A stretch of DNA of 64,000 bases from assembly GCF_029625215.1 (NCBI RefSeq), contig NZ_CP121197.1:3658001-3722000 (forward strand), read 5' to 3'. The notes under the pieces were generated by a model. It was given only the letters and a program-made list of their open reading frames with translations, was not told where the DNA came from and ran no database searches. Positions 1-64,000 of the stretch are shown piece after piece (within the stretch, counting starts at the first letter, position 1; every line of letters begins with the position of its first letter). Source of the stretch: Aurantibacillus circumpalustris. Its GTDB lineage: Bacteria; Bacteroidota; Bacteroidia; B-17B0; Aurantibacillaceae. Made by a program: the position numbers and the translations under genes.

Positions 1-72
1 TCAGATCCCATCAAATATGACTTTGCATTATTTGGTGTTGGCGTGGATAAAATTTTAGGTAAATTGACTTAG
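1..72 (+). CDS. C-terminal end of an unidentified protein (cut by window edge)
   Basis: Frame 1 is open from the first base and ends at TAG 70-72, giving 23 residues that end ...VDKILGKLT. The peptide is hydrophobic (FALFGVGVDKIL) but too short to place in a family. The next gene is convergent, so this is the 3' end of a rightward transcript. Confidence 0.5.
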   Translation, partial: SDPIKYDFALFGVGVDKILGKLT

Positions 73-110
73 TACGTATATATAAAACGCAACAAAGTAA
101 AAATCACTTT

Positions 111-665
111 TTAATGAGGTGTTTTAATTCTCTCACTTACATCATCACCACTAATAAGATCATGCCCTGTTAGTTCAACATATTGAATAGTAGGGCTCAT
201 CAAACTACCACCACTAATTTTAATAAATATTTTATCTAAAATAGCAGTTTTACCCTTAATCAAAACCTCTACATGATAGTGATTATCTTCTCCACTTTTT
301 TTGAGATATAATTTTACTTTATCATAGGCAACTAAATGAATTTCATATATTCCATTTTTTTCATCGATCAAATCTGTATTAACCCCATATGCAAACTTTC
401 TTTGAAAAAAAGAAAGCTCACTCTTTGTTCCTCCGTCTTCAAAATTTATCCAATATACTTTTACAGGTTCTTTGTAATTCAAATCTGCACTTAAATCATA
501 ATTGAGTTCATAAATCAGCGTGTTTCGATTAACAGTCCTCTGCAAATAAAATAACATCTTCTTATTTGGCGTAGGTTCAGGAAAAGGCCCATAAAAAGGT
601 TTGATCCTTTGACTAAAAAGAGAAAAACTGAATACAATTATAAAAAGAAATAAAATCTTCTTCAT
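111..665 (-). CDS. DUF4833 domain-containing exported protein
   Basis: The 184-residue protein has an N-terminal signal peptide (about residues 1-18, ending FSLFSQ). The body has the pattern I associate with DUF4833: an FYLQRTVNRNT segment near residue 40, PVKVYWINFEDGG near 68 and a QRKFAYG stretch near 88. It is probably periplasmic, and its function is unknown. It lies 20 bp downstream of the ABC permease gene on the same strand, so it may be the last gene of the efflux operon or simply a read-through neighbour. Nothing in it suggests a transport role. Confidence 0.75.
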   Translation of the reverse strand: MKKILFLFIIVFSFSLFSQRIKPFYGPFPEPTPNKKMLFYLQRTVNRNTLIYELNYDLSADLNYKEPVKVYWINFEDGGTKSELSFFQRKFAYGVNTDLIDEKNGIYEIHLVAYDKVKLYLKKSGEDNHYHVEVLIKGKTAILDKIFIKISGGSLMSPTIQYVELTGHDLISGDDVSERIKTPH

Positions 666-685
666 CTTAGAACAAAATACAAAAA

Positions 686-1804
686 TTAGCTCGTCTTTTT
701 ATAATTAATAATTGCCCAAGTATTTAAAACAAGTGCAAATATAGCAACTACACCTAAGTTGGGTAAAACATCGCGCAGACCACTCCCTTTTAAAACAACC
801 ATGCGCATCACATCAATAAGATAACTTACCGGGTTTAGACGTGAAATTAATTTAGCCCAATCAGGCATACTATCAATAGATGTAAACAGTCCACCCATTA
901 AAATAAAAATCATCATAAAGAAAAACATAATAAACATTGCCTGTTGTTGGGTATCACAAAAAGTTGAAAGCAATAATCCAAAACCCAGAATTGCTAATAA
1001 AAACACTCCAATAAATCCATACAACAAAGCAATATTTCCTAAAGGAACTATTCCATATACCAACCAGGAAACTATCATTCCAACAGTAAAAACAACATTT
1101 CCAAGTACCCAAAAAGGAATAAGTTTTCCCAAAATAAAATGATGCTTTTTAATTGGCGTTACATTGATTTGTTCAATTGTTCCAACTTCCTTTTCCTTAA
1201 CAATATTCAAGGCGGAAAGAAAGCCTCCTATCATAGTAACTAGAATGGCCAAAATACCTGGAACCATATATACTTTATAATTTAGTGTGCCATTATACCA
1301 ATTAGATGAGGCAATTTCAATGCTAGGGTAATAATTTATTTTTGATGGGCCACTCAATTGTAATTGAATTTCTGTATTATAATTGCGAATTACGTTTGCC
1401 AAATAAGCTCCGCCAAGATTTGCTTTTGTTCCATTAATGGCATTTACAGCAATAAATAACTTTTGACCGTTTTCTCTAATAAGATTTTTTTCAAAATTAT
1501 GAGGGACTTCTAAAATAAGATCTGCCTTATCTGATTCAATTAATTTAAATGATTCCTTAAAAGAAGAGTTATAATTCACCAATCTAAAATATCCAGAAGA
1601 AGTAATAGAAGAAATTAATTTTTGTGAGTACGGCGACCTGTCATTATCTATCACCGCTAAATTAATATTCTTCACTTCATAGTCTGCGGCCAAAGGTAAT
1701 ATTATCAGTTGCATAACTGGCATCACTATAATAAGCGCCAGAATTGTTTTATTTCTAAAAATCTGACTAAACTCTTTCTGCAATAAAAATCTAATAATTC
1801 TCAT
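686..1804 (-). CDS. ABC-2 type transporter permease (distal subunit)
   Basis: The 372-residue membrane protein has the ABC-2 permease layout of YhhJ/YbhR-like efflux subunits. There is one transmembrane segment near residues 22-42, a large extracytoplasmic domain to about 175, and five or six transmembrane segments in the C-terminal half. The cytoplasmic motif NIVKEKEVGTIEQINVTPI, near 200, is typical of the family and contacts the ATPase. Its ATG overlaps the stop codon of the upstream permease gene (ATGA), implying translational coupling and a heteromeric pair. The substrate cannot be read from the sequence. Confidence 0.88.
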   Translation of the reverse strand: MRIIRFLLQKEFSQIFRNKTILALIIVMPVMQLIILPLAADYEVKNINLAVIDNDRSPYSQKLISSITSSGYFRLVNYNSSFKESFKLIESDKADLILEVPHNFEKNLIRENGQKLFIAVNAINGTKANLGGAYLANVIRNYNTEIQLQLSGPSKINYYPSIEIASSNWYNGTLNYKVYMVPGILAILVTMIGGFLSALNIVKEKEVGTIEQINVTPIKKHHFILGKLIPFWVLGNVVFTVGMIVSWLVYGIVPLGNIALLYGFIGVFLLAILGFGLLLSTFCDTQQQAMFIMFFFMMIFILMGGLFTSIDSMPDWAKLISRLNPVSYLIDVMRMVVLKGSGLRDVLPNLGVVAIFALVLNTWAIINYKKTS

Positions 1805-2907
1805 GTCAATCTGATTTTAAAATTTTTAATACTTATTGCAAATAAAAACAAAGTCATTCCAATTAGTATCACAGTCTCTTTCCACACAGCCGAAAACCCA
1901 ACACCTTTAATCATTATTCCTTTTACAATGATGTAAAACCATTTAGATGGAACAATATTTGAAATTACCTGCAAGGGTATAGGCATATTTTCGATTGGAA
2001 ACATAAATCCACTGAAAAGTACTGTTGGAAGTAGCATTCCCATTAGAGAAATAAGCATTGCTACTTGTTGAGAATCCGTTTTAATCGAAATAAAAATTCC
2101 TAAACTAAGACAGGTAATAATAAATAAAGTGCTTTCAGCTAAAAGCAAAAACAGACTTCCGTTAATTGGAAGATCCAAGACAAAAACACTTAATAGTAAA
2201 ATAGAAAACACATTTATCAAAGACAAAAATAAATATGGTACCGCTTTAGAAATTATTACGAGCACAGGTTTAAAAGGCGAAACCAATAATATTTCCATAG
2301 TTCCTGTCTCTTTTTCTTTTACGATGGAAATGGCAGTCATCATCACACATACTAACATTAAAACCAAAGCCATTACCCCTGGCACAAAATTATGTGCACT
2401 TTTTAATTGTGGATTGTAAAGCATTCGCACCTCTGGCATAATGCGGTAAGGAACATTTAAAGTAGTATTTAATTGCTGCTGATAATCTTGTATGATAGAA
2501 GAGACATAATTAGTAAGCATGTTGGCTGTATTCGGATCACTCGCATCGGCAATAACTTGAATCTGTGCTTTATTTTGATGTAATAATGTCTCATTAAAGT
2601 TGGCAGGAAAGATAATTGCCATTTTCACTTTCCCCCTTTTAAACGCGTCGTTAATATCAGTTTCATTCATCACAGCACGTTCTATCTCGAAATAACGACT
2701 GGCTTCTATTTTAGTAATTATGCTTTGCGACGCAATATCTTTTGCTTGATCTAAAATTACAATTTTCGAATTTTTAACTTCATTTGTTAAAGCAAAACCA
2801 AAAATGAGAATTTGCATGATTGGCATCCCAAATAATATAAACAGGGTTTTGCGATCGCGTAAAACGTGTGCAAACTCTTTCCTTACAAATGTTATAAATT
2901 GTTTCAT
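1801..2907 (-). CDS. ABC-2 type transporter permease (proximal subunit)
   Basis: The 368-residue paralogue of the next permease has the same topology: one N-terminal transmembrane helix, an extracytoplasmic domain of about 140 residues, then a C-terminal membrane bundle. The coupling-helix motif SIVKEKETGTMEILLVSPF lies near residue 195. It lies 10 bp downstream of an ATPase gene and overlaps the second permease gene by 4 bp. With two ATPases, an HlyD-like adaptor and TolC, it should form a tripartite exporter spanning both membranes. Drug or envelope-component export is inferred from family members. Confidence 0.88.
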   Translation of the reverse strand: MKQFITFVRKEFAHVLRDRKTLFILFGMPIMQILIFGFALTNEVKNSKIVILDQAKDIASQSIITKIEASRYFEIERAVMNETDINDAFKRGKVKMAIIFPANFNETLLHQNKAQIQVIADASDPNTANMLTNYVSSIIQDYQQQLNTTLNVPYRIMPEVRMLYNPQLKSAHNFVPGVMALVLMLVCVMMTAISIVKEKETGTMEILLVSPFKPVLVIISKAVPYLFLSLINVFSILLLSVFVLDLPINGSLFLLLAESTLFIITCLSLGIFISIKTDSQQVAMLISLMGMLLPTVLFSGFMFPIENMPIPLQVISNIVPSKWFYIIVKGIMIKGVGFSAVWKETVILIGMTLFLFAISIKNFKIRLT

Positions 2908-2917
2908 GTCTTAAATT

Positions 2918-3655
2918 TTAATCCCCACGTTTTGCACCTCTGGCCAACTGATAAAAAACTTCATCCATAGAACTCACATTAAATTTCTTCTTTAAATTGG
3001 CCGGACTGTCAAGTGCCTCTATCTTTCCATCCACCATAATTGATAAACGATTACAATATTCTGCCTCGTCCATATAATGTGTGGTTACAAAAATTGTGGT
3101 TCCTTTATCTGCCGCATCGTAAATCAAATCCCAAAACTGGCGGCGTGTCACAGGGTCTACCCCACCCGTTGGTTCATCTAAAAACACAATTTTCGGTTGA
3201 TGTAAAACAGCAACTGAAAAAGACAATTTCTGTTTCCAACCCAAAGGCAAAGAACCCACTAATTTTTTCGCTTCTTTCTCCAGCCCTAATTGTGTAATTA
3301 AGGCTTCGCCTTTTTCTTTAATTTGAGAATTGCTTAGACCATAAATTCCACCAAAAAATTTAATATTCTCTAAAACCGTAAGATCTTCGTATAAAGAAAA
3401 TTTTTGACTCATGTAGCCAATGTTTTTTTTGATTTCTTCTGTTTCTTTATAAATATCAAAACCCGCAATGGTTGCAGCACCGGAAGTAGGAATAGAAAGT
3501 CCACATAACATGCGCATCGCGGTAGTTTTACCCGCACCATTCGCACCTAAAAAACCAAAAATCTCTCCTTTAAATACTTCAAAGCTTATTTCGTTCACTG
3601 CAGTAAAATCTGCAAAACGCTTGGTAAGATTTTCTGTTTTAATAACTCGTTCCAT
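2918..3655 (-). CDS. ABC transporter ATP-binding protein
   Basis: The 245-residue nucleotide-binding subunit has Walker A GANGAGKT at residues 37-44, Walker B VFLDEPTGGVDP near 157-168 and a switch histidine in the TTHYMDEAE stretch near 192. The signature motif is degenerate: SLPLGWKQ, where the partner ATPase has LSGGMKQ. Divergent signatures of this kind are common in the second half of YbhF-like double ATPases. These two genes therefore look like the split form of such a protein and probably heterodimerise. It starts 2 bp after the preceding ATPase gene ends. Confidence 0.9.
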   Translation of the reverse strand: MERVIKTENLTKRFADFTAVNEISFEVFKGEIFGFLGANGAGKTTAMRMLCGLSIPTSGAATIAGFDIYKETEEIKKNIGYMSQKFSLYEDLTVLENIKFFGGIYGLSNSQIKEKGEALITQLGLEKEAKKLVGSLPLGWKQKLSFSVAVLHQPKIVFLDEPTGGVDPVTRRQFWDLIYDAADKGTTIFVTTHYMDEAEYCNRLSIMVDGKIEALDSPANLKKKFNVSSMDEVFYQLARGAKRGD

Positions 3656-3657
3656 AA

Positions 3658-4563
3658 TTAAGCTTTCAATAGTTTAATAAAACAATCTTCAATGGTCGCA
3701 TCAATTTTATGAATCTCAATTTCATCAAAATTTTGAGATTTTAAATATTCACGTAGCTTACTTTCATCAAATGCCTTATTTAACGACAAATGTGCATATT
3801 CTCCAAAAGCATAGGACAAATTAGTATCCTCGTAATTTTTTAAAGCCATTAACAATGCTGACATATTATTTGATTTTACAGCATAAAGTTCGTCAGGATA
3901 ATCTGTTGTGATTTTTTGAGGAGTATCAATTGATAATATTTTTCCTTCCTGAATAAGCGCAATTCTATCGCAGAGGGTTGCTTCATCCATGTAAGGCGTA
4001 GAAACAATGATCGTGATGTTTTGTGCTTTTAATCTTTTCAACATTTCCCAAAACTCTTTTCGAGAAACAGGATCTACTCCGGTAGTTGGTTCATCCAAAA
4101 ACAAAACCGTCGGCTTATGAATCAAAGCACAACACAATGCTAATTTTTGTTTCATACCACCAGAAAGTTTTCCAGCACGACGTTTTTTAAACGGTTCAAT
4201 TTGAACGTAGATATCTTTTATTAAACCATAATTTTCTTCAACAGTTGTATTAAACACGGTAGCGAAAAAATTCAGGTTCTCTTCAATGCTTAAATCCTGA
4301 TACAAAGAGAACTTACCAGGCATGTAGCCAACTGTGTTGCGTATTTGTTTGTAATCTTTTACAACATCAAAACCATCAACAATTGCGCTTCCACCATCTG
4401 GAAGAAGTAATGTTGTAAGTATTCGAAAAATACTGGTCTTCCCTGCACCATCAGGACCAATCAATCCAAACAATTCGCCAGTTTTAACCGAGAAAGAAAC
4501 GTTATCCACCGCTACCGTTTTTTCTTTGCCGTAAAACTTTGATATATTATTTACTTCAACCAT
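3658..4563 (-). CDS. ABC transporter ATP-binding protein
   Basis: The 301-residue ATPase has Walker A GPDGAGKT (36-43), signature LSGGMKQ near 134, and Walker B VLFLDEPTTGVDP near 152-164. The H-loop position is altered: the segment reads STPYMDEA where the partner has TTHYMDEA. It carries a C-terminal extension of about 60 residues beyond the core. It corresponds to the first half of YbhF-like proteins. Together with the next gene it provides two non-equivalent ATP sites, one with a canonical signature and the other with a degenerate one. Confidence 0.9.
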   Translation of the reverse strand: MVEVNNISKFYGKEKTVAVDNVSFSVKTGELFGLIGPDGAGKTSIFRILTTLLLPDGGSAIVDGFDVVKDYKQIRNTVGYMPGKFSLYQDLSIEENLNFFATVFNTTVEENYGLIKDIYVQIEPFKKRRAGKLSGGMKQKLALCCALIHKPTVLFLDEPTTGVDPVSRKEFWEMLKRLKAQNITIIVSTPYMDEATLCDRIALIQEGKILSIDTPQKITTDYPDELYAVKSNNMSALLMALKNYEDTNLSYAFGEYAHLSLNKAFDESKLREYLKSQNFDEIEIHKIDATIEDCFIKLLKA

Positions 4564-4564
4564 T

Positions 4565-4675
4565 TTATAAATTTGTCAATGACCAAAACAGTTTCATAAT
4601 GGTTGAATGGAGGCTAAACATAAAGTCCACGCAAACCATAACCACTTCCTTAATATAGTTATTCAAACTTTTCAT
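4565..4675 (-). CDS. possible 36-residue leader or small ORF inside the efflux operon
   Basis: The 113-bp gap between the HlyD and first ATPase genes is filled by one small frame. Its ATG (4675-4673) lies one base after the HlyD stop codon, and its TAA (4567-4565) lies one base before the ATPase ATG. The product would begin MKSLNNYIKEVVMVC and be mildly hydrophobic. I recognise no family. The tight fit on both sides suggests translational coupling, but a chance frame of this length is quite possible in AT-rich DNA. Confidence 0.25.
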   Translation of the reverse strand: MKSLNNYIKEVVMVCVDFMFSLHSTIMKLFWSLTNL

Positions 4676-4676
4676 C

Positions 4677-5567
4677 TTAAAATTTCACTTCGCCGTACAT
4701 TCCAATTTTTAAAAGCCCATCATTCTTAATTTTTATTTTAATAGCGTACACTAAATTTGCTCGTTCATCTTTTGTCTGAATTGTTTTTGGTGTGAATTCA
4801 GCTTTATTGCTAAGCCATTCGACAACTCCTTCATAATCTTTATAGTCTGATTTACCCTTATCTACCAGAACTTTTACAGCTTGTCCAATTTTCACCTCAC
4901 CAAATTGATCACCTGTAATATATGCTCTCAAAATAATGGTTGAAAGGTCTGCTAACTTGTACAAAGGCTTTCCCGCAGCTGTCATTTCATTAACTTCAAC
5001 ATATTTCACTAGAACGGTTCCTTTTATAGGATTAATAATTTTGCATTTACTTAACTGATCATCTAATTGTTCGATCTGAATCTTAAGTGGTTCACTTTCT
5101 TCGGTAATACCATTTGATGTGATTCCCAAAACAGATTGTTGTCCTTCGATTTGCTTTTTAATGATAGAAACCTGAGCAGTGAGATCATCTAACTGTTTTT
5201 GAGTAGCTGCATTGGCGGTTACTAAATTTTGTACACGCTTTTGCTCTGTCTCTGCTTGTTTCAATTGCGCTTCTAATGCTGCTGTTTGAGTTTGAATATC
5301 AGGTCTTTTGCTTAGTAAGGCTTTTATTTGTGCCAATAGTTGCTTTCGTTTTAAAAACAACTGCGTAGAATCTATGTAGCCAATAATTTTTCCTTCCTCA
5401 ATTACCTGACCTTCTTCAATACTTAATTTTGCTATTACACCATTTGCTTCCGCAGAAACTATTGTTTCAATTGATTCAAAAGTACCCGAGGCGTCGTATT
5501 CTTCTTTATTGTTCTTACAAGACATAAGCACCACTGCCATTACCGTTATGAGTGTTAATTTATTCAT
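4677..5567 (-). CDS. HlyD/RND-type periplasmic adaptor lipoprotein
   Basis: The 296-residue membrane-fusion protein has a lipoprotein signal (lipobox VLMSC, Cys17), so it is anchored to a membrane rather than by a transmembrane helix. Next come a biotinyl-lipoyl-like half (GVIAKLSIEEGQVIEEG, near 44-60), an alpha-helical hairpin rich in Gln/Lys/Glu (about 70-150), the second lipoyl half (INPIKGTVLVKYVEVNE) and a beta-barrel. It links the ABC-2 permeases to TolC. It lies 28 bp downstream of the TolC gene. Confidence 0.9.
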   Translation of the reverse strand: MNKLTLITVMAVVLMSCKNNKEEYDASGTFESIETIVSAEANGVIAKLSIEEGQVIEEGKIIGYIDSTQLFLKRKQLLAQIKALLSKRPDIQTQTAALEAQLKQAETEQKRVQNLVTANAATQKQLDDLTAQVSIIKKQIEGQQSVLGITSNGITEESEPLKIQIEQLDDQLSKCKIINPIKGTVLVKYVEVNEMTAAGKPLYKLADLSTIILRAYITGDQFGEVKIGQAVKVLVDKGKSDYKDYEGVVEWLSNKAEFTPKTIQTKDERANLVYAIKIKIKNDGLLKIGMYGEVKF

Positions 5568-5595
5568 GATTTATTTTTTAATATTTATTAATTAA

Positions 5596-6858
5596 TTATT
5601 CTCCAATAGTATTTTGTTGTGCATACTCTGCCATAAGGAGTTGAATTTCGTGAAGTACTCTATTTCCTCGTGCCTGATCTTCAGCATTAACTTCTCTTAA
5701 ATAATCGGTGGAATTAATTACACCATTTTGTAATTGAACGTTTGCTGACTGTTTTATATCGGAACGCAACAAAATAATTTGATTGTCACTCAATAAAAGC
5801 TTCTGAAGTTTTGAAACTTCTGCACTTTGCTGTTTTAATGCAAAATTTGTATTAAAAAGGAATAATTCTTTTTGCAAATCAATACTTTGACGATTGATAT
5901 CAAGTATCGCTTTTTCCTTTTTTAAAGTGTACAAACCTGTGAGTGACCAGTTCATGCGAATACCACCAACATAGTAGGGTTCAAACTTATTACTTAAAAA
6001 ATTTAGTGCTGGCCTGCCGTAACCACCTTGCACAAAAGCGTTAAACTTAGGCAGGTTTTTTGCTTTCAATAAATCATTTTGAATTGAAATATTTTTAGAC
6101 TGATTTTCAAAAACGATTAATTCGGGTCTGTCAATACTTTGCGAAGGAATTTTTTCTGAAGGTTTTATTAAACTCGTTCCTTCTTCTAAATTTTGATTCA
6201 GATACAAACTGAGCATATCAAGATAAGCCGTTCTATTTGCTTTCAACTCCGTGTAACGCTGATCTAGTTTTAAATTCTCTGCCCTTAATACATCTAGATT
6301 TGTTTTAAAAGCAACGCCATTCTTTATGCCAGCTTCCGTTCTATCCATTCCGTTACGAATATCTTTACGGATTAATTCTGTCAAGGTTAGTTGTTCATCA
6401 ATCAATAAAATCCCAAAAAAGAGTTGATTTACGCGCTCTTTCAACTTGTATAACTCAACTTCTAGTTTTTGCTCTTCCACAACACCACTTGCTTCTTGCA
6501 TTCTTTTTTGCTGCTTTACCATTCCACCATCGTATAACGGTTGATTTATTTCTCCATAAATTTTGTATTGATCCTTACTCAAACTTGGCACATCTACGCC
6601 TGGAAGTTTGATAGGAAGCGCTGTAACTTCAGACTGATAAGTAGCCTGACCATTAATAGCAATCTGCGGAAAATATCCTTTAGAAATATTTTGCACAGAA
6701 TATTCTTTGCTTTTATGGATAAGGTCACGCTGTTTTACTAGCGGATAATTTTGTTTAGCAAGTGAATAGCATTCTTCAAGCGTAATCACTTTGTTTATTT
6801 GTGCGTTCATTAATAACCCGAACAACACAAAAAAAATAAAAAGATAATAGTTTCTCAT
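5596..6858 (-). CDS. TolC family outer membrane efflux protein
   Basis: The 420-residue protein has a signal peptide (about 1-19, ending LLMNAQ) followed by ITLEECYSLAKQNYPLVKQRD, a typical start of an OEP domain. Two internally similar halves are rich in long helices, as expected for the TolC trimer barrel and tunnel. It is the outer membrane exit duct of the exporter encoded by the same operon and lies 58 bp downstream of tetR. Confidence 0.9.
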   Translation of the reverse strand: MRNYYLFIFFVLFGLLMNAQINKVITLEECYSLAKQNYPLVKQRDLIHKSKEYSVQNISKGYFPQIAINGQATYQSEVTALPIKLPGVDVPSLSKDQYKIYGEINQPLYDGGMVKQQKRMQEASGVVEEQKLEVELYKLKERVNQLFFGILLIDEQLTLTELIRKDIRNGMDRTEAGIKNGVAFKTNLDVLRAENLKLDQRYTELKANRTAYLDMLSLYLNQNLEEGTSLIKPSEKIPSQSIDRPELIVFENQSKNISIQNDLLKAKNLPKFNAFVQGGYGRPALNFLSNKFEPYYVGGIRMNWSLTGLYTLKKEKAILDINRQSIDLQKELFLFNTNFALKQQSAEVSKLQKLLLSDNQIILLRSDIKQSANVQLQNGVINSTDYLREVNAEDQARGNRVLHEIQLLMAEYAQQNTIGE

Positions 6859-6916
6859 TCTTCTTCGATTTAATATTCCGTTTTAATCATTTGTTTAATT
6901 TCTATTCAAAAAAAAA

Positions 6917-7531
6917 TTAATTATTATTTAAAATGCTTTCCATCCATTCCGGTACCAATAATTTTCTTTGCTGCATAAGGGCTTCAAATTGCTTTTGGTC
7001 CAGTGCACCAATACTTCCAAACAAGGGTCTTGCTATAAAGGGAAAAAGTAACATGCCCAATAAGCTCATTAAAAAATGTAAAGGATGTAGATCTTTTCGC
7101 TTTGTCATTATTTGTTTTACAAATACCGAATCCTTTATCAGTTTTCCGACTTGCATTTTTTCCGTGAATCTTTCAGGGTGATTACGAATCTCGCTTAACA
7201 CAAACAACGGTAAATCTGGAGTCACAATAAGCAGATCAATATAGCTGGAAGCAATCAATTCTACCTTTTTTTCCAAAGTTGTTTCACTGTCCATTAAAAT
7301 TGGTAAAAGCATTCCAAATAAACTTTGAAGTTTCTCAAGCATGATTATTTCAAATAATTTTTCTTTGCTTCGGAAATAATAATTTAGAAGTGCCAGATTA
7401 ATTTTCGCTTCTTCAGCAATATCTCTGGTACGCGTTGCGGCATAACCTTTTTTACTAAAAACTATACGCGCAGCTTCTTTAATTTTTTCTTCGGTAGAAT
7501 TATCTGGTTTTATTTTTATTGCCTTTGCCAT
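6917..7531 (-). CDS. TetR/AcrR family transcriptional regulator
   Basis: The 204-residue regulator has an N-terminal helix-turn-helix (ARIVFSKKGYAATRTRDIAEEAKINLALLNYYF region, residues 21-54), where the recognition helix NLALLNYYF is the family hallmark. The C-terminal domain is variable and ligand-binding. As the first gene of the exporter operon it most likely represses its own promoter and the pump. A palindrome directly upstream (7582-7597) is the candidate operator. Confidence 0.9.
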   Translation of the reverse strand: MAKAIKIKPDNSTEEKIKEAARIVFSKKGYAATRTRDIAEEAKINLALLNYYFRSKEKLFEIIMLEKLQSLFGMLLPILMDSETTLEKKVELIASSYIDLLIVTPDLPLFVLSEIRNHPERFTEKMQVGKLIKDSVFVKQIMTKRKDLHPLHFLMSLLGMLLFPFIARPLFGSIGALDQKQFEALMQQRKLLVPEWMESILNNN

Positions 7532-7581
7532 AAATATTACGGGACAAATTTAAAGCATTAATTTTAAATTAATCAAACAAT

Positions 7582-7597
7582 TTAATCAATTGATTAA
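7582..7597. promoter_or_regulatory. candidate TetR operator
   Basis: TTAATCAATTGATTAA is a perfect 16-bp palindrome 51 bp upstream of tetR in the divergent tetR/GNAT intergenic region. A further half-site (TTAATCAA) lies at about 7568. Its position fits autoregulation of the pump operon. Binding is inferred from placement and symmetry only. Confidence 0.5.
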
Positions 7598-7668
7598 TAA
7601 TTAAACATAAAGCATTGATTATCAACATAAATATTTTACTTAAATAAATTCACGACCTTTGAATACGT

Positions 7669-8106
7669 ATGCAACTAATTCCAATAACCGAATCTGAAGA
7701 TAAAAATAACGAACTGTATCAATCATCGTCTTGTCAGGACCTATTGACTATTTATAAAGACTTTTATAAATCAATTGGTTATAAATTACCGTGGGTGGGT
7801 TATTTTATTTTTAAGAATGAAAAAATAGTTGGTTCGTGTGGATTCAAAGGTGCTCCGAAAAATAAAAAAGTGGAAATTGCTTATTGGACTTTTTCTGAAA
7901 ATGAAAAACAAGGAATAGCAACAGAAGCCTGCAGACTGTTAGTTGAACTTGCTTTGAAGACAGATTCTAAAGTAATTATAAGTGCTCAAACTCTTCCAGA
8001 AGAAAACGCATCTACCTCTATTCTAAAAAAGAATGGATTTGTTTTTACAGGGGAGACAACAGATGAAGAAGTAGGTGTGGCTTGGGAATGGATTTATAAA
8101 AAATAA
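7669..8106 (+). CDS. GNAT family N-acetyltransferase
   Basis: The 145-residue protein has the RimJ/RimL-like GNAT fold: strand-rich IVGSCGFKG near residues 62-70, VEIAYWTFSENEKQGIATEA near 76-96 (an acetyl-CoA pyrophosphate loop variant) and a C-terminal ILKKNGFVFTGE motif. The acceptor substrate cannot be predicted. It is divergent from the tetR operon and ends 2 bp before the VOC gene, so the two are probably co-transcribed. Confidence 0.85.
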   Translation: MQLIPITESEDKNNELYQSSSCQDLLTIYKDFYKSIGYKLPWVGYFIFKNEKIVGSCGFKGAPKNKKVEIAYWTFSENEKQGIATEACRLLVELALKTDSKVIISAQTLPEENASTSILKKNGFVFTGETTDEEVGVAWEWIYKK

Positions 8107-8108
8107 TT

Positions 8109-8534
8109 ATGAGACAAAAATTAAATTTAATCACATTAGGTGTAAAAGATTTACAAAAGTCATTACACTTTTACGAAAATGGACTTGGTTGGAAAAAATC
8201 TTCAGCGAGTAATGAGAACATTGCATTTTTTTCTCTGGGTGGCATGGTTCTAAGTTTGTATCCAAGAAATTTGTTGGCGGACGATGTATCTATCATAGAT
8301 GATGTAACAGGGTTTTCAGGAATTACACTTGCTCACAATTGTAAGAGTGAAAAAGAAGTAGAAGATGTTTTAAGTGAAGTAGAAAAACTCGGTGCAATCA
8401 TCCTTAAACCAGCGCAAAAGGTGTTTTGGGGCGGTTACAGCGGTTATTTTAAAGATTTAGATGGACATATTTTTGAAGTCGCCTTTAATCCTTTTTGGGA
8501 ATTTGATGAAAACGACAATGTAAAACTGCCTTAA
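8109..8534 (+). CDS. VOC family protein (glyoxalase/bleomycin resistance fold)
   Basis: The 141-residue protein has paired beta-alpha-beta-beta-beta modules. It opens with LNLITLGVKDLQKSLHFYENGLGW (metal-site strand one) and ends with the segment YSGYFKDLDGHIFEVAFNPFW, which carries the conserved DxDGHxxE-type ligand pair. Members include thiol-S-transferases, isomerases and antibiotic-binding proteins. The exact activity is unknown. The 2-bp spacing to the GNAT gene suggests an operon. Confidence 0.85.
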   Translation: MRQKLNLITLGVKDLQKSLHFYENGLGWKKSSASNENIAFFSLGGMVLSLYPRNLLADDVSIIDDVTGFSGITLAHNCKSEKEVEDVLSEVEKLGAIILKPAQKVFWGGYSGYFKDLDGHIFEVAFNPFWEFDENDNVKLP

Positions 8535-8605
8535 TATAAAATCGATTTTAAATAAAATTATTTTTGTAAGTATATTGAACCTCGAAATTAATCCCTTCAC
8601 TCACG

Positions 8606-9193
8606 ATGAATAAAGCGTTGATTCTTGAAAGCATTTCCAAACACATTTCTCTTACAAAAAAAGAAGAGGAGTATTTCATTTCTCTACTACAAGGAAAGAA
8701 ATTAAAAAAGAAACAATTTCTGGTTCACGAAAATGAATTTAATAAACACACAGCGTTTATAACAAAAGGTTGCCTTCGCTCCTACTCTATTGACAGGAAT
8801 GGTTTTGAACACATCATACAGTTTGCACCTCCTGGTTGGTGGATTGCCGATATTGCCAGCGTAATTTCAAATCAGCCAGGAAAATTAAACATTGATGCAC
8901 TAGAAGATTCTGAAATGTTTATGCTTTCCCGCGAAGATCAATTAACCCTCTTCGAAAAAAATCCAAAGTTCGAACGTTTCTTCCGTATCATTACTGAAAA
9001 TTCAATCGCAGCAAACAGTCACCGTTTAATAGATTATATGGGACTTACAGCCCAGGAACGGTATTTCACTTTCTGTAACCGCTACCCAATGCTAATGCAA
9101 AGTTTACCGCAAAAACAAATTGCAGCTTACATTGGTGTTACACCTGAATTTTTAAGTAAGATAAAAGCGGAGTATTTGAAGAAGAAGAAGTAA
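8606..9193 (+). CDS. Crp/Fnr family transcriptional regulator
   Basis: The 195-residue protein has a cyclic-nucleotide-binding-like beta-roll (about 25-115, with HENEFNKHTAFITKGCLRSY) and a short C-terminal winged helix (LPQKQIAAYIGVTPEFLSKIK). This compact form, with a TPExLSxI recognition helix, is common in Bacteroidota and lacks the Glu-x-x-x-Arg pair that reads TGA half-sites in CRP/FNR. It is therefore a poor candidate for the TGA-type boxes further along the window. No cysteine cluster for an iron-sulfur centre is seen. Confidence 0.85.
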   Translation: MNKALILESISKHISLTKKEEEYFISLLQGKKLKKKQFLVHENEFNKHTAFITKGCLRSYSIDRNGFEHIIQFAPPGWWIADIASVISNQPGKLNIDALEDSEMFMLSREDQLTLFEKNPKFERFFRIITENSIAANSHRLIDYMGLTAQERYFTFCNRYPMLMQSLPQKQIAAYIGVTPEFLSKIKAEYLKKKK

Positions 9194-9478
9194 AACAAAA
9201 TTTCAATTGTTCTAAGGAGTCAGTTTTAGCGCAAGGGATGGAACGGCATGTTTGAGCTCTTTTTTATTAAGGCGATAGCCGAAATAAAAAAAGCGAGTAG
9301 TGACAGCCCGACCCCATGAAGCAGAAAGGCCGTCGTAAAAATAGTGTAGCCTTTCGCTTCATGGGGATGCGCCCAAATAATTACCCTAATCTTAACTTAC
9401 CTTAAGACAATTTCTTAACCTATCTTATTGTCCCATCACCTCGCTTGTGCATACCTTTGATGTATAAATTTTAATAAC
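9194..9478. repeat. intergenic structured element with two hairpins
   Basis: This gene-free stretch holds two inverted repeats in tandem. The first pairs 9259-9268 with 9283-9293 around GGCGATAGCC. The second pairs 9312-9330 with 9349-9366 (19 against 18 bases, one bulge) and closes on CCCCATGAAGC/GCTTCATGGGG. The intervening text AGCGAGTAGTGACAGCCCGA and the trailing GCGCCC resemble an extragenic element I have seen in many Bacteroidota genomes; that recollection needs a search. It could act as a bidirectional terminator or stable RNA end for the crp-like gene. Confidence 0.5.
9428..9459 (+). promoter_or_regulatory. promoter of the pirin gene
   Basis: A Bacteroidota -7 element TAccTTTG at 9452-9459 is preceded by TTG at 9428-9430. 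The spacing is 21 bases rather than the usual 19. The start codon is 20 bases downstream of the -7 element. Confidence 0.5.
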
Positions 9479-10366
9479 ATGGACAGAATAGATTTTATTA
9501 AAAAAGGCCTGATGGGGACAGGAATGTTTATGGCATCAGGCGCTATCGGAAATGTTTTAAAAAACAACATTGACGATCCCGATAGCAATCGGGAACAAGA
9601 ACTCGAAAAAATAGGATTTAATCATTTGCCCACAACAACATCAAAAATCATGGAAAATACAATTCTTCACAAAGCAGAAACCCGTGGCCACGCAAACCAC
9701 GGTTGGTTAAACAGTCATCACTCTTTTAGTTTTGCTAACTACTACAATCCTGAAAGAATGCACTTTGGTGTGTTACGCGTTTTAAACGATGATCAGGTAG
9801 AAGCTGGGATGGGTTTCGGAACGCACCCGCACGATAACATGGAAATTATTTCTATTCCATTAGAAGGTGATTTAGAACACAAAGACAGTATGGGAACGGT
9901 TGCCGTAATTAAAAACGGCGATGTTCAGGTAATGAGCGCTGGCACTGGCATCACACACAGTGAGTACAATAAAAACAAAGATAAACTTGTAAAATTTTTA
10001 CAAATCTGGGTGTTTCCAAACAGAAAAAATGTAAAACCACGTTACGATCAAATTACTTTAAAAGAAAGTGATCGCCACAATAAATTACAACAAATCGTTT
10101 CTCCAAGTCCTGATGATGAAGGTGCATGGATCAATCAAAACGCCTGGTTTCAATTAGGAAAATTTGATAAAGGTGTAAAAACAGATTATGCAATTAAAGC
10201 AAAAGGTAACGGGGTATATGCTTTTATTTTAAGTGGTGATGTTACCATTAACGGGCAAAAATTAAATAAACGCGATGGATTAGGAATTTGGGATACAGAT
10301 AAATTGAACATTCAAGCAGATTCGGATGCGGAGTTTTTATTGATGGATGTACCGATGATAGTATAG
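9479..10366 (+). CDS. pirin family protein with an N-terminal extension
   Basis: The bicupin protein has 295 residues. The pirin core begins at about residue 58 (MENTILHKAETRG), a normal start for cytosolic YhhW-like pirins. It holds the metal-binding cupin motif GTHPHDNMEI near 118-127, the later histidine in ITHSEYN and the conserved LQIWVFP. Pirins of this group include quercetin 2,3-dioxygenases. The first 57 residues are unusual: MDRIDFIKKGLMGTGMFMASG looks like a twin-arginine-like or Sec leader without RR, followed by a linker. A palindrome lies within the linker codons. Either the protein is exported, or translation starts at the internal Met (9650-9652 region) and the extension is not real. 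Confidence 0.85.
   Translation: MDRIDFIKKGLMGTGMFMASGAIGNVLKNNIDDPDSNREQELEKIGFNHLPTTTSKIMENTILHKAETRGHANHGWLNSHHSFSFANYYNPERMHFGVLRVLNDDQVEAGMGFGTHPHDNMEIISIPLEGDLEHKDSMGTVAVIKNGDVQVMSAGTGITHSEYNKNKDKLVKFLQIWVFPNRKNVKPRYDQITLKESDRHNKLQQIVSPSPDDEGAWINQNAWFQLGKFDKGVKTDYAIKAKGNGVYAFILSGDVTINGQKLNKRDGLGIWDTDKLNIQADSDAEFLLMDVPMIV
9577..9594. repeat. short palindrome inside the pirin linker
   Basis: TCCCGAT-AGCA-ATCGGGA is a perfect 7-bp inverted repeat inside codons for the DDPDSNRE segment. The same CCCGATnnnnATCGGG palindrome is frequent between genes in Bacteroidota. Here it is in frame within a probable linker. Confidence 0.45.
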
Positions 10367-10369
10367 AAC

Positions 10370-10695
10370 AAAACCACGGAGGCACGGAGAGCACTGAGAG
10401 GCACTAAGAAGCGAGTTGGCAGTTTTCAGTTGGCAATGAACCACTAAGACACTGAGAACACTGAGGGACACTAAGGACAATGTTCAGTAGGCAGTAATTC
10501 GCTGGCTGGATTAAAACTCTGCGCGCTTTGCGCCTCTGCGAGAAACATTAAGAAGTACGCAGTTGGCAGTAAGCAACTTTAAACCTTTGCGCTCCCCGCC
10601 TGCCTTTGCAAAGCTAGCGCGACGGCGGGCAGGTTTGTGCAACACCTGGTGACCTTTGTGGTTAAAAAGCAAAAAAACAATAACTAAAAACAAAA
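10370..10695. repeat. degenerate tandem-repeat spacer between pirin and yceI
   Basis: About 325 bp without a gene. The sequence contains decayed copies of CACTAAGACACTGAG-like units (10374-10412 and 10439-10480), then TTTGCGCCTCTGCG-type units, and a GC-rich imperfect hairpin (10594-10634, with CCTGCC/GGCAGG arms). Both repeat types are familiar intergenic fillers in Bacteroidota. I see no open frame with coding character. Confidence 0.5.
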
Positions 10696-10701
10696 AATAA
10701 A

Positions 10702-11232
10702 ATGAGTAAAATTAAATGGAATCTAGATCTTTCACACAGTGAAGTAACTTTTAAAGTGAAACACATGATGATTACTAACGTAAGCGGAAGTTTTACAGAC
10801 TTTGTGGTAAATGCAGAAACAGACGGTGAAGACTTTACAAAATCGGAAATTAACTTTAGTACAAAAGCAGCTTCGGTAAATACCGGATCAGAACAACGCG
10901 ATGGACATCTTCGTACTGCTGAGTTTTTTGATGCAGAAAAATTCCCGGAAATAAAATTCAAAGCGACCAAATACGAAAAAGTTTCAGGTGATGATTATAT
11001 ATTGTACGGCGATCTGACGATAAAAGACACTACAAAAAATATTTTATTAAACGTTGAGTTTGGTGGTATTCAAAAAGATCCTTACGGGAATATTAAAGCT
11101 GGTTTCACAGTAAACGGCAAAATCAACCGCAAAGATTTCGGTTTAACCTGGAATGCAGCCCTTGAAACAGGTGGTGTAATGGTGAGTGAAGAAGTGAAAA
11201 TTAATTGTGAGATTCAATTAGTGAAAGCATAA
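10702..11232 (+). CDS. YceI family protein
   Basis: The 176-residue protein fits the YceI lipocalin-like domain throughout: KWNLDLSHSEVTFKVKHMMITNVSGSF at the N-terminus, RDGHLRTAEFFDAEKFPEIKFKATK in the middle and an AALETGGVMVSEEVKINCEIQLVK end. Family members bind polyisoprenoids or amphiphiles inside a beta-barrel. There is no signal peptide, so this member is predicted to be cytoplasmic. It is followed by a strong terminator. Confidence 0.92.
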   Translation: MSKIKWNLDLSHSEVTFKVKHMMITNVSGSFTDFVVNAETDGEDFTKSEINFSTKAASVNTGSEQRDGHLRTAEFFDAEKFPEIKFKATKYEKVSGDDYILYGDLTIKDTTKNILLNVEFGGIQKDPYGNIKAGFTVNGKINRKDFGLTWNAALETGGVMVSEEVKINCEIQLVKA

Positions 11233-11241
11233 AATAAAACA

Positions 11242-11275
11242 AAAAAGAGGCTGTCAAAATTGACAGCCTCTTTTT
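11242..11275. terminator. bidirectional intrinsic terminator
   Basis: GAGGCTGTCAA / TTGACAGCCTC is a perfect 11-bp stem with a 2-base loop flanked by A5 and T5. It lies between the convergent yceI and type IX-secreted protein genes and can end both transcripts. Confidence 0.9.
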
Positions 11276-11299
11276 AATGATGAAAATTATTCTCTAAAA

Positions 11300-14200
11300 T
11301 TAATTTTTAATAACCTTTAATATTTCAGTTGCGTTATCAGATTTAATTTTAACGTAATAAACGCCATTAGCAACATCACCTAGATTAAGAACTTCTGTTT
11401 TAGCCTCAGATTTAGTTGACAAAATCAAACGACCTGTTACGTCTATAACTTCTATAGTTTTCACAGATCCATTTATTAAATCAATTGTAAACACACCATG
11501 AGTAGGATTCGGGTAAATTTTAATTCCTGAAACCTCACTACTGCCATTAGAAGCAATTCCTGTACACTTATTAACCTCGATTGAAATAGTTGTATCACCA
11601 GCACAACCTTTGTCACTTGTACCTATCACCATAAAAGTTGTAGTATTGTTAAGCGTAACAACAATAGAAGATCCTACTCCGGCACTACCAGTTAATGTAC
11701 TCCAAACATAAGTGCTGGCACCTGCGCCAGTTAATGTTACTGATTCTTGTGCACAAATAAGTGTACTACTAGCACTTGCATTAACAGTTGGAAGTGGATT
11801 TACTGTAACAGTAACCATACCGTTATGTGGACACTGTTTTGCATCGAGTGCATGAAATGTGTATGTTGTTGTAACAAGCGGTGTAACAGGAATAGTGGCA
11901 AATGGCAGACTAACCGGAGCCCATGTATAGTTAACAGCACCGGTAGCTGAAACATTAGTGCTTTCGCCAAGACATATGGCTGTGTTTGAACTAACTACTA
12001 ATACAATGGAGTTTACCTGAACAGCTAAAGTTAAAGTCTTTGAACATCCAAATGTGTTTGACCCCGTAACACCATATATGGTATTTGCAGTTGGAGAAAC
12101 AATAACTGAATTTGTAATATCAGTAGTTGTCCAAGAATAGGTATTTCCACCTGTAGCAGTTAACGTTGAAGAGTTACCTACACATACAAAGGTATTTCCT
12201 GTAAGAGCTATTTGCGGCAATGGATTTACAGTATATGGAATAGATGCAAAACCCGAACAGCCGTTGTTGTCTGTTGCAAGAACAAAGTAACTTCCATTTG
12301 TTGAAGGAGTACCTGAAAACGTTGCTCCAGAAGTTGTGTTATTCCAGGTATACGTAGCAGCACCACTAGCAGTTAACACCAGTGGAGAAGTATTACAAAT
12401 AACCATGTCAGTAGGTGTTGCTGCTACCGCAATTACCGGAAGTGGCAACACGGTGATGCTAGAAACTGCCGGTAAAGAAGTACAACCAACCGTCGTTGAA
12501 CCTATAACAGAATAAGTTGCCGAAATGGTTGGGGTAATAGGATTAGATGAATTTATAAATGTATAACTAGTCGCACCACTTGGAGAGAAAACAAATTGTG
12601 ATCCAGAACAAACAGTTGCACTGTTAATGGTTACAACAGGTAAAGCTATCACCGTGATATTAGCAACAACAGGAGCAGAAGCACAGTTATTAGTGCTATA
12701 TCCAGTAACATTTATTGCAGTATTTGTAACAGCGGTTATAGTGTTAGAGCCATTAGCATACGAATAAGTGGCTGTGCCAGTAGGTGATATTGTAAAGACA
12801 CTACCAGCACAAATCGTATTGCTATTCACTGTAATAGTGGGTGTTGGATAAACAGTTAAAGTAATTGTTTTAATTCCATTACACACTGTGGTTCCTGTAC
12901 CTGAAACAGTATAAATCGTTGTTGTTATAGGATTGACTGATACTTGAGTAGAATTAGACGCTGGTGCAATCCATGTATAAGTATTAGCACCCGTCACACT
13001 TAAACTAGCAGTTGCACCCGGACAAATAGCTGTTGGAGTGGCTGAAACAACTAAAGTTGGTGACACCAATGTGGTTACGGTAGCAGTTGGAGAATTGGCC
13101 AGTAACGATTTACAACCGTTGCTTGCTGTTCCATAAACTGTATAGGTACTATTAACAATTGGAGATAAGGTTGCAGTAGTTGCTACAACCGTTCCTGAGG
13201 GACTACCATTAAATGTATAAGAAACGGCACCACTCGCGGTAACTGTGAACGAACCTCCAGGACAAATAGAACCACTGTTTGAAGAAAGTGAAATAGTAGG
13301 ATTTGCTATAGAAGTAATAGAAACCGTTTTTACGTTAGAAACACAACCATTTGCTGACAGTCCTGTAACGGTATAAACAGTACTCGCTGTTGGAGTTACC
13401 ACAACACTTGCAGAAGTGGCACCTGTGTTCCATGAATAGGTAGTAGCACCTGTTGCACTCAATGACGTACTTGTAGTGAGACAAACCGAAGCATTTGCAG
13501 CAGTTGCAACAACGGTAGGTGTTGCAACAACTGTTTGTGTAACCGCCACTGTAAAAGCGCTTGCAGAACTATAACCGGTTACTAAAATATAATAGGTAGT
13601 GGTAGGAACAGAACACCAGGTGGCTGATGCCGAAGCTCCTGAACATATAGGTCCGTTATCATCATTACCCGATACACAATTCCAAGCACCACAAGTACCT
13701 GAAAAAACAAATATTTTCGAATCCCATGAAGTCGAGCATAAATCTGCCCCGAATTGATTACCGTTACCTACTACTTTGTACCAAACACCAGGTTGACTTA
13801 AAGTTGTACCGCATGTTCCTGGAGCAGGACTCTCAGCTGTAGCACCAACTGTGGTTCCTGCAGTGGAACTCGGAACTGACATTAAAATAGCGGCAGAGCA
13901 AAAATCATTTACAACAGATGGAGGTGGCACTCCATAAACATTTACTGAGTGACAAGAGCCATCTGTTCCACAAGAAGTTCCAGTACTAACATGTATTCTA
14001 TAAAGCCCAACAGATGGAATTGTAACTGCTAATGGTGGGAATCCAGAAAGAAGAACATTATTAGAATTGTCTGTAATTGTTAAGAAATTCCCTACACCTC
14101 CAGTCGCATCAAGTGTATAACCACCAATTGCGGTAAAACTATTTACAGAATATTCGCCACCAAAATTACATCCGGTTACATTTGTGGTTCCGGTTTGAGA

Positions 14201-14644
14201 AATAGGAACAGTTCCGCTAGGATACTGCGAAGTTTGTATACAAGGAGGAAGGACTCTATTTACAATAATTGTATGGCATGAACCGTCCGTGCCGCACGAA
14301 GAATTGATGCTCACATGAATACGATAAAGACCCACGGATGGGATAGTCACAGCCAAAGGAGCAACACCCGAAACAATTACATTGTTCGAATTATCTGTTA
14401 TAGTGAGGTAGTTTCCTGTTCCACCTGTAGCACTAACTGTGTAACTACCAACTGTGGTGAAATTATTTACCGAATATTCACCACCAAAATTACAGCCAGT
14501 AACAGTGGTGGATCCGGTTTGTGCAATTGGAATAGTTCCCGAAGGATATTGGGACGTTTGAATACAATTTTGTCCATTAATTTTTATTGTTAAAATACAT
14601 AGTATTGCAATAAAAACTCTCATGATTTTGTTTGCTTGTTTCAT
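11300..14644 (-). CDS. type IX-secreted Ig-repeat surface protein
   Basis: The 1114-residue protein has a signal peptide (about 1-24) and a C-terminal type A sorting domain (IYPNPTHGVFTIDL near 1045, ending VYYVKIKSDNATEILKVIKN). After the signal come two nearly identical units of about 105 residues, each starting with CIQTSQYPSGT. A Cys-rich module follows (residues about 245-370, WYKVVGNGNQFGADLCSTSWDSKIFVFSG), resembling bacterial pre-peptidase C-terminal domains. Then come about nine Ig-like repeats of 75-80 residues, each with a GATTYTW-like core and a closing TVTV strand. It is expected to be exported across the outer membrane by the type IX system and attached or released. An adhesive or structural role is inferred. 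Confidence 0.88.
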   Translation of the reverse strand: MKQANKIMRVFIAILCILTIKINGQNCIQTSQYPSGTIPIAQTGSTTVTGCNFGGEYSVNNFTTVGSYTVSATGGTGNYLTITDNSNNVIVSGVAPLAVTIPSVGLYRIHVSINSSCGTDGSCHTIIVNRVLPPCIQTSQYPSGTVPISQTGTTNVTGCNFGGEYSVNSFTAIGGYTLDATGGVGNFLTITDNSNNVLLSGFPPLAVTIPSVGLYRIHVSTGTSCGTDGSCHSVNVYGVPPPSVVNDFCSAAILMSVPSSTAGTTVGATAESPAPGTCGTTLSQPGVWYKVVGNGNQFGADLCSTSWDSKIFVFSGTCGAWNCVSGNDDNGPICSGASASATWCSVPTTTYYILVTGYSSASAFTVAVTQTVVATPTVVATAANASVCLTTSTSLSATGATTYSWNTGATSASVVVTPTASTVYTVTGLSANGCVSNVKTVSITSIANPTISLSSNSGSICPGGSFTVTASGAVSYTFNGSPSGTVVATTATLSPIVNSTYTVYGTASNGCKSLLANSPTATVTTLVSPTLVVSATPTAICPGATASLSVTGANTYTWIAPASNSTQVSVNPITTTIYTVSGTGTTVCNGIKTITLTVYPTPTITVNSNTICAGSVFTISPTGTATYSYANGSNTITAVTNTAINVTGYSTNNCASAPVVANITVIALPVVTINSATVCSGSQFVFSPSGATSYTFINSSNPITPTISATYSVIGSTTVGCTSLPAVSSITVLPLPVIAVAATPTDMVICNTSPLVLTASGAATYTWNNTTSGATFSGTPSTNGSYFVLATDNNGCSGFASIPYTVNPLPQIALTGNTFVCVGNSSTLTATGGNTYSWTTTDITNSVIVSPTANTIYGVTGSNTFGCSKTLTLAVQVNSIVLVVSSNTAICLGESTNVSATGAVNYTWAPVSLPFATIPVTPLVTTTYTFHALDAKQCPHNGMVTVTVNPLPTVNASASSTLICAQESVTLTGAGASTYVWSTLTGSAGVGSSIVVTLNNTTTFMVIGTSDKGCAGDTTISIEVNKCTGIASNGSSEVSGIKIYPNPTHGVFTIDLINGSVKTIEVIDVTGRLILSTKSEAKTEVLNLGDVANGVYYVKIKSDNATEILKVIKN
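13950..14575 (-). repeat. tandem duplication at the 5' end of the Ig-repeat gene
   Basis: Two units of about 310 bp encode CIQTSQYPSGT...GSCH segments that are about 80 per cent identical in protein. The copies differ mainly at third codon positions, so the duplication is not recent, but protein identity has been kept. Confidence 0.7.
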
Positions 14645-15029
14645 TCAGTAAGGGGGTTTAATTATGAATTAAATTTATTGAGTTCTTTAAGCGAATTTAG
14701 CAAAAAAACGTTAATGTAGACTTAAGTTTTTATTAAAATTTAAACTTAAATTAAAAAAAGCGGTAGAAAAACAGTTGTATTAGACTCTCAAGAATGTATT
14801 TTATTTAAAAAAACACTTATAATCAATACTTTGCGAAAACTAAAGTATTATTAAAAAAAATCTAAATAAAAACTAAACGGGGTTCTAAATTAAGTAAACA
14901 CTTAATTTACTTCATGTTAATACTTTATCTAGAAAAGGGCATTAATTATATGCTAGATACAAATATCCCAAAAGAGTGCTTGCCAAAACGAGCTAGGTAA
15001 TTGTTAAGGAAATATGCGTTCTTGATAGA
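14645..15029. other. gene-free AT-rich region upstream of the Ig-repeat gene
   Basis: About 385 bp with no credible frame. It contains a perfect inverted repeat AAATTAAGT-AAAC-ACTTAATTT (14887-14908). This could be an operator for the leftward surface-protein gene or the transcript end of the STAS gene. No canonical TTG-N19-TAnnTTTG promoter is obvious. Confidence 0.4.
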
Positions 15030-15377
15030 TTAGAGTCCTAAAATTTCAACGGCTTCTGATTTGGAACCTGCAACTTTAAAAAGAGTGTGCAATTTCGTAA
15101 TAAGAATAAGTTCATTGATTTTTTTATTCATATTAAAAAGAACAGCCTCACCACCAGCGACACGCGCTTTAGTGAGCAGTTGGATAAGGGTATTTAAACC
15201 ACTGCTGTTCATATAAATAAGCTTTTCCAAATCAATTATCCATTGAGAACAGCCTTCCTTCGTAAGTTCTTCGGCCTTTTCTAATAAAGCTATTGCTTGT
15301 CCCTTTTCAATTAAATTACCATTCATACTAATGATGGCATAATTACCTTGTTTGGAAATTGTAAAATCAAAAACCAT
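15030..15377 (-). CDS. STAS domain anti-sigma factor antagonist-like protein
   Basis: The 115-residue protein is a single STAS domain. The phosphorylatable-serine loop reads LIYMNSSGLNTLIQL (near residues 52-66), corresponding to IDSSGLG in SpoIIAA. The Asp before the serine pair is replaced by Asn, so the phosphorylation chemistry could differ. It lies 3 bp downstream of the Fur-family gene and is almost certainly co-transcribed with it. No anti-sigma kinase is encoded nearby. Confidence 0.85.
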   Translation of the reverse strand: MVFDFTISKQGNYAIISMNGNLIEKGQAIALLEKAEELTKEGCSQWIIDLEKLIYMNSSGLNTLIQLLTKARVAGGEAVLFNMNKKINELILITKLHTLFKVAGSKSEAVEILGL

Positions 15378-15380
15378 AAT

Positions 15381-15851
15381 TTATTTTTTATAATGTTGGC
15401 AAGTACCTTGTTCACTTAATGATTTACATTTTGCAAAAAAATTAAGCGAATGATGGAGTACTTTAAAATTTAACATGTCTTCGGTACTTCTTTGTATTTG
15501 CATGATTCGTGGATCACAAAACTCAAATACTTTTTCACAATCGGTGCAAATTAAATGATCGTGCTGGCGGTATTTATAGGCTTTTTCAAACTGAGCCATA
15601 TTTTTTCCGAACTGATGTTTAATAACCAAACCGGCATCCAGCAAAATTTCAATATTATTATACAAAGTAGCTCTACTTACCCTGTATTTTTTATTCTTCA
15701 TCATTAAATACAAACCCTCAATATCGAAATGACCATCATGAGAATATATTTCATTCAAAATCGCAAAACGCTCTGAGGTCTTGCGATGTTTATTAACCTC
15801 CAGGTAATCGGTTAATATTTTATTTACAGCATCCTTGGTCTCCTGGCTCAT
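15381..15851 (-). CDS. Fur family transcriptional regulator
   Basis: The 156-residue protein has a winged-helix domain (residues about 15-90, with RVSRATLYNNIEILLDAGLVIKH) and a metal-binding dimerisation domain. The HDHLICTDCEKVFEFCD motif supplies His and Cys ligands, and a second Cys pair is at the C-terminus (KCKSLSEQGTC). Iron, zinc or peroxide sensing cannot be told apart. A palindrome in its own promoter suggests autoregulation. The STAS gene follows in the same transcript. Confidence 0.9.
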   Translation of the reverse strand: MSQETKDAVNKILTDYLEVNKHRKTSERFAILNEIYSHDGHFDIEGLYLMMKNKKYRVSRATLYNNIEILLDAGLVIKHQFGKNMAQFEKAYKYRQHDHLICTDCEKVFEFCDPRIMQIQRSTEDMLNFKVLHHSLNFFAKCKSLSEQGTCQHYKK

Positions 15852-15869
15852 AACTAAGATTCTAAATTA

Positions 15870-15890
15870 GTTATAATTTGAATCTATAAC
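15870..15890. promoter_or_regulatory. candidate Fur/PerR-type operator
   Basis: GTTATA-N9-TATAAC is a perfect 6-bp inverted repeat with 9-bp spacing, centred 29 bp upstream of the fur-like ATG. It resembles the TTATAAT-n-ATTATAA architecture of PerR/Fur boxes. A second, overlapping inverted repeat TAACTAA/TTAGTTA lies at 15851-15873. Confidence 0.5.
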
Positions 15891-16079
15891 AAATAAAAAT
15901 ATAGGACTTTAAAGCTTTAATTCTTGTTTTATTTTGGGGGTAATTCTGAAACCTTACACTATAAGAGACTTACAAAGCCATTGCCTATCAAACGTTAGTT
16001 TCGAAAGTGAATCTTTGATTGGAGAACTTATTAAAAAAAAGCCTTTTATATTACTTGATAATTTAATTACTTTAGCACG

Positions 16080-16859
16080 ATGCAACATGGAATTTGTACG
16101 CTTAGCGTTGTACCGGCTAGAAAAGAACCCTCAGGAAAAAGCGAAATGGTGACTCAGCTTTTGTTTGGAGAACATTATACGGTATTAGAAATTGGAGAAG
16201 ATTGGCTGCATATAAAAACTGCTTTCGATCATTACGAGTGTTGGATAAACAGCAAACAACATACCCGTATTCAAGAAAATACTTTTAAGCAATTAGAGAA
16301 ACAAGAGGGTGTTTATTCAAATGAACTTATTCAAGTCATCTTAAATAAAACAACAGAAACACGTTTCCCCATAAGCATTGGCTCTTCCCTACCCTTTTAT
16401 AAAAACAATGAGAGTAATTTTGAGTCTCTGAATTTTACCTTTGAGGGAGCAACTTGTTCTTCAAAAGTAAAAAAGTCCGTAAAGGATATTTTGTCCACAG
16501 CTTACCTGTTCTTAAATGCGCCATACTTATGGGGTGGTAAAAGTCCATTTGGTATTGATTGCAGTGGTTTTACGCAACTCGTTTATAAACTAAATGGTTA
16601 CAAATTACCGCGCGATGCATACCAACAAGTTGAGTTGGGCTTGCCTTTAAGTTTTGTAGAAGAGGCAGAAGCAGGCGATCTTGCGTTTTTTGATAATGAA
16701 GAAGGTAGTATTGTTCACGTTGGGATTCTCTTAAATAACGAACAAATCATACATGCAAGCGGTTGTGTTAAGATTGATAAGTTTGATCATTATGGGATTT
16801 TTAGTTCAGAAACTAAAAAGTATTCGCATACCATGCGCGTGATTAAAAGGTTAATGTAA
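16080..16859 (+). CDS. C40 family (NlpC/P60) peptidase with SH3-like domain
   Basis: The 259-residue cell-wall hydrolase has an N-terminal bacterial SH3-like domain (residues 5-60, VVPARKEPSGKSEMVTQLLFGE). The C-terminal NlpC/P60 domain has catalytic Cys161 (GIDCSGF), His213 (IVHVGI) and a third polar residue region at His225 (IIHASG). Family members cleave D-Glu/meso-DAP bonds in peptidoglycan peptides. No signal peptide is present with this start, so it may be cytoplasmic and act in muropeptide recycling, like YkfC-type enzymes. The ATG at 16080 matches the usual start of the SH3 domain. Confidence 0.88.
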   Translation: MQHGICTLSVVPARKEPSGKSEMVTQLLFGEHYTVLEIGEDWLHIKTAFDHYECWINSKQHTRIQENTFKQLEKQEGVYSNELIQVILNKTTETRFPISIGSSLPFYKNNESNFESLNFTFEGATCSSKVKKSVKDILSTAYLFLNAPYLWGGKSPFGIDCSGFTQLVYKLNGYKLPRDAYQQVELGLPLSFVEEAEAGDLAFFDNEEGSIVHVGILLNNEQIIHASGCVKIDKFDHYGIFSSETKKYSHTMRVIKRLM

Positions 16860-16871
16860 TTGCAAATAAGA

Positions 16872-16900
16872 AAAGCCCGAAAACAAAATTTTCGGGCTTT
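16872..16900. terminator. bidirectional intrinsic terminator
   Basis: AAAGCCCGAAAA / TTTTCGGGCTTT is a perfect 12-bp stem with a 5-base loop. It lies between the convergent C40 peptidase gene and the small membrane protein gene. Confidence 0.9.
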
Positions 16901-16919
16901 ATATTTTTATAGTTTAGCG

Positions 16920-17252
16920 CTAAAATACATTTATAAGCAACAGAAACAAATTAACCAATATGCTCGTTGCAAACAAATTGATTACCCATTTAGTAGGAGC
17001 TTGCCCAATGCAGGCCACTAAATTAGCCATAGTAAAAGATACAGACACTACGAACTGCCATAAAGGAGCTCCGTTTTCGAAAATTTGCATAGTGGTTATA
17101 CCGCCCAAACAACTGGCTATTAAAATGGACATCGCAATGAATCCATAATAATTAAAGGTCATTTTTTCAATAAAACGATTATACCAACCTCTCAATTCGA
17201 CTGAATTTTGAAAGCTCTGTCCTTGTACGTAATTTTTTGAAAGTGTATTCAT
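16920..17252 (-). CDS. small membrane protein of unknown function
   Basis: The 110-residue protein has a hydrophilic N-terminus of about 35 residues and three predicted transmembrane segments (about 36-55, 65-83 and 90-109). I recognise no family. Its promoter has two CRP/FNR-type boxes correctly placed before a perfect -7 element, which puts it in the redox regulon of this region. That is the only functional clue. Confidence 0.75.
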   Translation of the reverse strand: MNTLSKNYVQGQSFQNSVELRGWYNRFIEKMTFNYYGFIAMSILIASCLGGITTMQIFENGAPLWQFVVSVSFTMANLVACIGQAPTKWVINLFATSILVNLFLLLINVF

Positions 17253-17279
17253 GATTTTTTTAGTTTTTAATTTCTTTCA

Positions 17280-17345
17280 CAAATTTAAAAGTGCTTTTAT
17301 GTTTTATTTCTGAGATTCATCAGTTTTGGTTAATGATCTTTATCA
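17280..17345 (-). promoter_or_regulatory. tandem CRP/FNR-type boxes and -7 element (gene 16920-17252)
   Basis: Read on the minus strand, TAAATTTG (17287-17280) is a perfect TAnnTTTG. The proximal box TGAGATTCATCA (17311-17322) is centred 29.5 bp upstream of its first base. The distal box TGATCTTTATCA (17334-17345) is 23 bp further out. Confidence 0.8.
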
Positions 17346-17348
17346 GAT

Positions 17349-17726
17349 TTACATTTTATCAGCCAAAAAAGCCTTAAACTCTTGTCTTAACAAGTTAAAA
17401 TTACTTTCGAAGCTTTCTAGCATGTCTCTTTCCTTTGCGTGATCTTCTGTTTTACGATGATCGGAAGCTACAGGATTTTGTTTGACGTTTTCTGCTATCT
17501 TTTTTTCATCTAACTGAATATGCTCTCGAATATCATCTGAGTTACTCTTTTGTATGATAAATTGATTTTGAAAATGCTCAATGCTTTTACGAACATCTAA
17601 TCCAGTATTTTTACTGCTAATCTCTTCTAATTTTTCTTGCATAATTTTAAGTTCATCTTTATAAAAGGAAAGTTTGTTCAACCATTCACTATGTTCCTCG
17701 TGTTGTGTATAGATTTTAGTTTTCAT
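17349..17726 (-). CDS. hypothetical coiled-coil protein
   Basis: The 125-residue soluble protein is highly charged, predicted nearly all-helical, with two coiled-coil stretches (about 20-60 and 95-125) and a His/Lys/Glu-rich centre. It has no signal peptide, cysteine or recognised domain. It is transcribed divergently from the doxX operon, and both promoters share one pair of regulatory boxes. Co-regulation with redox-stress genes is seen in the DNA; the function is unknown. Confidence 0.75.
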   Translation of the reverse strand: MKTKIYTQHEEHSEWLNKLSFYKDELKIMQEKLEEISSKNTGLDVRKSIEHFQNQFIIQKSNSDDIREHIQLDEKKIAENVKQNPVASDHRKTEDHAKERDMLESFESNFNLLRQEFKAFLADKM

Positions 17727-17771
17727 AAATTGTTATTTTAATTCTTAAAAGGTTCTTTGTGCAATCCTGCA

Positions 17772-17836
17772 CAAATATCAATCTGTTTTCGTTGTACACC
17801 TATGAGAGGAATCAGAACTCTAGATGATATTTATCA
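17772..17836 (-). promoter_or_regulatory. divergent promoter, leftward half (coiled-coil gene)
   Basis: Minus-strand -7 element GATATTTG (17779-17772, five of six consensus bases). Box TGAGAGGAATCA (17803-17814) is centred 29.5 bp upstream of it, and box TGATATTTATCA (17825-17836) lies 22 bp beyond. Confidence 0.8.
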
Positions 17837-17867
17837 GTCCTAACCTAAAGCAGCTCATTTACCTTTG
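17803..17867 (+). promoter_or_regulatory. divergent promoter, rightward half (doxX operon)
   Basis: The plus-strand -7 element TAccTTTG is at 17860-17867. Box TGATATTTATCA (17825-17836) is centred exactly 29.5 bp upstream, and box TGAGAGGAATCA (17803-17814) lies 22 bp beyond. Proximal and distal roles are swapped relative to the leftward gene. Confidence 0.85.
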
Positions 17868-17889
17868 AATCAACTAAAAACTGAAAACT

Positions 17890-18306
17890 ATGGATTACTC
17901 TAACGTTCAAATTGCCGAGCTACTAGTACGTGTATTTGCTGGAATTCTCTTTATGCTCCAAGGCTACGATAAATTGTTTCACGTAAAAATGTCAGGTGTT
18001 ATAAACACTTTTGTACAGGATGCTGATCGCTACAACATTCCGCGACCACTCCTTAATTTGGTAGCTTATTATACAAGTATTGTTGAATTTATTGGTGGGA
18101 TCTTATTGATTCTTGGAATATTTACATCTTACACCTTATATGCATTGGGTTTAGATTTAATCTTGGTAGGATTCGCTTTTACATATATGTCACCGATGTG
18201 GGACATGAAATTTGTTTTTCCTCGTTTAGCAATGGTTGTAACCTTACTCCTAATGCCGGAAGAATATAATTATTTTAGTTTAGATCAATTATTAACAAAA
18301 AAATAA
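17890..18306 (+). CDS. DoxX family membrane protein
   Basis: The 138-residue protein has four predicted transmembrane helices and the DoxX opening LLVRVFAGILFMLQGYDKLFH. DoxX-like proteins are quinone-linked or thiol-redox membrane proteins of mostly unknown activity. It is first in a three-gene unit with the TerB-like and SVQV-family genes (gaps of 9 and 13 bp), driven by the tandem-box promoter. Confidence 0.85.
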   Translation: MDYSNVQIAELLVRVFAGILFMLQGYDKLFHVKMSGVINTFVQDADRYNIPRPLLNLVAYYTSIVEFIGGILLILGIFTSYTLYALGLDLILVGFAFTYMSPMWDMKFVFPRLAMVVTLLLMPEEYNYFSLDQLLTKK

Positions 18307-18315
18307 ATTGTTATC

Positions 18316-18717
18316 ATGGAAAATGTAAAACAATACTATAAAGAACTGGGTAAATTACTTTATGCCATAGCTATTGCTGACGGTGTTATACAGCCAGAAG
18401 AAAGAGAAAAATTACACCAATTGGTAATGAAAGAATTGGCACATCATGAAAAAACTTACGATTCATCTGGCATGAATCAAGCTTTTTATGTGGACTTTGA
18501 ATTTGAAAAATTAGAAAAGGAAGAGCCTAAATTAAATGGGACTGTGAAAGAATTTAACCACTTTGTAGAAAAAAATTTACAAGTTGGAGATAAAGAATTG
18601 ATAGATCTATCGTTAAAACTCATGGAAAATGTTGCCAATGCATATTCTAAAAAGCGCGAGAAAAGCATTATAGAACAAGTAAAATCGAACACTGATTTTC
18701 TTTTGAGTAAAAAATAA
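18316..18717 (+). CDS. TerB-like protein
   Basis: The 133-residue helical protein starts ELGKLLYAIAIADGVIQPEEREKL. This Asp/Glu-bearing opening helix is typical of TerB/DjlA-type domains, which bind metal or sense membrane stress. Expected to be cytoplasmic. It sits in an operon between doxX and the SVQV-family gene. Assignment rests on the N-terminal motif and helical pattern. Confidence 0.65.
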   Translation: MENVKQYYKELGKLLYAIAIADGVIQPEEREKLHQLVMKELAHHEKTYDSSGMNQAFYVDFEFEKLEKEEPKLNGTVKEFNHFVEKNLQVGDKELIDLSLKLMENVANAYSKKREKSIIEQVKSNTDFLLSKK

Positions 18718-18730
18718 AATTAACCTGAAA

Positions 18731-19111
18731 ATGCTTATTCTAAAACCTGATAAATTATCTGTTATACAGAAACAGTTTAATGATCGGTTCCCCTTTCTTA
18801 AACTTGATTTTTTTCAACAAGTGTCAAAATCATTTCCCACTAATACAAAACCTATTAGTCTCAACGACAATTTTCTAATTCAATCTTTTCCAGATAACAA
18901 CATCCGCTTTCTCATTAATGAACACATGTCAGTTATTTTTATCGAGCACCTATTTCTTCAACACTTTGGAATCTCTGTACAAGTTTTAAGAAAATCTGGA
19001 AACACCTGGTTGCAAGTAAAACTAACCAACCATTGGACACTAAGACGACAAAACGATGAAGGGGAAGAATTGAGTGGTTTAAATTACGTCAAAAAAAGAA
19101 AAATAGACTAA
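18731..19111 (+). CDS. uncharacterised SVQVxRKSGxxWL-family protein (copy 1)
   Basis: The 126-residue soluble protein is paralogous to the product of 22481-22870. Shared landmarks are FPFLKLDFF near residue 20, a central GISVQVLRKSGNTWLQ block near 80-95, and NHWTLRRQNDEGEELS near the end. I know no function for the family. Both copies are the last gene of a unit controlled by TGA-type boxes (doxX-terB here, universal stress protein there), so a redox or stationary-stress role is inferred from context. Confidence 0.75.
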   Translation: MLILKPDKLSVIQKQFNDRFPFLKLDFFQQVSKSFPTNTKPISLNDNFLIQSFPDNNIRFLINEHMSVIFIEHLFLQHFGISVQVLRKSGNTWLQVKLTNHWTLRRQNDEGEELSGLNYVKKRKID

Positions 19112-19158
19112 GAAATATCCAATTCTAATAATAAGTATTTAAGTATACTTCGTAATTC

Positions 19159-20217
19159 TTACGCTTTTAAATTTGCGAGTTTTGTTCGGTTTAAAATAGT
19201 AATGCTACTTCCTTTTATTTCAATTAGCTGATCGTGTTTAAAATCACTTAAAGTTCTAATCAGCGATTCTGTGGCCGTTCCCACCATGTTTGCCAAATCT
19301 TCGCGTGAAATAGAAATACTAAAGTTCTTATCTTTATCTTGTTCAAAACGTTCCTGTAGCTTCACTAAAGCATCGGCAACTCTTTTTCGTACCGAACTAT
19401 AAGCAAGGTTTACCAATTGTTTTTCTTTTTCTGCAATATTATCTGAAAGCATTTTTATAAAAATCTTCATCACTCCCATGTTGTTATACATCAATGAAAG
19501 AAAATCTTCTTTTGGAATTAAACAAACTTCACAATCATCCATTGCTTCCGCATTCTCAGCATAGGCCCCACCTTCTAATAAAGAAGTATATCCAAAAAAA
19601 TCACCTTCTTTATAAAGGGTTGTAATTAACTCTTTTCCATACTCATGTGATCTCGTTAATTTTACTTTTCCTTTGGAAAGAAAAAACAGATAAACCGGAT
19701 CGTTTCCCTCGCTATAAATAACATCCTTCTTTTTATAGGTCTTAATTCTTCTATCCGTGGAAAGTTTTTTTAAATCGTCTACCTTTCTTACTTCCTCAAA
19801 AAATTTATTCAAACCCTCAACGTTTTTAGAAAACTCGGCCTTTAAGATCTCAGCCTTTTTAAGACGGCTTTCGATGGCATTTAATAATTCTATATCGTCA
19901 AACGGTTTACTTATGTAATCGTCAGCGCCCATTTCCATGCCTTTTCGAAAATCAAGACGTTCAGTTTTAGCAGTTAAAAAAATAAAAGGAATGCTTGCCG
20001 TTTCCTGACTTTTATTTAACAAATGAATCACGCCATAACCGTCTAACACGGGCATCATAATATCGCAGATAATCAAATCGGGTTTCATTTTTTGAGCCAG
20101 CTCTACGCCTATTTTTCCATTCTCTGCCTGTAGTACCTTGTAGTTAGCGAGTTCCAGAATTTCTGCAGTATTCTCACGAACATCATTATTATCTTCAATA
20201 ATTAAAATGGTTTTCAT
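19159..20217 (-). CDS. response regulator with CheY receiver, cNMP-like and CRP helix-turn-helix domains
   Basis: The 352-residue fusion has a receiver domain (residues 1-120, phosphoacceptor Asp52 in IICDIMMP, Lys in FISKPFDD-type loop), a CRP-like beta-roll (about 150-265) and a CRP winged helix (about 285-350). The recognition helix GTATESLIRTLSDFK keeps the Glu and Arg that contact the TGA half-site in CRP/FNR proteins. I start at the ATG 20217 rather than the TTG at 20223; it follows the kinase stop codon by 2 bp. It is the best candidate to bind the TGAN-N4-NTCA boxes around it. Confidence 0.9.
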   Translation of the reverse strand: MKTILIIEDNNDVRENTAEILELANYKVLQAENGKIGVELAQKMKPDLIICDIMMPVLDGYGVIHLLNKSQETASIPFIFLTAKTERLDFRKGMEMGADDYISKPFDDIELLNAIESRLKKAEILKAEFSKNVEGLNKFFEEVRKVDDLKKLSTDRRIKTYKKKDVIYSEGNDPVYLFFLSKGKVKLTRSHEYGKELITTLYKEGDFFGYTSLLEGGAYAENAEAMDDCEVCLIPKEDFLSLMYNNMGVMKIFIKMLSDNIAEKEKQLVNLAYSSVRKRVADALVKLQERFEQDKDKNFSISISREDLANMVGTATESLIRTLSDFKHDQLIEIKGSSITILNRTKLANLKA

Positions 20218-20219
20218 AT

Positions 20220-21437
20220 TCAATTTTGTTTTTCGTTTGGTATTCTAATATAAAAAGTAGTGCCCTCTCCGAGTTCACTTTTAAATTCAATAGTTCCATT
20301 CATGCTTTCTAAGTATTTTACCACAATATTTAAGCCAAGACCAGTACCTTGAATATTAGTGGCATTCTTTGCCCTGAAAAAACGTTCAAACAAATGTTCC
20401 TGTTCTTCTTTAGGAATACCCATGCCTTTATCGGAAACTTCAATTTTGACTGTTTTGGGATCCACTTCAACATTTATCAGTATGGATTTATTTTCGGGCG
20501 AAAACTTAATTGCATTTGAAATAAGATTTAAAAGGATATTTCGTATCATTTGTTTGTCAAGCCAGGCAATAGATTCTCCCTCATTTACAAAATCTAACTT
20601 TTGTCCAGTTTTGAGAATGCCTTGCATTTCCTGTATCACCTCTGTTATCAGTAAAGGCAGGTCTAGTTCAACCTTTCTTACAAATACTTTTCCTTCATCT
20701 AATTTTTCAGCCGAAAGAAAATCATTCAAGATTAAGGTCATGTTAGTTACAGCCGACTTTATACGCTGAACATGTTTGCCTATTTTATCATCATTTGCAC
20801 CAGCTTTGTATTTATCAACCAACGAAATAGAAGACAATATCGTACTTAAAGGCGTTCTGAATTCATGAGAAGCCATGGTAACAAAACGCGACTTCATGTC
20901 ATTAAGTCCTTTCTCCGCTTCTAATGCCAAACTTAATTTCTCCTTCGAACTCTCTAATTCTATTAAGGCTTCATGCAACACTTTTGTTCTTTCATCTACT
21001 TTTTTCTCTAAATCTTGGTTTAGCTTAATTACATTGGCTTCGTGCCTTTTACGCTCTGTGATATCAATCACAAAAGCAATTACAAAAGTTTCTTCTCCTT
21101 GTTTAAAATAAGAAAGACTGATTTCTACTGGGAATTCAGAATTATCCTTTCTTCTGGCGTACAAATCCATGTTTTTACCCATGGAACGGGCATGCGGATT
21201 TTGATTATAGTTTTCCCTATTTTTCACATGCGAGTTACTATATTTTCTAGGCACTAAATCTTCGATTACTTTTCCGAGAAGCTCGCCATCAGAAAAGCCA
21301 AAGAGACGTTCGGAACTAGGATTTGCTCTTAAAATCTCTCCCTTTTTGTTTGAAATAATAATTCCTTCAGTAGCATGCTCAAAAAGTGCGTTCAGGCTCT
21401 CCATACGAAAGTTATTTTTTGAGTCTAATTTAGACAT
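20220..21437 (-). CDS. PAS-domain sensor histidine kinase
   Basis: The 405-residue cytoplasmic kinase has one PAS domain (about 15-135), a short coiled coil, HisKA (phosphoacceptor His in MASHEFRTPLST, near 195) and HATPase (N box NLISNAIKFSP, G1 DKGMGIP, G2 GTGLGLNI). The PAS has a His (in KYSNSH) at the position that aligns by eye with the haem ligand of FixL, but this His also occurs in PAS domains not known to bind haem. There is no transmembrane segment. The kinase is directly followed by the response regulator-CRP gene. An alternative GTG start lies at 21443. Confidence 0.9.
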   Translation of the reverse strand: MSKLDSKNNFRMESLNALFEHATEGIIISNKKGEILRANPSSERLFGFSDGELLGKVIEDLVPRKYSNSHVKNRENYNQNPHARSMGKNMDLYARRKDNSEFPVEISLSYFKQGEETFVIAFVIDITERKRHEANVIKLNQDLEKKVDERTKVLHEALIELESSKEKLSLALEAEKGLNDMKSRFVTMASHEFRTPLSTILSSISLVDKYKAGANDDKIGKHVQRIKSAVTNMTLILNDFLSAEKLDEGKVFVRKVELDLPLLITEVIQEMQGILKTGQKLDFVNEGESIAWLDKQMIRNILLNLISNAIKFSPENKSILINVEVDPKTVKIEVSDKGMGIPKEEQEHLFERFFRAKNATNIQGTGLGLNIVVKYLESMNGTIEFKSELGEGTTFYIRIPNEKQN

Positions 21438-21469
21438 TTTCACCGACTGTATTTGAATTATTTAAATCA

Positions 21470-21534
21470 TGAAATTCCCACCTTTTTAGAAGGTACTGCC
21501 TGAGCTTTATCAGTAACCTATATGATTTAAATCA
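21470..21534 (-). promoter_or_regulatory. tandem CRP/FNR-type boxes upstream of the kinase/regulator operon
   Basis: Boxes TGAGCTTTATCA (21501-21512) and TGATTTAAATCA (21523-21534) are 22 bp apart. The expected -7 position on the minus strand (21477-21470) reads GAATTTCA, which is a weak match. The spacing suggests autoregulation even though the core promoter is poor. Confidence 0.65.
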
Positions 21535-21546
21535 TATCTAACTTTC

Positions 21547-21611
21547 TGAGCAAGATCATGTTTGGAACTGACAGTCATCATAAACAATTAGAATTGACAC
21601 CGCTACCTTTA
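21547..21611 (+). promoter_or_regulatory. tandem CRP/FNR-type boxes and -7 element (universal stress gene)
   Basis: TGAGCAAGATCA (21547-21558) and TGACAGTCATCA (21569-21580) are 22 bp apart. The proximal centre is 29.5 bp before TAccTTTA (21604-21611). Confidence 0.85.
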
Positions 21612-21643
21612 CAACAGATTAGAATTAAGAAATCAAAATTATT

Positions 21644-22468
21644 ATGAAAAACATACTTGCCGCCACCGATTTTTCACGAGCTTCTAGAAATGCTCTCAAC
21701 TATGCTGCTGAATTTGCTAAGAAAAACAAAGCAAAACTTATCCTCTTTCATTCCTATTTGCCCCCGGTAATAGTTTCGGACGTACCCGTTATTATACCTT
21801 TTGAAGAACTTGAAAAAAAAGCTATGAAGGCTCTGCACAGAATCGCTAAGAGTTTATCGTTAAAATATGGTAGGTTTTTAGAAATAGAAATGGTATGTAA
21901 GTATGGTTTACCCCTCGATGCTATTAAGAGTTTTTCAAAAGAAAGAAAAATAGATTTTATTGTGATGGGAATGCAGGGGGCTGGACTAATTGAAGAACGA
22001 TTGGTGGGCAGTACGGCCACAGAATTGATTTCCGAATCAAAAATTCCGGTTATTACAGTTGGAAAAAGAATAAAATATAAACCGCTTAAGAAAATAGTTT
22101 TTGCAAGCGATTTAAATGAGATTAACGATAAAAACATTTTAAATCCTCTAAAGGAAATTAGTGAATTATTTAAATCTCACATTTATATTTTGAATGTAAT
22201 TAAAGACGATAAAACGCTGCCAACAATAAGCGAGGCGGTAGCCGGTATAAAACTCGAAAATGTCTTAAAAGGCTATAAACACAGTTTTTGTTCAGTTGAA
22301 AATAAAAACGTTGCGGATGGCATAAACGCCTTTATTAAAAAAAATAAAATGGATTTAGTGGTAATGATGCCACGTAAACACTCGTTTTTTAAATCTTTAT
22401 TTAAGGAACGTGAAACTAAAAAGGTGGCATTTCATACCACTGTACCCATGCTCACTTTACAAGATTAA
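21644..22468 (+). CDS. universal stress protein, tandem UspA domains
   Basis: The 274-residue protein has two Usp domains. The first (1-140) is complete, with ILAATDFSRASRNALNYAAEFA and the ATP-binding GMQGAGLIEERLVGSTATELI motif (G-2x-G-9x-G type). The second (about 150-274) is degenerate and lacks the clear nucleotide loop. Tandem Usp proteins are induced by respiratory arrest and starvation in many bacteria. It is followed after 12 bp by the SVQV-family gene copy 2 and is divergent from the kinase/regulator operon, with both promoters carrying tandem boxes. Confidence 0.92.
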   Translation: MKNILAATDFSRASRNALNYAAEFAKKNKAKLILFHSYLPPVIVSDVPVIIPFEELEKKAMKALHRIAKSLSLKYGRFLEIEMVCKYGLPLDAIKSFSKERKIDFIVMGMQGAGLIEERLVGSTATELISESKIPVITVGKRIKYKPLKKIVFASDLNEINDKNILNPLKEISELFKSHIYILNVIKDDKTLPTISEAVAGIKLENVLKGYKHSFCSVENKNVADGINAFIKKNKMDLVVMMPRKHSFFKSLFKERETKKVAFHTTVPMLTLQD

Positions 22469-22480
22469 TCTATTCAAATT

Positions 22481-22870
22481 ATGACCATAACTATCAACGA
22501 CCACAGAAAGATCCACGCGATCCAGGAAGAATTTACCTCAGTCTTTCCATTTTTAAAACTCGAGTTTTTTTCAAAACCGCATACACAGGGCGGCGCTTCA
22601 CCCAAAAAGCTGATGAAAAACAGTAGTCACACTTTAGGCGAATGCAGAACCATTCATAATAATGGTAACATATCGATTACACCGCAAATGACAGTTAACG
22701 ATCTGGAACAACGTTTTAGTGATGTGTATGGCTTAAGTGTACAGGTATTCAGAAAATCTGGTAGCAGTTGGCTTGAAACAACCGTGACCGATGCCTGGAC
22801 TTTAGAAGAACAAAATCAGCAGGGAGAATCTTTAAGTCACGCGTTTAGTACTCGACCTGAGAAAAGATAA
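22481..22870 (+). CDS. uncharacterised SVQVxRKSGxxWL-family protein (copy 2)
   Basis: The 129-residue paralogue of 18731-19111 has FPFLKLEFF near residue 22, GLSVQVFRKSGSSWLE near 84-99 and DAWTLEEQNQQGESLS after it. The central 30 residues differ between copies. No signal peptide or membrane segment. It is co-transcribed with the universal stress gene. Function unknown. Confidence 0.75.
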   Translation: MTITINDHRKIHAIQEEFTSVFPFLKLEFFSKPHTQGGASPKKLMKNSSHTLGECRTIHNNGNISITPQMTVNDLEQRFSDVYGLSVQVFRKSGSSWLETTVTDAWTLEEQNQQGESLSHAFSTRPEKR

Positions 22871-22916
22871 TTACATTCATTTTTTGCACGAAGGCACTTT
22901 ATACATTTCAAAAATC

Positions 22917-23050
22917 AGAGGCTGTCTCAAAAGCCTAATTTTGCAGTCATTCTGAACTTGTTTCAGAATCTGTTTTCCTGCAAAATTAGTCCTCCCAGAG
23001 ATGCTGAAATAAATTCAGCATGACTTTTCGGGGCTTTTGAGACAGCCTCT
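22917..23050. terminator. large nested palindrome, terminator-like
   Basis: The outer arms 22917-22935 and 23032-23050 form a perfect 19-bp stem (AGAGGCTGTCTC...). Inside, 22936-22946 pairs with 22978-22988. The interior contains two inverted copies of one motif, GTCATnCTGAA...TTTCAGnATCT (about 22946-22970, and 23000-23023 on the opposite strand). The Bacteroidota-like outer stem should end the stress transcript, while the interior looks like inserted palindromic repeats. Confidence 0.65.
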
Positions 23051-23076
23051 TTATGATAAAAAAAATTGACATAATA

Positions 23077-23211
23077 TCAAGTAGAAACTTCAGGTACAAA
23101 AGTTTTGTAAACGATTTGCTCGTTTCGCCAATTGGCTATTGAAATATACCCGCCTGGATTAATCTCCCATACATTCTTTTGCAACGATTGTAATTTACTC
23201 AAAACTGACAT
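23077..23211 (-). CDS. possible 44-residue small protein
   Basis: A minus-strand frame from ATG 23211 to TGA 23077 encodes MSVLSKLQSLQKNVWEINPG and continues with a polar, Trp-containing sequence that looks protein-like. No family recognised. Its start codon lies inside the distal regulatory box of the PAS kinase promoter. It may be a remnant of a longer gene rather than an expressed one. Confidence 0.3.
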   Translation of the reverse strand: MSVLSKLQSLQKNVWEINPGGYISIANWRNEQIVYKTFVPEVST

Positions 23212-23270
23212 TAATCACCTAGCGTTCTGACCTTCATCAGACATCACTTGCCTTTCCAAACCTACTTTTG
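23206..23270 (+). promoter_or_regulatory. tandem CRP/FNR-type boxes and -7 element (PAS kinase gene)
   Basis: TGACATTAATCA (23206-23217) and TGACCTTCATCA (23228-23239) are 22 bp apart. The proximal centre is 29.5 bp before TActTTTG (23263-23270). Confidence 0.88.
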
Positions 23271-23317
23271 TTTAAGTATATAACTATTTATATACCTATA
23301 TATTTAAACTATTTTTT

Positions 23318-25432
23318 ATGGGCAGAATCGAAAGCAGCGTTCAAAAATTATTTCAGAATAAAATATCGTTCATTTATCGGCTCTCAGCTTGCCTCCTTAT
23401 AGCTATCACAGCAACGCTTGCAATTTTTGATTTGTCTTCTGTTCTGTTTCTAAAACTCGCATTTACGGCAATTCTTGTGGGTGAAATAATCGTTGCAAGT
23501 TTATCTTATATCAAAGTGCGTCGAGATTCTGTTATCAGTTCTGAATCAAAAGCAGAGTTAGAAAAAACTTTAAGAGAAATTTCCGATTACAAATATGCGC
23601 TGGAGGAATCTTCAATCGTTGCCATTACCAATCAAAAAGGCATTATTATGTATGCCAACGATAACTTTTGTAAAATTTCTCAATATAGTCGTGAAGAATT
23701 AATTGGAAAAGATCACCGCATTGTCAACTCAGGTCATCATTCTGCCGAATTCATTCAAAATTTATGGAAGACGATTGCAAGAGGTAAAATCTGGAAGGGC
23801 GAATTGAAAAACAAAGCGAAAGATGGAAGCTATTACTGGGTTGATACCAGCATTGTTCCGTTCCTGGATAATAATGGCAAACCATATCAATATCTGGTAA
23901 TCCGTTCAGACATTTCAAAACGTAAAAATTCAGAAGAGGCGCTTAGAATCTCAAAATCAAATCTTAAAACAATTTTTGAGAATACGGATAGCGGTTACAT
24001 TTTAATGAATGATACGTTTGAAATTGTGTCCTTTAACAAACTCGCTGAAAAATTTTCCGTTCATAGTTTTGGCCTTTCAGGTACAGTAGGAAAGTGTATA
24101 TTGGATTACTTTCCGGCACATAGAAAAGATTTGTTAAAAGGGTATATGTGTAAAGTTTTGCAGGGCGAAAAAGTACAATATGAAATAAGCTACCCACAAA
24201 GCGACGGGAAGATTACTTGGTTTGCCGTTTCACTCTTTCCAATTAATTGTGTAGAAAAAACGTGCAGAGGCCTTATTATGAAAATATCAGATATTACCCA
24301 GAAAAAACTTGCTGAAAAGAAAATTAAAGAAGCTGCTGCCAATCTATCAGCTATTATAGAAAACACCGACACTGCTATTTATTCACTTGATAACAATCTG
24401 AGGTATGTTACATTTAATAAAAGACTCAGATACCTATTAAAACAAGTCTATAACTTAGAAATTAAAGAGGGTGATCATGTTTTTAGTTTTCTGGAAAAAC
24501 TGGAACCAGAAGAAGTGTCGTACTGGGAAAATGTGTATGCTGAAGCGTTGAGCGGCAAAACACTTAAATTCGAAAAAGAATTTAAAATTCCGGGCTTCGA
24601 AAGCCATATTAGTTTTTCAATTTATCCTATTTTGGAAAGTGGAACCGTTATTGGACTTTCTTGTTTTACACAAGATATTACCGAACAAAAAAAAGAAGAG
24701 CTTCACAAGAAAAAAATGGCACAGGATTTAATTCAGCGTAATAAAGGGCTTGAACAATTTTCATATATCATTTCTCATAATCTGAGGGCTCCTGTTGCTA
24801 ACATACTTGGTTTGTCGCATGTATTACGAGAAAATAATCTCACACTCACAGAAAAGAAAAAATCTGAAGACTACTTATTTACAGCCGTAGAAAAATTAGA
24901 CACCATCGTAAAAGATCTAAATCACATTGTAGATATTAAAAGGGATATTAGTGAAAAAAGAGAAGCGCTTACTTTTTCTGAAATTGTTAAAAATATTGAG
25001 ACCAGCATATATGATCAAATTGAAAAAAACAATGTGGAGATTTCTACTGATTTTTCGGCGATTGATAATTTCTATTCCATCAAGGGTTACTTTCACAATA
25101 TTTTTTACAATCTAATCACAAACAGCATTAAATACTCGCAGCCCTTTTCAGTTCCAAAAATTAACATCAGAAGTTCTATTGAAGATGGAAAACTACATCT
25201 GTTTTTTAATGACAATGGAATAGGTATTGACCTGGAAAGACATAATGAAAAACTATTTGGACTGTATAACCGATTTCACATACATACTGAGGGAAAGGGA
25301 ATGGGATTATTTTTAGTAAAAACGCAAGTTGAAACTCTTGGTGGAAAAATAACTGTTAGCAGCAGCGTAAACAAAGGAACAGAATTTGTGTTGCAATTTG
25401 ATTTGGAAAGCGACATGAAAATTGCTGGTTAG
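23318..25432 (+). CDS. membrane-bound multi-PAS sensor histidine kinase
   Basis: The 704-residue kinase has two N-terminal transmembrane helices (about 20-70), PAS 1 (about 95-205), PAS 2 (about 210-335) and PAS 3 (about 340-460). The HisKA domain has His487 in ISHNLRAPVANI, and a HATPase domain (NSIKYSQP, NDNGIGID, GKGMGLFLVK) completes it. The SHNLRAP phosphoacceptor box is common in Bacteroidota PAS kinases. PAS 1 includes the DITKRK-like C-cap (SDISKRK). No partner regulator gene is adjacent. A tandem-box promoter implies that it is made under the same conditions as the universal stress protein. Confidence 0.9.
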   Translation: MGRIESSVQKLFQNKISFIYRLSACLLIAITATLAIFDLSSVLFLKLAFTAILVGEIIVASLSYIKVRRDSVISSESKAELEKTLREISDYKYALEESSIVAITNQKGIIMYANDNFCKISQYSREELIGKDHRIVNSGHHSAEFIQNLWKTIARGKIWKGELKNKAKDGSYYWVDTSIVPFLDNNGKPYQYLVIRSDISKRKNSEEALRISKSNLKTIFENTDSGYILMNDTFEIVSFNKLAEKFSVHSFGLSGTVGKCILDYFPAHRKDLLKGYMCKVLQGEKVQYEISYPQSDGKITWFAVSLFPINCVEKTCRGLIMKISDITQKKLAEKKIKEAAANLSAIIENTDTAIYSLDNNLRYVTFNKRLRYLLKQVYNLEIKEGDHVFSFLEKLEPEEVSYWENVYAEALSGKTLKFEKEFKIPGFESHISFSIYPILESGTVIGLSCFTQDITEQKKEELHKKKMAQDLIQRNKGLEQFSYIISHNLRAPVANILGLSHVLRENNLTLTEKKKSEDYLFTAVEKLDTIVKDLNHIVDIKRDISEKREALTFSEIVKNIETSIYDQIEKNNVEISTDFSAIDNFYSIKGYFHNIFYNLITNSIKYSQPFSVPKINIRSSIEDGKLHLFFNDNGIGIDLERHNEKLFGLYNRFHIHTEGKGMGLFLVKTQVETLGGKITVSSSVNKGTEFVLQFDLESDMKIAG

Positions 25433-25484
25433 ACGCGCTAATGTTTTAATCACATTTAATTCTAGACGTGTTGCTGTTAATACA

Positions 25485-25549
25485 TGACTATTATCATGTG
25501 CCTAAATGACAATCATCACTATGGTTGGTGTGACTCTACTTTAATTTTG
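25485..25549 (+). promoter_or_regulatory. tandem CRP/FNR-type boxes and -7 element (arsR-like gene)
   Basis: TGACTATTATCA (25485-25496) and TGACAATCATCA (25507-25518) are 22 bp apart. The proximal centre is 29.5 bp before TAatTTTG (25542-25549). Confidence 0.88.
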
Positions 25550-25650
25550 ATGTAATTTATTTTTTAGTTTGCTAGATTTTGCCTTTAGGAGAAATGCAAA
25601 GATTCAACGACTTAAAAATGAAACTAAAATTAATAGAGTAGACACGCTTA

Positions 25651-25967
25651 TGAATTCACAAAGAAATTGGTTTAATACAAAAGAATTAATTGAGTTAACC
25701 GCCATGCTAAAGTCACTTGGTCATTCTTCACGAATTTCAATTATGTATCTCCTTTGTAACAATACCGAGAAAAAAATGACCGTAAAAACCATTTACGAAC
25801 TATTAAAAATGCCACAACCGGTAATCTCAAGACATTTAGGCATTCTAAGAAACAGCGGTTTAATAAACCGCCTTCTTGTAGGTAATCACACCTATTACAA
25901 ATTAAATGAAAAGAATGTCCTTGCTCGGAAAATCGCTAACTGCTTTTCATCCATAGATAAACCCTAA
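25651..25967 (+). CDS. ArsR family winged-helix regulator
   Basis: The ArsR-type domain covers the protein: ELTAMLKSLGHSSRISIMYLL, recognition region LKMPQPVISRHLGILRNSGLINR, wing NHTYYKLNEKN. The ELCVCDL-type metal-binding cysteines of ArsR/SmtB are absent, so the inducer is probably not a metal bound there. I prefer ATG 25651 (105 residues). A longer frame from a TTG at 25569 adds a basic tail with little support. A decayed TauE/SafE permease gene directly follows, and this regulator may once have controlled it. Confidence 0.85.
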
Positions 25968-25971
25968 TTGA

Positions 25972-26264
25972 GGCACACACCATCTTCCTTTTTATTCTGT
26001 ACTCGGTGTAACCGCTGTTTTTCATGTTTCTAACAACATTGCTAAGATTGGTATGTTTAGAAATGGCTTCGATAAAAAATTAATTATAACCACCAACATG
26101 ATCTTTACCTAATTTTAATTTTATTAGTAGTGGGCTTTGTGGGCACCTATATTGGGAAGTTAATACTAAACAGATTTACACAAAAACAGTTTAAAATTTT
26201 TGCACTTTCACTTATCCTTCTCATTGGCATCAGTAAACTCGTAAAGTATTACTTTATAGTTTGA
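25972..26264 (+). pseudogene. remnant of a TauE/SafE-family permease gene
   Basis: Frame one (25972-26112) reads a TauE/SafE-like segment, SVLGVTAVFHVSNNIAKIG, then a stop. After a frameshift, 26112-26264 reads LLVVGFVGTYIGKLILNRF and then LILLIGISKLVKYY, the usual C-terminal end of this transporter family. The N-terminal half is missing. Five bases separate it from the arsR-like stop codon. Family assignment is by recognition of the pattern, not by search. Confidence 0.6.
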
Positions 26265-26455
26265 CTACTTCAACAATCGCATCACTGATATAAATCAAAA
26301 AAAACATCTGCACACCTTATTGCAAGGAAACCACCTTTTATAAAATCTTCAACAACTCACATAACCCGTTTTGAAAATTATTTGTACTACATATTTTTAG
26401 GAAAGCCCAAAGGATATGATCATTTCCAAACAATATATTCGCTAATTAATTACCC
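26265..26455. other. gene-free stretch with an isolated CRP/FNR-type palindrome
   Basis: No coding frame is evident. It contains TGATATAAATCA (26286-26297), which matches the regulon box but has no -7 element at the expected distance on either strand. It may be a relic of the promoter of a lost gene. Confidence 0.4.
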
Positions 26456-26520
26456 AATTAAATATCATCTTTTCAGCTGATAAAAATCAGTTAAGAGCCA
26501 AGCGTTTATTCTCAATTTTA
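26456..26520 (+). promoter_or_regulatory. CRP/FNR-type box and weak -7 element (decarboxylase-hemN operon)
   Basis: Box TGATAAAAATCA (26478-26489) is centred 29.5 bp before CAatTTTA (26513-26520), which matches four of six -7 bases. At the distal position (26456-26467) only the ATCA half-site is present. The start codon is 20 bp downstream. Confidence 0.7.
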
Positions 26521-26540
26521 AAATCAAAAAAATAAATGAT

Positions 26541-27791
26541 ATGAACTGGCCGAAACTCAGCACACAAGAGATCAAACTTAAGATATTTGAAGCGCTTGGA
26601 AAAAATTTAAATTACCGTAGCGAATTAATTCTTGGAATTCCCGCAACTTATCTTGATACAGAAATATTTTATGACGATGCTCCCTTTTTAAAAAACGCAC
26701 CTTTTTTATCCATGTTGGTAGCAAATCCAAATCACATTGGCTGCCATACACTTAATCAGGAAGGTGAGCCCATTTTTAAAGGCACACAACAACTCGAAAA
26801 AGATCTGATTAGACTTTGCTCTGATGAAATATTTGGAGCCGAACCAACTACCTGCGACGGCTACGTGGCTTCCGGGGGTACAGAGGCGAACATCGAAGCG
26901 CAATGGATTTATAGAAACTATTTCATTGAAGAATTTCAGGCTAAACCTGAAGAAATATTATTGGTTTACTCTCAGGACTCGCACTATTCCTTCGCAAAAG
27001 CAGCGAATCTACTCAATTTAAATTCACTTGTTTTTAAAGTACATCCAGATAACCGCGAAGTAGATCTTCACGATTTAGAAACAAAATTAGAAACTGCCAT
27101 CAAGCAGGGAGTTAAATATTTTATTGTCAACGTAAACCTTTCTACTACTATGTTTGGTAGCGTTGATGACATTGAGAAAATCACCGACCTCATGAATTTA
27201 CTTCACCTTAATTACAAACTTCATGTGGATGCAGCCTTCGGTGGTTTTATTTACCCTTTTACAAATTCTGAAAGCAAACATAATTTCAAAAATCCTTACG
27301 TTAATTCCATCAGCATCGATGGTCATAAAATGTTGCAGGCACCTTATGGGACTGGTATTTTTCTTATACGTAAAAATTACATGAAATACGTATGTACTAA
27401 TCAAGCTTCTTATGTGTTGGGCAAAGATTATACCTTGTGCGGAAGTCGTTCTGGCGCCAACGCCGCTTGTATGTGGATGATTCTGCACACCTATGGTTCG
27501 GTGGGTTGGACCGTTAAAATGAATCAACTCTTAGATAAAACCACTTCCCTATGTTCTGCCCTTGATGAAATGGGTGTAGAGTACTTTCGAAATCCTTTTT
27601 TAAATATGATCAGTATAAAAAGTAAATACATTTCTACAGAAATAGCCAAAAAATTTATGCTGGTTCCAGATGATCATGACAAGCCAAGCTGGTACAAAAT
27701 AGTCATGATGCCTCATGTGAAACAGGGTATTCTTGACACTTTTACTTCTCAACTTTCAGACGAACTGCTTTATAAAAGAATTCAATCATGA
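26541..27791 (+). CDS. pyridoxal-phosphate-dependent group II decarboxylase
   Basis: The 416-residue fold-type I PLP enzyme has the substrate-anchoring VASGGTEANIEAQW motif near residue 115, the Asp of the LHVDAAFGG stretch near 230 (pairs with the pyridine nitrogen) and the Schiff-base Lys263 in SIDGHKMLQAPYG. It belongs to the decarboxylase group that includes aspartate, tyrosine and histidine decarboxylases; the amino-acid substrate is not predictable. It overlaps hemN (ATGA) and lies near pdxH, which makes its cofactor. Confidence 0.85.
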   Translation: MNWPKLSTQEIKLKIFEALGKNLNYRSELILGIPATYLDTEIFYDDAPFLKNAPFLSMLVANPNHIGCHTLNQEGEPIFKGTQQLEKDLIRLCSDEIFGAEPTTCDGYVASGGTEANIEAQWIYRNYFIEEFQAKPEEILLVYSQDSHYSFAKAANLLNLNSLVFKVHPDNREVDLHDLETKLETAIKQGVKYFIVNVNLSTTMFGSVDDIEKITDLMNLLHLNYKLHVDAAFGGFIYPFTNSESKHNFKNPYVNSISIDGHKMLQAPYGTGIFLIRKNYMKYVCTNQASYVLGKDYTLCGSRSGANAACMWMILHTYGSVGWTVKMNQLLDKTTSLCSALDEMGVEYFRNPFLNMISIKSKYISTEIAKKFMLVPDDHDKPSWYKIVMMPHVKQGILDTFTSQLSDELLYKRIQS

Positions 27792-29140
27792 GCTTAATAG
27801 AAAAATACGATGTCCCAGCACCCAGATATACCAGTTACCCTACCGTTCCTTACTGGACTGACGCGCCTTCGCAAGAAACCTGGAAAACCCTTGTAAAAGA
27901 AAGTTATTTACATGCCGATTCTCAAGACGGAATAAGTCTGTACATTCATTTACCTTTTTGCGAAAGTCTTTGTACCTATTGCGCTTGTAATACCCGCATT
28001 ACTGTGAATCATGGTGTGGAAGAACCTTATTTAAATGCACTATTAAAAGAATGGAAACTTTATTTAAAACTCTTCTGTGAAAAACCAAAAATAAAAGAAC
28101 TACACCTCGGTGGTGGAACACCCACATTTTTTAGTGCTGGAAATCTTCAACAATTAATCCAAGGTATCTTAAACGAATCAATTATTGGGAGTGACGCAGA
28201 ATTTAGTTTTGAAGGGCATCCAAACAATACCAGCAAAGAACATCTACAAACCCTATTTGATCTAGGATTTAGAAGAGTGAGTTTTGGAGTACAAGATCAG
28301 AATCAAAAGGTACAAGAGGCCATTAACAGAATTCAACCTTTCTCAAATCTTGAGCGTGTTGTTAAGCAAGCGAGAGAAATAGGTTATACTTCTGTAAATT
28401 TTGATCTGGTGTATGGCTTACCCTTTCAAACCCCAGCTTCGGTTACTCAAACAATTAAAGAAGTTTTAGCACTTAAACCTGAGCGGATAGCATTTTATAG
28501 TTATGCCCATGTGCCTTGGCTTAAACCGGGACAAAGAAAGTTTACAGAAAAAGATTTACCTCAAGGAAAAGAAAAAAGAAAACTTTATGAACTTGGTCTT
28601 GCTCTTTTTAAAATAGCAGGTTACGAAGATATTGGCATGGATCATTTTGCATTAAAAACAGACGCTCTTTACACTGCTTTTCAAAAAAAAGAACTCCACA
28701 GAAACTTTATGGGCTACACCTCACAACATACCCGATTGATGGTTGGTCTTGGTGCATCTTCTATTAGTGATAGCTGGACTGGATTTGTACAAAATATAAA
28801 AACAGTAGAAGAATATCAGCAAGAAATAGGCAAGGGAAATTTTCCAATTTTTAAAGGACATATTTTATCGGAAGAGGATAAAATTATCAGGCAGCACATT
28901 TTAGATCTTATGTGTTGTTACGAAACAAAATGGACAAATAATAACTATTATTTTCCGGTGATAAATGAAATATTAAAACGCTGTCGGTCGCTAAAAAGTG
29001 ATGGGTTAGTTCGACCGAGTTTGAATGGCTTAGTAGTAACGGAAGAAGGAAAACCTTTTCTTAGAAATATCTGTATGTGTTTCGATAACCGTTATTGGAA
29101 AAAACTCCCGCAAAGTCAGGCTTTTAGTTCGGTGGCATAA
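27788..29140 (+). CDS. hemN: oxygen-independent coproporphyrinogen III oxidase
   Basis: The 450-residue radical SAM enzyme has the HemN cluster motif Cys58-x3-Cys62-x2-Cys65-x-Cys67 (PFCESLCTYCACN), the LHLGGGTPTFF segment that binds SAM near 113-123, and full-length HemN C-terminal sequence. The N-terminal PAPRYTSYPTVPYW is typical of true HemN rather than HemW. It converts coproporphyrinogen III to protoporphyrinogen IX without oxygen, supplying haem when oxygen is low. It is coupled to the upstream decarboxylase by a 4-bp overlap and ends 1 bp from the convergent pdxH. Confidence 0.93.
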   Translation: MSLIEKYDVPAPRYTSYPTVPYWTDAPSQETWKTLVKESYLHADSQDGISLYIHLPFCESLCTYCACNTRITVNHGVEEPYLNALLKEWKLYLKLFCEKPKIKELHLGGGTPTFFSAGNLQQLIQGILNESIIGSDAEFSFEGHPNNTSKEHLQTLFDLGFRRVSFGVQDQNQKVQEAINRIQPFSNLERVVKQAREIGYTSVNFDLVYGLPFQTPASVTQTIKEVLALKPERIAFYSYAHVPWLKPGQRKFTEKDLPQGKEKRKLYELGLALFKIAGYEDIGMDHFALKTDALYTAFQKKELHRNFMGYTSQHTRLMVGLGASSISDSWTGFVQNIKTVEEYQQEIGKGNFPIFKGHILSEEDKIIRQHILDLMCCYETKWTNNNYYFPVINEILKRCRSLKSDGLVRPSLNGLVVTEEGKPFLRNICMCFDNRYWKKLPQSQAFSSVA

Positions 29141-29141
29141 A

Positions 29142-29816
29142 CTAAGGCATTAACCTTACCATTTTCCAGTGCTCAGTTTTATTATTTTCTTGTAAAGAAT
29201 ATTTTATACGATCGTGTAAACGACTTGCCCTTCCTTGCCAAAATTCAAAGGAAACAGGTACCAACACATAACCACCCCAGTGATTAGGACGCGGCACTTT
29301 TTTATCTTTATACTTCAACAGTGTTTCTTCATAACGCTCATCTAAGGCGGCGCGATTTTCTATTCTTGAACTTTGCTGCGAGGCCCAAGCTCCTACTTTA
29401 CTTTCGAAAGGTCGTGAACGAAAATACAATTCAGATTCTCCGATTGGAAGAAACCTTATTTCGCCTTGCATTCTTACTTGACGTTCGAGCTCTTTCCAAA
29501 AAAATAAAATACTAGCCTTGGAATTATTTTTTATTTGATTGCCTTTTGAACTTTCGTAATTGGTATAAAAAGTGAAACCACCGTAACTTAAATTTCTTAA
29601 CAACACAATTCTTGAATCGGGCATACCGTTTTCATCCACGGTAGACACAGTCATGGCATTGGCATACATAGAATCCTTTTCAACAGCCTCTTTAAACCAG
29701 AGTTCAAATTGGTCAAAAGGATCATTACAACAATCCTGCTCTAACAAAACATGTTGCACATAGTCTTTTCGTGTTTCTTTTAAAATGCGGTTTATCTCGA
29801 ATTTTTTCTCTTTCAT
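29142..29816 (-). CDS. pdxH: pyridoxamine 5'-phosphate oxidase
   Basis: The 224-residue FMN enzyme matches PdxH end to end: SRIVLLRNLSYGGFTFYTNY (FMN phosphate contacts), RQVRMQGEIRFLP, SRPFESKVGAWASQQS, and the C-terminal FEFWQGRASRLHDRIKY signature with the active-site Arg and His. It oxidises pyridoxine or pyridoxamine phosphate to PLP, using oxygen as acceptor in known enzymes. Expression under a putative low-oxygen regulator alongside a PLP decarboxylase is noteworthy. Confidence 0.95.
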   Translation of the reverse strand: MKEKKFEINRILKETRKDYVQHVLLEQDCCNDPFDQFELWFKEAVEKDSMYANAMTVSTVDENGMPDSRIVLLRNLSYGGFTFYTNYESSKGNQIKNNSKASILFFWKELERQVRMQGEIRFLPIGESELYFRSRPFESKVGAWASQQSSRIENRAALDERYEETLLKYKDKKVPRPNHWGGYVLVPVSFEFWQGRASRLHDRIKYSLQENNKTEHWKMVRLMP

Positions 29817-29835
29817 TGTCTAAAATTTTCCGAAT

Positions 29836-29900
29836 CAAAATAACAAAAGAAAACAATGTGTGCATGTGATTAAGTTCATTGTGGCTAATGATTAAAATCA
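29836..29900 (-). promoter_or_regulatory. tandem CRP/FNR-type boxes and -7 element (pdxH)
   Basis: The minus-strand -7 element TTatTTTG (29843-29836) matches five of six bases. Box TGATTAAGTTCA (29867-29878) is centred 29.5 bp upstream of it, and box TGATTAAAATCA (29889-29900) lies 22 bp beyond. The proximal box has one imperfect half-site. Confidence 0.8.
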
Positions 29901-29906
29901 GAAAGT

Positions 29907-30251
29907 TTATCCGATAAGTTTAAAAACTCCCCAAAGAGCCACTACAATCCCTACTGTGGTAAAACCAAACATGGCCATCTCAATTGAGCGATTGGACGCG
30001 AAATTAAAAAGAGTTACTATCATTCCAGTCATTCCAAAGATGCAACCAGCAAGAATCCACCTAAAACCTTGTTTGCGTAAATCTGCGTAATAGTGGTTTT
30101 TAGCTTCTTTAATAACCACTGTAACAAGAACGATGTCCTCACTCTTTTGAAGCAGAGCCCTGTGAATGTCTTCGCTTAACTCACCCTTCTGCAGAAGACA
30201 GGTGGCCAAGACAAAAAGTTCGTCATACAATGATTGATTTGCTTTGTTCAT
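29907..30251 (-). CDS. small membrane protein of unknown function
   Basis: The 114-residue protein has a soluble helical N-terminal half (NKANQSLYDELFVLATCLLQKGELSEDI) and two transmembrane helices near residues 62-80 and 93-112. I take ATG 30251 as the start; a TTG three codons upstream is possible. The CRP/FNR-type box and putative -7 element place the transcript start at or next to the ATG, so the mRNA may be leaderless. No family recognised. Confidence 0.72.
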   Translation of the reverse strand: MNKANQSLYDELFVLATCLLQKGELSEDIHRALLQKSEDIVLVTVVIKEAKNHYYADLRKQGFRWILAGCIFGMTGMIVTLFNFASNRSIEMAMFGFTTVGIVVALWGVFKLIG

Positions 30252-30256
30252 TGCAC

Positions 30257-30299
30257 GCAAGATAAAATCAAAAAATGCTTGTTCACATGATCTAGGTCA
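30257..30299 (-). promoter_or_regulatory. CRP/FNR-type box and -7 element (gene 29907-30251)
   Basis: Box TGATCTAGGTCA (30288-30299) is centred 29.5 bp upstream of minus-strand TAtcTTGC (30264-30257), which has four of six -7 bases. No distal box is found. Confidence 0.6.
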
Positions 30300-30322
30300 G
30301 TATTACAAGAAAATTTGAAATA

Positions 30323-30748
30323 TTACGCTTCGATTGTGGTAACCAAAGTTACTTTCGATTTGATAGAATTAGATATCAGGCAAGCCTTTTCAGATTTCTG
30401 TAAAATCCGTTCCGCTCTTTCCTTATCCGCTTCATTTACAAGTTCCACCTGGGGTTTAAGAATAATCTCAGTCATTAAATATTTACCCTCTACCTGATCC
30501 AATATTCCTTCTGAAGTACAACTAAATTTTTTGAATGCTAACTTAGAATTTTCTGCAATGGCTAAAAAAGTAGTCATAAAGCAAGAATTTACCGCCGCCG
30601 TAAGCAAATGTTCGGGCGACCAAATCCCCTCTACTCCACCTGGAAATGCGGGGGGCGTGGCCACTTCAATTTTTGTAGTTAATTCAGGCGACGAAATTTC
30701 ACCTTTTCTTCCTTCTAACCAATTAAGGTTTACCTGGTAATTGTGCAT
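30323..30748 (-). CDS. OsmC family protein
   Basis: The 141-residue protein has the OsmC/Ohr fold. Its features include the PPAFPGGVEGIWSPEHLLTAAVNSCFMTTFLAIAE region with one catalytic-type cysteine (in NSCFM) and a C-terminal second cysteine (in EKACLIS). The pair matches the peroxidatic and resolving cysteines of organic hydroperoxide reductases. It sits 1 bp downstream of the thioredoxin gene, a likely electron donor, so together they form a peroxide-reducing pair. Confidence 0.9.
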   Translation of the reverse strand: MHNYQVNLNWLEGRKGEISSPELTTKIEVATPPAFPGGVEGIWSPEHLLTAAVNSCFMTTFLAIAENSKLAFKKFSCTSEGILDQVEGKYLMTEIILKPQVELVNEADKERAERILQKSEKACLISNSIKSKVTLVTTIEA

Positions 30749-30749
30749 T

Positions 30750-31046
30750 TTATTTATGTTGTTTAAATAACAAAACTAATTCATTTGCTGGTACAACTCC
30801 CGATTGTTTCCATACTACTTTTCCCTGTTTGAAAAGAATTAGAGTAGGCACACTTCTTACTTGATAAGCCGCCGCCACCTGCTGATTTTTATCCACATCC
30901 ACTTTAATAATGGTGGCATCTTCTCCCATTTGAGATTTAGCTTCTTTTAAAATCGGAGCCATGGTTTTACAAGGACCGCACCATTCAGCAAAAAAATCAA
31001 CCAAAACAGGTTTTTCAGAATTAATGAGTTCGTTAAAGCTTTTCAT
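30750..31046 (-). CDS. trxA: thioredoxin
   Basis: The 98-residue cytoplasmic thioredoxin has active site Trp22-Cys23-Gly-Pro-Cys26-Lys and the cis-Pro loop VRSVPTLILFKQG near residue 70. Full length for the family with no signal peptide. A good -7 element (minus-strand TAatTTTG, 31067-31060) lies 14 bp upstream without a CRP/FNR box at the regulon spacing, so this unit seems to have its own promoter. The OsmC gene follows. Confidence 0.93.
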   Translation of the reverse strand: MKSFNELINSEKPVLVDFFAEWCGPCKTMAPILKEAKSQMGEDATIIKVDVDKNQQVAAAYQVRSVPTLILFKQGKVVWKQSGVVPANELVLLFKQHK

Positions 31047-31165
31047 TTTTATAGGTTTACAAAATTATCTTAAAAAATTGTTCATGCGCCGTACCTCTCA
31101 ATGAAGCACCTGAAAAACTTTTAAGTTTATCGTACAAATTTAAGGTTAAAAATAGGGTTGTTGTA

Positions 31166-31208
31166 TGACATATGTCACACACATCCCTGAGAACCATCAT
31201 TAACTTTG
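31166..31208 (+). promoter_or_regulatory. CRP/FNR-type box and -7 element (DUF2892-ccoI operon)
   Basis: TGACATATGTCA (31166-31177), a perfect palindrome, is centred exactly 29.5 bp before TAacTTTG (31201-31208). No distal box. It would drive the DUF2892, HMA, J-protein, unknown and ccoI genes. Confidence 0.85.
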
Positions 31209-31241
31209 TTAATAAAGCAAACTAACTTTGAAGAAAAAAAT

Positions 31242-31451
31242 ATGAAAAAAAATATGGGAACAGCGGATAGAATAATAAGAATTATTCTCGCAGTAGTAAT
31301 GATTGGTTTATTCTTAACAGATGCAATCACAGGAACTTGGGCTTACGTGCTAATGGCAGCCGCAATTATTTTTCTATTAACCAGCGTTATTTCTTTTTGT
31401 CCGCTTTATTTACCATTCGGGATAAAAACATGTAAAGAAAAACAATCATAG
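31242..31451 (+). CDS. DUF2892 (YgaP-like) membrane protein
   Basis: The 69-residue protein has the DUF2892 pattern: MGTADRIIRIILAVVMIGL, a short turn, a second transmembrane helix and a terminal FCPLYLPFGIKTCK motif. The same segment anchors YgaP-type sulfurtransferases. I start at ATG 31242; an upstream TTG would extend it into the promoter. It is first in the operon leading to ccoI. Confidence 0.85.
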   Translation: MKKNMGTADRIIRIILAVVMIGLFLTDAITGTWAYVLMAAAIIFLLTSVISFCPLYLPFGIKTCKEKQS

Positions 31452-31453
31452 AT

Positions 31454-31753
31454 ATGAAAGTTGATATTAAAATTGATAACCTAAAATGTGGCGGTTGTGC
31501 GTCTACTATTCATAAAGGTTTAACTTCTATTAACGGGGTTAAAACCGTTCATGTTGAAGTTGAGGAAGAAATTGTACAAGTGGAATTTGAAAATGAGGTG
31601 ACTCTTTCACAAATTAAAACCAAACTAAAGTCAATGGGCTATCCAGAAAAAGGAACTGTTGAAGGTTTTGAAAAATTAACCACAGGTGCTAAATCGTATG
31701 TAAGTTGTGCCATTGGTAAATTTTCTGACAAAGAGAAGAATTCCGAAGCTTAA
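31454..31753 (+). CDS. heavy-metal-associated (HMA) domain protein
   Basis: The 99-residue protein has an HMA fold in residues 1-70. The metal-binding motif is KCGGCAS (Cys-x2-Cys near 12-15), a variant of GMxCxxC. A third cysteine lies near residue 80. It starts 2 bp after the DUF2892 gene. Placement in the operon with CcoI, the copper-exporting ATPase of cbb3 assembly, suggests a copper chaperone. Confidence 0.85.
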   Translation: MKVDIKIDNLKCGGCASTIHKGLTSINGVKTVHVEVEEEIVQVEFENEVTLSQIKTKLKSMGYPEKGTVEGFEKLTTGAKSYVSCAIGKFSDKEKNSEA

Positions 31754-31790
31754 TTTCACGCCAATTTTCGATTAAACTAAAATTAACCTT

Positions 31791-32726
31791 GTGAACTACA
31801 AAGACTATTATAAAATATTAGGTGTTTCTAAAACGGCCACTCCAGACCAAATTAAAAAAGCGTACCGTAAGTTGGCTATTCAGTACCATCCTGATAAAAA
31901 CCAAAATAATAAATCGGCAGAAGACAAGTTTAAAGAAGTCAATGAAGCGAACGAAGTTTTAAGTGACCCTGAAAAAAGAAAAAAATACGACGAGTTAGGA
32001 GAGAACTGGCAAAGCTACCAACAACATGGGGGCAGCAATGCAGGACAAGATTTTGATTGGTCTAAATGGCAAAACGCGCAAAGTGGAGGAAGAGGTCAAT
32101 CTCAAGGACAACAATTTAACGAAAGTGATTTTTCTGATTTCTTTGAAAATATTTTTGGTGGGAAATTCAGCGGCGGCAGAAAGCAACAATCGTTTAAAGG
32201 ACAAGATTATCAGGCTTCTGTTCAAATTTCACTGGAAGAAGCTTATGCTGGCACCACAAGGCAACTTGATTTAGGAACTGAAAAATTAAAAATTAATTTA
32301 AAACCTGGCACTCAGGAAAGCCAAATACTCAGACTTAAAGGAAAAGGATCCGCAGGAATGAATGGTGGATCGGCTGGTGATTTGTATTTAACGGTGCACA
32401 TTGCTGAACATCCTCATTTTAAACTTCAGGGCAACGACGTACATTGTGATGTTAAAGTTGATTTGTACACAGCCATTCTTGGTGGTCAAACACTGATAAG
32501 AACTTTAAAAGGTGCTATTAAAATGACCATTAGCAAATACACACAAAACGAAAAAGTACTTCGCTTAAAAGGCATGGGAATGCCCGTGTACGGCAAAAGC
32601 AATGAATTTGGCGACCTTTATGCGAAAGTGAAAATAGAAATTCCAGAAAAACTCTCTGAAAAAGAACTTCAATTATTTACTGAATTGTCTAACTTAAAAA
32701 ACAAAGCACATGCTGAGTCTTTATGA
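31791..32726 (+). CDS. DnaJ-type co-chaperone (CbpA-like)
   Basis: The 311-residue protein has a J domain (residues 1-70, HPD motif in YHPDKNQNN), a Gly/Gln-rich linker (85-130) and two C-terminal substrate-binding beta domains, without the zinc fingers of DnaJ. It uses GTG as start codon, in the proper [14 protein letters not shown] context. The CbpA type stimulates DnaK. Its stop overlaps the next gene by 17 bp, so the two proteins are probably partners. Confidence 0.9.
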
Positions 32727-33051
32727 TCATTTGGAGACAATTATTACCGACCGTGATAATTACCGCCGCAGCAACGAGCAACGGTTTACTAACTTTGCCA
32801 GTCAACTTTTGGAAGCGCTTGAAGTTAACACTACTGAAGAAATAAAACTGGCTTTGGAAAGAGCTTTTCGTGCTTGCAATTCGCTACACATTCCCTTTGA
32901 GCAAAATTTTAAAAGAGTTTATATTTTTAATGGAGAACAACTAATCCCCGATTGGAAAATTACACAATTCGCCTCCTATCTTATTGTGATGAATTGCGAT
33001 CCTGGTCATGAATTGGTTGCCAGAGCTCAAATTTATTTTGCAAGCCATTAA
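32710..33051 (+). CDS. uncharacterised partner of the J-protein
   Basis: The 113-residue soluble, mostly helical protein contains [20 protein letters not shown] at the start and [24 protein letters not shown] near the end. The overlap with the CbpA-like gene recalls the cbpA-cbpM arrangement, but I do not see a clear CbpM MerR-like helix-turn-helix. A modulator of the J-protein is only an inference. I do not recognise the family. Confidence 0.7.
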
Positions 33052-33078
33052 TTTTAAATTGAACCCTAAGGCAGATCT

Positions 33079-35490
33079 ATGTCAGAAAACACCGTAGATA
33101 AATCTAAAGAAATAGTTTGCTACCATTGTGGTGAAGACTGTGATGATACTTCCATACATAAAGAGGAAAAGATTTTTTGTTGTGAAGGCTGCAAGATGGT
33201 GTTTGAGATCATTAATGAAAATGGACTCTGTGAATATTACGACCTCGATAAAAATCCAGGAATTGCACAAAAAACAAAAGTACGCGCAGGCAAATTTGCT
33301 TTCTTAGACAATGCTGAAGTAACCACTAAATTGGTGCATTTTTCGGAAGGAGATCAAAAGCACATCACGTTTTACTTGCCACAAATGCATTGCAGCAGCT
33401 GCATTTGGCTGCTTGAGCATTTACCCAAATTACACAAAGGCGTTATTCAATCTCAGGTAAATTTTCTTAAAAAAGAAATCACTGTGGTTTTTGATTCCAC
33501 ACGTGTTACATTAAAAGTTTTAGCAGAACTTCTCAGTGAAATTGGCTACGAGCCACATATTAGCTTAAACGATCTTTCAGATTCCAAAATAAGTAAGTAC
33601 GATAAATCACGTTTGTACAAAATTGGCATAGCCGGTTTTTGTTTTGGGAACATCATGATGCTGAGTTTTCCAGAGTATTTTTCAAACGGCACCGACAATG
33701 ATAAATCTTTACAAACCATTTTTAGTTTTATCAATTTGGGATTAGCACTCCCAGTCTTCTTTTACTGCGCCTCTGAATTTTTTACTTCGGCCTACAAAAG
33801 TTTGAAACAAAAATTTCTGAACATTGATGCGCCGATCGCCCTTGCCATCCTGATTACCTTTGCAAGAAGCATTTATGAAATCACGAGCTTCTCAGGTCCT
33901 GGCTACCTCGATTCTATGAGCGGCATTGTGTTTTTTATGCTGGTGGGCCGATTTTTTCAAAATAAAAGTTACGACACACTCAATTTCGATCGTGATTATA
34001 AATCTTACTTTCCACTCGGTGTCACTGTTTTAAACAACGATACCACGGAAACTCAAATTCCAGTTTCAGAATTAAAAAAAGGAAACCGTATTAAAATTCA
34101 TAACAGTGAAATTATTCCTGCAGACGGAATTCTGTTTATGGGAAAGGCCACCATTGATTATAGTTTTGTAACGGGTGAATCTACTCCTGTTGAAAAAAAC
34201 ATCGGTGAAATTATTTACGCAGGAGGAAAACAATGCTCTGGCGCGATAGAACTAGAAGTGGTGAAAGAAGTTTCACAAAGCTATCTCACACAACTTTGGA
34301 ACAACACCGCTTTTAAAAACAAAAAGAATCAACCTAAAGATTCTTTTATTCATTTAATCAGTCGTTATTTTACCTACGGTTTATTTAGCATTGCTTTAAC
34401 AGCTGGTATTTACTGGAGTCTACAGGGTGGTGGTTTGGCATGGAACGCTGTAACCTCTATTTTGATTGTTGCTTGTCCTTGTGCATTGTTACTTTCGGCA
34501 ACCTTTACGAATGGAAACATGATCAGCGTTTTGCAGAAATATAATTTCTTTGTAAAAAATGCAGAAGTACTTGAAACCATTTCTGAAACCGACACTTTGG
34601 TATTTGATAAAACGGGAACTATTACCCGCCAAGATACTTCAACCGCCACCTTTAGAGGTTGTGACTTAAACGACTATCATTTACAACTTATTCGTATGCT
34701 GGCGGCTCAATCCAGTCATCCATTAAGCAAAGCTATCGCTGCCTCCATTCCATTTCAAAAAAAATTATCTGTAAAAAATTATGTAGAAGAAGCCGGAAAA
34801 GGAAGTTCTGCCTTGATCAATAATGAATCTATCCGTATGGGTTCTTCGGAGTTTATAACCGGTGCGAGTTCAAAAGAAAATACGGATGGTAGTAAGGTTT
34901 ATGTTTCGCACAACGAACAAGTTTTAGGTTGGTATTACATTAAAACGCCGTACCGTGAAAATCTTTCTGAAGTGATGAACGGACTTAAACAAAATTATCA
35001 GCTCGCTTTAATTTCTGGTGACACTAGTACAGAAGAAACTTATCTCAATAAATTATTTGGAAAAGAAGTGGAACTTCATTTTAATAAAAAACCGCAAGAC
35101 AAACTCGATTACATTAAAAACCTTCAAAACAAAGGACATAAAGTGCTGATGATTGGTGACGGTTTAAACGACGCCGGTGCTCTGCAACAAAGCGAAGTAG
35201 GAATTGCCATCAGCGATAACATCAATAATTTTTCTCCTGGTAGCGATATTATTTTGGATGGCAAATCTTTCAATAAACTCAACGCCCTACTCGACTATTG
35301 TAGAAAAGAGAAACAAATTATTTACGGAAGTTTTATCATCTCTTTATTATACAATGTAGTTGGTTTAAGTTTTGCCGTGCAAGGAACACTTTCCCCTGTT
35401 ATTGCGGCGATTCTGATGCCAATTAGTTCTATTTCTATTGTGCTTTATACGACTGTTGCCAGTAGATGGTTTGCGAGGAAGTTGGGCTAG
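33079..35490 (+). CDS. ccoI: cbb3 oxidase assembly copper P1B-type ATPase
   Basis: The 803-residue heavy-metal ATPase begins with a Cys-rich domain (CYHCGEDC, CCEGCKMVF, near residues 12-45) found in CcoI/FixI proteins. An HMA domain follows (MHCSSCIW near 107-114). The core has Cys466-Pro-Cys468 (the transmembrane metal site), phosphorylated Asp510 in DKTGT and a GDGLNDAGAL hinge. CcoI delivers copper for CuB of cbb3 oxidase. The rest of the cbb3 genes resume about 5 kb downstream after an insertion of accessory genes. Confidence 0.93.
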   Translation: MSENTVDKSKEIVCYHCGEDCDDTSIHKEEKIFCCEGCKMVFEIINENGLCEYYDLDKNPGIAQKTKVRAGKFAFLDNAEVTTKLVHFSEGDQKHITFYLPQMHCSSCIWLLEHLPKLHKGVIQSQVNFLKKEITVVFDSTRVTLKVLAELLSEIGYEPHISLNDLSDSKISKYDKSRLYKIGIAGFCFGNIMMLSFPEYFSNGTDNDKSLQTIFSFINLGLALPVFFYCASEFFTSAYKSLKQKFLNIDAPIALAILITFARSIYEITSFSGPGYLDSMSGIVFFMLVGRFFQNKSYDTLNFDRDYKSYFPLGVTVLNNDTTETQIPVSELKKGNRIKIHNSEIIPADGILFMGKATIDYSFVTGESTPVEKNIGEIIYAGGKQCSGAIELEVVKEVSQSYLTQLWNNTAFKNKKNQPKDSFIHLISRYFTYGLFSIALTAGIYWSLQGGGLAWNAVTSILIVACPCALLLSATFTNGNMISVLQKYNFFVKNAEVLETISETDTLVFDKTGTITRQDTSTATFRGCDLNDYHLQLIRMLAAQSSHPLSKAIAASIPFQKKLSVKNYVEEAGKGSSALINNESIRMGSSEFITGASSKENTDGSKVYVSHNEQVLGWYYIKTPYRENLSEVMNGLKQNYQLALISGDTSTEETYLNKLFGKEVELHFNKKPQDKLDYIKNLQNKGHKVLMIGDGLNDAGALQQSEVGIAISDNINNFSPGSDIILDGKSFNKLNALLDYCRKEKQIIYGSFIISLLYNVVGLSFAVQGTLSPVIAAILMPISSISIVLYTTVASRWFARKLG

Positions 35491-35550
35491 ATTTGAAATC
35501 TCACTTGTCTTTTTTAATAAGCACGAATGAAACAAATGAAATATATTTTG

Positions 35551-35573
35551 TGCGCCAAGCCAATAGTTAGGCG
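35551..35573 (+). repeat. attC-like right arm A
   Basis: TGCGCCAAGCCAATAGTTAGG contains CCAAG, six bases, then GTTAG. The same layout recurs at 37891-37914 and 39679-39697. It lies 61 bp after ccoI and marks the left edge of the accessory block. Confidence 0.55.
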
Positions 35574-35615
35574 TAATTTCAAGACAACCAACAGTAACAA
35601 GACAACAAATAGAAT

Positions 35616-36317
35616 ATGATAACAATCGACAACTACTTAGATAGCCATTACATACACCGAAGCAACTGGTTGAGAGCTGCTGTTCTTGGAGCAAATGACG
35701 GAATAATTTCCGTTTCTAGTCTTGCAATAGGAGTGGCTGCTGCAAGTTCGACAAGAGAGCCGATTGTTTTAGCAACAGTCGCAGGACTTGTTGCTGGAGC
35801 TTTATCTATGGCAGCAGGCGAATATGTTTCGGTAAGTTCGCAAACCGACACTGAAAAGGCGGACATTGAAAGAGAAATTAAGGAACTAAAAGAAATGCCA
35901 GAAGAAGAACTTACTATTTTGGCTCAAATCTATGAGAAGCGTGGACTAAAAAAAGAAACCGCAAGACAAGTGGCAATTGAATTGACAGAAAAAGACGCTT
36001 TGGGAACACACATAAGAGATGAATTAGGCATCAACGAAATAAGTCAAGCAAATCCAATACAAGCTGCTTTTGCATCTGGAGCCTCTTTCACTGTTGGTGG
36101 CGTATTACCGCTTTTAGTTGTCCTTTTTGCAACTGTTAAAGGAATGGAATATTGGTTGTATGGTTTTACACTAATTTTCCTAATCATTTTAGGAGCGACA
36201 TCTGCAAAAACAGGTGGTTCAAGCATTAAAAAAGCAATCTTGCGAATTACCATTTGGGGTACAATTGCAATGGTACTTTCTGCGTTAGTTGGTTACCTTT
36301 TTGGAGTAAATATTTAA
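35616..36317 (+). CDS. VIT1/CCC1 family transporter
   Basis: The 233-residue membrane protein has the VIT/CCC1 pattern: HRSNWLRAAVLGANDGIISVSSLAIG at the N-terminus, an acidic cytoplasmic helix pair (about 85-145) that binds metal in family members, and three C-terminal transmembrane helices. Iron or manganese transport is known for the family; in bacteria the direction is usually efflux or detoxification. It is first of three tightly spaced genes (gaps of 19 and 2 bp) in the accessory block. Confidence 0.9.
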   Translation: MITIDNYLDSHYIHRSNWLRAAVLGANDGIISVSSLAIGVAAASSTREPIVLATVAGLVAGALSMAAGEYVSVSSQTDTEKADIEREIKELKEMPEEELTILAQIYEKRGLKKETARQVAIELTEKDALGTHIRDELGINEISQANPIQAAFASGASFTVGGVLPLLVVLFATVKGMEYWLYGFTLIFLIILGATSAKTGGSSIKKAILRITIWGTIAMVLSALVGYLFGVNI

Positions 36318-36336
36318 TTTTTAAAAACATAATAAT

Positions 36337-36831
36337 ATGAACGGAGCACATTGGCATTTAGCGGTAAATCATTTACCAATCATTTTCCCTATCGTGGGAG
36401 TAATCGTAATGACTACAGGACTTATTTCAAAATCAGAAGTTGTTAAACGAACGGCATTTATGATTTTTGTTTTCGGTGCATTAGCCGCAATAGCAGCTAT
36501 GAATACAGGAGAAGGTGCAGAAGAAGTAGTAGAAAAAATAAATGGAGTTACGGAAAACTTCATAGAAAGCCACGAAGAAACAGCAGAAACATTCGCTATA
36601 CTTTCTTATATTATAGGTGGAATTTCTTTGCTTGGACTTTGGGCGAGCTTTAAACAAAAAACATTTTCTTCCCTTATTTCAATTAGCACATTGATTTTTG
36701 CCTTTGTGGTATTATTCTTTGCTAACCAAACAGGTACAACTGGCGGTGAAATAAGACACACCGAAATAAGAAGCGGAAACAGTATTCCTGCGACAGACAA
36801 TAATAACGCTGAAAAAGGCGAAGACGATTAA
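36337..36831 (+). CDS. DUF2231-like membrane protein
   Basis: The 164-residue protein has four predicted transmembrane helices and the opening GAHWHLAVNHLPIIFPIVGVIV, whose His/Asn residues are typical of DUF2231. The middle contains an acidic loop (NTGEGAEEVVEKIN). Function unknown; similar proteins occur near copper and redox genes. It sits between the VIT and bestrophin-like genes. Confidence 0.75.
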   Translation: MNGAHWHLAVNHLPIIFPIVGVIVMTTGLISKSEVVKRTAFMIFVFGALAAIAAMNTGEGAEEVVEKINGVTENFIESHEETAETFAILSYIIGGISLLGLWASFKQKTFSSLISISTLIFAFVVLFFANQTGTTGGEIRHTEIRSGNSIPATDNNNAEKGEDD

Positions 36832-36833
36832 AA

Positions 36834-37739
36834 ATGATAAAAACAGAAAGGCAAGGTTTACTTCATCTGCTAAAAATTGCAACACCGTTTATTATAATTA
36901 CAACGGTATATACAATTTTTGTGCTTGCTCTTGAAGAATATTTCGGTGACCACATTTACAAAATATCTGGACAAATTGGTTCAGTATTTGGACTTGCGGT
37001 TGCTTTCTTTCTTGGTTTCAGGATGAACTCTGCCTATGACAGATGGTGGGAAGCAAGAAAAATATTTGGCGAATTGACTAACAATACACGAAGTTTTGTT
37101 GCAAAAATTTATGCTTACTATGGAAATGAACAACATTTCAAAGAAACCAAACAAAATGACATAAATCTCAAAGCACAAAAAATCATTGAGTTAAGCATTT
37201 TATACATAGGACAGCTAAAAAATGAAATGCACAACAACTTGCATCCAAAATTTGATGACCAAACAAACAAACTATTTTCTGAATTTAAGATAAACACAGA
37301 GAATAAAATTTCAAATGAGATTTTAGTAGCAATCACAAAGGACATTGAAGATAATTTTACAACATCTGCAAGAATTGAAAAAGGAGATTTGATGCAACAT
37401 ATCAATCGGTTTTATGACATTCAAGGAAAAGCAGAAAGAATAAAGAACACACCATTCCTTATGATTTACAGTGCATTCACAAAATTAATTGTAAATTTCT
37501 ATGTAATCCTTATTCCACTATTTATTGGCGACATTGACTTGGGTGGTGAAGAAAGTGGATTTGAGTTTTTGGCTGTTCCTATTATGGTAATTATTAGCAC
37601 AGCCTTTTTGACAATAAACAAACTTGCGAATTTGTATGGAGAACCTTTTTCTGAAAACAAAAAAACATCTGTAACCATTGACGACATTTGCAAGATAATC
37701 GAACAGAATTGTAATGAAGTATGCAGCAAACTGAAATAA
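36834..37739 (+). CDS. bestrophin-like (UPF0187) membrane protein
   Basis: The 301-residue protein matches bacterial bestrophins: a first transmembrane helix, SVFGLAVAFFLGFRMNSAYDRWWEARKIFGELTNNTRSF (pore and cytoplasmic neck region), a helical cytoplasmic domain and C-terminal helices. Bacterial members form pentameric cation or anion channels. The gene ends 7 bp before the GCCTAAC element of the attC-like site, as cassette genes often do. Confidence 0.85.
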   Translation: MIKTERQGLLHLLKIATPFIIITTVYTIFVLALEEYFGDHIYKISGQIGSVFGLAVAFFLGFRMNSAYDRWWEARKIFGELTNNTRSFVAKIYAYYGNEQHFKETKQNDINLKAQKIIELSILYIGQLKNEMHNNLHPKFDDQTNKLFSEFKINTENKISNEILVAITKDIEDNFTTSARIEKGDLMQHINRFYDIQGKAERIKNTPFLMIYSAFTKLIVNFYVILIPLFIGDIDLGGEESGFEFLAVPIMVIISTAFLTINKLANLYGEPFSENKKTSVTIDDICKIIEQNCNEVCSKLK

Positions 37740-37746
37740 AAACTGC

Positions 37747-37914
37747 GCCTAACACTATCCTTGGGAGTTTTATCGAATTGTTGGCTTCAGCTACCTACAA
37801 AAAAACACATTTGAATATTAAAACGAATCGCTTATTTTTAATTGCCACTCAATCGCTATAATTTATTTGTAAACGTTCGTATTATTTGATTGTGCGCCAA
37901 GCCAAGAGTTAGTA
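37747..37914. repeat. attC-like site B
   Basis: The left arm CTAAC-N6-CTTGG (37749-37764) and right arm CCAAG-N6-GTTAG (37897-37912) are inverted copies with identical 6-base spacers, enclosing about 130 bp. This is the R"-L"/L'-R' geometry of integron attC sites. No integrase gene is in the window. Confidence 0.5.
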
Positions 37915-37979
37915 GTAAGTGGCGGAACAATTCCGTAAGACGAAAAACGCTTTGTTAGACAAAATACTTACTGGCCATT

Positions 37980-38624
37980 TTACTCGATGTCTTGCGATTG
38001 CCTGGTTCTTAAGGCCTTTAAGTTTATTTGACGGCTAACAGCAAGGATAATACCTCTATTGTAAACTGGATGAGAAGTTGCAGGTAATTGTTTTCGAACA
38101 GGAAGAAGTGAGTGAGTCAATCGTAATCCTACACGCCATTTGTCGTTAAATACGTAACCTGCACCTAGATTGAAAGAAAAGTCTTTTTTACTAATCGGAT
38201 AAAGGTCGGTTTGGTACGGAAGTGCTCCTCCCTTTATATATTCTCCAGTATTGATTAATCCTGCTAAACTTGGACCAAATTCAAAGTAACCATTTTGCTT
38301 GTTATATTGGAAGAGGATTGGGACTTCAAAGTAATTTAGATTTAGCCAATAATCGCCATACTTGGGTTGATGAAGGCCTAGCCCAGTTCCTTTGCCAATT
38401 TGAGTTAGTTCAGCCTGTATAGTCCAACTTTTACTAATTTTTATCTGAACCCATATTCCACCCATGAAAGCAATTCTTGGTATTTTTTTTAAGGGACAGC
38501 CTGTAATAGTTTGCATTCCTGAACCAAATTTAAACCCAAACTTACATTGAGTTTTTAATTTACCTTGAGACCAAACATCAAGGCAAATAATTGACATGAA
38601 AAAAAAAATAAAAAGCTTTTTCAT
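37980..38624 (-). CDS. outer membrane beta-barrel protein
   Basis: The 214-residue protein has a signal peptide (1-19, ending LDVWSQ). The alternating-hydrophobic strands (CKFGFKFGSGMQ, IAFMGGIWVQIKI, IQAELTQIG, YFEVPILFQY, FEFGPSLAGL, FNLGAGYVF, VGLRLTHSL) are typical of the small porin/PorT-like family of Bacteroidota. An eight- to ten-strand barrel is expected. It lies in reverse orientation inside the accessory block, between site B and a palindrome. Confidence 0.8.
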   Translation of the reverse strand: MKKLFIFFFMSIICLDVWSQGKLKTQCKFGFKFGSGMQTITGCPLKKIPRIAFMGGIWVQIKISKSWTIQAELTQIGKGTGLGLHQPKYGDYWLNLNYFEVPILFQYNKQNGYFEFGPSLAGLINTGEYIKGGALPYQTDLYPISKKDFSFNLGAGYVFNDKWRVGLRLTHSLLPVRKQLPATSHPVYNRGIILAVSRQINLKALRTRQSQDIE

Positions 38625-38648
38625 TGCTATTTAACGGAATGGTCATAT

Positions 38649-38748
38649 AAAAATTGTGCTAATAACAACGCTGCCATTGGCGAACATTTAAACATAAGCT
38701 AAACCGTGTGTGCCACCATACTACTAACAGCGCCTAAGCACAATTTTT
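38649..38748. repeat. 100-bp imperfect palindrome between cassette-like genes
   Basis: AAAAATTGTGCT (38649-38660) pairs with AGCACAATTTTT (38737-38748), and CGCTG (38669-38673) pairs with CAGCG (38728-38732). A CTAAC (38723-38727) and a GTTAG (38753-38757) lie inside and just outside the right arm. The folding resembles large attC sites, but the arms differ from site B. Confidence 0.5.
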
Positions 38749-38951
38749 ACGCGTTAGCACTCAAATACATAACTTGACATAACAAAAAAACGGCGCAAGG
38801 CTGTAAAACTTGACCAGTAATGCACGAAGACATCGCTTCAGGAAAAAACTCAAAGCAACAAAACACCAAAAATTCGACAAATTAACTAATGACGTCCTTA
38901 CTTTGGCTTTACGACAGTTTTTCGTAAATTCGTATATTCAAAATCACTGAC

Positions 38952-39182
38952 ATGACTGCTACCGCTATAAAAAAACAAGTTGACAGCTACCTTCCATTGC
39001 TCTCGGATAAGCAGCAGATTTTGGTCCTTGAGATGATCAAGACCTTTTTAAATGTAGACAAAGATGCTAAGAGGATTACCCGTAAACAATATAACAAAGA
39101 AGTAAATGAAGCTGTTGATAGAATTGAAAAGGGAACTTCTGTTTCTCACAAAGAAGCTATTAAGGAATTATCTAAATGGTAA
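38952..39182 (+). CDS. antitoxin-like protein
   Basis: The 76-residue protein is helical and charged, with KQVDSYLPLLSDKQQILVLEMIKTFL at the start and VSHKEAIKELSKW at the end. The size, the C-terminal basic tail and the 7-bp overlap with a RelE/ParE-like gene identify it as the antitoxin partner. No DNA-binding motif is clear. Confidence 0.75.
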   Translation: MTATAIKKQVDSYLPLLSDKQQILVLEMIKTFLNVDKDAKRITRKQYNKEVNEAVDRIEKGTSVSHKEAIKELSKW

Positions 39183-39490
39183 AGCCAATTTCCTTCAAAA
39201 TAATATGGGACAGAAAAGCACTTGATCATTTTAAAGACATTTTAACTTATCTCGAAAAACAAAGTAATCAAGCTCCCAAAATCGTAAAAAGCACAATTCT
39301 CGCTCGCCTTGACGTTATTAAAACAAATCCTCTCATTTCTGAATTAGATGAATTAAAAGACGCTCCAAATAGGGATTTCAGAGCATTTGTAGTTTTTAGT
39401 TATCGAGTGACCTATCAAGTTAAATCCGACACAAAAGAAATTCGTATTCTTAGAATAAGACACACGAGTCGAGAACCGCTTGGTTATTAA
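39176..39490 (+). CDS. RelE/ParE family toxin
   Basis: The 104-residue protein has the RelE/ParE fold pattern: KIIWDRKALDHFKDILTYLEKQS helical hairpin, VIKTNPLISELDELKD, then FRAFVVFSYRVTYQVKSDTKEIRILRIRHTSREP. The Arg/Tyr residues near the end match toxins of this superfamily. Cleavage of mRNA at the ribosome or gyrase inhibition are the known modes; which applies is unknown. Such modules are frequent integron-cassette cargo. Confidence 0.85.
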   Translation: MVKPISFKIIWDRKALDHFKDILTYLEKQSNQAPKIVKSTILARLDVIKTNPLISELDELKDAPNRDFRAFVVFSYRVTYQVKSDTKEIRILRIRHTSREPLGY

Positions 39491-39661
39491 TCAACAGACA
39501 AGGTCAAATACTGTGTGTGGCGCAAGACTTAAAAAGACTAGTTGCAATAGATTGTATAGACTTTCAAAACAAAATTAAATCCAATTCCAATTAGCGAATA
39601 ATGTAGCGCTTCCAATTCTTTTAATCAATCCTCACAATTTGTTGGTATTGGTTATAAACGT

Positions 39662-40213
39662 TTGTATTGTTTGATGGTGTCCCAAGCCTTTAGTTACCAG
39701 AAATGGCTTACCTTTAAAAGCAGCAATAATGCTGGACAACTAAGAACTGAGGAATTCTGGAATATAAATGACTACATAAAAATTAATAAGACACATCATT
39801 TGGACAACTATTTTGTGGAATTTCCATTTTGGAGAGGAAACAAAAGTAAATATCAACCATTCTTTGATTGGCAGACAAATTCATCATTAACTTGGTATCA
39901 AGCATACAATGAAACTAAACACGACAAGAATGATAAATTTGAGTTAGCCAATTTTGATAACCTACTAACTGCATTTACTGGACTTTTTGTGCTACTTTCT
40001 TCTCAGTTTAATTGTGAAGACTTTCAACCTGGCACTGGTTCAATTGCACTTGAAAGTGGTGATAGTTATTTTAATGGTGAATTTGGAATTGGCCAGTATT
40101 TAAAAATTGAATTTCCTAAAAACTGGGCAGATGCAGAGAAGTATGACTTTGATTGGAGTATTTTAAAAAATGAACCGACACGCTTTCAAAAATTCGACTT
40201 TAATACAATTTAG
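39662..40213 (+). CDS. probable 5'-truncated cassette gene, hypothetical protein
   Basis: The frame encodes up to 183 residues from a TTG, or 179 from the ATG at 39674, and ends TAG 40213. The first codons are made of the attC-like arm D. Protein-like sequence starts only at about WLTFKSSNNAGQ. The internal AYNETKHDKNDKFELANFDN and ALFVLLSSQF-type helices suggest the C-terminal half of a larger protein. I infer that recombination at arm D removed its beginning. Family unknown. Confidence 0.5.
   Translation: MYCLMVSQAFSYQKWLTFKSSNNAGQLRTEEFWNINDYIKINKTHHLDNYFVEFPFWRGNKSKYQPFFDWQTNSSLTWYQAYNETKHDKNDKFELANFDNLLTAFTGLFVLLSSQFNCEDFQPGTGSIALESGDSYFNGEFGIGQYLKIEFPKNWADAEKYDFDWSILKNEPTRFQKFDFNTI
39679..39697 (+). 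repeat. attC-like right arm D
   Basis: GTCCCAAGCCTTTAGTTAC keeps CCAAG-N6-GTTA. Upstream AAACGTTTGTATTGTTTGATGG matches the sequence before arm B (AAACGTTCGTATTATTTGAT). The reading frame of the next gene runs straight through it. Confidence 0.5.
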
Positions 40214-40363
40214 AGGAAACTAACTACAGCTCGCTGCACCTAAGCCACCCTCATTCAACAATCATTCAAAACCCTTTTTCTGCTTTAGATTAGCTGTAAA
40301 CCATCTTATCTGTTATCCTACTATTTAGTCTGCTAGGAGTTTATCGAAGCGTAAACGAAGACC

Positions 40364-40428
40364 TGACAAAAATCATATTTCCTCCTGCGCATTGTCATAA
40401 GGCATAAAGTCGTTCTCAGGTATTTTTG
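40364..40428 (+). promoter_or_regulatory. tandem CRP/FNR-type boxes and -7 element (cbb3 operon)
   Basis: The distal box TGACAAAAATCA is at 40364-40375. The proximal box TGCGCATTGTCA (40386-40397) has one degenerate half. They are 22 bp apart. The proximal centre is exactly 29.5 bp before TAttTTTG (40421-40428), 9 bp from the ccoS start. Confidence 0.82.
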
Positions 40429-40436
40429 GGTTCGAA

Positions 40437-40670
40437 ATGAGTGTTATCATCATCTTAATTACAGCCAGTTTACTAATTGCCATCGGTTTTCTCGTGGCCT
40501 TTATCTGGTCGGTGAAAGCCGGGCAATACGAAGACGATTATACCCCTTCGGTAAGAATGTTGTTTGAGAACACCGTCGCACAAAAAACTTCTAAAAACTC
40601 CGAATTAGAAACAAAGAACTTGAAACCAGAAACAAGAAACAAACAAGAAATAAAAACACTATGGAAATAG
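40437..40670 (+). CDS. ccoS: cbb3 oxidase maturation protein CcoS
   Basis: The 77-residue protein has one transmembrane helix (residues 3-25), the typical FIWSVKAGQYEDDYTPSVRMLFE motif of CcoS and a longer hydrophilic tail. CcoS is needed for cofactor insertion into CcoN. It overlaps the ccoN-ccoO gene by 10 bp and is the first gene of the operon after the accessory block. Confidence 0.92.
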   Translation: MSVIIILITASLLIAIGFLVAFIWSVKAGQYEDDYTPSVRMLFENTVAQKTSKNSELETKNLKPETRNKQEIKTLWK

Positions 40671-42799
40671 AAAAATTTCAATACGACAACAAAATTGTAA
40701 AACAGTTTGCCTACGCCACCATGCTGTGGGGCCTTGTAGGAATGCTCGTTGGATTATTAGCCGCCTTGCAACTCGTTTGGCCCGTTTTTAATATGGATAC
40801 CGCCTACACTACTTTTGGCAGAGTGCGCCCTATTCACACCAACGCCGTAATTTTTGCTTTTGTGGGGAACGGTATTTTTATGGGCGTTTATTATTCGCTT
40901 CAACGTTTATTAAAAGCCAGAATGTTTAGCGATTTTTTAAGTAAGATCCATTTCTGGGGCTGGCAACTCATTATTGTATTAGCAGCCGTAACGCTTGCCT
41001 TGGGTAAAACCACTGGTAAAGAATACGCTGAACTAGAATGGCCAATTGATATTTTAATTACACTGGTTTGGGTAGTATTTGGTTGGAACATGTTTGGAAC
41101 GATTCTTCGTCGTCGTGAACGTCACTTGTATGTAGCCATTTGGTTTTACATTGCCACCTTCATAACGGTTGCCATGTTACACATTGTGAACTCTATCGAA
41201 ATTCCAGTTTCGTTCTGGAAATCTTATCCTGTGTATGCAGGGGTTCAAGATGCTTTGGTACAATGGTGGTATGGTCATAACGCCGTTGCCTTTTTCTTAA
41301 CCACTCCCTATTTAGGTTTAATGTATTACTTCCTTCCAAAAGCAGCTAACCGACCAGTTTATTCGTATCGTTTATCCATCATTCACTTTTGGGCACTTAT
41401 CTTTTTATACATCTGGGCGGGTCCACATCACTTGCTTTACACTGCCCTCCCCGATTGGGCGCAATCTTTAGGAGTTGTTTTCTCCATCATGCTCATTGCT
41501 CCATCTTGGGGTGGTATGATTAACGGTTTATTAACCTTACGTGGTGCATGGGACAAAGTGCGTGACGATGTTGTTTTAAAATTCTTAGTAGTAGCGGTAA
41601 CGGCTTACGGTATGGCGACTTTTGAAGGACCCTTACTTTCCATCAAATCTATTAATGCCATAAGTCATTATACTGATTGGACTGTTGCACACGTACACGT
41701 TGGAGCTCTTGGTTGGAATGGATTTTTAACCTTCGGTATTTTATATTGGTTGATTCCACGATTATTTGGTGTGAAATTATATTCACCAAAATTAGCCAAC
41801 ATGCACTTTTGGATTGGAACCTTAGGGATTATTTTATATGCCGTTCCAATGTACTTCGCTGGCATCATGCAAAGTTTAATGTGGAAAGAATTTACTCCAG
41901 AAGGTCAGTTAAAATGGCAGTTTATGGATACGGTGACTAAGATGATTCCTTTCTACGCAGCGCGTGCAGCAGGTGGACTTTTATTCTTAACCGGAGCCAT
42001 TATGATGGTTTACAATTTAATTAAAACTGTAAAATCAGGTTCTTTAATTGCCAACGAAGAAGCAGAAGCTCCAGCACTTGCTCCGACTTATAAAGCCCAT
42101 GCAGGCGATCACTGGCACCGTTGGATTGAACGCAGACCAGTACAAATGTTGGTTCTGAGTTTGGTAGTAGTAATTATTGGTGGTGTAATCGAATTAATTC
42201 CAACCTTTTTAATACAAACAAACATTCCAACTATTTCAAGTGTAAAACCTTATACGCCGCTTGAGTTAGAAGGAAGAGATATTTATGTGCGAGAAGGTTG
42301 TTATACCTGTCACTCACAAATGATTCGACCATTTAGAAGTGAAACCGCCCGTTACGGTGAATATTCAAAAGCAGGGGAATTTGTTTACGATCATCCTTTT
42401 CAATGGGGTTCTAAACGTACTGGTCCTGATTTGGCGAGAATTGGCGGCAAATATCCAGACAGTTGGCATTACAACCACATGATGGATCCTACGTCGATGT
42501 CACCGGGTTCTATCATGCCATCTTATCCTTGGTTGTTAGATGATAAAATAAATGCGGCTGCTGTGTTATCAAAAATCAGAGCCATGCAACGTTTAGGTGT
42601 TCCATATCCAGAAGGCTACGAAAAAATAGCACCAGAAGATATGGAAAAACAAGCCAAAGAAATTGCAGAAAGTCTGAAAAAGGATGGCATTCGTACTGCG
42701 CCAGATAAAGAGATTATTGCAGTGATTGCCTACCTACAAAGAATGGGCAAAGATATTAAGGCAGCTCCGAAAGAAGAGATCTCAAAATTGACGAATTAA
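40661..42799 (+). CDS. ccoNO: fused cbb3 cytochrome c oxidase subunits I and II (CcoN-CcoO)
   Basis: The 712-residue fusion has CcoN in residues 1-460, with twelve transmembrane helices and His ligands for low-spin haem, high-spin haem and CuB (IHTNAV, GHNAVAFF, GPHHLLYT, VAHVHVGALGW). CcoO follows an additional helix near 485-510 and has a single c-type haem site Cys547-x2-Cys550-His551 plus the axial Met region (MSPGSIMPSYPW). Such N-O fusions are common in Bacteroidota. This is the catalytic core of a high-affinity terminal oxidase. Confidence 0.96.
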   Translation: MEIEKFQYDNKIVKQFAYATMLWGLVGMLVGLLAALQLVWPVFNMDTAYTTFGRVRPIHTNAVIFAFVGNGIFMGVYYSLQRLLKARMFSDFLSKIHFWGWQLIIVLAAVTLALGKTTGKEYAELEWPIDILITLVWVVFGWNMFGTILRRRERHLYVAIWFYIATFITVAMLHIVNSIEIPVSFWKSYPVYAGVQDALVQWWYGHNAVAFFLTTPYLGLMYYFLPKAANRPVYSYRLSIIHFWALIFLYIWAGPHHLLYTALPDWAQSLGVVFSIMLIAPSWGGMINGLLTLRGAWDKVRDDVVLKFLVVAVTAYGMATFEGPLLSIKSINAISHYTDWTVAHVHVGALGWNGFLTFGILYWLIPRLFGVKLYSPKLANMHFWIGTLGIILYAVPMYFAGIMQSLMWKEFTPEGQLKWQFMDTVTKMIPFYAARAAGGLLFLTGAIMMVYNLIKTVKSGSLIANEEAEAPALAPTYKAHAGDHWHRWIERRPVQMLVLSLVVVIIGGVIELIPTFLIQTNIPTISSVKPYTPLELEGRDIYVREGCYTCHSQMIRPFRSETARYGEYSKAGEFVYDHPFQWGSKRTGPDLARIGGKYPDSWHYNHMMDPTSMSPGSIMPSYPWLLDDKINAAAVLSKIRAMQRLGVPYPEGYEKIAPEDMEKQAKEIAESLKKDGIRTAPDKEIIAVIAYLQRMGKDIKAAPKEEISKLTN

Positions 42800-42818
42800 A
42801 ATTTTTAAAACTAAAAGT

Positions 42819-42992
42819 ATGAAATACAAACATTATTTAGAAACGATTGCAGGTATAGGCATTTACCCACTCATTTCCTTCGTTCTGTTTTTTGTCTTTT
42901 TTCTTTTCGTAAGCTATTATGTTTTACGTTCAGACAAAAAACACATTGACGAGGTAGCAAACATTCCTTTAGATAATAATGAAAAATTTTAG
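42819..42992 (+). CDS. ccoQ: CcoQ-like small cbb3 subunit
   Basis: The 57-residue protein, not long enough for standard gene calls, begins MKYKHYLETIAGIGIYPLIS, contains one transmembrane helix (17-35) and ends with a polar tail. Position between the N-O fusion and CcoP, size and topology identify it as CcoQ-like, a subunit that stabilises the complex. It starts 19 bp after the previous stop and ends 3 bp before ccoP. Confidence 0.82.
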   Translation: MKYKHYLETIAGIGIYPLISFVLFFVFFLFVSYYVLRSDKKHIDEVANIPLDNNEKF

Positions 42993-42995
42993 CAT

Positions 42996-44183
42996 ATGAA
43001 CACAAAAAAAACAACTACAAAAAAAAGTTTAAAAGCAGCAGCGCTGTTCTTGCTACTGCCCTTTGTTTCATTAGCTCAGGAAAACACAGCAGCTTCAAGC
43101 AGCTATTTTTCAAATGCCTTGTTTAATACCTTATTGGTTACCATTATTCTGTTGGCAATCATCGTAATGGCTTTAAGCAATGTGTTGAAAAATTTATCAA
43201 ATTCAGATGCCTTGCTAAATCTGATTAAAGGAAAAGATAAAAATCAAACGCCACCTTCGGTAAAAAGCAGCGCTATTTTTATTTTTCTCATGTTTGCCGG
43301 ATCATCGCTTTTTGCGCAAGGATCAGCAGCAGCGGATGATGGTCGTATCGGAGGATTAGATGGATTCACCTTCTACACCATGACAATTGTAATTTTTTTA
43401 GAATTAATCGTTGTTGCAGTACTTATATACACTTTAAAATTCCTTCTCAAAACAAGTGTCCCTGATTCCGTTAAAGCTAAAATGGCAGAAGAACCAGCAA
43501 TAGTAGAAACGATTCTTAAAAAATTAAGTGGCGCGGTTGATATTGACAAAGAAGAAAGCATCCTACTCGATCACGATTACGATGGCATTAAAGAATTAGA
43601 CAACGATTTGCCGCCATGGTGGAAGTACGGTTTTTACTTAACCATTGTTGTAGCAGTTGTTTATCTCATCAATTATCATGTTACTAAAACAGCTCCTTTA
43701 CAAGCAGAAGAATATCACTTGGCCATGAAGAAAGCAGAAGCTGACATTGCGGAATTCATGAAAACCTCTGCTAACAATGTAGATGAGAATACCGTGAAAA
43801 TGCTGGATAGCCCAAGCGATCTAGCAGCAGGAAAAGACATTTTTATTTCTACTTGCGCGGCTTGTCATGGTAAATTTGGTGAAGGAACGGTAGGTCCGAA
43901 TTTAACCGATGATTATTGGATTCACTCTGGTAGTGTGAGAGAAATTTTTAAAACCATTAAATATGGTTGGCCAGATAAAGGAATGAAATCGTGGAAAGAA
44001 GATTTTTCGCCCATACAAATTGCACAATTAACCAGTTATATCAGAACGCTACGTGGAACCAATCCTCCTAAACCAAAAGATAAACAAGGGGACTTATATG
44101 TAGAAGAAGCTGTTTCAGATTCTACCAGTACACCGAGCGATTCACTGCAAATAAAATTGGCAGTTGATTCTCTTAAAAAATAA
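42996..44183 (+). CDS. ccoP: cbb3 oxidase cytochrome c subunit CcoP
   Basis: The 395-residue membrane cytochrome has hydrophobic segments near 12-30, 42-62, 88-105 and 122-145. The CcoP N-terminal motif LDNDLPPWWKYGFYLTIVVAVVY lies near 200, and one haem c domain has Cys287-x2-Cys290-His291 (CAACHG). Only one CxxCH is present, whereas proteobacterial CcoP has two. An Ala-rich FLMFAGSSLFAQGSAAAD stretch in the middle looks like a second signal-like segment. Electrons enter the oxidase here. Confidence 0.92.
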   Translation: MNTKKTTTKKSLKAAALFLLLPFVSLAQENTAASSSYFSNALFNTLLVTIILLAIIVMALSNVLKNLSNSDALLNLIKGKDKNQTPPSVKSSAIFIFLMFAGSSLFAQGSAAADDGRIGGLDGFTFYTMTIVIFLELIVVAVLIYTLKFLLKTSVPDSVKAKMAEEPAIVETILKKLSGAVDIDKEESILLDHDYDGIKELDNDLPPWWKYGFYLTIVVAVVYLINYHVTKTAPLQAEEYHLAMKKAEADIAEFMKTSANNVDENTVKMLDSPSDLAAGKDIFISTCAACHGKFGEGTVGPNLTDDYWIHSGSVREIFKTIKYGWPDKGMKSWKEDFSPIQIAQLTSYIRTLRGTNPPKPKDKQGDLYVEEAVSDSTSTPSDSLQIKLAVDSLKK

Positions 44184-44191
44184 AAACTAAA

Positions 44192-45670
44192 ATGCCAACG
44201 AACTCAGACGAACAAAAACAAGAAAGCTTTAGAGACTCCATTGCAACCATTGACAAAGAAGGCAAAAGAGCCTGGATCTATCCTACAAAACCAAAAGGAA
44301 GATTATTCAATTTGCGTGCTTACCTAAGTTATGTTTATTTGATCGTTTTTTTTGGATTACCGTTTTTAAAGTACAATGGCGAACCGCTTTTCTTAATCAA
44401 TATTCTTGAAAGAAAATTTATTCTTTTCGGGAGCATTTTTTGGCCACAAGATTTTTTTATTTTTGGTTTAGGTCTTTTAATTTTCATCGTATTTATTGCA
44501 CTCTTCACTGTTATTTTCGGACGCGTATTCTGCGGCTGGGCTTGCCCGCAAACCATTTTTATGGAAATGCTTTTCCGGAGAATAGAATATTTGGTGGATG
44601 GTGATGCCAATTACCAAAGAGCGCTAAAAAAAATGCCCTGGAACCTAGAGAAAATAACTAAAAGAACAGTTAAGTCTGTTTTATTTTTTATGCTTTCTTT
44701 TTTGATTGCCAACACTTTTTTATCTTATTTAATTGGGATGGATGAAGTTTTAAAAATCGTGAAAGAACCCCTTTCGAAAAACGTTGGCACATTCACTTCT
44801 TTAATGATTTTTACCAGTGTTTTCTTTTTTGTGTATTCTTGGTTTCGTGAACAAGTATGTTTAATTGTTTGTCCTTACGGAAGAATGCAAGGCGTTTTAT
44901 TGGACAAAGAAAGCATTGTGGTAGCTTACGATTATGTGCGCGGAGAGCCTCGTCACAAATTCACAAAAAAAGTGGATGAGAGTAAGGGTGATTGTATTGA
45001 CTGTGGATTATGCGTAAAAGTTTGTCCAACAGGAATAGACATTCGCAACGGAACACAATTGGAGTGCGTGAATTGTACCGCTTGTATCGACGCCTGTGAT
45101 AGCATTATGGAAAGTGTAAAACTTCCAAAAGGTTTAATTCGTTTTGATTCTGAAAAAGGAATTGCGGAAAATAAAAAATTACGTTTCACAACCCGTATGA
45201 AAGCTTACAGCGCTGTGTTGCTTGTTTTAATTGGCATTGAAACCTTACTGTTATCCACCCGTTCCGATTACGATGCCACTGTGCTTCGCGCTAAAGGCAT
45301 GTTGTATCAGGAACAGCCCAATGATCAAATCAGTAATTTATATACCATTAAACTCATTAATAAAACACGCGACAGTTTACCTGTGGAAGTCCGCATTGAA
45401 AACATGGATGGAAAAGTGGAAGTAATTGGCAAAGCATTAGGTGTAGCAGAAGAAAACGTGTCGCAAGGTGAGTTTTTTGTTTACTTGAATAAAAATCTCA
45501 TTAAAGAGCGCAAAACAAAACTTGTTTTAGGAATTTATACCAACAACAAAAAAATAAAAACCGTTAAAACAAACTTTTTGGGTCCAGTAGATTACGATGA
45601 TGAAGACGAACATGATAGACATGATAAACAGGATGATGAAGATTCCAATAAAAAAGAAGAACACGATTAG
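44192..45670 (+). CDS. ccoG: cbb3 oxidase accessory protein CcoG (4Fe-4S membrane protein)
   Basis: The 492-residue protein has five transmembrane helices, an N-terminal WACPQTIFME motif, and two [4Fe-4S] ferredoxin motifs (CIDCGLCVKVCPTG and CVNCTACIDACDS, near 268-305). A C-terminal FixG Ig-like domain completes it. Family members reduce Cu(II) for oxidase assembly. An oddity is the last 25 residues, an Asp/Glu/His-rich tail (DDEDEHDRHDKQDDED) that could bind metal. Confidence 0.94.
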   Translation: MPTNSDEQKQESFRDSIATIDKEGKRAWIYPTKPKGRLFNLRAYLSYVYLIVFFGLPFLKYNGEPLFLINILERKFILFGSIFWPQDFFIFGLGLLIFIVFIALFTVIFGRVFCGWACPQTIFMEMLFRRIEYLVDGDANYQRALKKMPWNLEKITKRTVKSVLFFMLSFLIANTFLSYLIGMDEVLKIVKEPLSKNVGTFTSLMIFTSVFFFVYSWFREQVCLIVCPYGRMQGVLLDKESIVVAYDYVRGEPRHKFTKKVDESKGDCIDCGLCVKVCPTGIDIRNGTQLECVNCTACIDACDSIMESVKLPKGLIRFDSEKGIAENKKLRFTTRMKAYSAVLLVLIGIETLLLSTRSDYDATVLRAKGMLYQEQPNDQISNLYTIKLINKTRDSLPVEVRIENMDGKVEVIGKALGVAEENVSQGEFFVYLNKNLIKERKTKLVLGIYTNNKKIKTVKTNFLGPVDYDDEDEHDRHDKQDDEDSNKKEEHD

Positions 45671-45708
45671 CGTATTAAATAACAATTAATATTTAAAAAA
45701 ATAAGATT

Positions 45709-46146
45709 ATGAATTGGGGAACAAAAATAACCATCCTATACCTGAGCTTTGTAGCGCTTATTCTAGGTCTTGCCTTCATTTGTTTTGGAGAAAGCGTTGA
45801 ATTAGAAACAGCAGACTACTACGCCAAAGAATTAAAATTTCAAGATCAATTGGACGCAACTGAAAACGCAAATAATTTAGACACTCCAGTGCGTCATATT
45901 ATTCGCGACCGATCGGTACAACTTATCTTTCCCTTAGAATTACTATCAAAAAACTTCTCAGGAAGCGTTTATTTTATGCGTCCTTCGAATTCTTCGCAAG
46001 ACAAAACAGTTCCCTTATCGCTAGGAATAGAAGGGATGCAAATGATTGATCCGGGTTTTACAAAGGGTGTGTATAAAATGCAAATTAATTTTACTAGCAA
46101 TGGTAAAAACTATTACAAGGAAGACATTATCAATTTTCAAAAATGA
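45709..46146 (+). CDS. ccoH: FixH/CcoH family protein
   Basis: The 145-residue protein has one N-terminal transmembrane helix (8-27) and a periplasmic beta-rich FixH domain (YFMRPSNSSQDKTVPLSLG, YKMQINFTSNGKNYYKE). CcoH is required for stable cbb3 assembly. Its stop codon overlaps the next gene by 4 bp. Confidence 0.88.
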   Translation: MNWGTKITILYLSFVALILGLAFICFGESVELETADYYAKELKFQDQLDATENANNLDTPVRHIIRDRSVQLIFPLELLSKNFSGSVYFMRPSNSSQDKTVPLSLGIEGMQMIDPGFTKGVYKMQINFTSNGKNYYKEDIINFQK

Positions 46147-46889
46147 TTTTATTTTGGGCCGCCATATCTTTAGGCTTCCTCGGTAGCTTCCACTGTGTGG
46201 GCATGTGTGGTCCTATTGCCTTAGCGCTTCCCATTGGTCAATTAAATTCAGTTCAACGCTTCTTCTCTGTGTTGTTATACAATTTCGGGAGAATGTTTAC
46301 CTACGCCATTTTTGGATTAATTTTCGGTGCGCTTGGTAAATCCTTTGCTTTATTTGGATACCAGCAAGCCTTGTCCATCACACTCGGTATTCTTATTTTA
46401 TTAGGATTATTTCTACCAAAAAAAATAATTTCTAAATGGAGCATAACTTCTTCTATCTATACTTTCTTTAATAAACTCAAAACAAAACTTTCTAGTCTAT
46501 TTTCAAAAGAAGGTAAAAAAACCTTGTTCTTAATCGGAATTTTAAACGGTTTATTACCTTGCGGATTAGTCTACATGGCAGTTGCAGGAGCTATCGCCAC
46601 TTCCGATATTTTAAAAGGAAGTATTTTTATGGCGGTATTTGGATTGGGTACTTTTCCGGTAATGATTGCTCTACCTTACTTCGGAAACAGAATCAATTTG
46701 ACTTTTCGTAACAAAATAAGGAAAGTCGTTCCTGTATTTTTAGGAGTTATGGCAGTTCTGTTAATTGTAAGAGGATTAAATTTGGGAATTCCTTATCTGA
46801 GTCCACAGCACAACTTCACTAAATCTGAAATTCCAACGTGTCATACTGTAGCAGGAAATAAAATTTGTTGGGGTTCAAATCACCAATAA
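46143..46889 (+). CDS. TauE/SafE-like (UreH-type) membrane protein of the cbb3 cluster
   Basis: The 248-residue protein has six transmembrane helices and the signature SLGFLGSFHCVGMCGPIALALP (Cys-x3-Cys within helix 1). LNGLLPCGLVYMAVAGAIATSD repeats the Pro-Cys-Gly element. These copper-binding motifs mark the UreH/SulfE proteins found at the end of cbb3 clusters, which are implicated in copper supply. The C-terminus has an extra CHTVAGNKICW segment whose homologue survives alone at 48536-48709. Confidence 0.88.
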   Translation: MILFWAAISLGFLGSFHCVGMCGPIALALPIGQLNSVQRFFSVLLYNFGRMFTYAIFGLIFGALGKSFALFGYQQALSITLGILILLGLFLPKKIISKWSITSSIYTFFNKLKTKLSSLFSKEGKKTLFLIGILNGLLPCGLVYMAVAGAIATSDILKGSIFMAVFGLGTFPVMIALPYFGNRINLTFRNKIRKVVPVFLGVMAVLLIVRGLNLGIPYLSPQHNFTKSEIPTCHTVAGNKICWGSNHQ

Positions 46890-46964
46890 CTCTTGGAAAT
46901 TGTCTTGTCTAAAATTTTCAGCTATTTAATTCTCAAAAAACTCATTGCAAAATCCATGCAATTA

Positions 46965-48254
46965 CTAGGAGCTTTGTCCATCCGTTGGCTGGTCTTTTTT
47001 ATTTGAATCAGAAAGTATAAGCCGTAAGGAAGTATCTTTAGTAACATAGGCCCAGGCCCAATTAATAAATATGATGAGTTTATTTCTAACGCTCAGAATC
47101 AACATTAAATGTAAAAACATCCAAACAAGCCAGGCGAAGTACCCTTTAAAACTTACAAATGGTAAATCAACTACGGCTTTATTGGTTCCTACAGTAGCCA
47201 TTGAACCAAGATCCTTGTATTCAAACTCTTTCGTTTTTTTGTTTTCACTTATTGCTTTAAGATTCTTTGCGAGTAACTTGGCTTGATTAATAGCAACGTT
47301 TGCTAATTGGGGATGGCCTTTAGGATACTTTGGTGTCGTCATAAAAGCAATGTCACCAACCGCAAAAATATTTTCTGTTTCAGCAACTTGGTTAATCCGG
47401 TTCACTTTAAAACGACTACCTTGTGCGTACACATCATCTGAAAAACCTTCAATCCTGTTTCCTGTTACGCCAGCCGCCCAGAGTACAGTTTTTGTTTTGA
47501 TCTGATTTCCATTACTTAAGGTCAGCAACTCACCATCATAATCTTTTACAAAAGTTTCTGTATAAACCTCCACACCCATTTGTGTTAAATAAGCATGAGA
47601 AGCTTTTTTCGCCACATCACTCATGGCATTCAAAGTGTGTTTACTGCCTTCAACCAGAATAATTTTGAATTTTGAAAAATCTATTCCCTTATAATCTTTT
47701 GGCAAGACATGTTTTTTTATTTCTGTAAAAGCTCCAGATAACTCAACACCTGTAGGTCCGGCGCCTACAATTACCAGGTTTAATAAACTCTCTTTTTCAA
47801 AATCATTTGACGAAATTACTTTCTCAAAAGTCTGCAAAATGTGATTACGAATGGTAATTGCCTCATAAGTTGATTTAAGTGTAAAAGCATTTTTTGCAAT
47901 GTTTTCATTTCCAAAAAAATTTGTCTTACAACCAACAGCCATCACCAAATAATCGTATTCAAAATCTCCAATCGTCGTGCTAAGAGTATTCTTTAATTTA
48001 TCTACAGATAAAACTTCTGCGAGCCGTATTTGCACATTGGATTTGTTCTTAAAAATATTTCTTAAAGGAAAAGAAATGCTGGAAGGTTCAATTTGCGAGG
48101 TTGCTACCTGATAAAATAAAGGTTGAAATTGATGGTGATTTAATTTATCAATGAGTAATACATCAAATAAACGTTCATCGAGATTTCTTGTCAACTGAAT
48201 ACCAGCGAATCCGCCACCTACGATAATTATCTTTTTCTTTGCCATGATAAACAT
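46965..48254 (-). CDS. ndh: type II NADH:quinone oxidoreductase-like flavoprotein
   Basis: The 429-residue protein has an N-terminal FAD dinucleotide fold (KKIIIVGGGFAGIQLTRNL), an NAD-binding fold (LVIVGAGPTGVELSGAF near 165), an FAD-closing motif (IFAVGDIAFM near 300) and a C-terminal amphipathic membrane segment (GYFAWLVWMFLHLMLIL). This is the NDH-2 architecture: NADH oxidation to quinone without proton pumping. A perfect -7 element (minus-strand TAacTTTG, 48305-48298) precedes it. An alternative start is Met at 48245. Confidence 0.9.
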   Translation of the reverse strand: MFIMAKKKIIIVGGGFAGIQLTRNLDERLFDVLLIDKLNHHQFQPLFYQVATSQIEPSSISFPLRNIFKNKSNVQIRLAEVLSVDKLKNTLSTTIGDFEYDYLVMAVGCKTNFFGNENIAKNAFTLKSTYEAITIRNHILQTFEKVISSNDFEKESLLNLVIVGAGPTGVELSGAFTEIKKHVLPKDYKGIDFSKFKIILVEGSKHTLNAMSDVAKKASHAYLTQMGVEVYTETFVKDYDGELLTLSNGNQIKTKTVLWAAGVTGNRIEGFSDDVYAQGSRFKVNRINQVAETENIFAVGDIAFMTTPKYPKGHPQLANVAINQAKLLAKNLKAISENKKTKEFEYKDLGSMATVGTNKAVVDLPFVSFKGYFAWLVWMFLHLMLILSVRNKLIIFINWAWAYVTKDTSLRLILSDSNKKDQPTDGQSS

Positions 48255-48535
48255 TCCTCTCTACTATTTGCACTAAAATAGCGCAACTATTTAAAAACAA
48301 AGTTACACCCTCACTTATTAATTGACAACTATTAAGCGTTTAGAATTCACCTAAAGAATAGAAAAACTGTTAATTAAAAACACTGCTCTTCTAAGAATAT
48401 CGACCTAATCTAGCGCTGAATCTGAAATAAGTTTTAGTTTATCGCTATTTGTTTCGGAATGAATTTTTTCAGGCAATTAAAGACGTTTTTTGAATAGGAG
48501 GTTACCAGCACTGATGACTTTATCGCTTAAGTGTT
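48255..48535. other. gene-free stretch upstream of ndh
   Basis: Apart from the ndh promoter (48298-48305) I see no coding frame. TGACAACTATTA (48323-48334) is a near-match to the regulon box, but it lies at the wrong distance from the -7 element. Confidence 0.4.
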
Positions 48536-48709
48536 ACTTTTCTTGGCAAAACCCGAAAAGCCTTACCCTATGTACCGAAAATACTGCGTTTTTACTCATT
48601 TAGTAGTCCTAATTTCGATATTCCTTATGTGATTCCTAAAATAAAAACCAACTCCAGTATTCCTACTTGTCACCCTAAAACGGCTAATAAAATTTGTCTA
48701 CCAAATTAA
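48536..48709 (+). pseudogene. C-terminal remnant of a second TauE/SafE-like gene
   Basis: A 57-codon frame ends ...SIPTCHPKTANKICLPN, matching the end of the intact gene at 46143-46889 (EIPTCHTVAGNKICWGSN). It also shares RKALPYVPK with the RKVVPVFLG region and DIPYVIPK with GIPYLSPQ. The transmembrane part is missing and no start codon with ribosome site is evident. It suggests an old duplication of this locus. Confidence 0.6.
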
Positions 48710-48777
48710 GTTAGACAAGTCATTCTCAGATTGGTCGAAATTCAAGGGAGCTTTCCTTCATCTTTTACTAACAAGTC

Positions 48778-48807
48778 TTGCATGGAGAAAAAAGATATTT
48801 ACCTTTG
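48778..48807 (+). promoter_or_regulatory. Bacteroidota housekeeping promoter (coiled-coil lipoprotein)
   Basis: TTG (48778-48780), exactly 19 bases, then TAccTTTG (48800-48807). No CRP/FNR-type box. Confidence 0.8.
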
Positions 48808-48846
48808 AAAGAATAATTATTAAACTAATCCCTTAAAAAAAACCAT

Positions 48847-49728
48847 ATGAAATTAATCGCTAAAAGAGCCTTTGTATTTTTATTTACAGCTGGACTATTG
48901 TTTAACTCTTGTACCAACAAGGAAAAAGAAGAGGCTGCTCTACAACAAGTACAATTAGTGAGTTCATCTAAAGATTCGCTAGAAAATGAAATGGTAAACA
49001 TTATGGATGAGATTAATAAAAATCTCGACATGATTCGCGACAAGCAGGGCATGGTGGCAAACACTTCTTCTAAAGAAAGTTTAACAAAAAAAGAAGAAAT
49101 TTTGCATAACATTAGTTTGATTAATGCTTTATTAGAAGACAATAAATACAAAATCGATCAACTGACAAAACAATCTAAAAAGCTTGGCAAACAAAACAGT
49201 GCCATGGCTAAAATCGCTAAACAAACCAAAGAACGTATCGAAAAACAAGAACAAGAAATTGCGATGTTAAAAGAACAATTGGCTCAAGCAGAATTTCAGA
49301 TTGCCGATTTAAATAATAAATTGGACGAATCTCAAATGGCAAACGAAGTATTAAGTTCGGAAAAAGCCCTTTTAACGGAGACCAATTCAAAGTTAGATAA
49401 GGACTTAAACAAAGCCTATTTTACTTATGGTACTTACAAAGAATTGAAAGAAAAAAGCATTGTTGAGAAAAAAGGTGGCTTTTTAGGGGTTGGAAAAAAA
49501 GAAGCTTTGGCAAGCGCTTTTACAAAAAACAGATCATCGTTTACAGAGATTGATATTCGCGAGGCAAAATCAATTCCAATCCAAGGAAAAAAACCAAAAA
49601 TGGTAACACATCATCCAGAAGGTTCTTATACCTGGACAGAAGGAGAAAATGATTTTGCTACGCTTAACATTACCAAACCAGAAGAATTTTGGAGTACTTC
49701 TAAATTTTTGGTAGTTGAGATTAAGTAG
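48847..49728 (+). CDS. coiled-coil lipoprotein
   Basis: The 293-residue protein has a lipobox (LLFNSC, Cys22). A long heptad-rich region (about 30-205, with KQTKERIEKQEQEIAMLKEQ and repeated Leu/Ile spacing) is followed by a small globular end (SFTEIDIREAKSIPIQGKKP to EEFWSTSKFLVVEIK). The globular end is similar to domains of envelope proteins in Bacteroidota, but I cannot name it. Probably periplasmic and membrane-anchored. Confidence 0.78.
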   Translation: MKLIAKRAFVFLFTAGLLFNSCTNKEKEEAALQQVQLVSSSKDSLENEMVNIMDEINKNLDMIRDKQGMVANTSSKESLTKKEEILHNISLINALLEDNKYKIDQLTKQSKKLGKQNSAMAKIAKQTKERIEKQEQEIAMLKEQLAQAEFQIADLNNKLDESQMANEVLSSEKALLTETNSKLDKDLNKAYFTYGTYKELKEKSIVEKKGGFLGVGKKEALASAFTKNRSSFTEIDIREAKSIPIQGKKPKMVTHHPEGSYTWTEGENDFATLNITKPEEFWSTSKFLVVEIK

Positions 49729-49768
49729 AACCTGTTTAGTTGCTATGAATCAGAATTGGATTCAGAAT

Positions 49769-49799
49769 TTGTCAGATTAATTTGAATAGTATACATTTG
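49769..49799 (+). promoter_or_regulatory. Bacteroidota promoter (lipoprotein A)
   Basis: TTG (49769-49771), 20 bases, then TAcaTTTG (49792-49799). Confidence 0.7.
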
Positions 49800-49834
49800 A
49801 GAGTACTTTAGTATAAACCTAAAAACATATAAAA

Positions 49835-50563
49835 ATGAAATTAACACACAAAATTACCACCTTAAGCTTTGCATTAGCAATGGTAGGTGTAACTTTTTTT
49901 AGTCCAGGTTGTAAAAAAAGTTGTACGGCTCCTGCTATTACATCATCAGCGGCATCAAGTGTAACCAATAGCAGCTACGATTTTACAGCTAATGTAACAG
50001 AGATAGATGATCAATCTCTTATTTCAATGACTTTAAATGGAGCTTCCGTTCCTTTCACTTACAATACCTCCAGTCATGAATTAAAAGCAACTATCACTTT
50101 AGCAGCGGGTGCTAATAATATTGTAATTACAGCAAAGGGTTGTGAAACTAAGACCGGTAACTTTAGTATCACTTATGATAGCCCTACTATGAGATTGACG
50201 GGCAAAAATTTTAAATTGACTGCTTTTACGGTTAATCCAGCCATTCCGCCATTTGGTTCAGATATTTACAATCAAATCCCTTCTTGTTCTCAAGATAATC
50301 TTTCTAAATTCAACGCAAACTTTACAATTACTAATGACGAAGGGGCCACAAAATGTAATTCCGCTGACCCTCAAACAACCTCGGGTGGCACTTGGGCATG
50401 GAACACAAATGAAACAATTCTTACTGTAACTGATCCTGATCCAACTGTAGGCTCTATTAGTATTACTATTCTAACCAACGACGGCACGACTTTAAAAGGA
50501 ACTGTTTCAGAAGTAATTAATAGTGTTAATTATACTTACACGTATACCTTCACTAAACAATAA
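49835..50563 (+). CDS. lipoprotein with Ig-like and lipocalin-like domains (A)
   Basis: The 242-residue lipoprotein has a signal (FFSPGC lipobox, Cys26), one Ig-like unit (about 32-110: CTAPAITSS...GANNIVITAKGCETKTGNFSITY) and a C-terminal domain. That domain starts RLTGKNFKLTAFTVNPAIPP and contains the conserved SCSQDNLSKFNANFT and WAWNTNETILTV blocks, resembling the lipocalin-like (DUF4923-type) domains of Bacteroidota lipoproteins. It is paralogous to the next gene, with no obvious substrate. Confidence 0.8.
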   Translation: MKLTHKITTLSFALAMVGVTFFSPGCKKSCTAPAITSSAASSVTNSSYDFTANVTEIDDQSLISMTLNGASVPFTYNTSSHELKATITLAAGANNIVITAKGCETKTGNFSITYDSPTMRLTGKNFKLTAFTVNPAIPPFGSDIYNQIPSCSQDNLSKFNANFTITNDEGATKCNSADPQTTSGGTWAWNTNETILTVTDPDPTVGSISITILTNDGTTLKGTVSEVINSVNYTYTYTFTKQ

Positions 50564-50582
50564 GAGTTTCTGTTTTGAAAAT

Positions 50583-50619
50583 AAAAAAGGCTGTCGCTAT
50601 TTTCGGCAGCCTTTTTTTT
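50583..50619. terminator. intrinsic terminator after lipoprotein A
   Basis: GGCTGTCG / CGGCAGCC stem (one G-T pair) flanked by A6 and T8, 20 bp after the stop codon. Confidence 0.85.
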
Positions 50620-50672
50620 ATGCTATTTTTTATGACACTAATTTTAAGGTAATAATAATCTAATTAGAGCTG

Positions 50673-50702
50673 TTGTTCAATTAAAAGAATAGCATATATT
50701 TG
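50673..50702 (+). promoter_or_regulatory. Bacteroidota promoter (lipoprotein B)
   Basis: TTG (50673-50675), exactly 19 bases, then TAtaTTTG (50695-50702). Confidence 0.8.
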
Positions 50703-50735
50703 ATTGTTATTACAATAGAATCCAAAACCTAACAA

Positions 50736-51719
50736 ATGAAATTAGCAGCCAAAATTATCACTCTAAGCTTTGCAGTAGTTTTAGTGATCTTTACAATTTT
50801 GTTTTCAAGTTGTAAAAAAAGTTGCAATGCTCCAGTAATATCCTCATCCGCGCAAAACACTGTGAATACGAGTACCTACGAATTCATCGCCAACATAACT
50901 GAGATAGATAACGCATCGCTCATCATATTTACTGTGAACGGGGTTACTACTCCGTTTAGTTATAATGCTTCAACGCATGTGTTAATCGCAAATATTTCCT
51001 TAAATCCTGGAACAAACAATATATCCATCACAGCAAACGGGTGTGAAGTTAAAACAGCCAACTTTAATATAGTGTACGATTTTTGTAATACAATTATAGT
51101 AACCTCTAATGCACAAGGCACGGTAAATTCTAGCTCATACCAATTCAGTGCTAACATAACAGAAATAGTTGATCCAAATTTAATTACACTTACATTAAAT
51201 GGAAATTCAATGGCCTTCAATTATAACACTTCAAGTCATATATTGACGGCGAATCTTATTTTAAGTACAGGATTAAACAACATAGTTATTGCCGCAAAAG
51301 GATGTGAAGCTAAATCCGTTACTTATACTATTACTTATGCTAGCGCCACTTCAAGATTGACCGACAAAAATTTTAAGTTAAGTGCTTATACAATAAATCC
51401 TGCATTACCTGGTTATGGATCCGATATTTATTCCCAGCTTCCTTCTTGCTCTCAAGATGACCTTATTAGGTTTAACGCGAACTATACAGTGACTAATGAC
51501 GAAGGTCTAACAAAATGCAATGCTTCTGACCCACAAACAAAATCTGATGGTAGTTGGGCTTGGAACAATACTGAGACAATTCTAACAATTAGTGAACCTG
51601 GTTCAAACACTGTTAGCTGGAATATTATAACTAATGACGGTACTACACTACAAGCAAGTTTTTCTGAAGTGTACAACGGTGTGAATTACACCTATATGAT
51701 TACTTGGATAAAACAATAA
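50736..51719 (+). CDS. lipoprotein with duplicated Ig-like unit (B)
   Basis: The 327-residue paralogue of lipoprotein A has a lipobox (LFSSC, Cys26), two Ig-like units of about 85 residues in tandem (starting CNAPVISSS and CNTIIVTSN, each with an NITEI and a GxNNI element) and the same C-terminal domain (SCSQDDLIRFNANYTVTNDEG). It therefore gained one extra Ig unit relative to A. Tandem paralogues with separate housekeeping promoters suggest envelope exposure. Function unknown. Confidence 0.8.
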   Translation: MKLAAKIITLSFAVVLVIFTILFSSCKKSCNAPVISSSAQNTVNTSTYEFIANITEIDNASLIIFTVNGVTTPFSYNASTHVLIANISLNPGTNNISITANGCEVKTANFNIVYDFCNTIIVTSNAQGTVNSSSYQFSANITEIVDPNLITLTLNGNSMAFNYNTSSHILTANLILSTGLNNIVIAAKGCEAKSVTYTITYASATSRLTDKNFKLSAYTINPALPGYGSDIYSQLPSCSQDDLIRFNANYTVTNDEGLTKCNASDPQTKSDGSWAWNNTETILTISEPGSNTVSWNIITNDGTTLQASFSEVYNGVNYTYMITWIKQ

Positions 51720-51736
51720 AGAGTAATCTAATAAAT

Positions 51737-51771
51737 AAAAGAAGGTTGTCTCAATTTAGGAGACTTCTTTT
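51737..51771. terminator. bidirectional terminator (lipoprotein B / helicase)
   Basis: AAAAGAAG...TCTC pairs with GAGACTTCTTTT, with a 4-base bulge on the left arm. It lies between two convergent genes. Confidence 0.65.
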
Positions 51772-51801
51772 ATCAAAGTAACTCTGTAAAAGAACTTATC
51801 A

Positions 51802-53127
51802 CTAACGTTTTCTCTTACTCCTACTCGTTTCTAGTTTTCTTCTCTGCTTTTCCTGACGACGTTTTCCGCCTAATTGCACCTTTTGATTTTTTGCTTTTTT
51901 CTCGTGAAAGGCTCCACCCGTAACAACAATCTTTTTTGCTTTCTTTAAATTTTTATCTCTAACTACAGGCACTTCGTCTGCGGTTAATTCCTCTGAAATC
52001 TCAACACTCTCAGGTAATTCAAGAAGATCTATTTTTTTGTCCATTAATGCTTCAATAGCTTCCTGCATTTCTATCTCTTTCTCAGTAATAAAACTCAAAG
52101 CAATACCGGTGCTATCAGCCCTGCCCGTTCTTCCAATACGGTGAATGTATGCACTTGGGTCTTTTGGAGTATCAAAATTAATAACGTGTGTTACATCTTT
52201 TAAATCTAATCCTCTCGCAATAACATCCGTTGCAATCAATAAACGATGTACGCCATCCTGAAATTGTTTAACCGCATTAAAACGGTGTGGTTGTGATTTA
52301 TTTGAATGTATAATTCCTATGTCCTCTGAAAAGATTTCCAATTCTTTTTCCAAATCATCTGCAACTTTTTTATTCTTTACAAATAATAAAACCTTAGTCA
52401 TTGTTTTATCATGTTCTAGCAACCACTTTAATAAATTGACTTTCGTGTAAAAATTAGGAACGTGATAAGCTTGTTGAATTATTTTTTCGAGCGGCGTTCC
52501 TCTTGTAATGACTTCAATATATTCCGGTGTATTAAAATATTTCTCAATCATCGCCTCAACGTCTTCAGTCAAAGTAGCTGAAAACATAAGATTCTGACGT
52601 TTTGGTGGCAATACTTCCAATATTTGTTTTAATTGGGGACGAAAACCAAGATTCAACATTTCATCCACCTCATCAATTACTAGTTTCTTTACAGCGCTGA
52701 ATTGAAGGGTACGACTCAATGTAAGATCTATTAAACGACCAGGTGTTGCAACCAAAATATCTAAACCATCATAAACTTTTTGTTTTTGGGTATTAATATT
52801 TGAAGCGCCATAAACACCAAACACCCGTAAACTCATGTACTGAGAAAGCTTTTCAATTTCAGTTACGACTTGTACAACTAACTCACGCGTAGGAACAACA
52901 ATGAGCACGCGTGGATGACGTTGTTCTGAATACGTTAATTGTCTGAGAATAGGAATTAAATACGCAAAAGTTTTACCTGTGCCAGTTTGTGCAATACCTA
53001 CAGCATCTTTACCCGACATTATTACCGAAAAAGCTTTTTCCTGAATTGGGGTTGGATTTTCCAAACCCAGATCATTTAGCGCTTTTAAAAGTGGCTTAGA
53101 TAAATTAAGGTCGTTAAAAGAAGTCAT
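51802..53127 (-). CDS. DEAD-box RNA helicase
   Basis: The 441-residue superfamily 2 helicase has the Q motif (ENPTPIQEKAF), motif I AQTGTGKT, motif Ia PTRELV, motif II DEVD (in KLVIDEVDEML, replacing the usual DEAD), motif III SAT and motif VI HRIGRTGR. A basic C-terminal tail (KRRQEKQRRKLETSRSKRKR) follows. DEVD keeps the Asp-Glu pair needed for Mg-ATP, so activity is expected. RhlE-like proteins in Bacteroidota act in ribosome assembly or RNA decay at low temperature. Confidence 0.92.
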   Translation of the reverse strand: MTSFNDLNLSKPLLKALNDLGLENPTPIQEKAFSVIMSGKDAVGIAQTGTGKTFAYLIPILRQLTYSEQRHPRVLIVVPTRELVVQVVTEIEKLSQYMSLRVFGVYGASNINTQKQKVYDGLDILVATPGRLIDLTLSRTLQFSAVKKLVIDEVDEMLNLGFRPQLKQILEVLPPKRQNLMFSATLTEDVEAMIEKYFNTPEYIEVITRGTPLEKIIQQAYHVPNFYTKVNLLKWLLEHDKTMTKVLLFVKNKKVADDLEKELEIFSEDIGIIHSNKSQPHRFNAVKQFQDGVHRLLIATDVIARGLDLKDVTHVINFDTPKDPSAYIHRIGRTGRADSTGIALSFITEKEIEMQEAIEALMDKKIDLLELPESVEISEELTADEVPVVRDKNLKKAKKIVVTGGAFHEKKAKNQKVQLGGKRRQEKQRRKLETSRSKRKR

Positions 53128-53424
53128 AATAAATTTTGACGAAGATACTTATTAAAATACAAGGTAAGAGAGATTCTAGCACAAGCATCCGTATTATCTT
53201 CAATAAGAACAAAAAAGTCTGCGAAAATTCAACAAATAACGCTATAAATAGGTGGATTTTATTGGCTTTGAACAGCAAAATGGTATAAATCCAAAAACTA
53301 TTCATTTTTTTCAAAAAACAATAGCAATCCTAGTTTTAACCAATTTTACATTTCATTCGAAACATAAATCAGTATCTTCAAAACCAGTTTTATTAAATCA
53401 CTTAATCTTAAACAGATTCATTAA
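53128..53424. other. gene-free region between divergent helicase and PIG-L genes
   Basis: About 300 bp, AT-rich, containing both promoters. I see no coding frame, no palindrome longer than 6 bp and no clear TTG-N19-TAnnTTTG match. Confidence 0.4.
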
Positions 53425-55917
53425 ATGAAAAAACTTTTCCTACTCCTATTAGTAACTTCTTTCAGTCACTTTACTTTAAAATCACAAACTAGTCAAGAAT
53501 TAAATTCTTCTGAAATATTACAGGGACTAAAAAAATTAAACACCGTATCTTCCATTTTATATATAGCGGCGCACCCAGACGATGAGAATACGCGTTTATT
53601 AGGATATCTGGCCAATGAAAAGAATCTGCGTACAGGTTATCTTTCTTTGACACGTGGCGATGGTGGTCAAAATTTAATAGGTAAGGAGCAGGGTGAATTA
53701 TTGGGTTTAATTCGTACTCAGGAATTGCTGGCTGCAAGAAGAGTTGACGGAGCAGAACAGTTTTTTACAAGAGCAAAAGATTTCGGCTACTCTAAAACGC
53801 CGGAAGAAACCTTTGAATTTTGGAACAAGGACAGTATTTTATCGGATGTAGTTTTAACCATTCGAAAATTTAAACCCGACGTTATTATTTGTCGTTTTCC
53901 AACTACAGGAGAGGGCGGACATGGGCATCACACCGCGTCAGCTATTCTGGCTCTTGAAGCTTTTGATGCAGCTGCAGATCCTACAAAATTTCCAGAACAA
54001 TTAAAGTATACACAAACATGGAAAACCAGACGCATTTTCTGGAACACCTTTAATTTCGGATCTACCAACACTACTGCACCCGATCAATTAAAAGTGGATG
54101 TAGGTGTTTACAATCCATTATTCGGAAAAAGTTATGGCGAAATTGCTTCCGAAAGTAGATCTATGCACAAAAGTCAGGGTTTTGGATCGGCTAAACAAAG
54201 AGGCAGTAATATCGAATATTTTAAACTTTTAAAAGGTGAAGAAGCTAAATCCGATTTAATGGAAGGCGTTAATCCGAGATGGGATCGCATGAGAGGAACA
54301 GAATCCTTGTTAAAGACTATAGAGGATTGTATTAAAAACTTTAATCCGCAACAACCTGAAAAAAGTATTACTGCACTTGTTCAAATCCACAAAGAATTGC
54401 AGAACCTAGATTCTAAAAATGATTATGTAAACTATTGGAAACGATTAAAATTAAAAGAAACTGAAAATTTACTGTTTGCCTGCTCTGGCCTATGGCTTGA
54501 AAGTTTTGCATCTGATTACATTGGAATTCCGGGACAAGAGATTAATTTAACCACACAAATCGTAAATAGAAATAATTCGGACTTAAAAATAAATAGTATT
54601 TCTTATTTTGGATTAGGCGACACTTCGCTAAATCTTAGTGCTAAACAAAATGAACTATATAGTTTTAAGCGCAAACTAAAACTAAATTCAAACATGCCCT
54701 ACTCTAGTCCTTATTGGTTGAATGAAAAACACCAACCGGGATTGTACACTGTAAAAAATAAAGTGCTAATAGGTAAACCTGAAAATGAAGCAGCAGCTAA
54801 AGTTCTTTTTGATCTTACAATTCAAGACCTCAACATAAAAACTGAAAGAAATGTCGTTTATAAATATACAGATCCTGTAAAAGGAGAAATATACAGGCCC
54901 TTCGAAATATTGCCACCAATAACCATACAACTTTCAGAAAATGTTTTTGTATTTACAGATAACAATCCTAAAACAATTGCAGTAACCATTAAAGCCAATG
55001 CTGTTAATGTAAGCGGAACGTTGATGCTTAAAGTCAGTAACGGATGGGAAGTAACTCTAAAGAATCCTGAAATTTCACTTAGTAGCAAAGGAGATGAAGT
55101 CGTTTTAGAAGCCGTTATTTCTCCTTCTAAAAATGCAAAAGATGGGAAAATAGAAGCGTTCTTTAATGTACAAAACGAAGCCTATTCGAAAAGCATAAAA
55201 CGTATTGAGTACGATCACATTCCTTATCAATTTATTCTTAGTGATGCCGAAGCTGGTTTAATAAACATTGATCTTAAAAAAACGGGGACAAACATTGCTT
55301 ATATTCCAGGTGCAGGAGATGATGTGGCTGCTTGCTTGAAACAAATTGGATACACCGTAACACTACTAACCGATGAATTACTTACTAGTGAAGATCTTTC
55401 AAAATTTACAAGTATCGTTACAGGTGTTAGAGCTTATAACACCAATGAGCGTTTACAGACTTTTCATTCTAAATTAATGGACTACGTTAACAACGGTGGA
55501 AATCTCATCGTTCAGTACAATACAAATAGCCGTGTTGGGCCATTACAAGCAAAAATTGGTCCTTACCCTTTTACCATTTCAAGAACACGCGTTACAGATG
55601 AGAAAGCAGACATTAAATTTGTAAATGAAAAACACAATGCCTTAAACTTTCCAAACAAAATAACACAAAAAGATTTTGATGGATGGATTCAAGAACGCGG
55701 AATTTATTTTGCAGAAGATCAGGACAAAAATTACGAAACAATTTTTAGTATGAATGACCCAAAAGAAAAGTCCAGCGAAGGAAGTTTAATCATTGGAAAA
55801 TACGGTGCAGGAAATTTTGTATACACAGGATTAGTGTTTTTTAGAGAGCTGCCAGCTGGTGTGCCGGGAGCCTACCGCTTGTTAGTTAACCTATTAAGTT
55901 TACCTCAGAATAAATAA
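53425..55917 (+). CDS. PIG-L family deacetylase, large exported form
   Basis: The 830-residue protein has a signal peptide (about 1-20, ending LKSQ). The PIG-L domain spans 35-290, with zinc-site AAHPDDE near 49-55 and GHHTAS (the third ligand His) near 173. A long C-terminal part contains beta-sandwich domains (about 350-600) and a ThuA/glutamine-amidotransferase-like end (AYIPGAGDDVAACLKQIGYTV). PIG-L enzymes deacetylate N-acetylglucosamine-containing glycans; the large form is periplasmic or surface-associated. It precedes a small membrane ORF and a sodium symporter. Confidence 0.88.
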   Translation: MKKLFLLLLVTSFSHFTLKSQTSQELNSSEILQGLKKLNTVSSILYIAAHPDDENTRLLGYLANEKNLRTGYLSLTRGDGGQNLIGKEQGELLGLIRTQELLAARRVDGAEQFFTRAKDFGYSKTPEETFEFWNKDSILSDVVLTIRKFKPDVIICRFPTTGEGGHGHHTASAILALEAFDAAADPTKFPEQLKYTQTWKTRRIFWNTFNFGSTNTTAPDQLKVDVGVYNPLFGKSYGEIASESRSMHKSQGFGSAKQRGSNIEYFKLLKGEEAKSDLMEGVNPRWDRMRGTESLLKTIEDCIKNFNPQQPEKSITALVQIHKELQNLDSKNDYVNYWKRLKLKETENLLFACSGLWLESFASDYIGIPGQEINLTTQIVNRNNSDLKINSISYFGLGDTSLNLSAKQNELYSFKRKLKLNSNMPYSSPYWLNEKHQPGLYTVKNKVLIGKPENEAAAKVLFDLTIQDLNIKTERNVVYKYTDPVKGEIYRPFEILPPITIQLSENVFVFTDNNPKTIAVTIKANAVNVSGTLMLKVSNGWEVTLKNPEISLSSKGDEVVLEAVISPSKNAKDGKIEAFFNVQNEAYSKSIKRIEYDHIPYQFILSDAEAGLINIDLKKTGTNIAYIPGAGDDVAACLKQIGYTVTLLTDELLTSEDLSKFTSIVTGVRAYNTNERLQTFHSKLMDYVNNGGNLIVQYNTNSRVGPLQAKIGPYPFTISRTRVTDEKADIKFVNEKHNALNFPNKITQKDFDGWIQERGIYFAEDQDKNYETIFSMNDPKEKSSEGSLIIGKYGAGNFVYTGLVFFRELPAGVPGAYRLLVNLLSLPQNK

Positions 55918-55919
55918 GA

Positions 55920-56045
55920 ATGTCTGAAGAAGAAAACGAAAAGCCGCCAATTTTAAAAAGCTGGAAGCGTATTTACCTTCTTGTTATTCTTATTGAAACA
56001 CTTGTTATTCTCTTTCTTTATTTTTTTACACAGTATTTTAAATGA
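55920..56045 (+). CDS. 41-residue single-helix membrane protein coupled to the symporter
   Basis: ATG 55920 lies 2 bp after the PIG-L stop codon, and the TGA at 56043-56045 overlaps the symporter ATG (ATGA). The product starts MSEEENEKPPILKSWKRIYL and then has one transmembrane helix. Overlaps on both sides and a clear membrane topology support a real gene. A small subunit or assembly factor of the symporter is inferred. Confidence 0.7.
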   Translation: MSEEENEKPPILKSWKRIYLLVILIETLVILFLYFFTQYFK

Positions 56046-57751
56046 GTCAGATCGATTGGTTGGTTTTATCACTTACACTGCTGTCAATCGTATTTTATGG
56101 CGTTTGGAAAAGTCGTCATACAAAAGATTTAAGCGGTTATTTGTTGGCTGACAAACAACTCCCTTGGTATCATGTTGGTTTGTCAGTTATGGCGACTCAG
56201 GCTAGTGCCATTACATTTCTATCAGCTCCTGGACAAAGTTACAATGACGGTTTGCGTTTTGTGCAGTTCTATTTTGGTTTACCACTTGCCATGATTGTTT
56301 TGTGTATTACGTTTATTCCAATATTCAAAAACCTGAATGTTTACACAGCTTACGAATACCTTGAAAAACGTTTCGATAACAAAACACGTTCGCTCACAGC
56401 ATTTTTATTTTTATTACAACGAGGCTTGTCGACAGGCATTACTCTGTATGCACCGGCCATCATACTTTCTACCATTTTAAATACGGATATTAATTACATG
56501 ATTATTTTCACTGGAGTAATCGTAATTAGTTATACCGTTTATGGCGGAACCAAGGCTGTATCGCACACACAAATGCTTCAAATGGCCATTATTTTCTCAG
56601 GATTATTTTTATCTGCGTATCTGGTAATAAAAATGTTACCTACTGATGTTGGTTTTATTGACGCTTTGAGTATTGCTGGGAAAATGAATAAACTGAATGC
56701 CATTGACACTCACTTTGACCTCAACAACAAATACAATATTTGGTCAGGCATAATTGGTGGATTTTTTCTTCAGTTATCTTATTTTGGAACTGATCAATCT
56801 CAAGTGGGTCGGTATCTGACAGGCAAGTCTATTTCTCAAAGTCGTTTGGGATTAGTTATGAATGGTGTTTTAAAAATACCCATGCAGTTTTTTATTTTGA
56901 TGATTGGGATACTTGTTTTTGTGTTTTACCAATTTAACTCCGCTCCTATTTTTTTTAATAAAGTAGAGGTCGACCGAATTGAAAACAGTGCTTACAAAGA
57001 AGAATATAAGCAGCTGGAACAAGATTACGAAGTAGCCAGTTCTGCAAAACTAATCGAAGTAAATAAACTTGTAAAGGCCATCGAAGATAAAGATGTAGCG
57101 GCTATTGGTTCAGCGAAAACAAGTCTACAAGTTGCAGATAAAAAAGTAACTGAGATTAGAAAGAAGGTTCCTGCCTTGATGGAAAAAAATGATTCGAAGG
57201 CTGACACGAATGATGGCAATTATATTTTCTTGAGATTTGTTACCGAACATTTTCCCATTGGTGTCATTGGCTTATTAATTGCCATCATCTTTTTAGCAGC
57301 GATGGGTTCTACAGCAAGTGGTTTAAATTCATTAGCATCGACAACAGTAGTAGATTTTTACAAAAGAATTTATAAAAAAGAACAAAGTGAAACACATTAT
57401 GTATCCGCCTCGCGCTGGATTACTGTTGCCTGGGGCGCTTTTTGTGTGGTGGTTGGAATCTATGCAAGCAAGCTTGGTAATTTAATTGAAGCGGTAAATG
57501 TTCTCGGATCTTTATTCTACGGTACTATACTTGGTATATTTCTTGTAGCCTTTTACATGAAAAAAATTAATGGGAAAGCGGTCTTTAGCGCCGCACTCAT
57601 TGCAGAATCTTTTATAATTTTTGCCTGGTTAAAGGAACTCACTGCGTTTTTATGGCTAAATGTTATTGGCTGTTTACTGGTTATGCTTTTTGCTTTTGTG
57701 ATTCAACTAGTGATAAATAATACTTCAAAAAACACGGCATCCACTGAATAG
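56042..57751 (+). CDS. sodium:solute symporter (SSS family)
   Basis: The 569-residue transporter has about 13 transmembrane helices. Early signatures are SGYLLADKQLPWYHVGLSVMATQASAITFLSAPGQ (residues about 30-65) and GGFFLQLSYFGTDQSQVGRYLTG near 240. An uncommon coiled-coil insert of about 85 residues (about 305-390, EEYKQLEQDYEVASSAKLIE) sits between helices. The substrate may be a sugar or sialic-acid-like compound released by neighbouring enzymes, but this is inference. It ends 5 bp from the convergent recG. Confidence 0.9.
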   Translation: MSQIDWLVLSLTLLSIVFYGVWKSRHTKDLSGYLLADKQLPWYHVGLSVMATQASAITFLSAPGQSYNDGLRFVQFYFGLPLAMIVLCITFIPIFKNLNVYTAYEYLEKRFDNKTRSLTAFLFLLQRGLSTGITLYAPAIILSTILNTDINYMIIFTGVIVISYTVYGGTKAVSHTQMLQMAIIFSGLFLSAYLVIKMLPTDVGFIDALSIAGKMNKLNAIDTHFDLNNKYNIWSGIIGGFFLQLSYFGTDQSQVGRYLTGKSISQSRLGLVMNGVLKIPMQFFILMIGILVFVFYQFNSAPIFFNKVEVDRIENSAYKEEYKQLEQDYEVASSAKLIEVNKLVKAIEDKDVAAIGSAKTSLQVADKKVTEIRKKVPALMEKNDSKADTNDGNYIFLRFVTEHFPIGVIGLLIAIIFLAAMGSTASGLNSLASTTVVDFYKRIYKKEQSETHYVSASRWITVAWGAFCVVVGIYASKLGNLIEAVNVLGSLFYGTILGIFLVAFYMKKINGKAVFSAALIAESFIIFAWLKELTAFLWLNVIGCLLVMLFAFVIQLVINNTSKNTASTE

Positions 57752-57756
57752 GCCGT

Positions 57757-59874
57757 TTAACCAATCTTACTCCAGTTTTGTCTATTCTTTTGTTGAAGTT
57801 CTAATTGCACCAAATACACTTTATTCTTTTCCGTTTCCAAGTTCATATCTTCATCAAGCAAACTTTGCGCCGTTTGTCTTGCTAGCTGAAGTATTTGACC
57901 ATCTTGAGCCAAATTAGCCAGCTTTAAATCCATCACACCACTTTGCTGTGTGCCTTCAATGTCACCGGGACCTCGTAATTTTAAATCCACCTCACTAATT
58001 TCAAAACCATCATTGGTGCGTACCATCGTTTCCATACGCATTCTGCTATCAACACCTAATTTGTAACCAGTCATTAACACGCAGTAGCTTTGCTCGGCAC
58101 CTCGCCCTACCCTACCTCTTAATTGATGTAATTGAGAAAGACCAAAACGTTCAGCACTTTCAATGATCATGATGCTGGCATTCGGAATATTTACGCCCAC
58201 TTCAATAACCGTTGTGGCTACCATAATTTGTGTTTCGCCTTTTATAAAGCGCTGCATCTCAAATTCTTTTTGGTCTTTATTGAGTTTACCATGCACAATA
58301 CTTACTTGATAGTTAGGCGCAGGAAATTCAACAATTAAATTATCATAACCTTGTTGCAAATTCTGATAATCCATCTTTTCGCTCTCTTGAATAAGTGGAT
58401 ACACAATATAAACTTGTCGTCCCAAAGCTACTTGTTCTTTAATAAATCCATATACACGCAGTCTTTGACTTTCCATGTAATGCATTGTTTTAATAGCTTT
58501 TCTTCCAGGAGGTAATTCATCAATAATACTTGTGTCCAGATCGCCATACAAAGTCATAGCGAGCGTTCTTGGTATTGGCGTGGCGGTCATAATTAGCATG
58601 TGTGGCGGACTTGTGTTTTTATCTCGCAACTTAGCACGCTGTTGCACGCCGAAGCGATGTTGTTCGTCGATAACAACAAGTCCTATGTTTTTAAATTGCA
58701 CCACATCTTCAATGAGCGCATGTGTCCCAATTAAAATATTTAACTCGCCGCTTAATAATTTAGAATGAATAGATTTTCTTTCTTTTGTTTTCGTAGAACC
58801 CGTGAGTAAGGCAATTTCGATAGACATTTCTTGCAACAAACTTTTAAACGTTTCAAAATGCTGTTGCGCTAAAATTTCTGTTGGCGCCATAATACAAGCT
58901 TGAAAATGTGCGCCATCAGACGCTCTCGTATTATCAATGGCTAATAAAATACTTAAAAGCGCAACTAAGGTTTTTCCACTTCCAACATCTCCCTGCAATA
59001 AACGATTCATTTGTCTCCCGCTTCCCATGTCTAAACGAATTTCCTTCATCACTCTTTTCTGAGCTCCTGTTAATTCGAAAGGTAAATAGTCCGAAAAAAA
59101 CTCATTAAACAACTTTCCTACTTTTGGAAAAACAAAACCATGAACGGTATTCGCTCTTACTTTATTGAGTCTGAGTAAGCGTAATTGTATATAAAACAAT
59201 TCATCAAACTTTAAACGAAACTCCGCTTTTCCCAACATTTCAGCATTTTCCGGAAAATGAATTTGCTGAAACGCTTTGAATCGTGAAATCATTTTATGAT
59301 CAGACACAATTTCTTCGCTTAAGGTCTCTTCTATATGCTGATCCTGTAGCTGAAAGGAAAGCGTTTTTTGTGCTTTGCGAATTCCCTCGCTATCTAATCC
59401 TCTGAATTTTAGTTTTTCAGTTGAATTGTATACCGATTGAAAGGCCGATTGTTGTTTTAAAAAATCTTCCGTCACTAATTCAATTTCAGGATGCGCCAAA
59501 TTATAACGTCCATTAAAACTGGTTGCTTTTCCGAATACACAATACTCCACACCTAACTGCAACTTCTGCGCTACCCAGTTATAACCTTTAAACCAAACTA
59601 ACTCTACAATTCCGGTATTGTCTCTAAATAAAACAACCAAGCGTTTTACTTTTTTTTGCCCTACAATTTCCATCTTATCGATAACACCCCTTAACTGCAC
59701 ATGGGGCAGGTCTTCCGAAATTTCACTAACCTTATGAAATCTTGTTCTATCCACATATCTAAAAGGATAATAGGTAATAAGGTCGCGGTAAATATAAATA
59801 CCAAGTTCCTTTTTGAGTACCTCAGCCCTTTGCGGGCCAATTCCTTTTAAATATTCTATGGGAGTATCGAGCAT
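57757..59874 (-). CDS. recG: ATP-dependent DNA helicase RecG
   Basis: The 705-residue protein has the full RecG layout: wedge domain (residues 1-175, LDTPIEYLKGIGPQRAEVL), Walker A GDVGSGKT near 293, DEQHRFGV (motif II) near 400, MTATPIPRTLAMT, and the C-terminal QLHQLRGRVGRGAEQSYC and TRG region (GDIEGTQQSG). It remodels stalled replication forks and recombination intermediates. It is a monocistronic gene convergent with the symporter. Confidence 0.96.
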   Translation of the reverse strand: MLDTPIEYLKGIGPQRAEVLKKELGIYIYRDLITYYPFRYVDRTRFHKVSEISEDLPHVQLRGVIDKMEIVGQKKVKRLVVLFRDNTGIVELVWFKGYNWVAQKLQLGVEYCVFGKATSFNGRYNLAHPEIELVTEDFLKQQSAFQSVYNSTEKLKFRGLDSEGIRKAQKTLSFQLQDQHIEETLSEEIVSDHKMISRFKAFQQIHFPENAEMLGKAEFRLKFDELFYIQLRLLRLNKVRANTVHGFVFPKVGKLFNEFFSDYLPFELTGAQKRVMKEIRLDMGSGRQMNRLLQGDVGSGKTLVALLSILLAIDNTRASDGAHFQACIMAPTEILAQQHFETFKSLLQEMSIEIALLTGSTKTKERKSIHSKLLSGELNILIGTHALIEDVVQFKNIGLVVIDEQHRFGVQQRAKLRDKNTSPPHMLIMTATPIPRTLAMTLYGDLDTSIIDELPPGRKAIKTMHYMESQRLRVYGFIKEQVALGRQVYIVYPLIQESEKMDYQNLQQGYDNLIVEFPAPNYQVSIVHGKLNKDQKEFEMQRFIKGETQIMVATTVIEVGVNIPNASIMIIESAERFGLSQLHQLRGRVGRGAEQSYCVLMTGYKLGVDSRMRMETMVRTNDGFEISEVDLKLRGPGDIEGTQQSGVMDLKLANLAQDGQILQLARQTAQSLLDEDMNLETEKNKVYLVQLELQQKNRQNWSKIG

Positions 59875-59965
59875 CTCTCGTTCTTAAAATTACTACATGT
59901 AGATTGTTGAAACAATTGATTCTAAACAAAACAATAAAAAGTTTATAAACGTATTTTTACTAAAC

Positions 59966-60664
59966 ATGAAGAAATCACTTTTCGTACTCATTCTTCTTTT
60001 CTTGAAAGTATCTGGAAATGCCCAGTTACTAGACACCTTACGTGACTTTTTTAGACATAAATACAGCATTGATATAAGATTGGAATCTAGAAATAGTATC
60101 ATCAGCAATGAACTGACTAGTGTGCGAGGCATAAGGGTTGGCTTTGTATTTAAACGCAAATTAAGGCTAGGTGGTGGAATTAGCTGGCTTAAAACAGATG
60201 GTCATTCTTGGTTAAAAACAAATGTTACTAAAGATTTTTACGTCACAGATGCTAATGGTAATAAAAGTGTAGTAAGTAAATATTTAAAGTTTATTTATGC
60301 CAGTTATTATCTTGATTTTGTTTTTTACAAAACACAACATTGGCAGTTGAGCGTTCCTATTCAGTTAGGAACAGGATATTTATGGTTTCAAGAAAACAAA
60401 ACGTATCACTTAGGAACTAAAGACCCAAAATACCTGTTGATTTTGTACGAACCCGGAATTACGCTTCAGTATAAGTTATTTAAATGGATAGGAGCCGGAG
60501 CTGATATAACCTATAGGTTCGCCATGCAGGATAGAAAAAAGACAGGAGTGCAATTAAGCAACCTGTCTCTAACATTTAAAGCTTTATTTTATTTTGATCA
60601 ACTTTTTTACCAGTTGTTTCCGAAAAACGAGATAACCAAAAAATACGGTCCTGCGATTTGGTAA
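59966..60664 (+). CDS. outer membrane beta-barrel protein
   Basis: The 232-residue protein has a signal peptide (1-20, ending SGNAQ). Alternating strands include VGFVFKRKLRLGGGISWL, YLKFIYASYYLDFVFYKT, QLSVPIQLGTGYLWFQ and PGITLQYKLFKWIGAGADITYRF. A small barrel of eight or more strands is expected. No family name can be given. Confidence 0.78.
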   Translation: MKKSLFVLILLFLKVSGNAQLLDTLRDFFRHKYSIDIRLESRNSIISNELTSVRGIRVGFVFKRKLRLGGGISWLKTDGHSWLKTNVTKDFYVTDANGNKSVVSKYLKFIYASYYLDFVFYKTQHWQLSVPIQLGTGYLWFQENKTYHLGTKDPKYLLILYEPGITLQYKLFKWIGAGADITYRFAMQDRKKTGVQLSNLSLTFKALFYFDQLFYQLFPKNEITKKYGPAIW

Positions 60665-60686
60665 CAAACCCGTAAACCTGAAATTT

Positions 60687-61034
60687 TTATTCTGAAATCT
60701 TTACCGCTTCAAAGCACTTGAATTCACCTGCGGTACCCATATATTCGGCATCCACATCAACTAAGCCTACTTTTTTTACTTGATCCTTTGTTAAAGGCTT
60801 TCCTAAAAGCCATCTGTCCTCTTGTAACTTAAGATCCACCTCTTTACCCATAAGCACTTGATTTAGTTGCTTTTGAGTCAGAAACAACACACCATCTTCC
60901 TCCTCTTCACTTTCAGACATAAGAAGTGTTCCAACCAATTTTAATTTGGGAACTTCTGGCTTGTATTTAAAATCCAAACCGCTTTGAGAGTTAATTTCTA
61001 TATAATTTATATCCGTAATATGAATTTCAGCCAT
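60687..61034 (-). CDS. conserved hypothetical small protein
   Basis: The 115-residue soluble protein, with Met at 61034, starts AEIHITDINYIEINSQ and is beta-rich, ending with GTAGEFKCFEAVKISE. A frame extending to 61082 adds 16 basic residues that look untranslated. The protein is acidic in the middle (SESEEEEDG). Domain and function unknown. Confidence 0.65.
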   Translation of the reverse strand: MAEIHITDINYIEINSQSGLDFKYKPEVPKLKLVGTLLMSESEEEEDGVLFLTQKQLNQVLMGKEVDLKLQEDRWLLGKPLTKDQVKKVGLVDVDAEYMGTAGEFKCFEAVKISE

Positions 61035-61158
61035 TTTGCTTAAAGTTTTTGCAATTTTAGTAAAAATAGGCAAGCTTCGCAATTAAAACTTTCAAAATAA
61101 ATGGTTTTTTAAGCTTTTTTTTAAGCTTTTGTGCTTATTGAGCAGAAATTGTAAATCT

Positions 61159-62232
61159 CTATTGATCGGCTGGCAAAGAGAAGGTAAACTTAGTGCCCTT
61201 GCCCTCCTGACTTTCAACTTTAATCGATTTATCATGGGCTTCAATAATGTGTTTTACGATAGCTAAACCAAGTCCGGTGCCGCCTTGCTCTCTACTTCTT
61301 CCTTTGTCGATACGGTAAAAACGCTCAAAAATTCGCGGCAAGTGTTTTTCATCAATCCCGTTACCATTATCACTAATTTCAACAACAACATCGTCATTTA
61401 GGTAATTTAATTCAATAAGCGTCGTTCCGTTTTCCTTACCGTATTTAACACTATTCGTAATCAAATTAACCAATACCTGTCGGATTCTGAATTTATCTGC
61501 TTTTACTAAAATTGGCTTATCGTATTTCCTTGCCAATTCTAATTTAATATTTCTCTTAGCCGCGTTCAGTTCCAGAGAAGCGTAAACATCTTTACACAAA
61601 TGAGCCATATCAAATGTATCAATATCTAAATCTAGGCCTCCACTTTCTAACTGTGTAATAGTTTCTAAATCGTCGATTATACTAATTAATCGATCAATGC
61701 TTTTTTCGGCTCTTTTTAAATAGTCAACATTAATGTTACTGTCTTCTAACCCACCATTCAAAAGAGTGTCAATATATCCTTGGATATTAAAAACCGGGGT
61801 TTTTAATTCATGTGAAACGTTTCCTAAATATTCCTTTCTATAACTGTCTAGATTTTCAAAATGGAACACTTCCTTTTCTCTTGATTCTATTAAAAAATCG
61901 ACGCGCTCTTCGAGAAGCGACATACCATCTTGTTCTTCGAGTTGATTATACTTTTGCGGTATTTCATTATTTAAAAATCGTTTTTTTATTTTGTCAGCCA
62001 ATGCATTCATATTGTTTGTAATGTTCACATAATAAAAATAGTAGAGAATAAGAAAACCAGTGATAAAACAGGCAAACGAAGAGAGAAGAAGATATGCAAG
62101 GTCAATTTTAAAATCACCAAAATAATTTAGAGATAAAAAGCTAGTTGTGCATATAACAACGTTAAGTGTAACTAACCTAAATATACTTGTAGAGATTTTT
62201 ATTTTCTTTTGCAATTCGAATCCTTTTTCCAA
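61159..62232 (-). CDS. membrane sensor histidine kinase (PhoR-like)
   Basis: The 357-residue kinase has two transmembrane helices (about 18-38 and 43-68) joined by almost no extracytoplasmic loop. A linker with coiled coil, HisKA (GNVSHELKTPVFNIQGY near 137) and HATPase (NSVKYGKENG, SDNGNGID, GTGLGLAIV) follow. The short loop means it must sense within the membrane or through a partner. No response regulator gene is adjacent on either side in the window. Confidence 0.88.
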   Translation of the reverse strand: MEKGFELQKKIKISTSIFRLVTLNVVICTTSFLSLNYFGDFKIDLAYLLLSSFACFITGFLILYYFYYVNITNNMNALADKIKKRFLNNEIPQKYNQLEEQDGMSLLEERVDFLIESREKEVFHFENLDSYRKEYLGNVSHELKTPVFNIQGYIDTLLNGGLEDSNINVDYLKRAEKSIDRLISIIDDLETITQLESGGLDLDIDTFDMAHLCKDVYASLELNAAKRNIKLELARKYDKPILVKADKFRIRQVLVNLITNSVKYGKENGTTLIELNYLNDDVVVEISDNGNGIDEKHLPRIFERFYRIDKGRSREQGGTGLGLAIVKHIIEAHDKSIKVESQEGKGTKFTFSLPADQ

Positions 62233-62294
62233 AAGTAAATAATCCTAATGAATTATTTACGCATCAAGCAACTTTACTAATGAGCTTCTTGGAA

Positions 62295-62323
62295 TAAAAA
62301 AACGGCCACCATATAGGTGACCG
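62295..62323 (-). terminator. intrinsic terminator of the type IX-secreted protein gene
   Basis: Read on the minus strand, CGGTCACC-TATAT-GGTGGCCG forms an 8-bp stem with one G-U pair, followed by seven T. It ends the leftward gene at 62349. Confidence 0.85.
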
Positions 62324-62348
62324 AAATAACTTATCTATCGCATTGAAT

Positions 62349-64000
62349 TTAGTGCGAATAAATAATTTTACGTTTGTGTGGGGTGCCGTCAACAACAGTA
62401 GTTACAAAGTAAACACCATTTTTTAATCCGAGTGAGGAAAAGTCAATTTCCTCGGTATAATTACCAGCAAGTTTAACTTGTGGCTGAATGCGAATTATTT
62501 CTTGGCCCAAAAGCGAGTGTAAATAAATGTTTACCTCACTATTATCAGAAATCGAATAATTAACCTGAGTTTTATTAGCCACAGGATTCGGATAAACACT
62601 AAAATCTGCTTCTTGATTAGTTTGAATGTCAATACCCGAAGGCATTGTGCGTTGGTTACTGCCCTGAGTCATTAATCCCGAGCAAGGGTAGTTAACAGAG
62701 CCCCCAGGAAACCAAGCTTGAATTTGAAAGTTAGAACAGGAAGAAAAAGAACCGTGTTTAACGGCGGCATCAAACCTTATTCGGTGACTACCATTGTCTT
62801 CTCGTTGTAGAATTGCAAGAGTTCTATTGCAATTTGTTTCACCATTAAAATAAGCATTTGCCACATAACTACTAGAAAAACCAGAGAAATTATTTGCTGT
62901 TCCAAATACCTGAATACCAAGATCAGCACCCGGAGTTTGTATATTCACATACGAAATACACTTAGCTCTTGATACCACAGTAGAAGGTACATCGTAAACA
63001 AATTCATTTTTGGCACTATTTGGCAAGGATATATGAAATTGGTTTCCTTTCTCATCAAGCTTTAACACATGCATGCCAACGCTAGAGTTAAGTAAAGCAT
63101 AATACTCAAGATTATTAAACGTGTTTAATCGTTCTATAATATCGATCACTCCTAAATTTGTCCCCATACTTGGTTCCAGTATTTTATTCCAAATAAAATT
63201 TCCAAATGGATCAAGCTTAACAGCCCACGCAGTAACTCCAGAAGCATTATTCAATCTCTGAGTGTATCCACCAATAACAAAACCTGCCGAATTAATTGAA
63301 CTTACGCTTGATCCTACGATTATCGAAGCAAATCCATCTTTCTCATCATCATTACCATAAACTTTTGTTGTGTTTACTACCCCACTACTTCCGTCAATAG
63401 CCATAAAAAAACCTTGATTGTCGATGGGTGATATCCTTGTTTCGCCAATTACAACTAGTTCTCCTTTGTGATAAGGACTCATAATAATATCCTTCGGCAT
63501 TGCATCTTTTCCAATAGAATAAAAACTCGACCAAATTATATTGCCATTAATATCCACATTGATAATGTATATATCTGATTCAAAATAACCACAGATGTAA
63601 TACTCCTCTTTATTGTCTGATTCAATGATGATAGGTTGTGTAGGTGTTCCGTTAATGGACATTGGTGGATAAGGAAACGGATAAGACATAGCTGAAATTA
63701 CGTTACCATACTTATCGAGGGTACAAAAATAACTAGCGTTATCATAAGATCCAGCAAGTGCGTAAGCCTCACCGCCAGACCCATTGGTTTCTATAGCCGA
63801 AACACCATATCCGTTTAATACTTGTGTCGAGGTTCCTGCACATCCACTCGTTTCAAAAATCTTGTAAGCTGACCAAATAGAAGAGGAGCCTGAACCCATG
63901 ATGCAAAAATTTTTGTTCACATGCCAAAAGGTCGAAATATTTTGAACCGTTGAAAGGTAACCAAACCAAAGTGTGCCAGGTGTGTTTTTGGTAGCAAAAC
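62349..64000 (-). CDS. type IX-secreted protein with beta-propeller-like repeats (5' end outside window)
   Basis: The minus-strand frame ends at TAA 62349 and stays open to the window edge: codons upstream of the GTG at 63920 continue without a stop to base 64000. The start is therefore not in the window. The visible 550 residues include repeated units with D-x-x-GN-x-I (TLDKYGNVIS, NVDINGNIIW, KLDPFGNFIW, KLDEKGNQFH), as in proteins built from NHL/SBBP-like propeller blades. The C-terminal type A sorting domain starts FSVYPNPVANKTQVNYSI. It is exported by the type IX system; role unknown. Confidence 0.85.
   Translation of the reverse strand, partial: FATKNTPGTLWFGYLSTVQNISTFWHVNKNFCIMGSGSSSIWSAYKIFETSGCAGTSTQVLNGYGVSAIETNGSGGEAYALAGSYDNASYFCTLDKYGNVISAMSYPFPYPPMSINGTPTQPIIIESDNKEEYYICGYFESDIYIINVDINGNIIWSSFYSIGKDAMPKDIIMSPYHKGELVVIGETRISPIDNQGFFMAIDGSSGVVNTTKVYGNDDEKDGFASIIVGSSVSSINSAGFVIGGYTQRLNNASGVTAWAVKLDPFGNFIWNKILEPSMGTNLGVIDIIERLNTFNNLEYYALLNSSVGMHVLKLDEKGNQFHISLPNSAKNEFVYDVPSTVVSRAKCISYVNIQTPGADLGIQVFGTANNFSGFSSSYVANAYFNGETNCNRTLAILQREDNGSHRIRFDAAVKHGSFSSCSNFQIQAWFPGGSVNYPCSGLMTQGSNQRTMPSGIDIQTNQEADFSVYPNPVANKTQVNYSISDNSEVNIYLHSLLGQEIIRIQPQVKLAGNYTEEIDFSSLGLKNGVYFVTTVVDGTPHKRKIIYSH

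Follow-up and report, generated by a model that had tools for sequence, protein, structure and literature searches.

A PAS histidine kinase and a receiver-CRP/FNR fusion regulator associated with a tandem-box promoter grammar in Bacteroidota

The stretch of DNA analyzed here (the window) is 64 kb long and corresponds to positions 3658001-3722000 of a 4.60-Mb single-contig genome. Coordinates are those of the window unless they are called genome positions. The locus under study consists of two genes on the minus strand, where the 3' end of the kinase gene overlaps the start of the regulator gene, a divergent gene for a universal stress protein (USP), and two tandem operators:

19159-20223, minus strand: response regulator-CRP/FNR fusion (Pfam: Response_reg 6-118, cNMP_binding 161-246, HTH_Crp_2 280-351)
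20220-21443, minus strand: cytosolic PAS histidine kinase (Pfam: PAS ~17-130, HisKA 183-251, HATPase_c 296-404)
21180-21182, minus strand: codon of PAS Met88 (+16 from His72), at the position of FG214 Met172, a candidate distal ligand
21228-21230, minus strand: codon of PAS His72 (ORF numbering), at the haem proximal-ligand position of FixL and FG214
21501-21534, minus strand: tandem operator facing the kinase-regulator operon, with boxes TGAGCTTTATCA (21501-21512) and TGATTTAAATCA (21523-21534)
21547-21580, plus strand: second tandem operator, for the divergent USP gene, with boxes at 21547 and 21569 and a -7 element TACCTTTA at 21604-21611 (5/6)
21644-22468, plus strand: universal stress protein with two Usp domains (Pfam), a predicted target

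A preliminary description of this locus, made from the sequence, had read the regulator as a receiver joined to a CRP-type module with a recognition helix that keeps the Glu and Arg for TGA, and both points are borne out by the Pfam domains and by the helix itself, GTATESLIR, whose Glu and Arg are expected to read TGA. The likely start of the regulator is the ATG at 20217. Numbered from this codon, the phospho-acceptor Asp is D52, which is kept across an alignment of 13 homologues together with the invariant E8, D9 and K104 and the nearly invariant T82; the phospho-acceptor, acidic pair and Lys of a two-component response regulator are thus all present. The output half has the CRP/FNR family order of a cNMP-binding fold followed by HTH_Crp with Glu and Arg in the recognition helix, and it resembles the Fe-S-type FNR proteins that carry the same helix. 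The regulator is nevertheless outside both the FixJ family, its output being HTH_Crp_2 (Pfam) and not a LuxR/NarL-type HTH, and the Fe-S FNR family, the receiver occupying the place of the N-terminal cysteine cluster segment. A Cys at the VCxIP position, which we take to be equivalent to E. coli FNR Cys122, is present in the window regulator and in 11 of the 26 fusions scored.

The kinase ORF as listed begins with GTG at 21443, with an ATG two codons further on. Its PAS His had been matched to the FixL haem ligand by eye, and an HMMER alignment agrees; the ligand-position His is conserved in 62 of the 65 kinases having a residue there. The best PDB sequence matches of the PAS domain, FixL (2e-11) and FG214 (10jx; 3e-11), are both haem PAS domains. 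For structural comparison we used the model folded with a 25-sequence alignment (pLDDT 91, as opposed to 55 without an alignment). The top structural match of this model was the FG214 haem PAS (Z 17.3), followed by FixL and EcDos, and nearly all of the top 20 matches were haem-PAS entries. The window kinase therefore shares with FixL a PAS domain with the proximal His, and its predicted model has the haem-PAS fold with this His as found in FG214, EcDos and FixL. These sequence and model comparisons indicate that the window PAS is probably of the haem-sensor type, closest to FG214, FixL and EcDos.

The likely ligands were considered by comparison with these relatives. In FG214 of Fimbriimonas ginsengisoli, a one-component HTH-PAS protein with chiefly bis-His ligation, His156 is the proximal ligand, His175 the distal one and Met172 a possible alternative distal participant (PDB 10jx, PMC13060918). 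FG214 is the closest solved PAS by fold and shares the proximal His and the Met at +16, while the window PAS differs in being part of a histidine kinase and in missing the second His. The distal Arg of FixL (R220 in B. japonicum FixL) is absent from the window PAS, which has a Met there in an ungapped alignment to FixL 1d06, and this position varies among the kinase homologues. With His72 and Met88 both invariant in the 25-sequence PAS alignment and no conservation of the FixL distal Arg, our best guess is ligation by His only or by His/Met. An alternative is that the PAS carries no haem and senses flavin, a small ligand or redox in another way, the His being a common residue of its subfamily. 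The motif H-x3-R-x2-Y-x3-P-x2-R-x-M-G may indeed mark a broad PAS subfamily, flavin PAS domains (LOV, NifL) match the fold of the model too, at lower Z, a minority of the paired kinases at 80 homologous loci bear a different PAS, and the lack of the FixL distal Arg would fit as well. However, the two best sequence matches are haem PAS domains, and the top structural match has the same His, with a Met at +16, near the haem. We rate a haem-free PAS as the lesser possibility, and the window PAS would be expected to bind haem.

Regulator homologues (E<=1e-60) were found in 41 of 60 relatives and, phylum-wide, in 43 of 296 genomes, all of those found belonging to the class of the window genome. The expected co-occurrence of the pair was evident from gene order: of 80 homologous loci, from Chitinophaga, Dyadobacter, Pontibacter, Runella and other genera, 75 have the kinase gene immediately before that of the regulator. 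These named homologues also place the window genome in the phylum Bacteroidota. Elsewhere in the window genome (genome positions 3770658-3772185, plus strand), a PAS kinase like that of the window is followed by a receiver-only protein without a Crp module, which is 52% identical to the window receiver.

Tandem boxes had been noted at the operon promoter. Both are present at 21501-21534, 22 bp apart, and they belong to a far stronger pattern than had been noted, namely TGA-N6-TCA-N10-TGA-N6-TCA-N23-TANNTTTG, where TANNTTTG is a Bacteroidota-type -7 element. This grammar was analyzed genome-wide by pattern searches and in fetched stretches. Intergenic TGA-N6-TCA boxes of the window are mostly paired at 22 bp, and exact tandems occur 7 times in the window versus 0 times in 100 first-order Markov sequences, and 21 times in the genome versus 0 for reversed-pattern controls. 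A 182-kb region that includes the window has 24 box pairs no more than 60 bp apart, and 18 of them were spaced by exactly 22 bp, which was the sole peak; the same spacing was found for 78 of 130 such pairs in 80 independently fetched loci (controls 0-2). Single ATGA-N6-TCAT boxes were uninformative genome-wide (147 versus 128 in the control), the signal being in the tandem only. All tandem sites with at most one mismatch in the examined regions were intergenic, often ~50 bp ahead of an ORF.

The distance to the -7 element is equally fixed. A TANNTTTG match of at least 5/6 was present exactly 23 nt past the tandem in 31 of 40 oriented sites, with no other offset exceeding 3. Among the exact tandems, 18 of 21 had the -7 element at exactly +23 (mean of the other offsets, 0.5 hits), and 28 of the 40 perfect TANNTTTG hits in the 80 fetched loci were at +23. 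A search for the complete box-22-box-23-(-7) arrangement with up to one mismatch returned 29 places, all within the gene clusters described below, and the reversed control gave 8 hits in total at up to three mismatches. In addition to the sites listed above, the window contains the following:

17772-17836: same boxes as 17803-17867, one mismatch, facing 17349-17726 (minus strand)
17803-17867, plus strand: full grammar site, 0 mismatches, before a DoxX-family gene (17890-18306)
23206-23270, plus strand: full grammar site, 0 mismatches, before a multi-PAS kinase gene (23318-25432)
25485-25549, plus strand: full grammar site, 0 mismatches, before an ArsR-type regulator gene (25569-25967)
29836-29900, minus strand: grammar site, 1 mismatch, before a pyridoxamine-phosphate-oxidase-like (PNPOx-like) gene (29142-29816)
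31135-31230: one tandem operator flanked on either side by a perfect -7 (31135-31199, minus strand; 31166-31230, plus strand), predicted divergent promoters
40364-40428, plus strand: grammar site, 1 mismatch, perfect -7, upstream of the ccoNO-ccoP-ccoG operon, which starts at 40661

The predicted targets include cbb3 oxidase and USPs. Exact tandems cluster at three regions of the genome: the cbb3/HemN/USP region, a USP/Hsp20/Kdp island and a nitric/nitrous-oxide-reductase-like locus. HemN is encoded close to the cbb3 operon in the window, and the HemN operon is preceded by single boxes only. The second cluster (3744-3800 kb) includes genes for BON, Hsp20, BLUF, nucleoside phosphorylase/ribose-phosphate pyrophosphokinase, PPDK and KdpA; several of its ORFs also look like USPs. 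The third (2060-2079 kb) includes NadA, fasciclin, a fatty-acid desaturase and a multi-PAS kinase, together with ORFs that, read by eye, we take to be norBC, nosZ and a truncated haemoglobin. Several tandems are flanked by a good -7 on both sides and probably drive divergent genes; outside the window, one tandem operator with a good -7 element 23 nt away on each side was also seen at genome positions 3773029-3773124 and 3978504-3978599.

The pair itself had been suggested to be autoregulated. Its operon promoter does carry the boxes, but the -7 position (21470-21477, GAATTTCA) is poor, with 3/6 at the diagnostic distance, and autoregulation is therefore likely but weak. Of 75 homologous kinase operons, just 19 were found to have an exact tandem upstream; in 14 of the 19 the -7 scores at least 5/6, and all but one of the 14 score exactly 5/6. 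Judged from these promoters, part of the family probably has weak positive autoregulation.

The distribution of tandem sites across genomes bears on the identity of the protein that reads them, and the sites were found to track the regulator. Within the genus, at least two tandem sites were present in 23 of 26 genomes with the regulator versus 1 of 10 without it (Fisher, p=2e-5), and within the class in 28 of 42 versus 4 of 30 (p=9e-6); these p-values are inflated by shared ancestry and overstate the independence of the genomes. The association is not exclusive in either direction. Of the genomes in the class that have the regulator, one in three falls short of two exact tandem sites. These are mainly from family f27, whose members G109, G159, G163, G174, G186, G190, G238, G254, G282 and G290 have the regulator and no exact 22-bp tandem; f27 genomes may use single boxes or another spacing. 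Conversely, boxes in genomes without the pair, which had been named as an observation that would speak against the proposal, do exist, although mostly together with an FNR that has the GTATE helix. Among 13 box-bearing genomes without the fusion, eight (G038, G040, G052, G075, G167, G206, G327 and G329) carry a free Crp with a GTATE(S/T)xIR helix and an N-terminal CxxC, and in five of these eight a tandem box (at most one mismatch) adjoins the gene for this protein. No Crp with the exact GTATE(S/T)xIR helix was seen in G010 and G192, and no free Crp passed the cut in G088, G197 and G326. Of 11 free CxxC proteins scored, 10 have a Cys at the VCxIP position; the remaining one did not fit the search expression. 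The idea that free GTATE-type FNRs always accompany tandem boxes was rejected, as several genomes encode an FNR of this kind but lack any exact tandem.

These data can also be read to mean that another Crp/Fnr protein of the window genome occupies the boxes, and that the window regulator has different or narrower targets. A second receiver-CRP fusion (genome positions 3778270-3779328, minus strand; 42% identical) is encoded within the second box cluster, where a grammar site with three mismatches is found 27 bp upstream of it, receiver-less Crps are present in the genome, and boxes occur without a fusion in G206 and G327, for example. On the other hand, the recognition helix of the paralogue, GISPESVSR, is divergent, the three scored (best-scoring) receiver-less Crps have GTARE, GTAKE and GTSLE helices and no CxxC, GTATE is common to the fusion and to the free FNR-type proteins of most fusion-less box-bearing genomes, and close relatives without the fusion are mostly without boxes. 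A different reader therefore seems unlikely to us, and the window regulator is the putative occupant of the boxes. Its description as a master switch is plausible, but must be qualified by the presence of this paralogue and of at least three Crp proteins that have no receiver.

The domains, the operator and -7 grammar, the co-occurrence and the gene adjacency make up a real and strongly patterned system, the function of which we infer. We hold it to be fairly probable that a haem-PAS-type kinase and a receiver-CRP activator run a low-oxygen/stress regulon via 22-bp tandem boxes at a fixed distance from the -7 element. The kinase, with its probable haem sensor, would respond to oxygen or redox and transfer phosphate to the receiver-CRP regulator, dimers of which would bind the two TGA-N6-TCA boxes with centres 22 bp, or two helical turns, apart. 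If the Bacteroidota -7 element spans ~-11 to -4, the box centres would be near -41 and -63, that is, at a class II position and at that of a second dimer two turns upstream. As a class II activator, the proximal dimer could then touch RNA polymerase, and cooperation with the distal dimer would be possible. That the boxes instead serve repression, or are two independent operators, we consider improbable: some Crp-family proteins repress and single boxes too are found upstream of genes, but the exact 22-bp phasing and fixed 23 nt to the -7 element recur at many unrelated promoters, and boxes upstream of the -7 element fit activation. The regulon of this cooperative activator would comprise low-oxygen respiration (cbb3 oxidase and genes resembling nitric- and nitrous-oxide reductases), universal stress proteins, Hsp20, K+ uptake and nucleotide/PEP metabolism, with the regulator operon itself as a weak target.

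In a tree, the fusions group as a single clade (100/100), which falls near some of the free CxxC proteins with modest support (81/89). This placement, and the free CxxC FNRs with the same helix in fusion-less box genomes, suggest that the receiver replaced the Fe-S segment of an FNR. By extension, an Fe-S FNR may have been rewired such that a receiver took the place of the cluster segment and a haem-PAS kinase does the sensing, while helix and grammar were kept and phosphorylation assembles the two dimers as a unit; we propose this tentatively, as somewhat short of an even chance. If true, the regulon changed its sensor without changing its promoters, and the system would be a case where the sensor module appears swapped while the operator is kept.

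The pair had been likened to a FixL/FixJ-FixK cascade collapsed into two proteins, and as a working analogy it can be said to act like a FixL-FixK axis; as homology the comparison fails on the missing distal Arg, the conserved Met and the FNR-like output. Like the rhizobial system, it has a PAS kinase with the haem-ligand His, a receiver protein and a CRP/FNR-type activator of cbb3 genes, and its boxes are akin to the TTGAT-N4-ATCAA type (anaerobox, PMC7888657). It differs in that receiver and Crp module are one protein without a FixJ-type HTH, the PAS has no distal Arg, and the operator is a 22-bp tandem with a Bacteroidota -7. FNR/FnrN-type oxygen regulators share the fold, the kind of box and similar target genes, and free Bacteroidota FNR relatives carry CxxC and the GTATE helix, whereas the window regulator has a receiver instead of the N-terminal Cys segment and its activity is presumably set by the kinase. 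In the DosR dormancy regulon of mycobacteria, a haem-sensor kinase and response regulator likewise control USPs, Hsp20 and related genes, but DosR has a LuxR-type HTH where the window output module is of the CRP/FNR type.

A literature search, in which subscription journals were thinly covered, returned no prior description of the pair or the 22-bp grammar, and for Bacteroidota other than the gut genera, low-oxygen control has to our knowledge been little described. From their sequences, kinase and regulator appear to switch on a low-oxygen/stress gene set in many Bacteroidota. The conserved pair, together with a promoter code so precise that sequence alone can predict the targets, provides a directly testable regulon, in which cbb3 oxidase and nitric-/nitrous-oxide-reductase-like genes are predicted members.

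Some further genes near the boxes deserve mention. Two small proteins encoded in the box cluster of the window (18731-19111 and 22481-22870) have no Pfam match and look mutually related (SVQVLRKSG and SVQVFRKSG). A 601-aa protein, also without a Pfam match, is encoded beside the norBC-like genes and faces a tandem box (genome positions 2058384-2060189, minus strand). Finally, the gene for the BLUF blue-light sensor (genome positions 3750696-3751157, minus strand) adjoins a tandem operator, a hint that the targets may include a light input.
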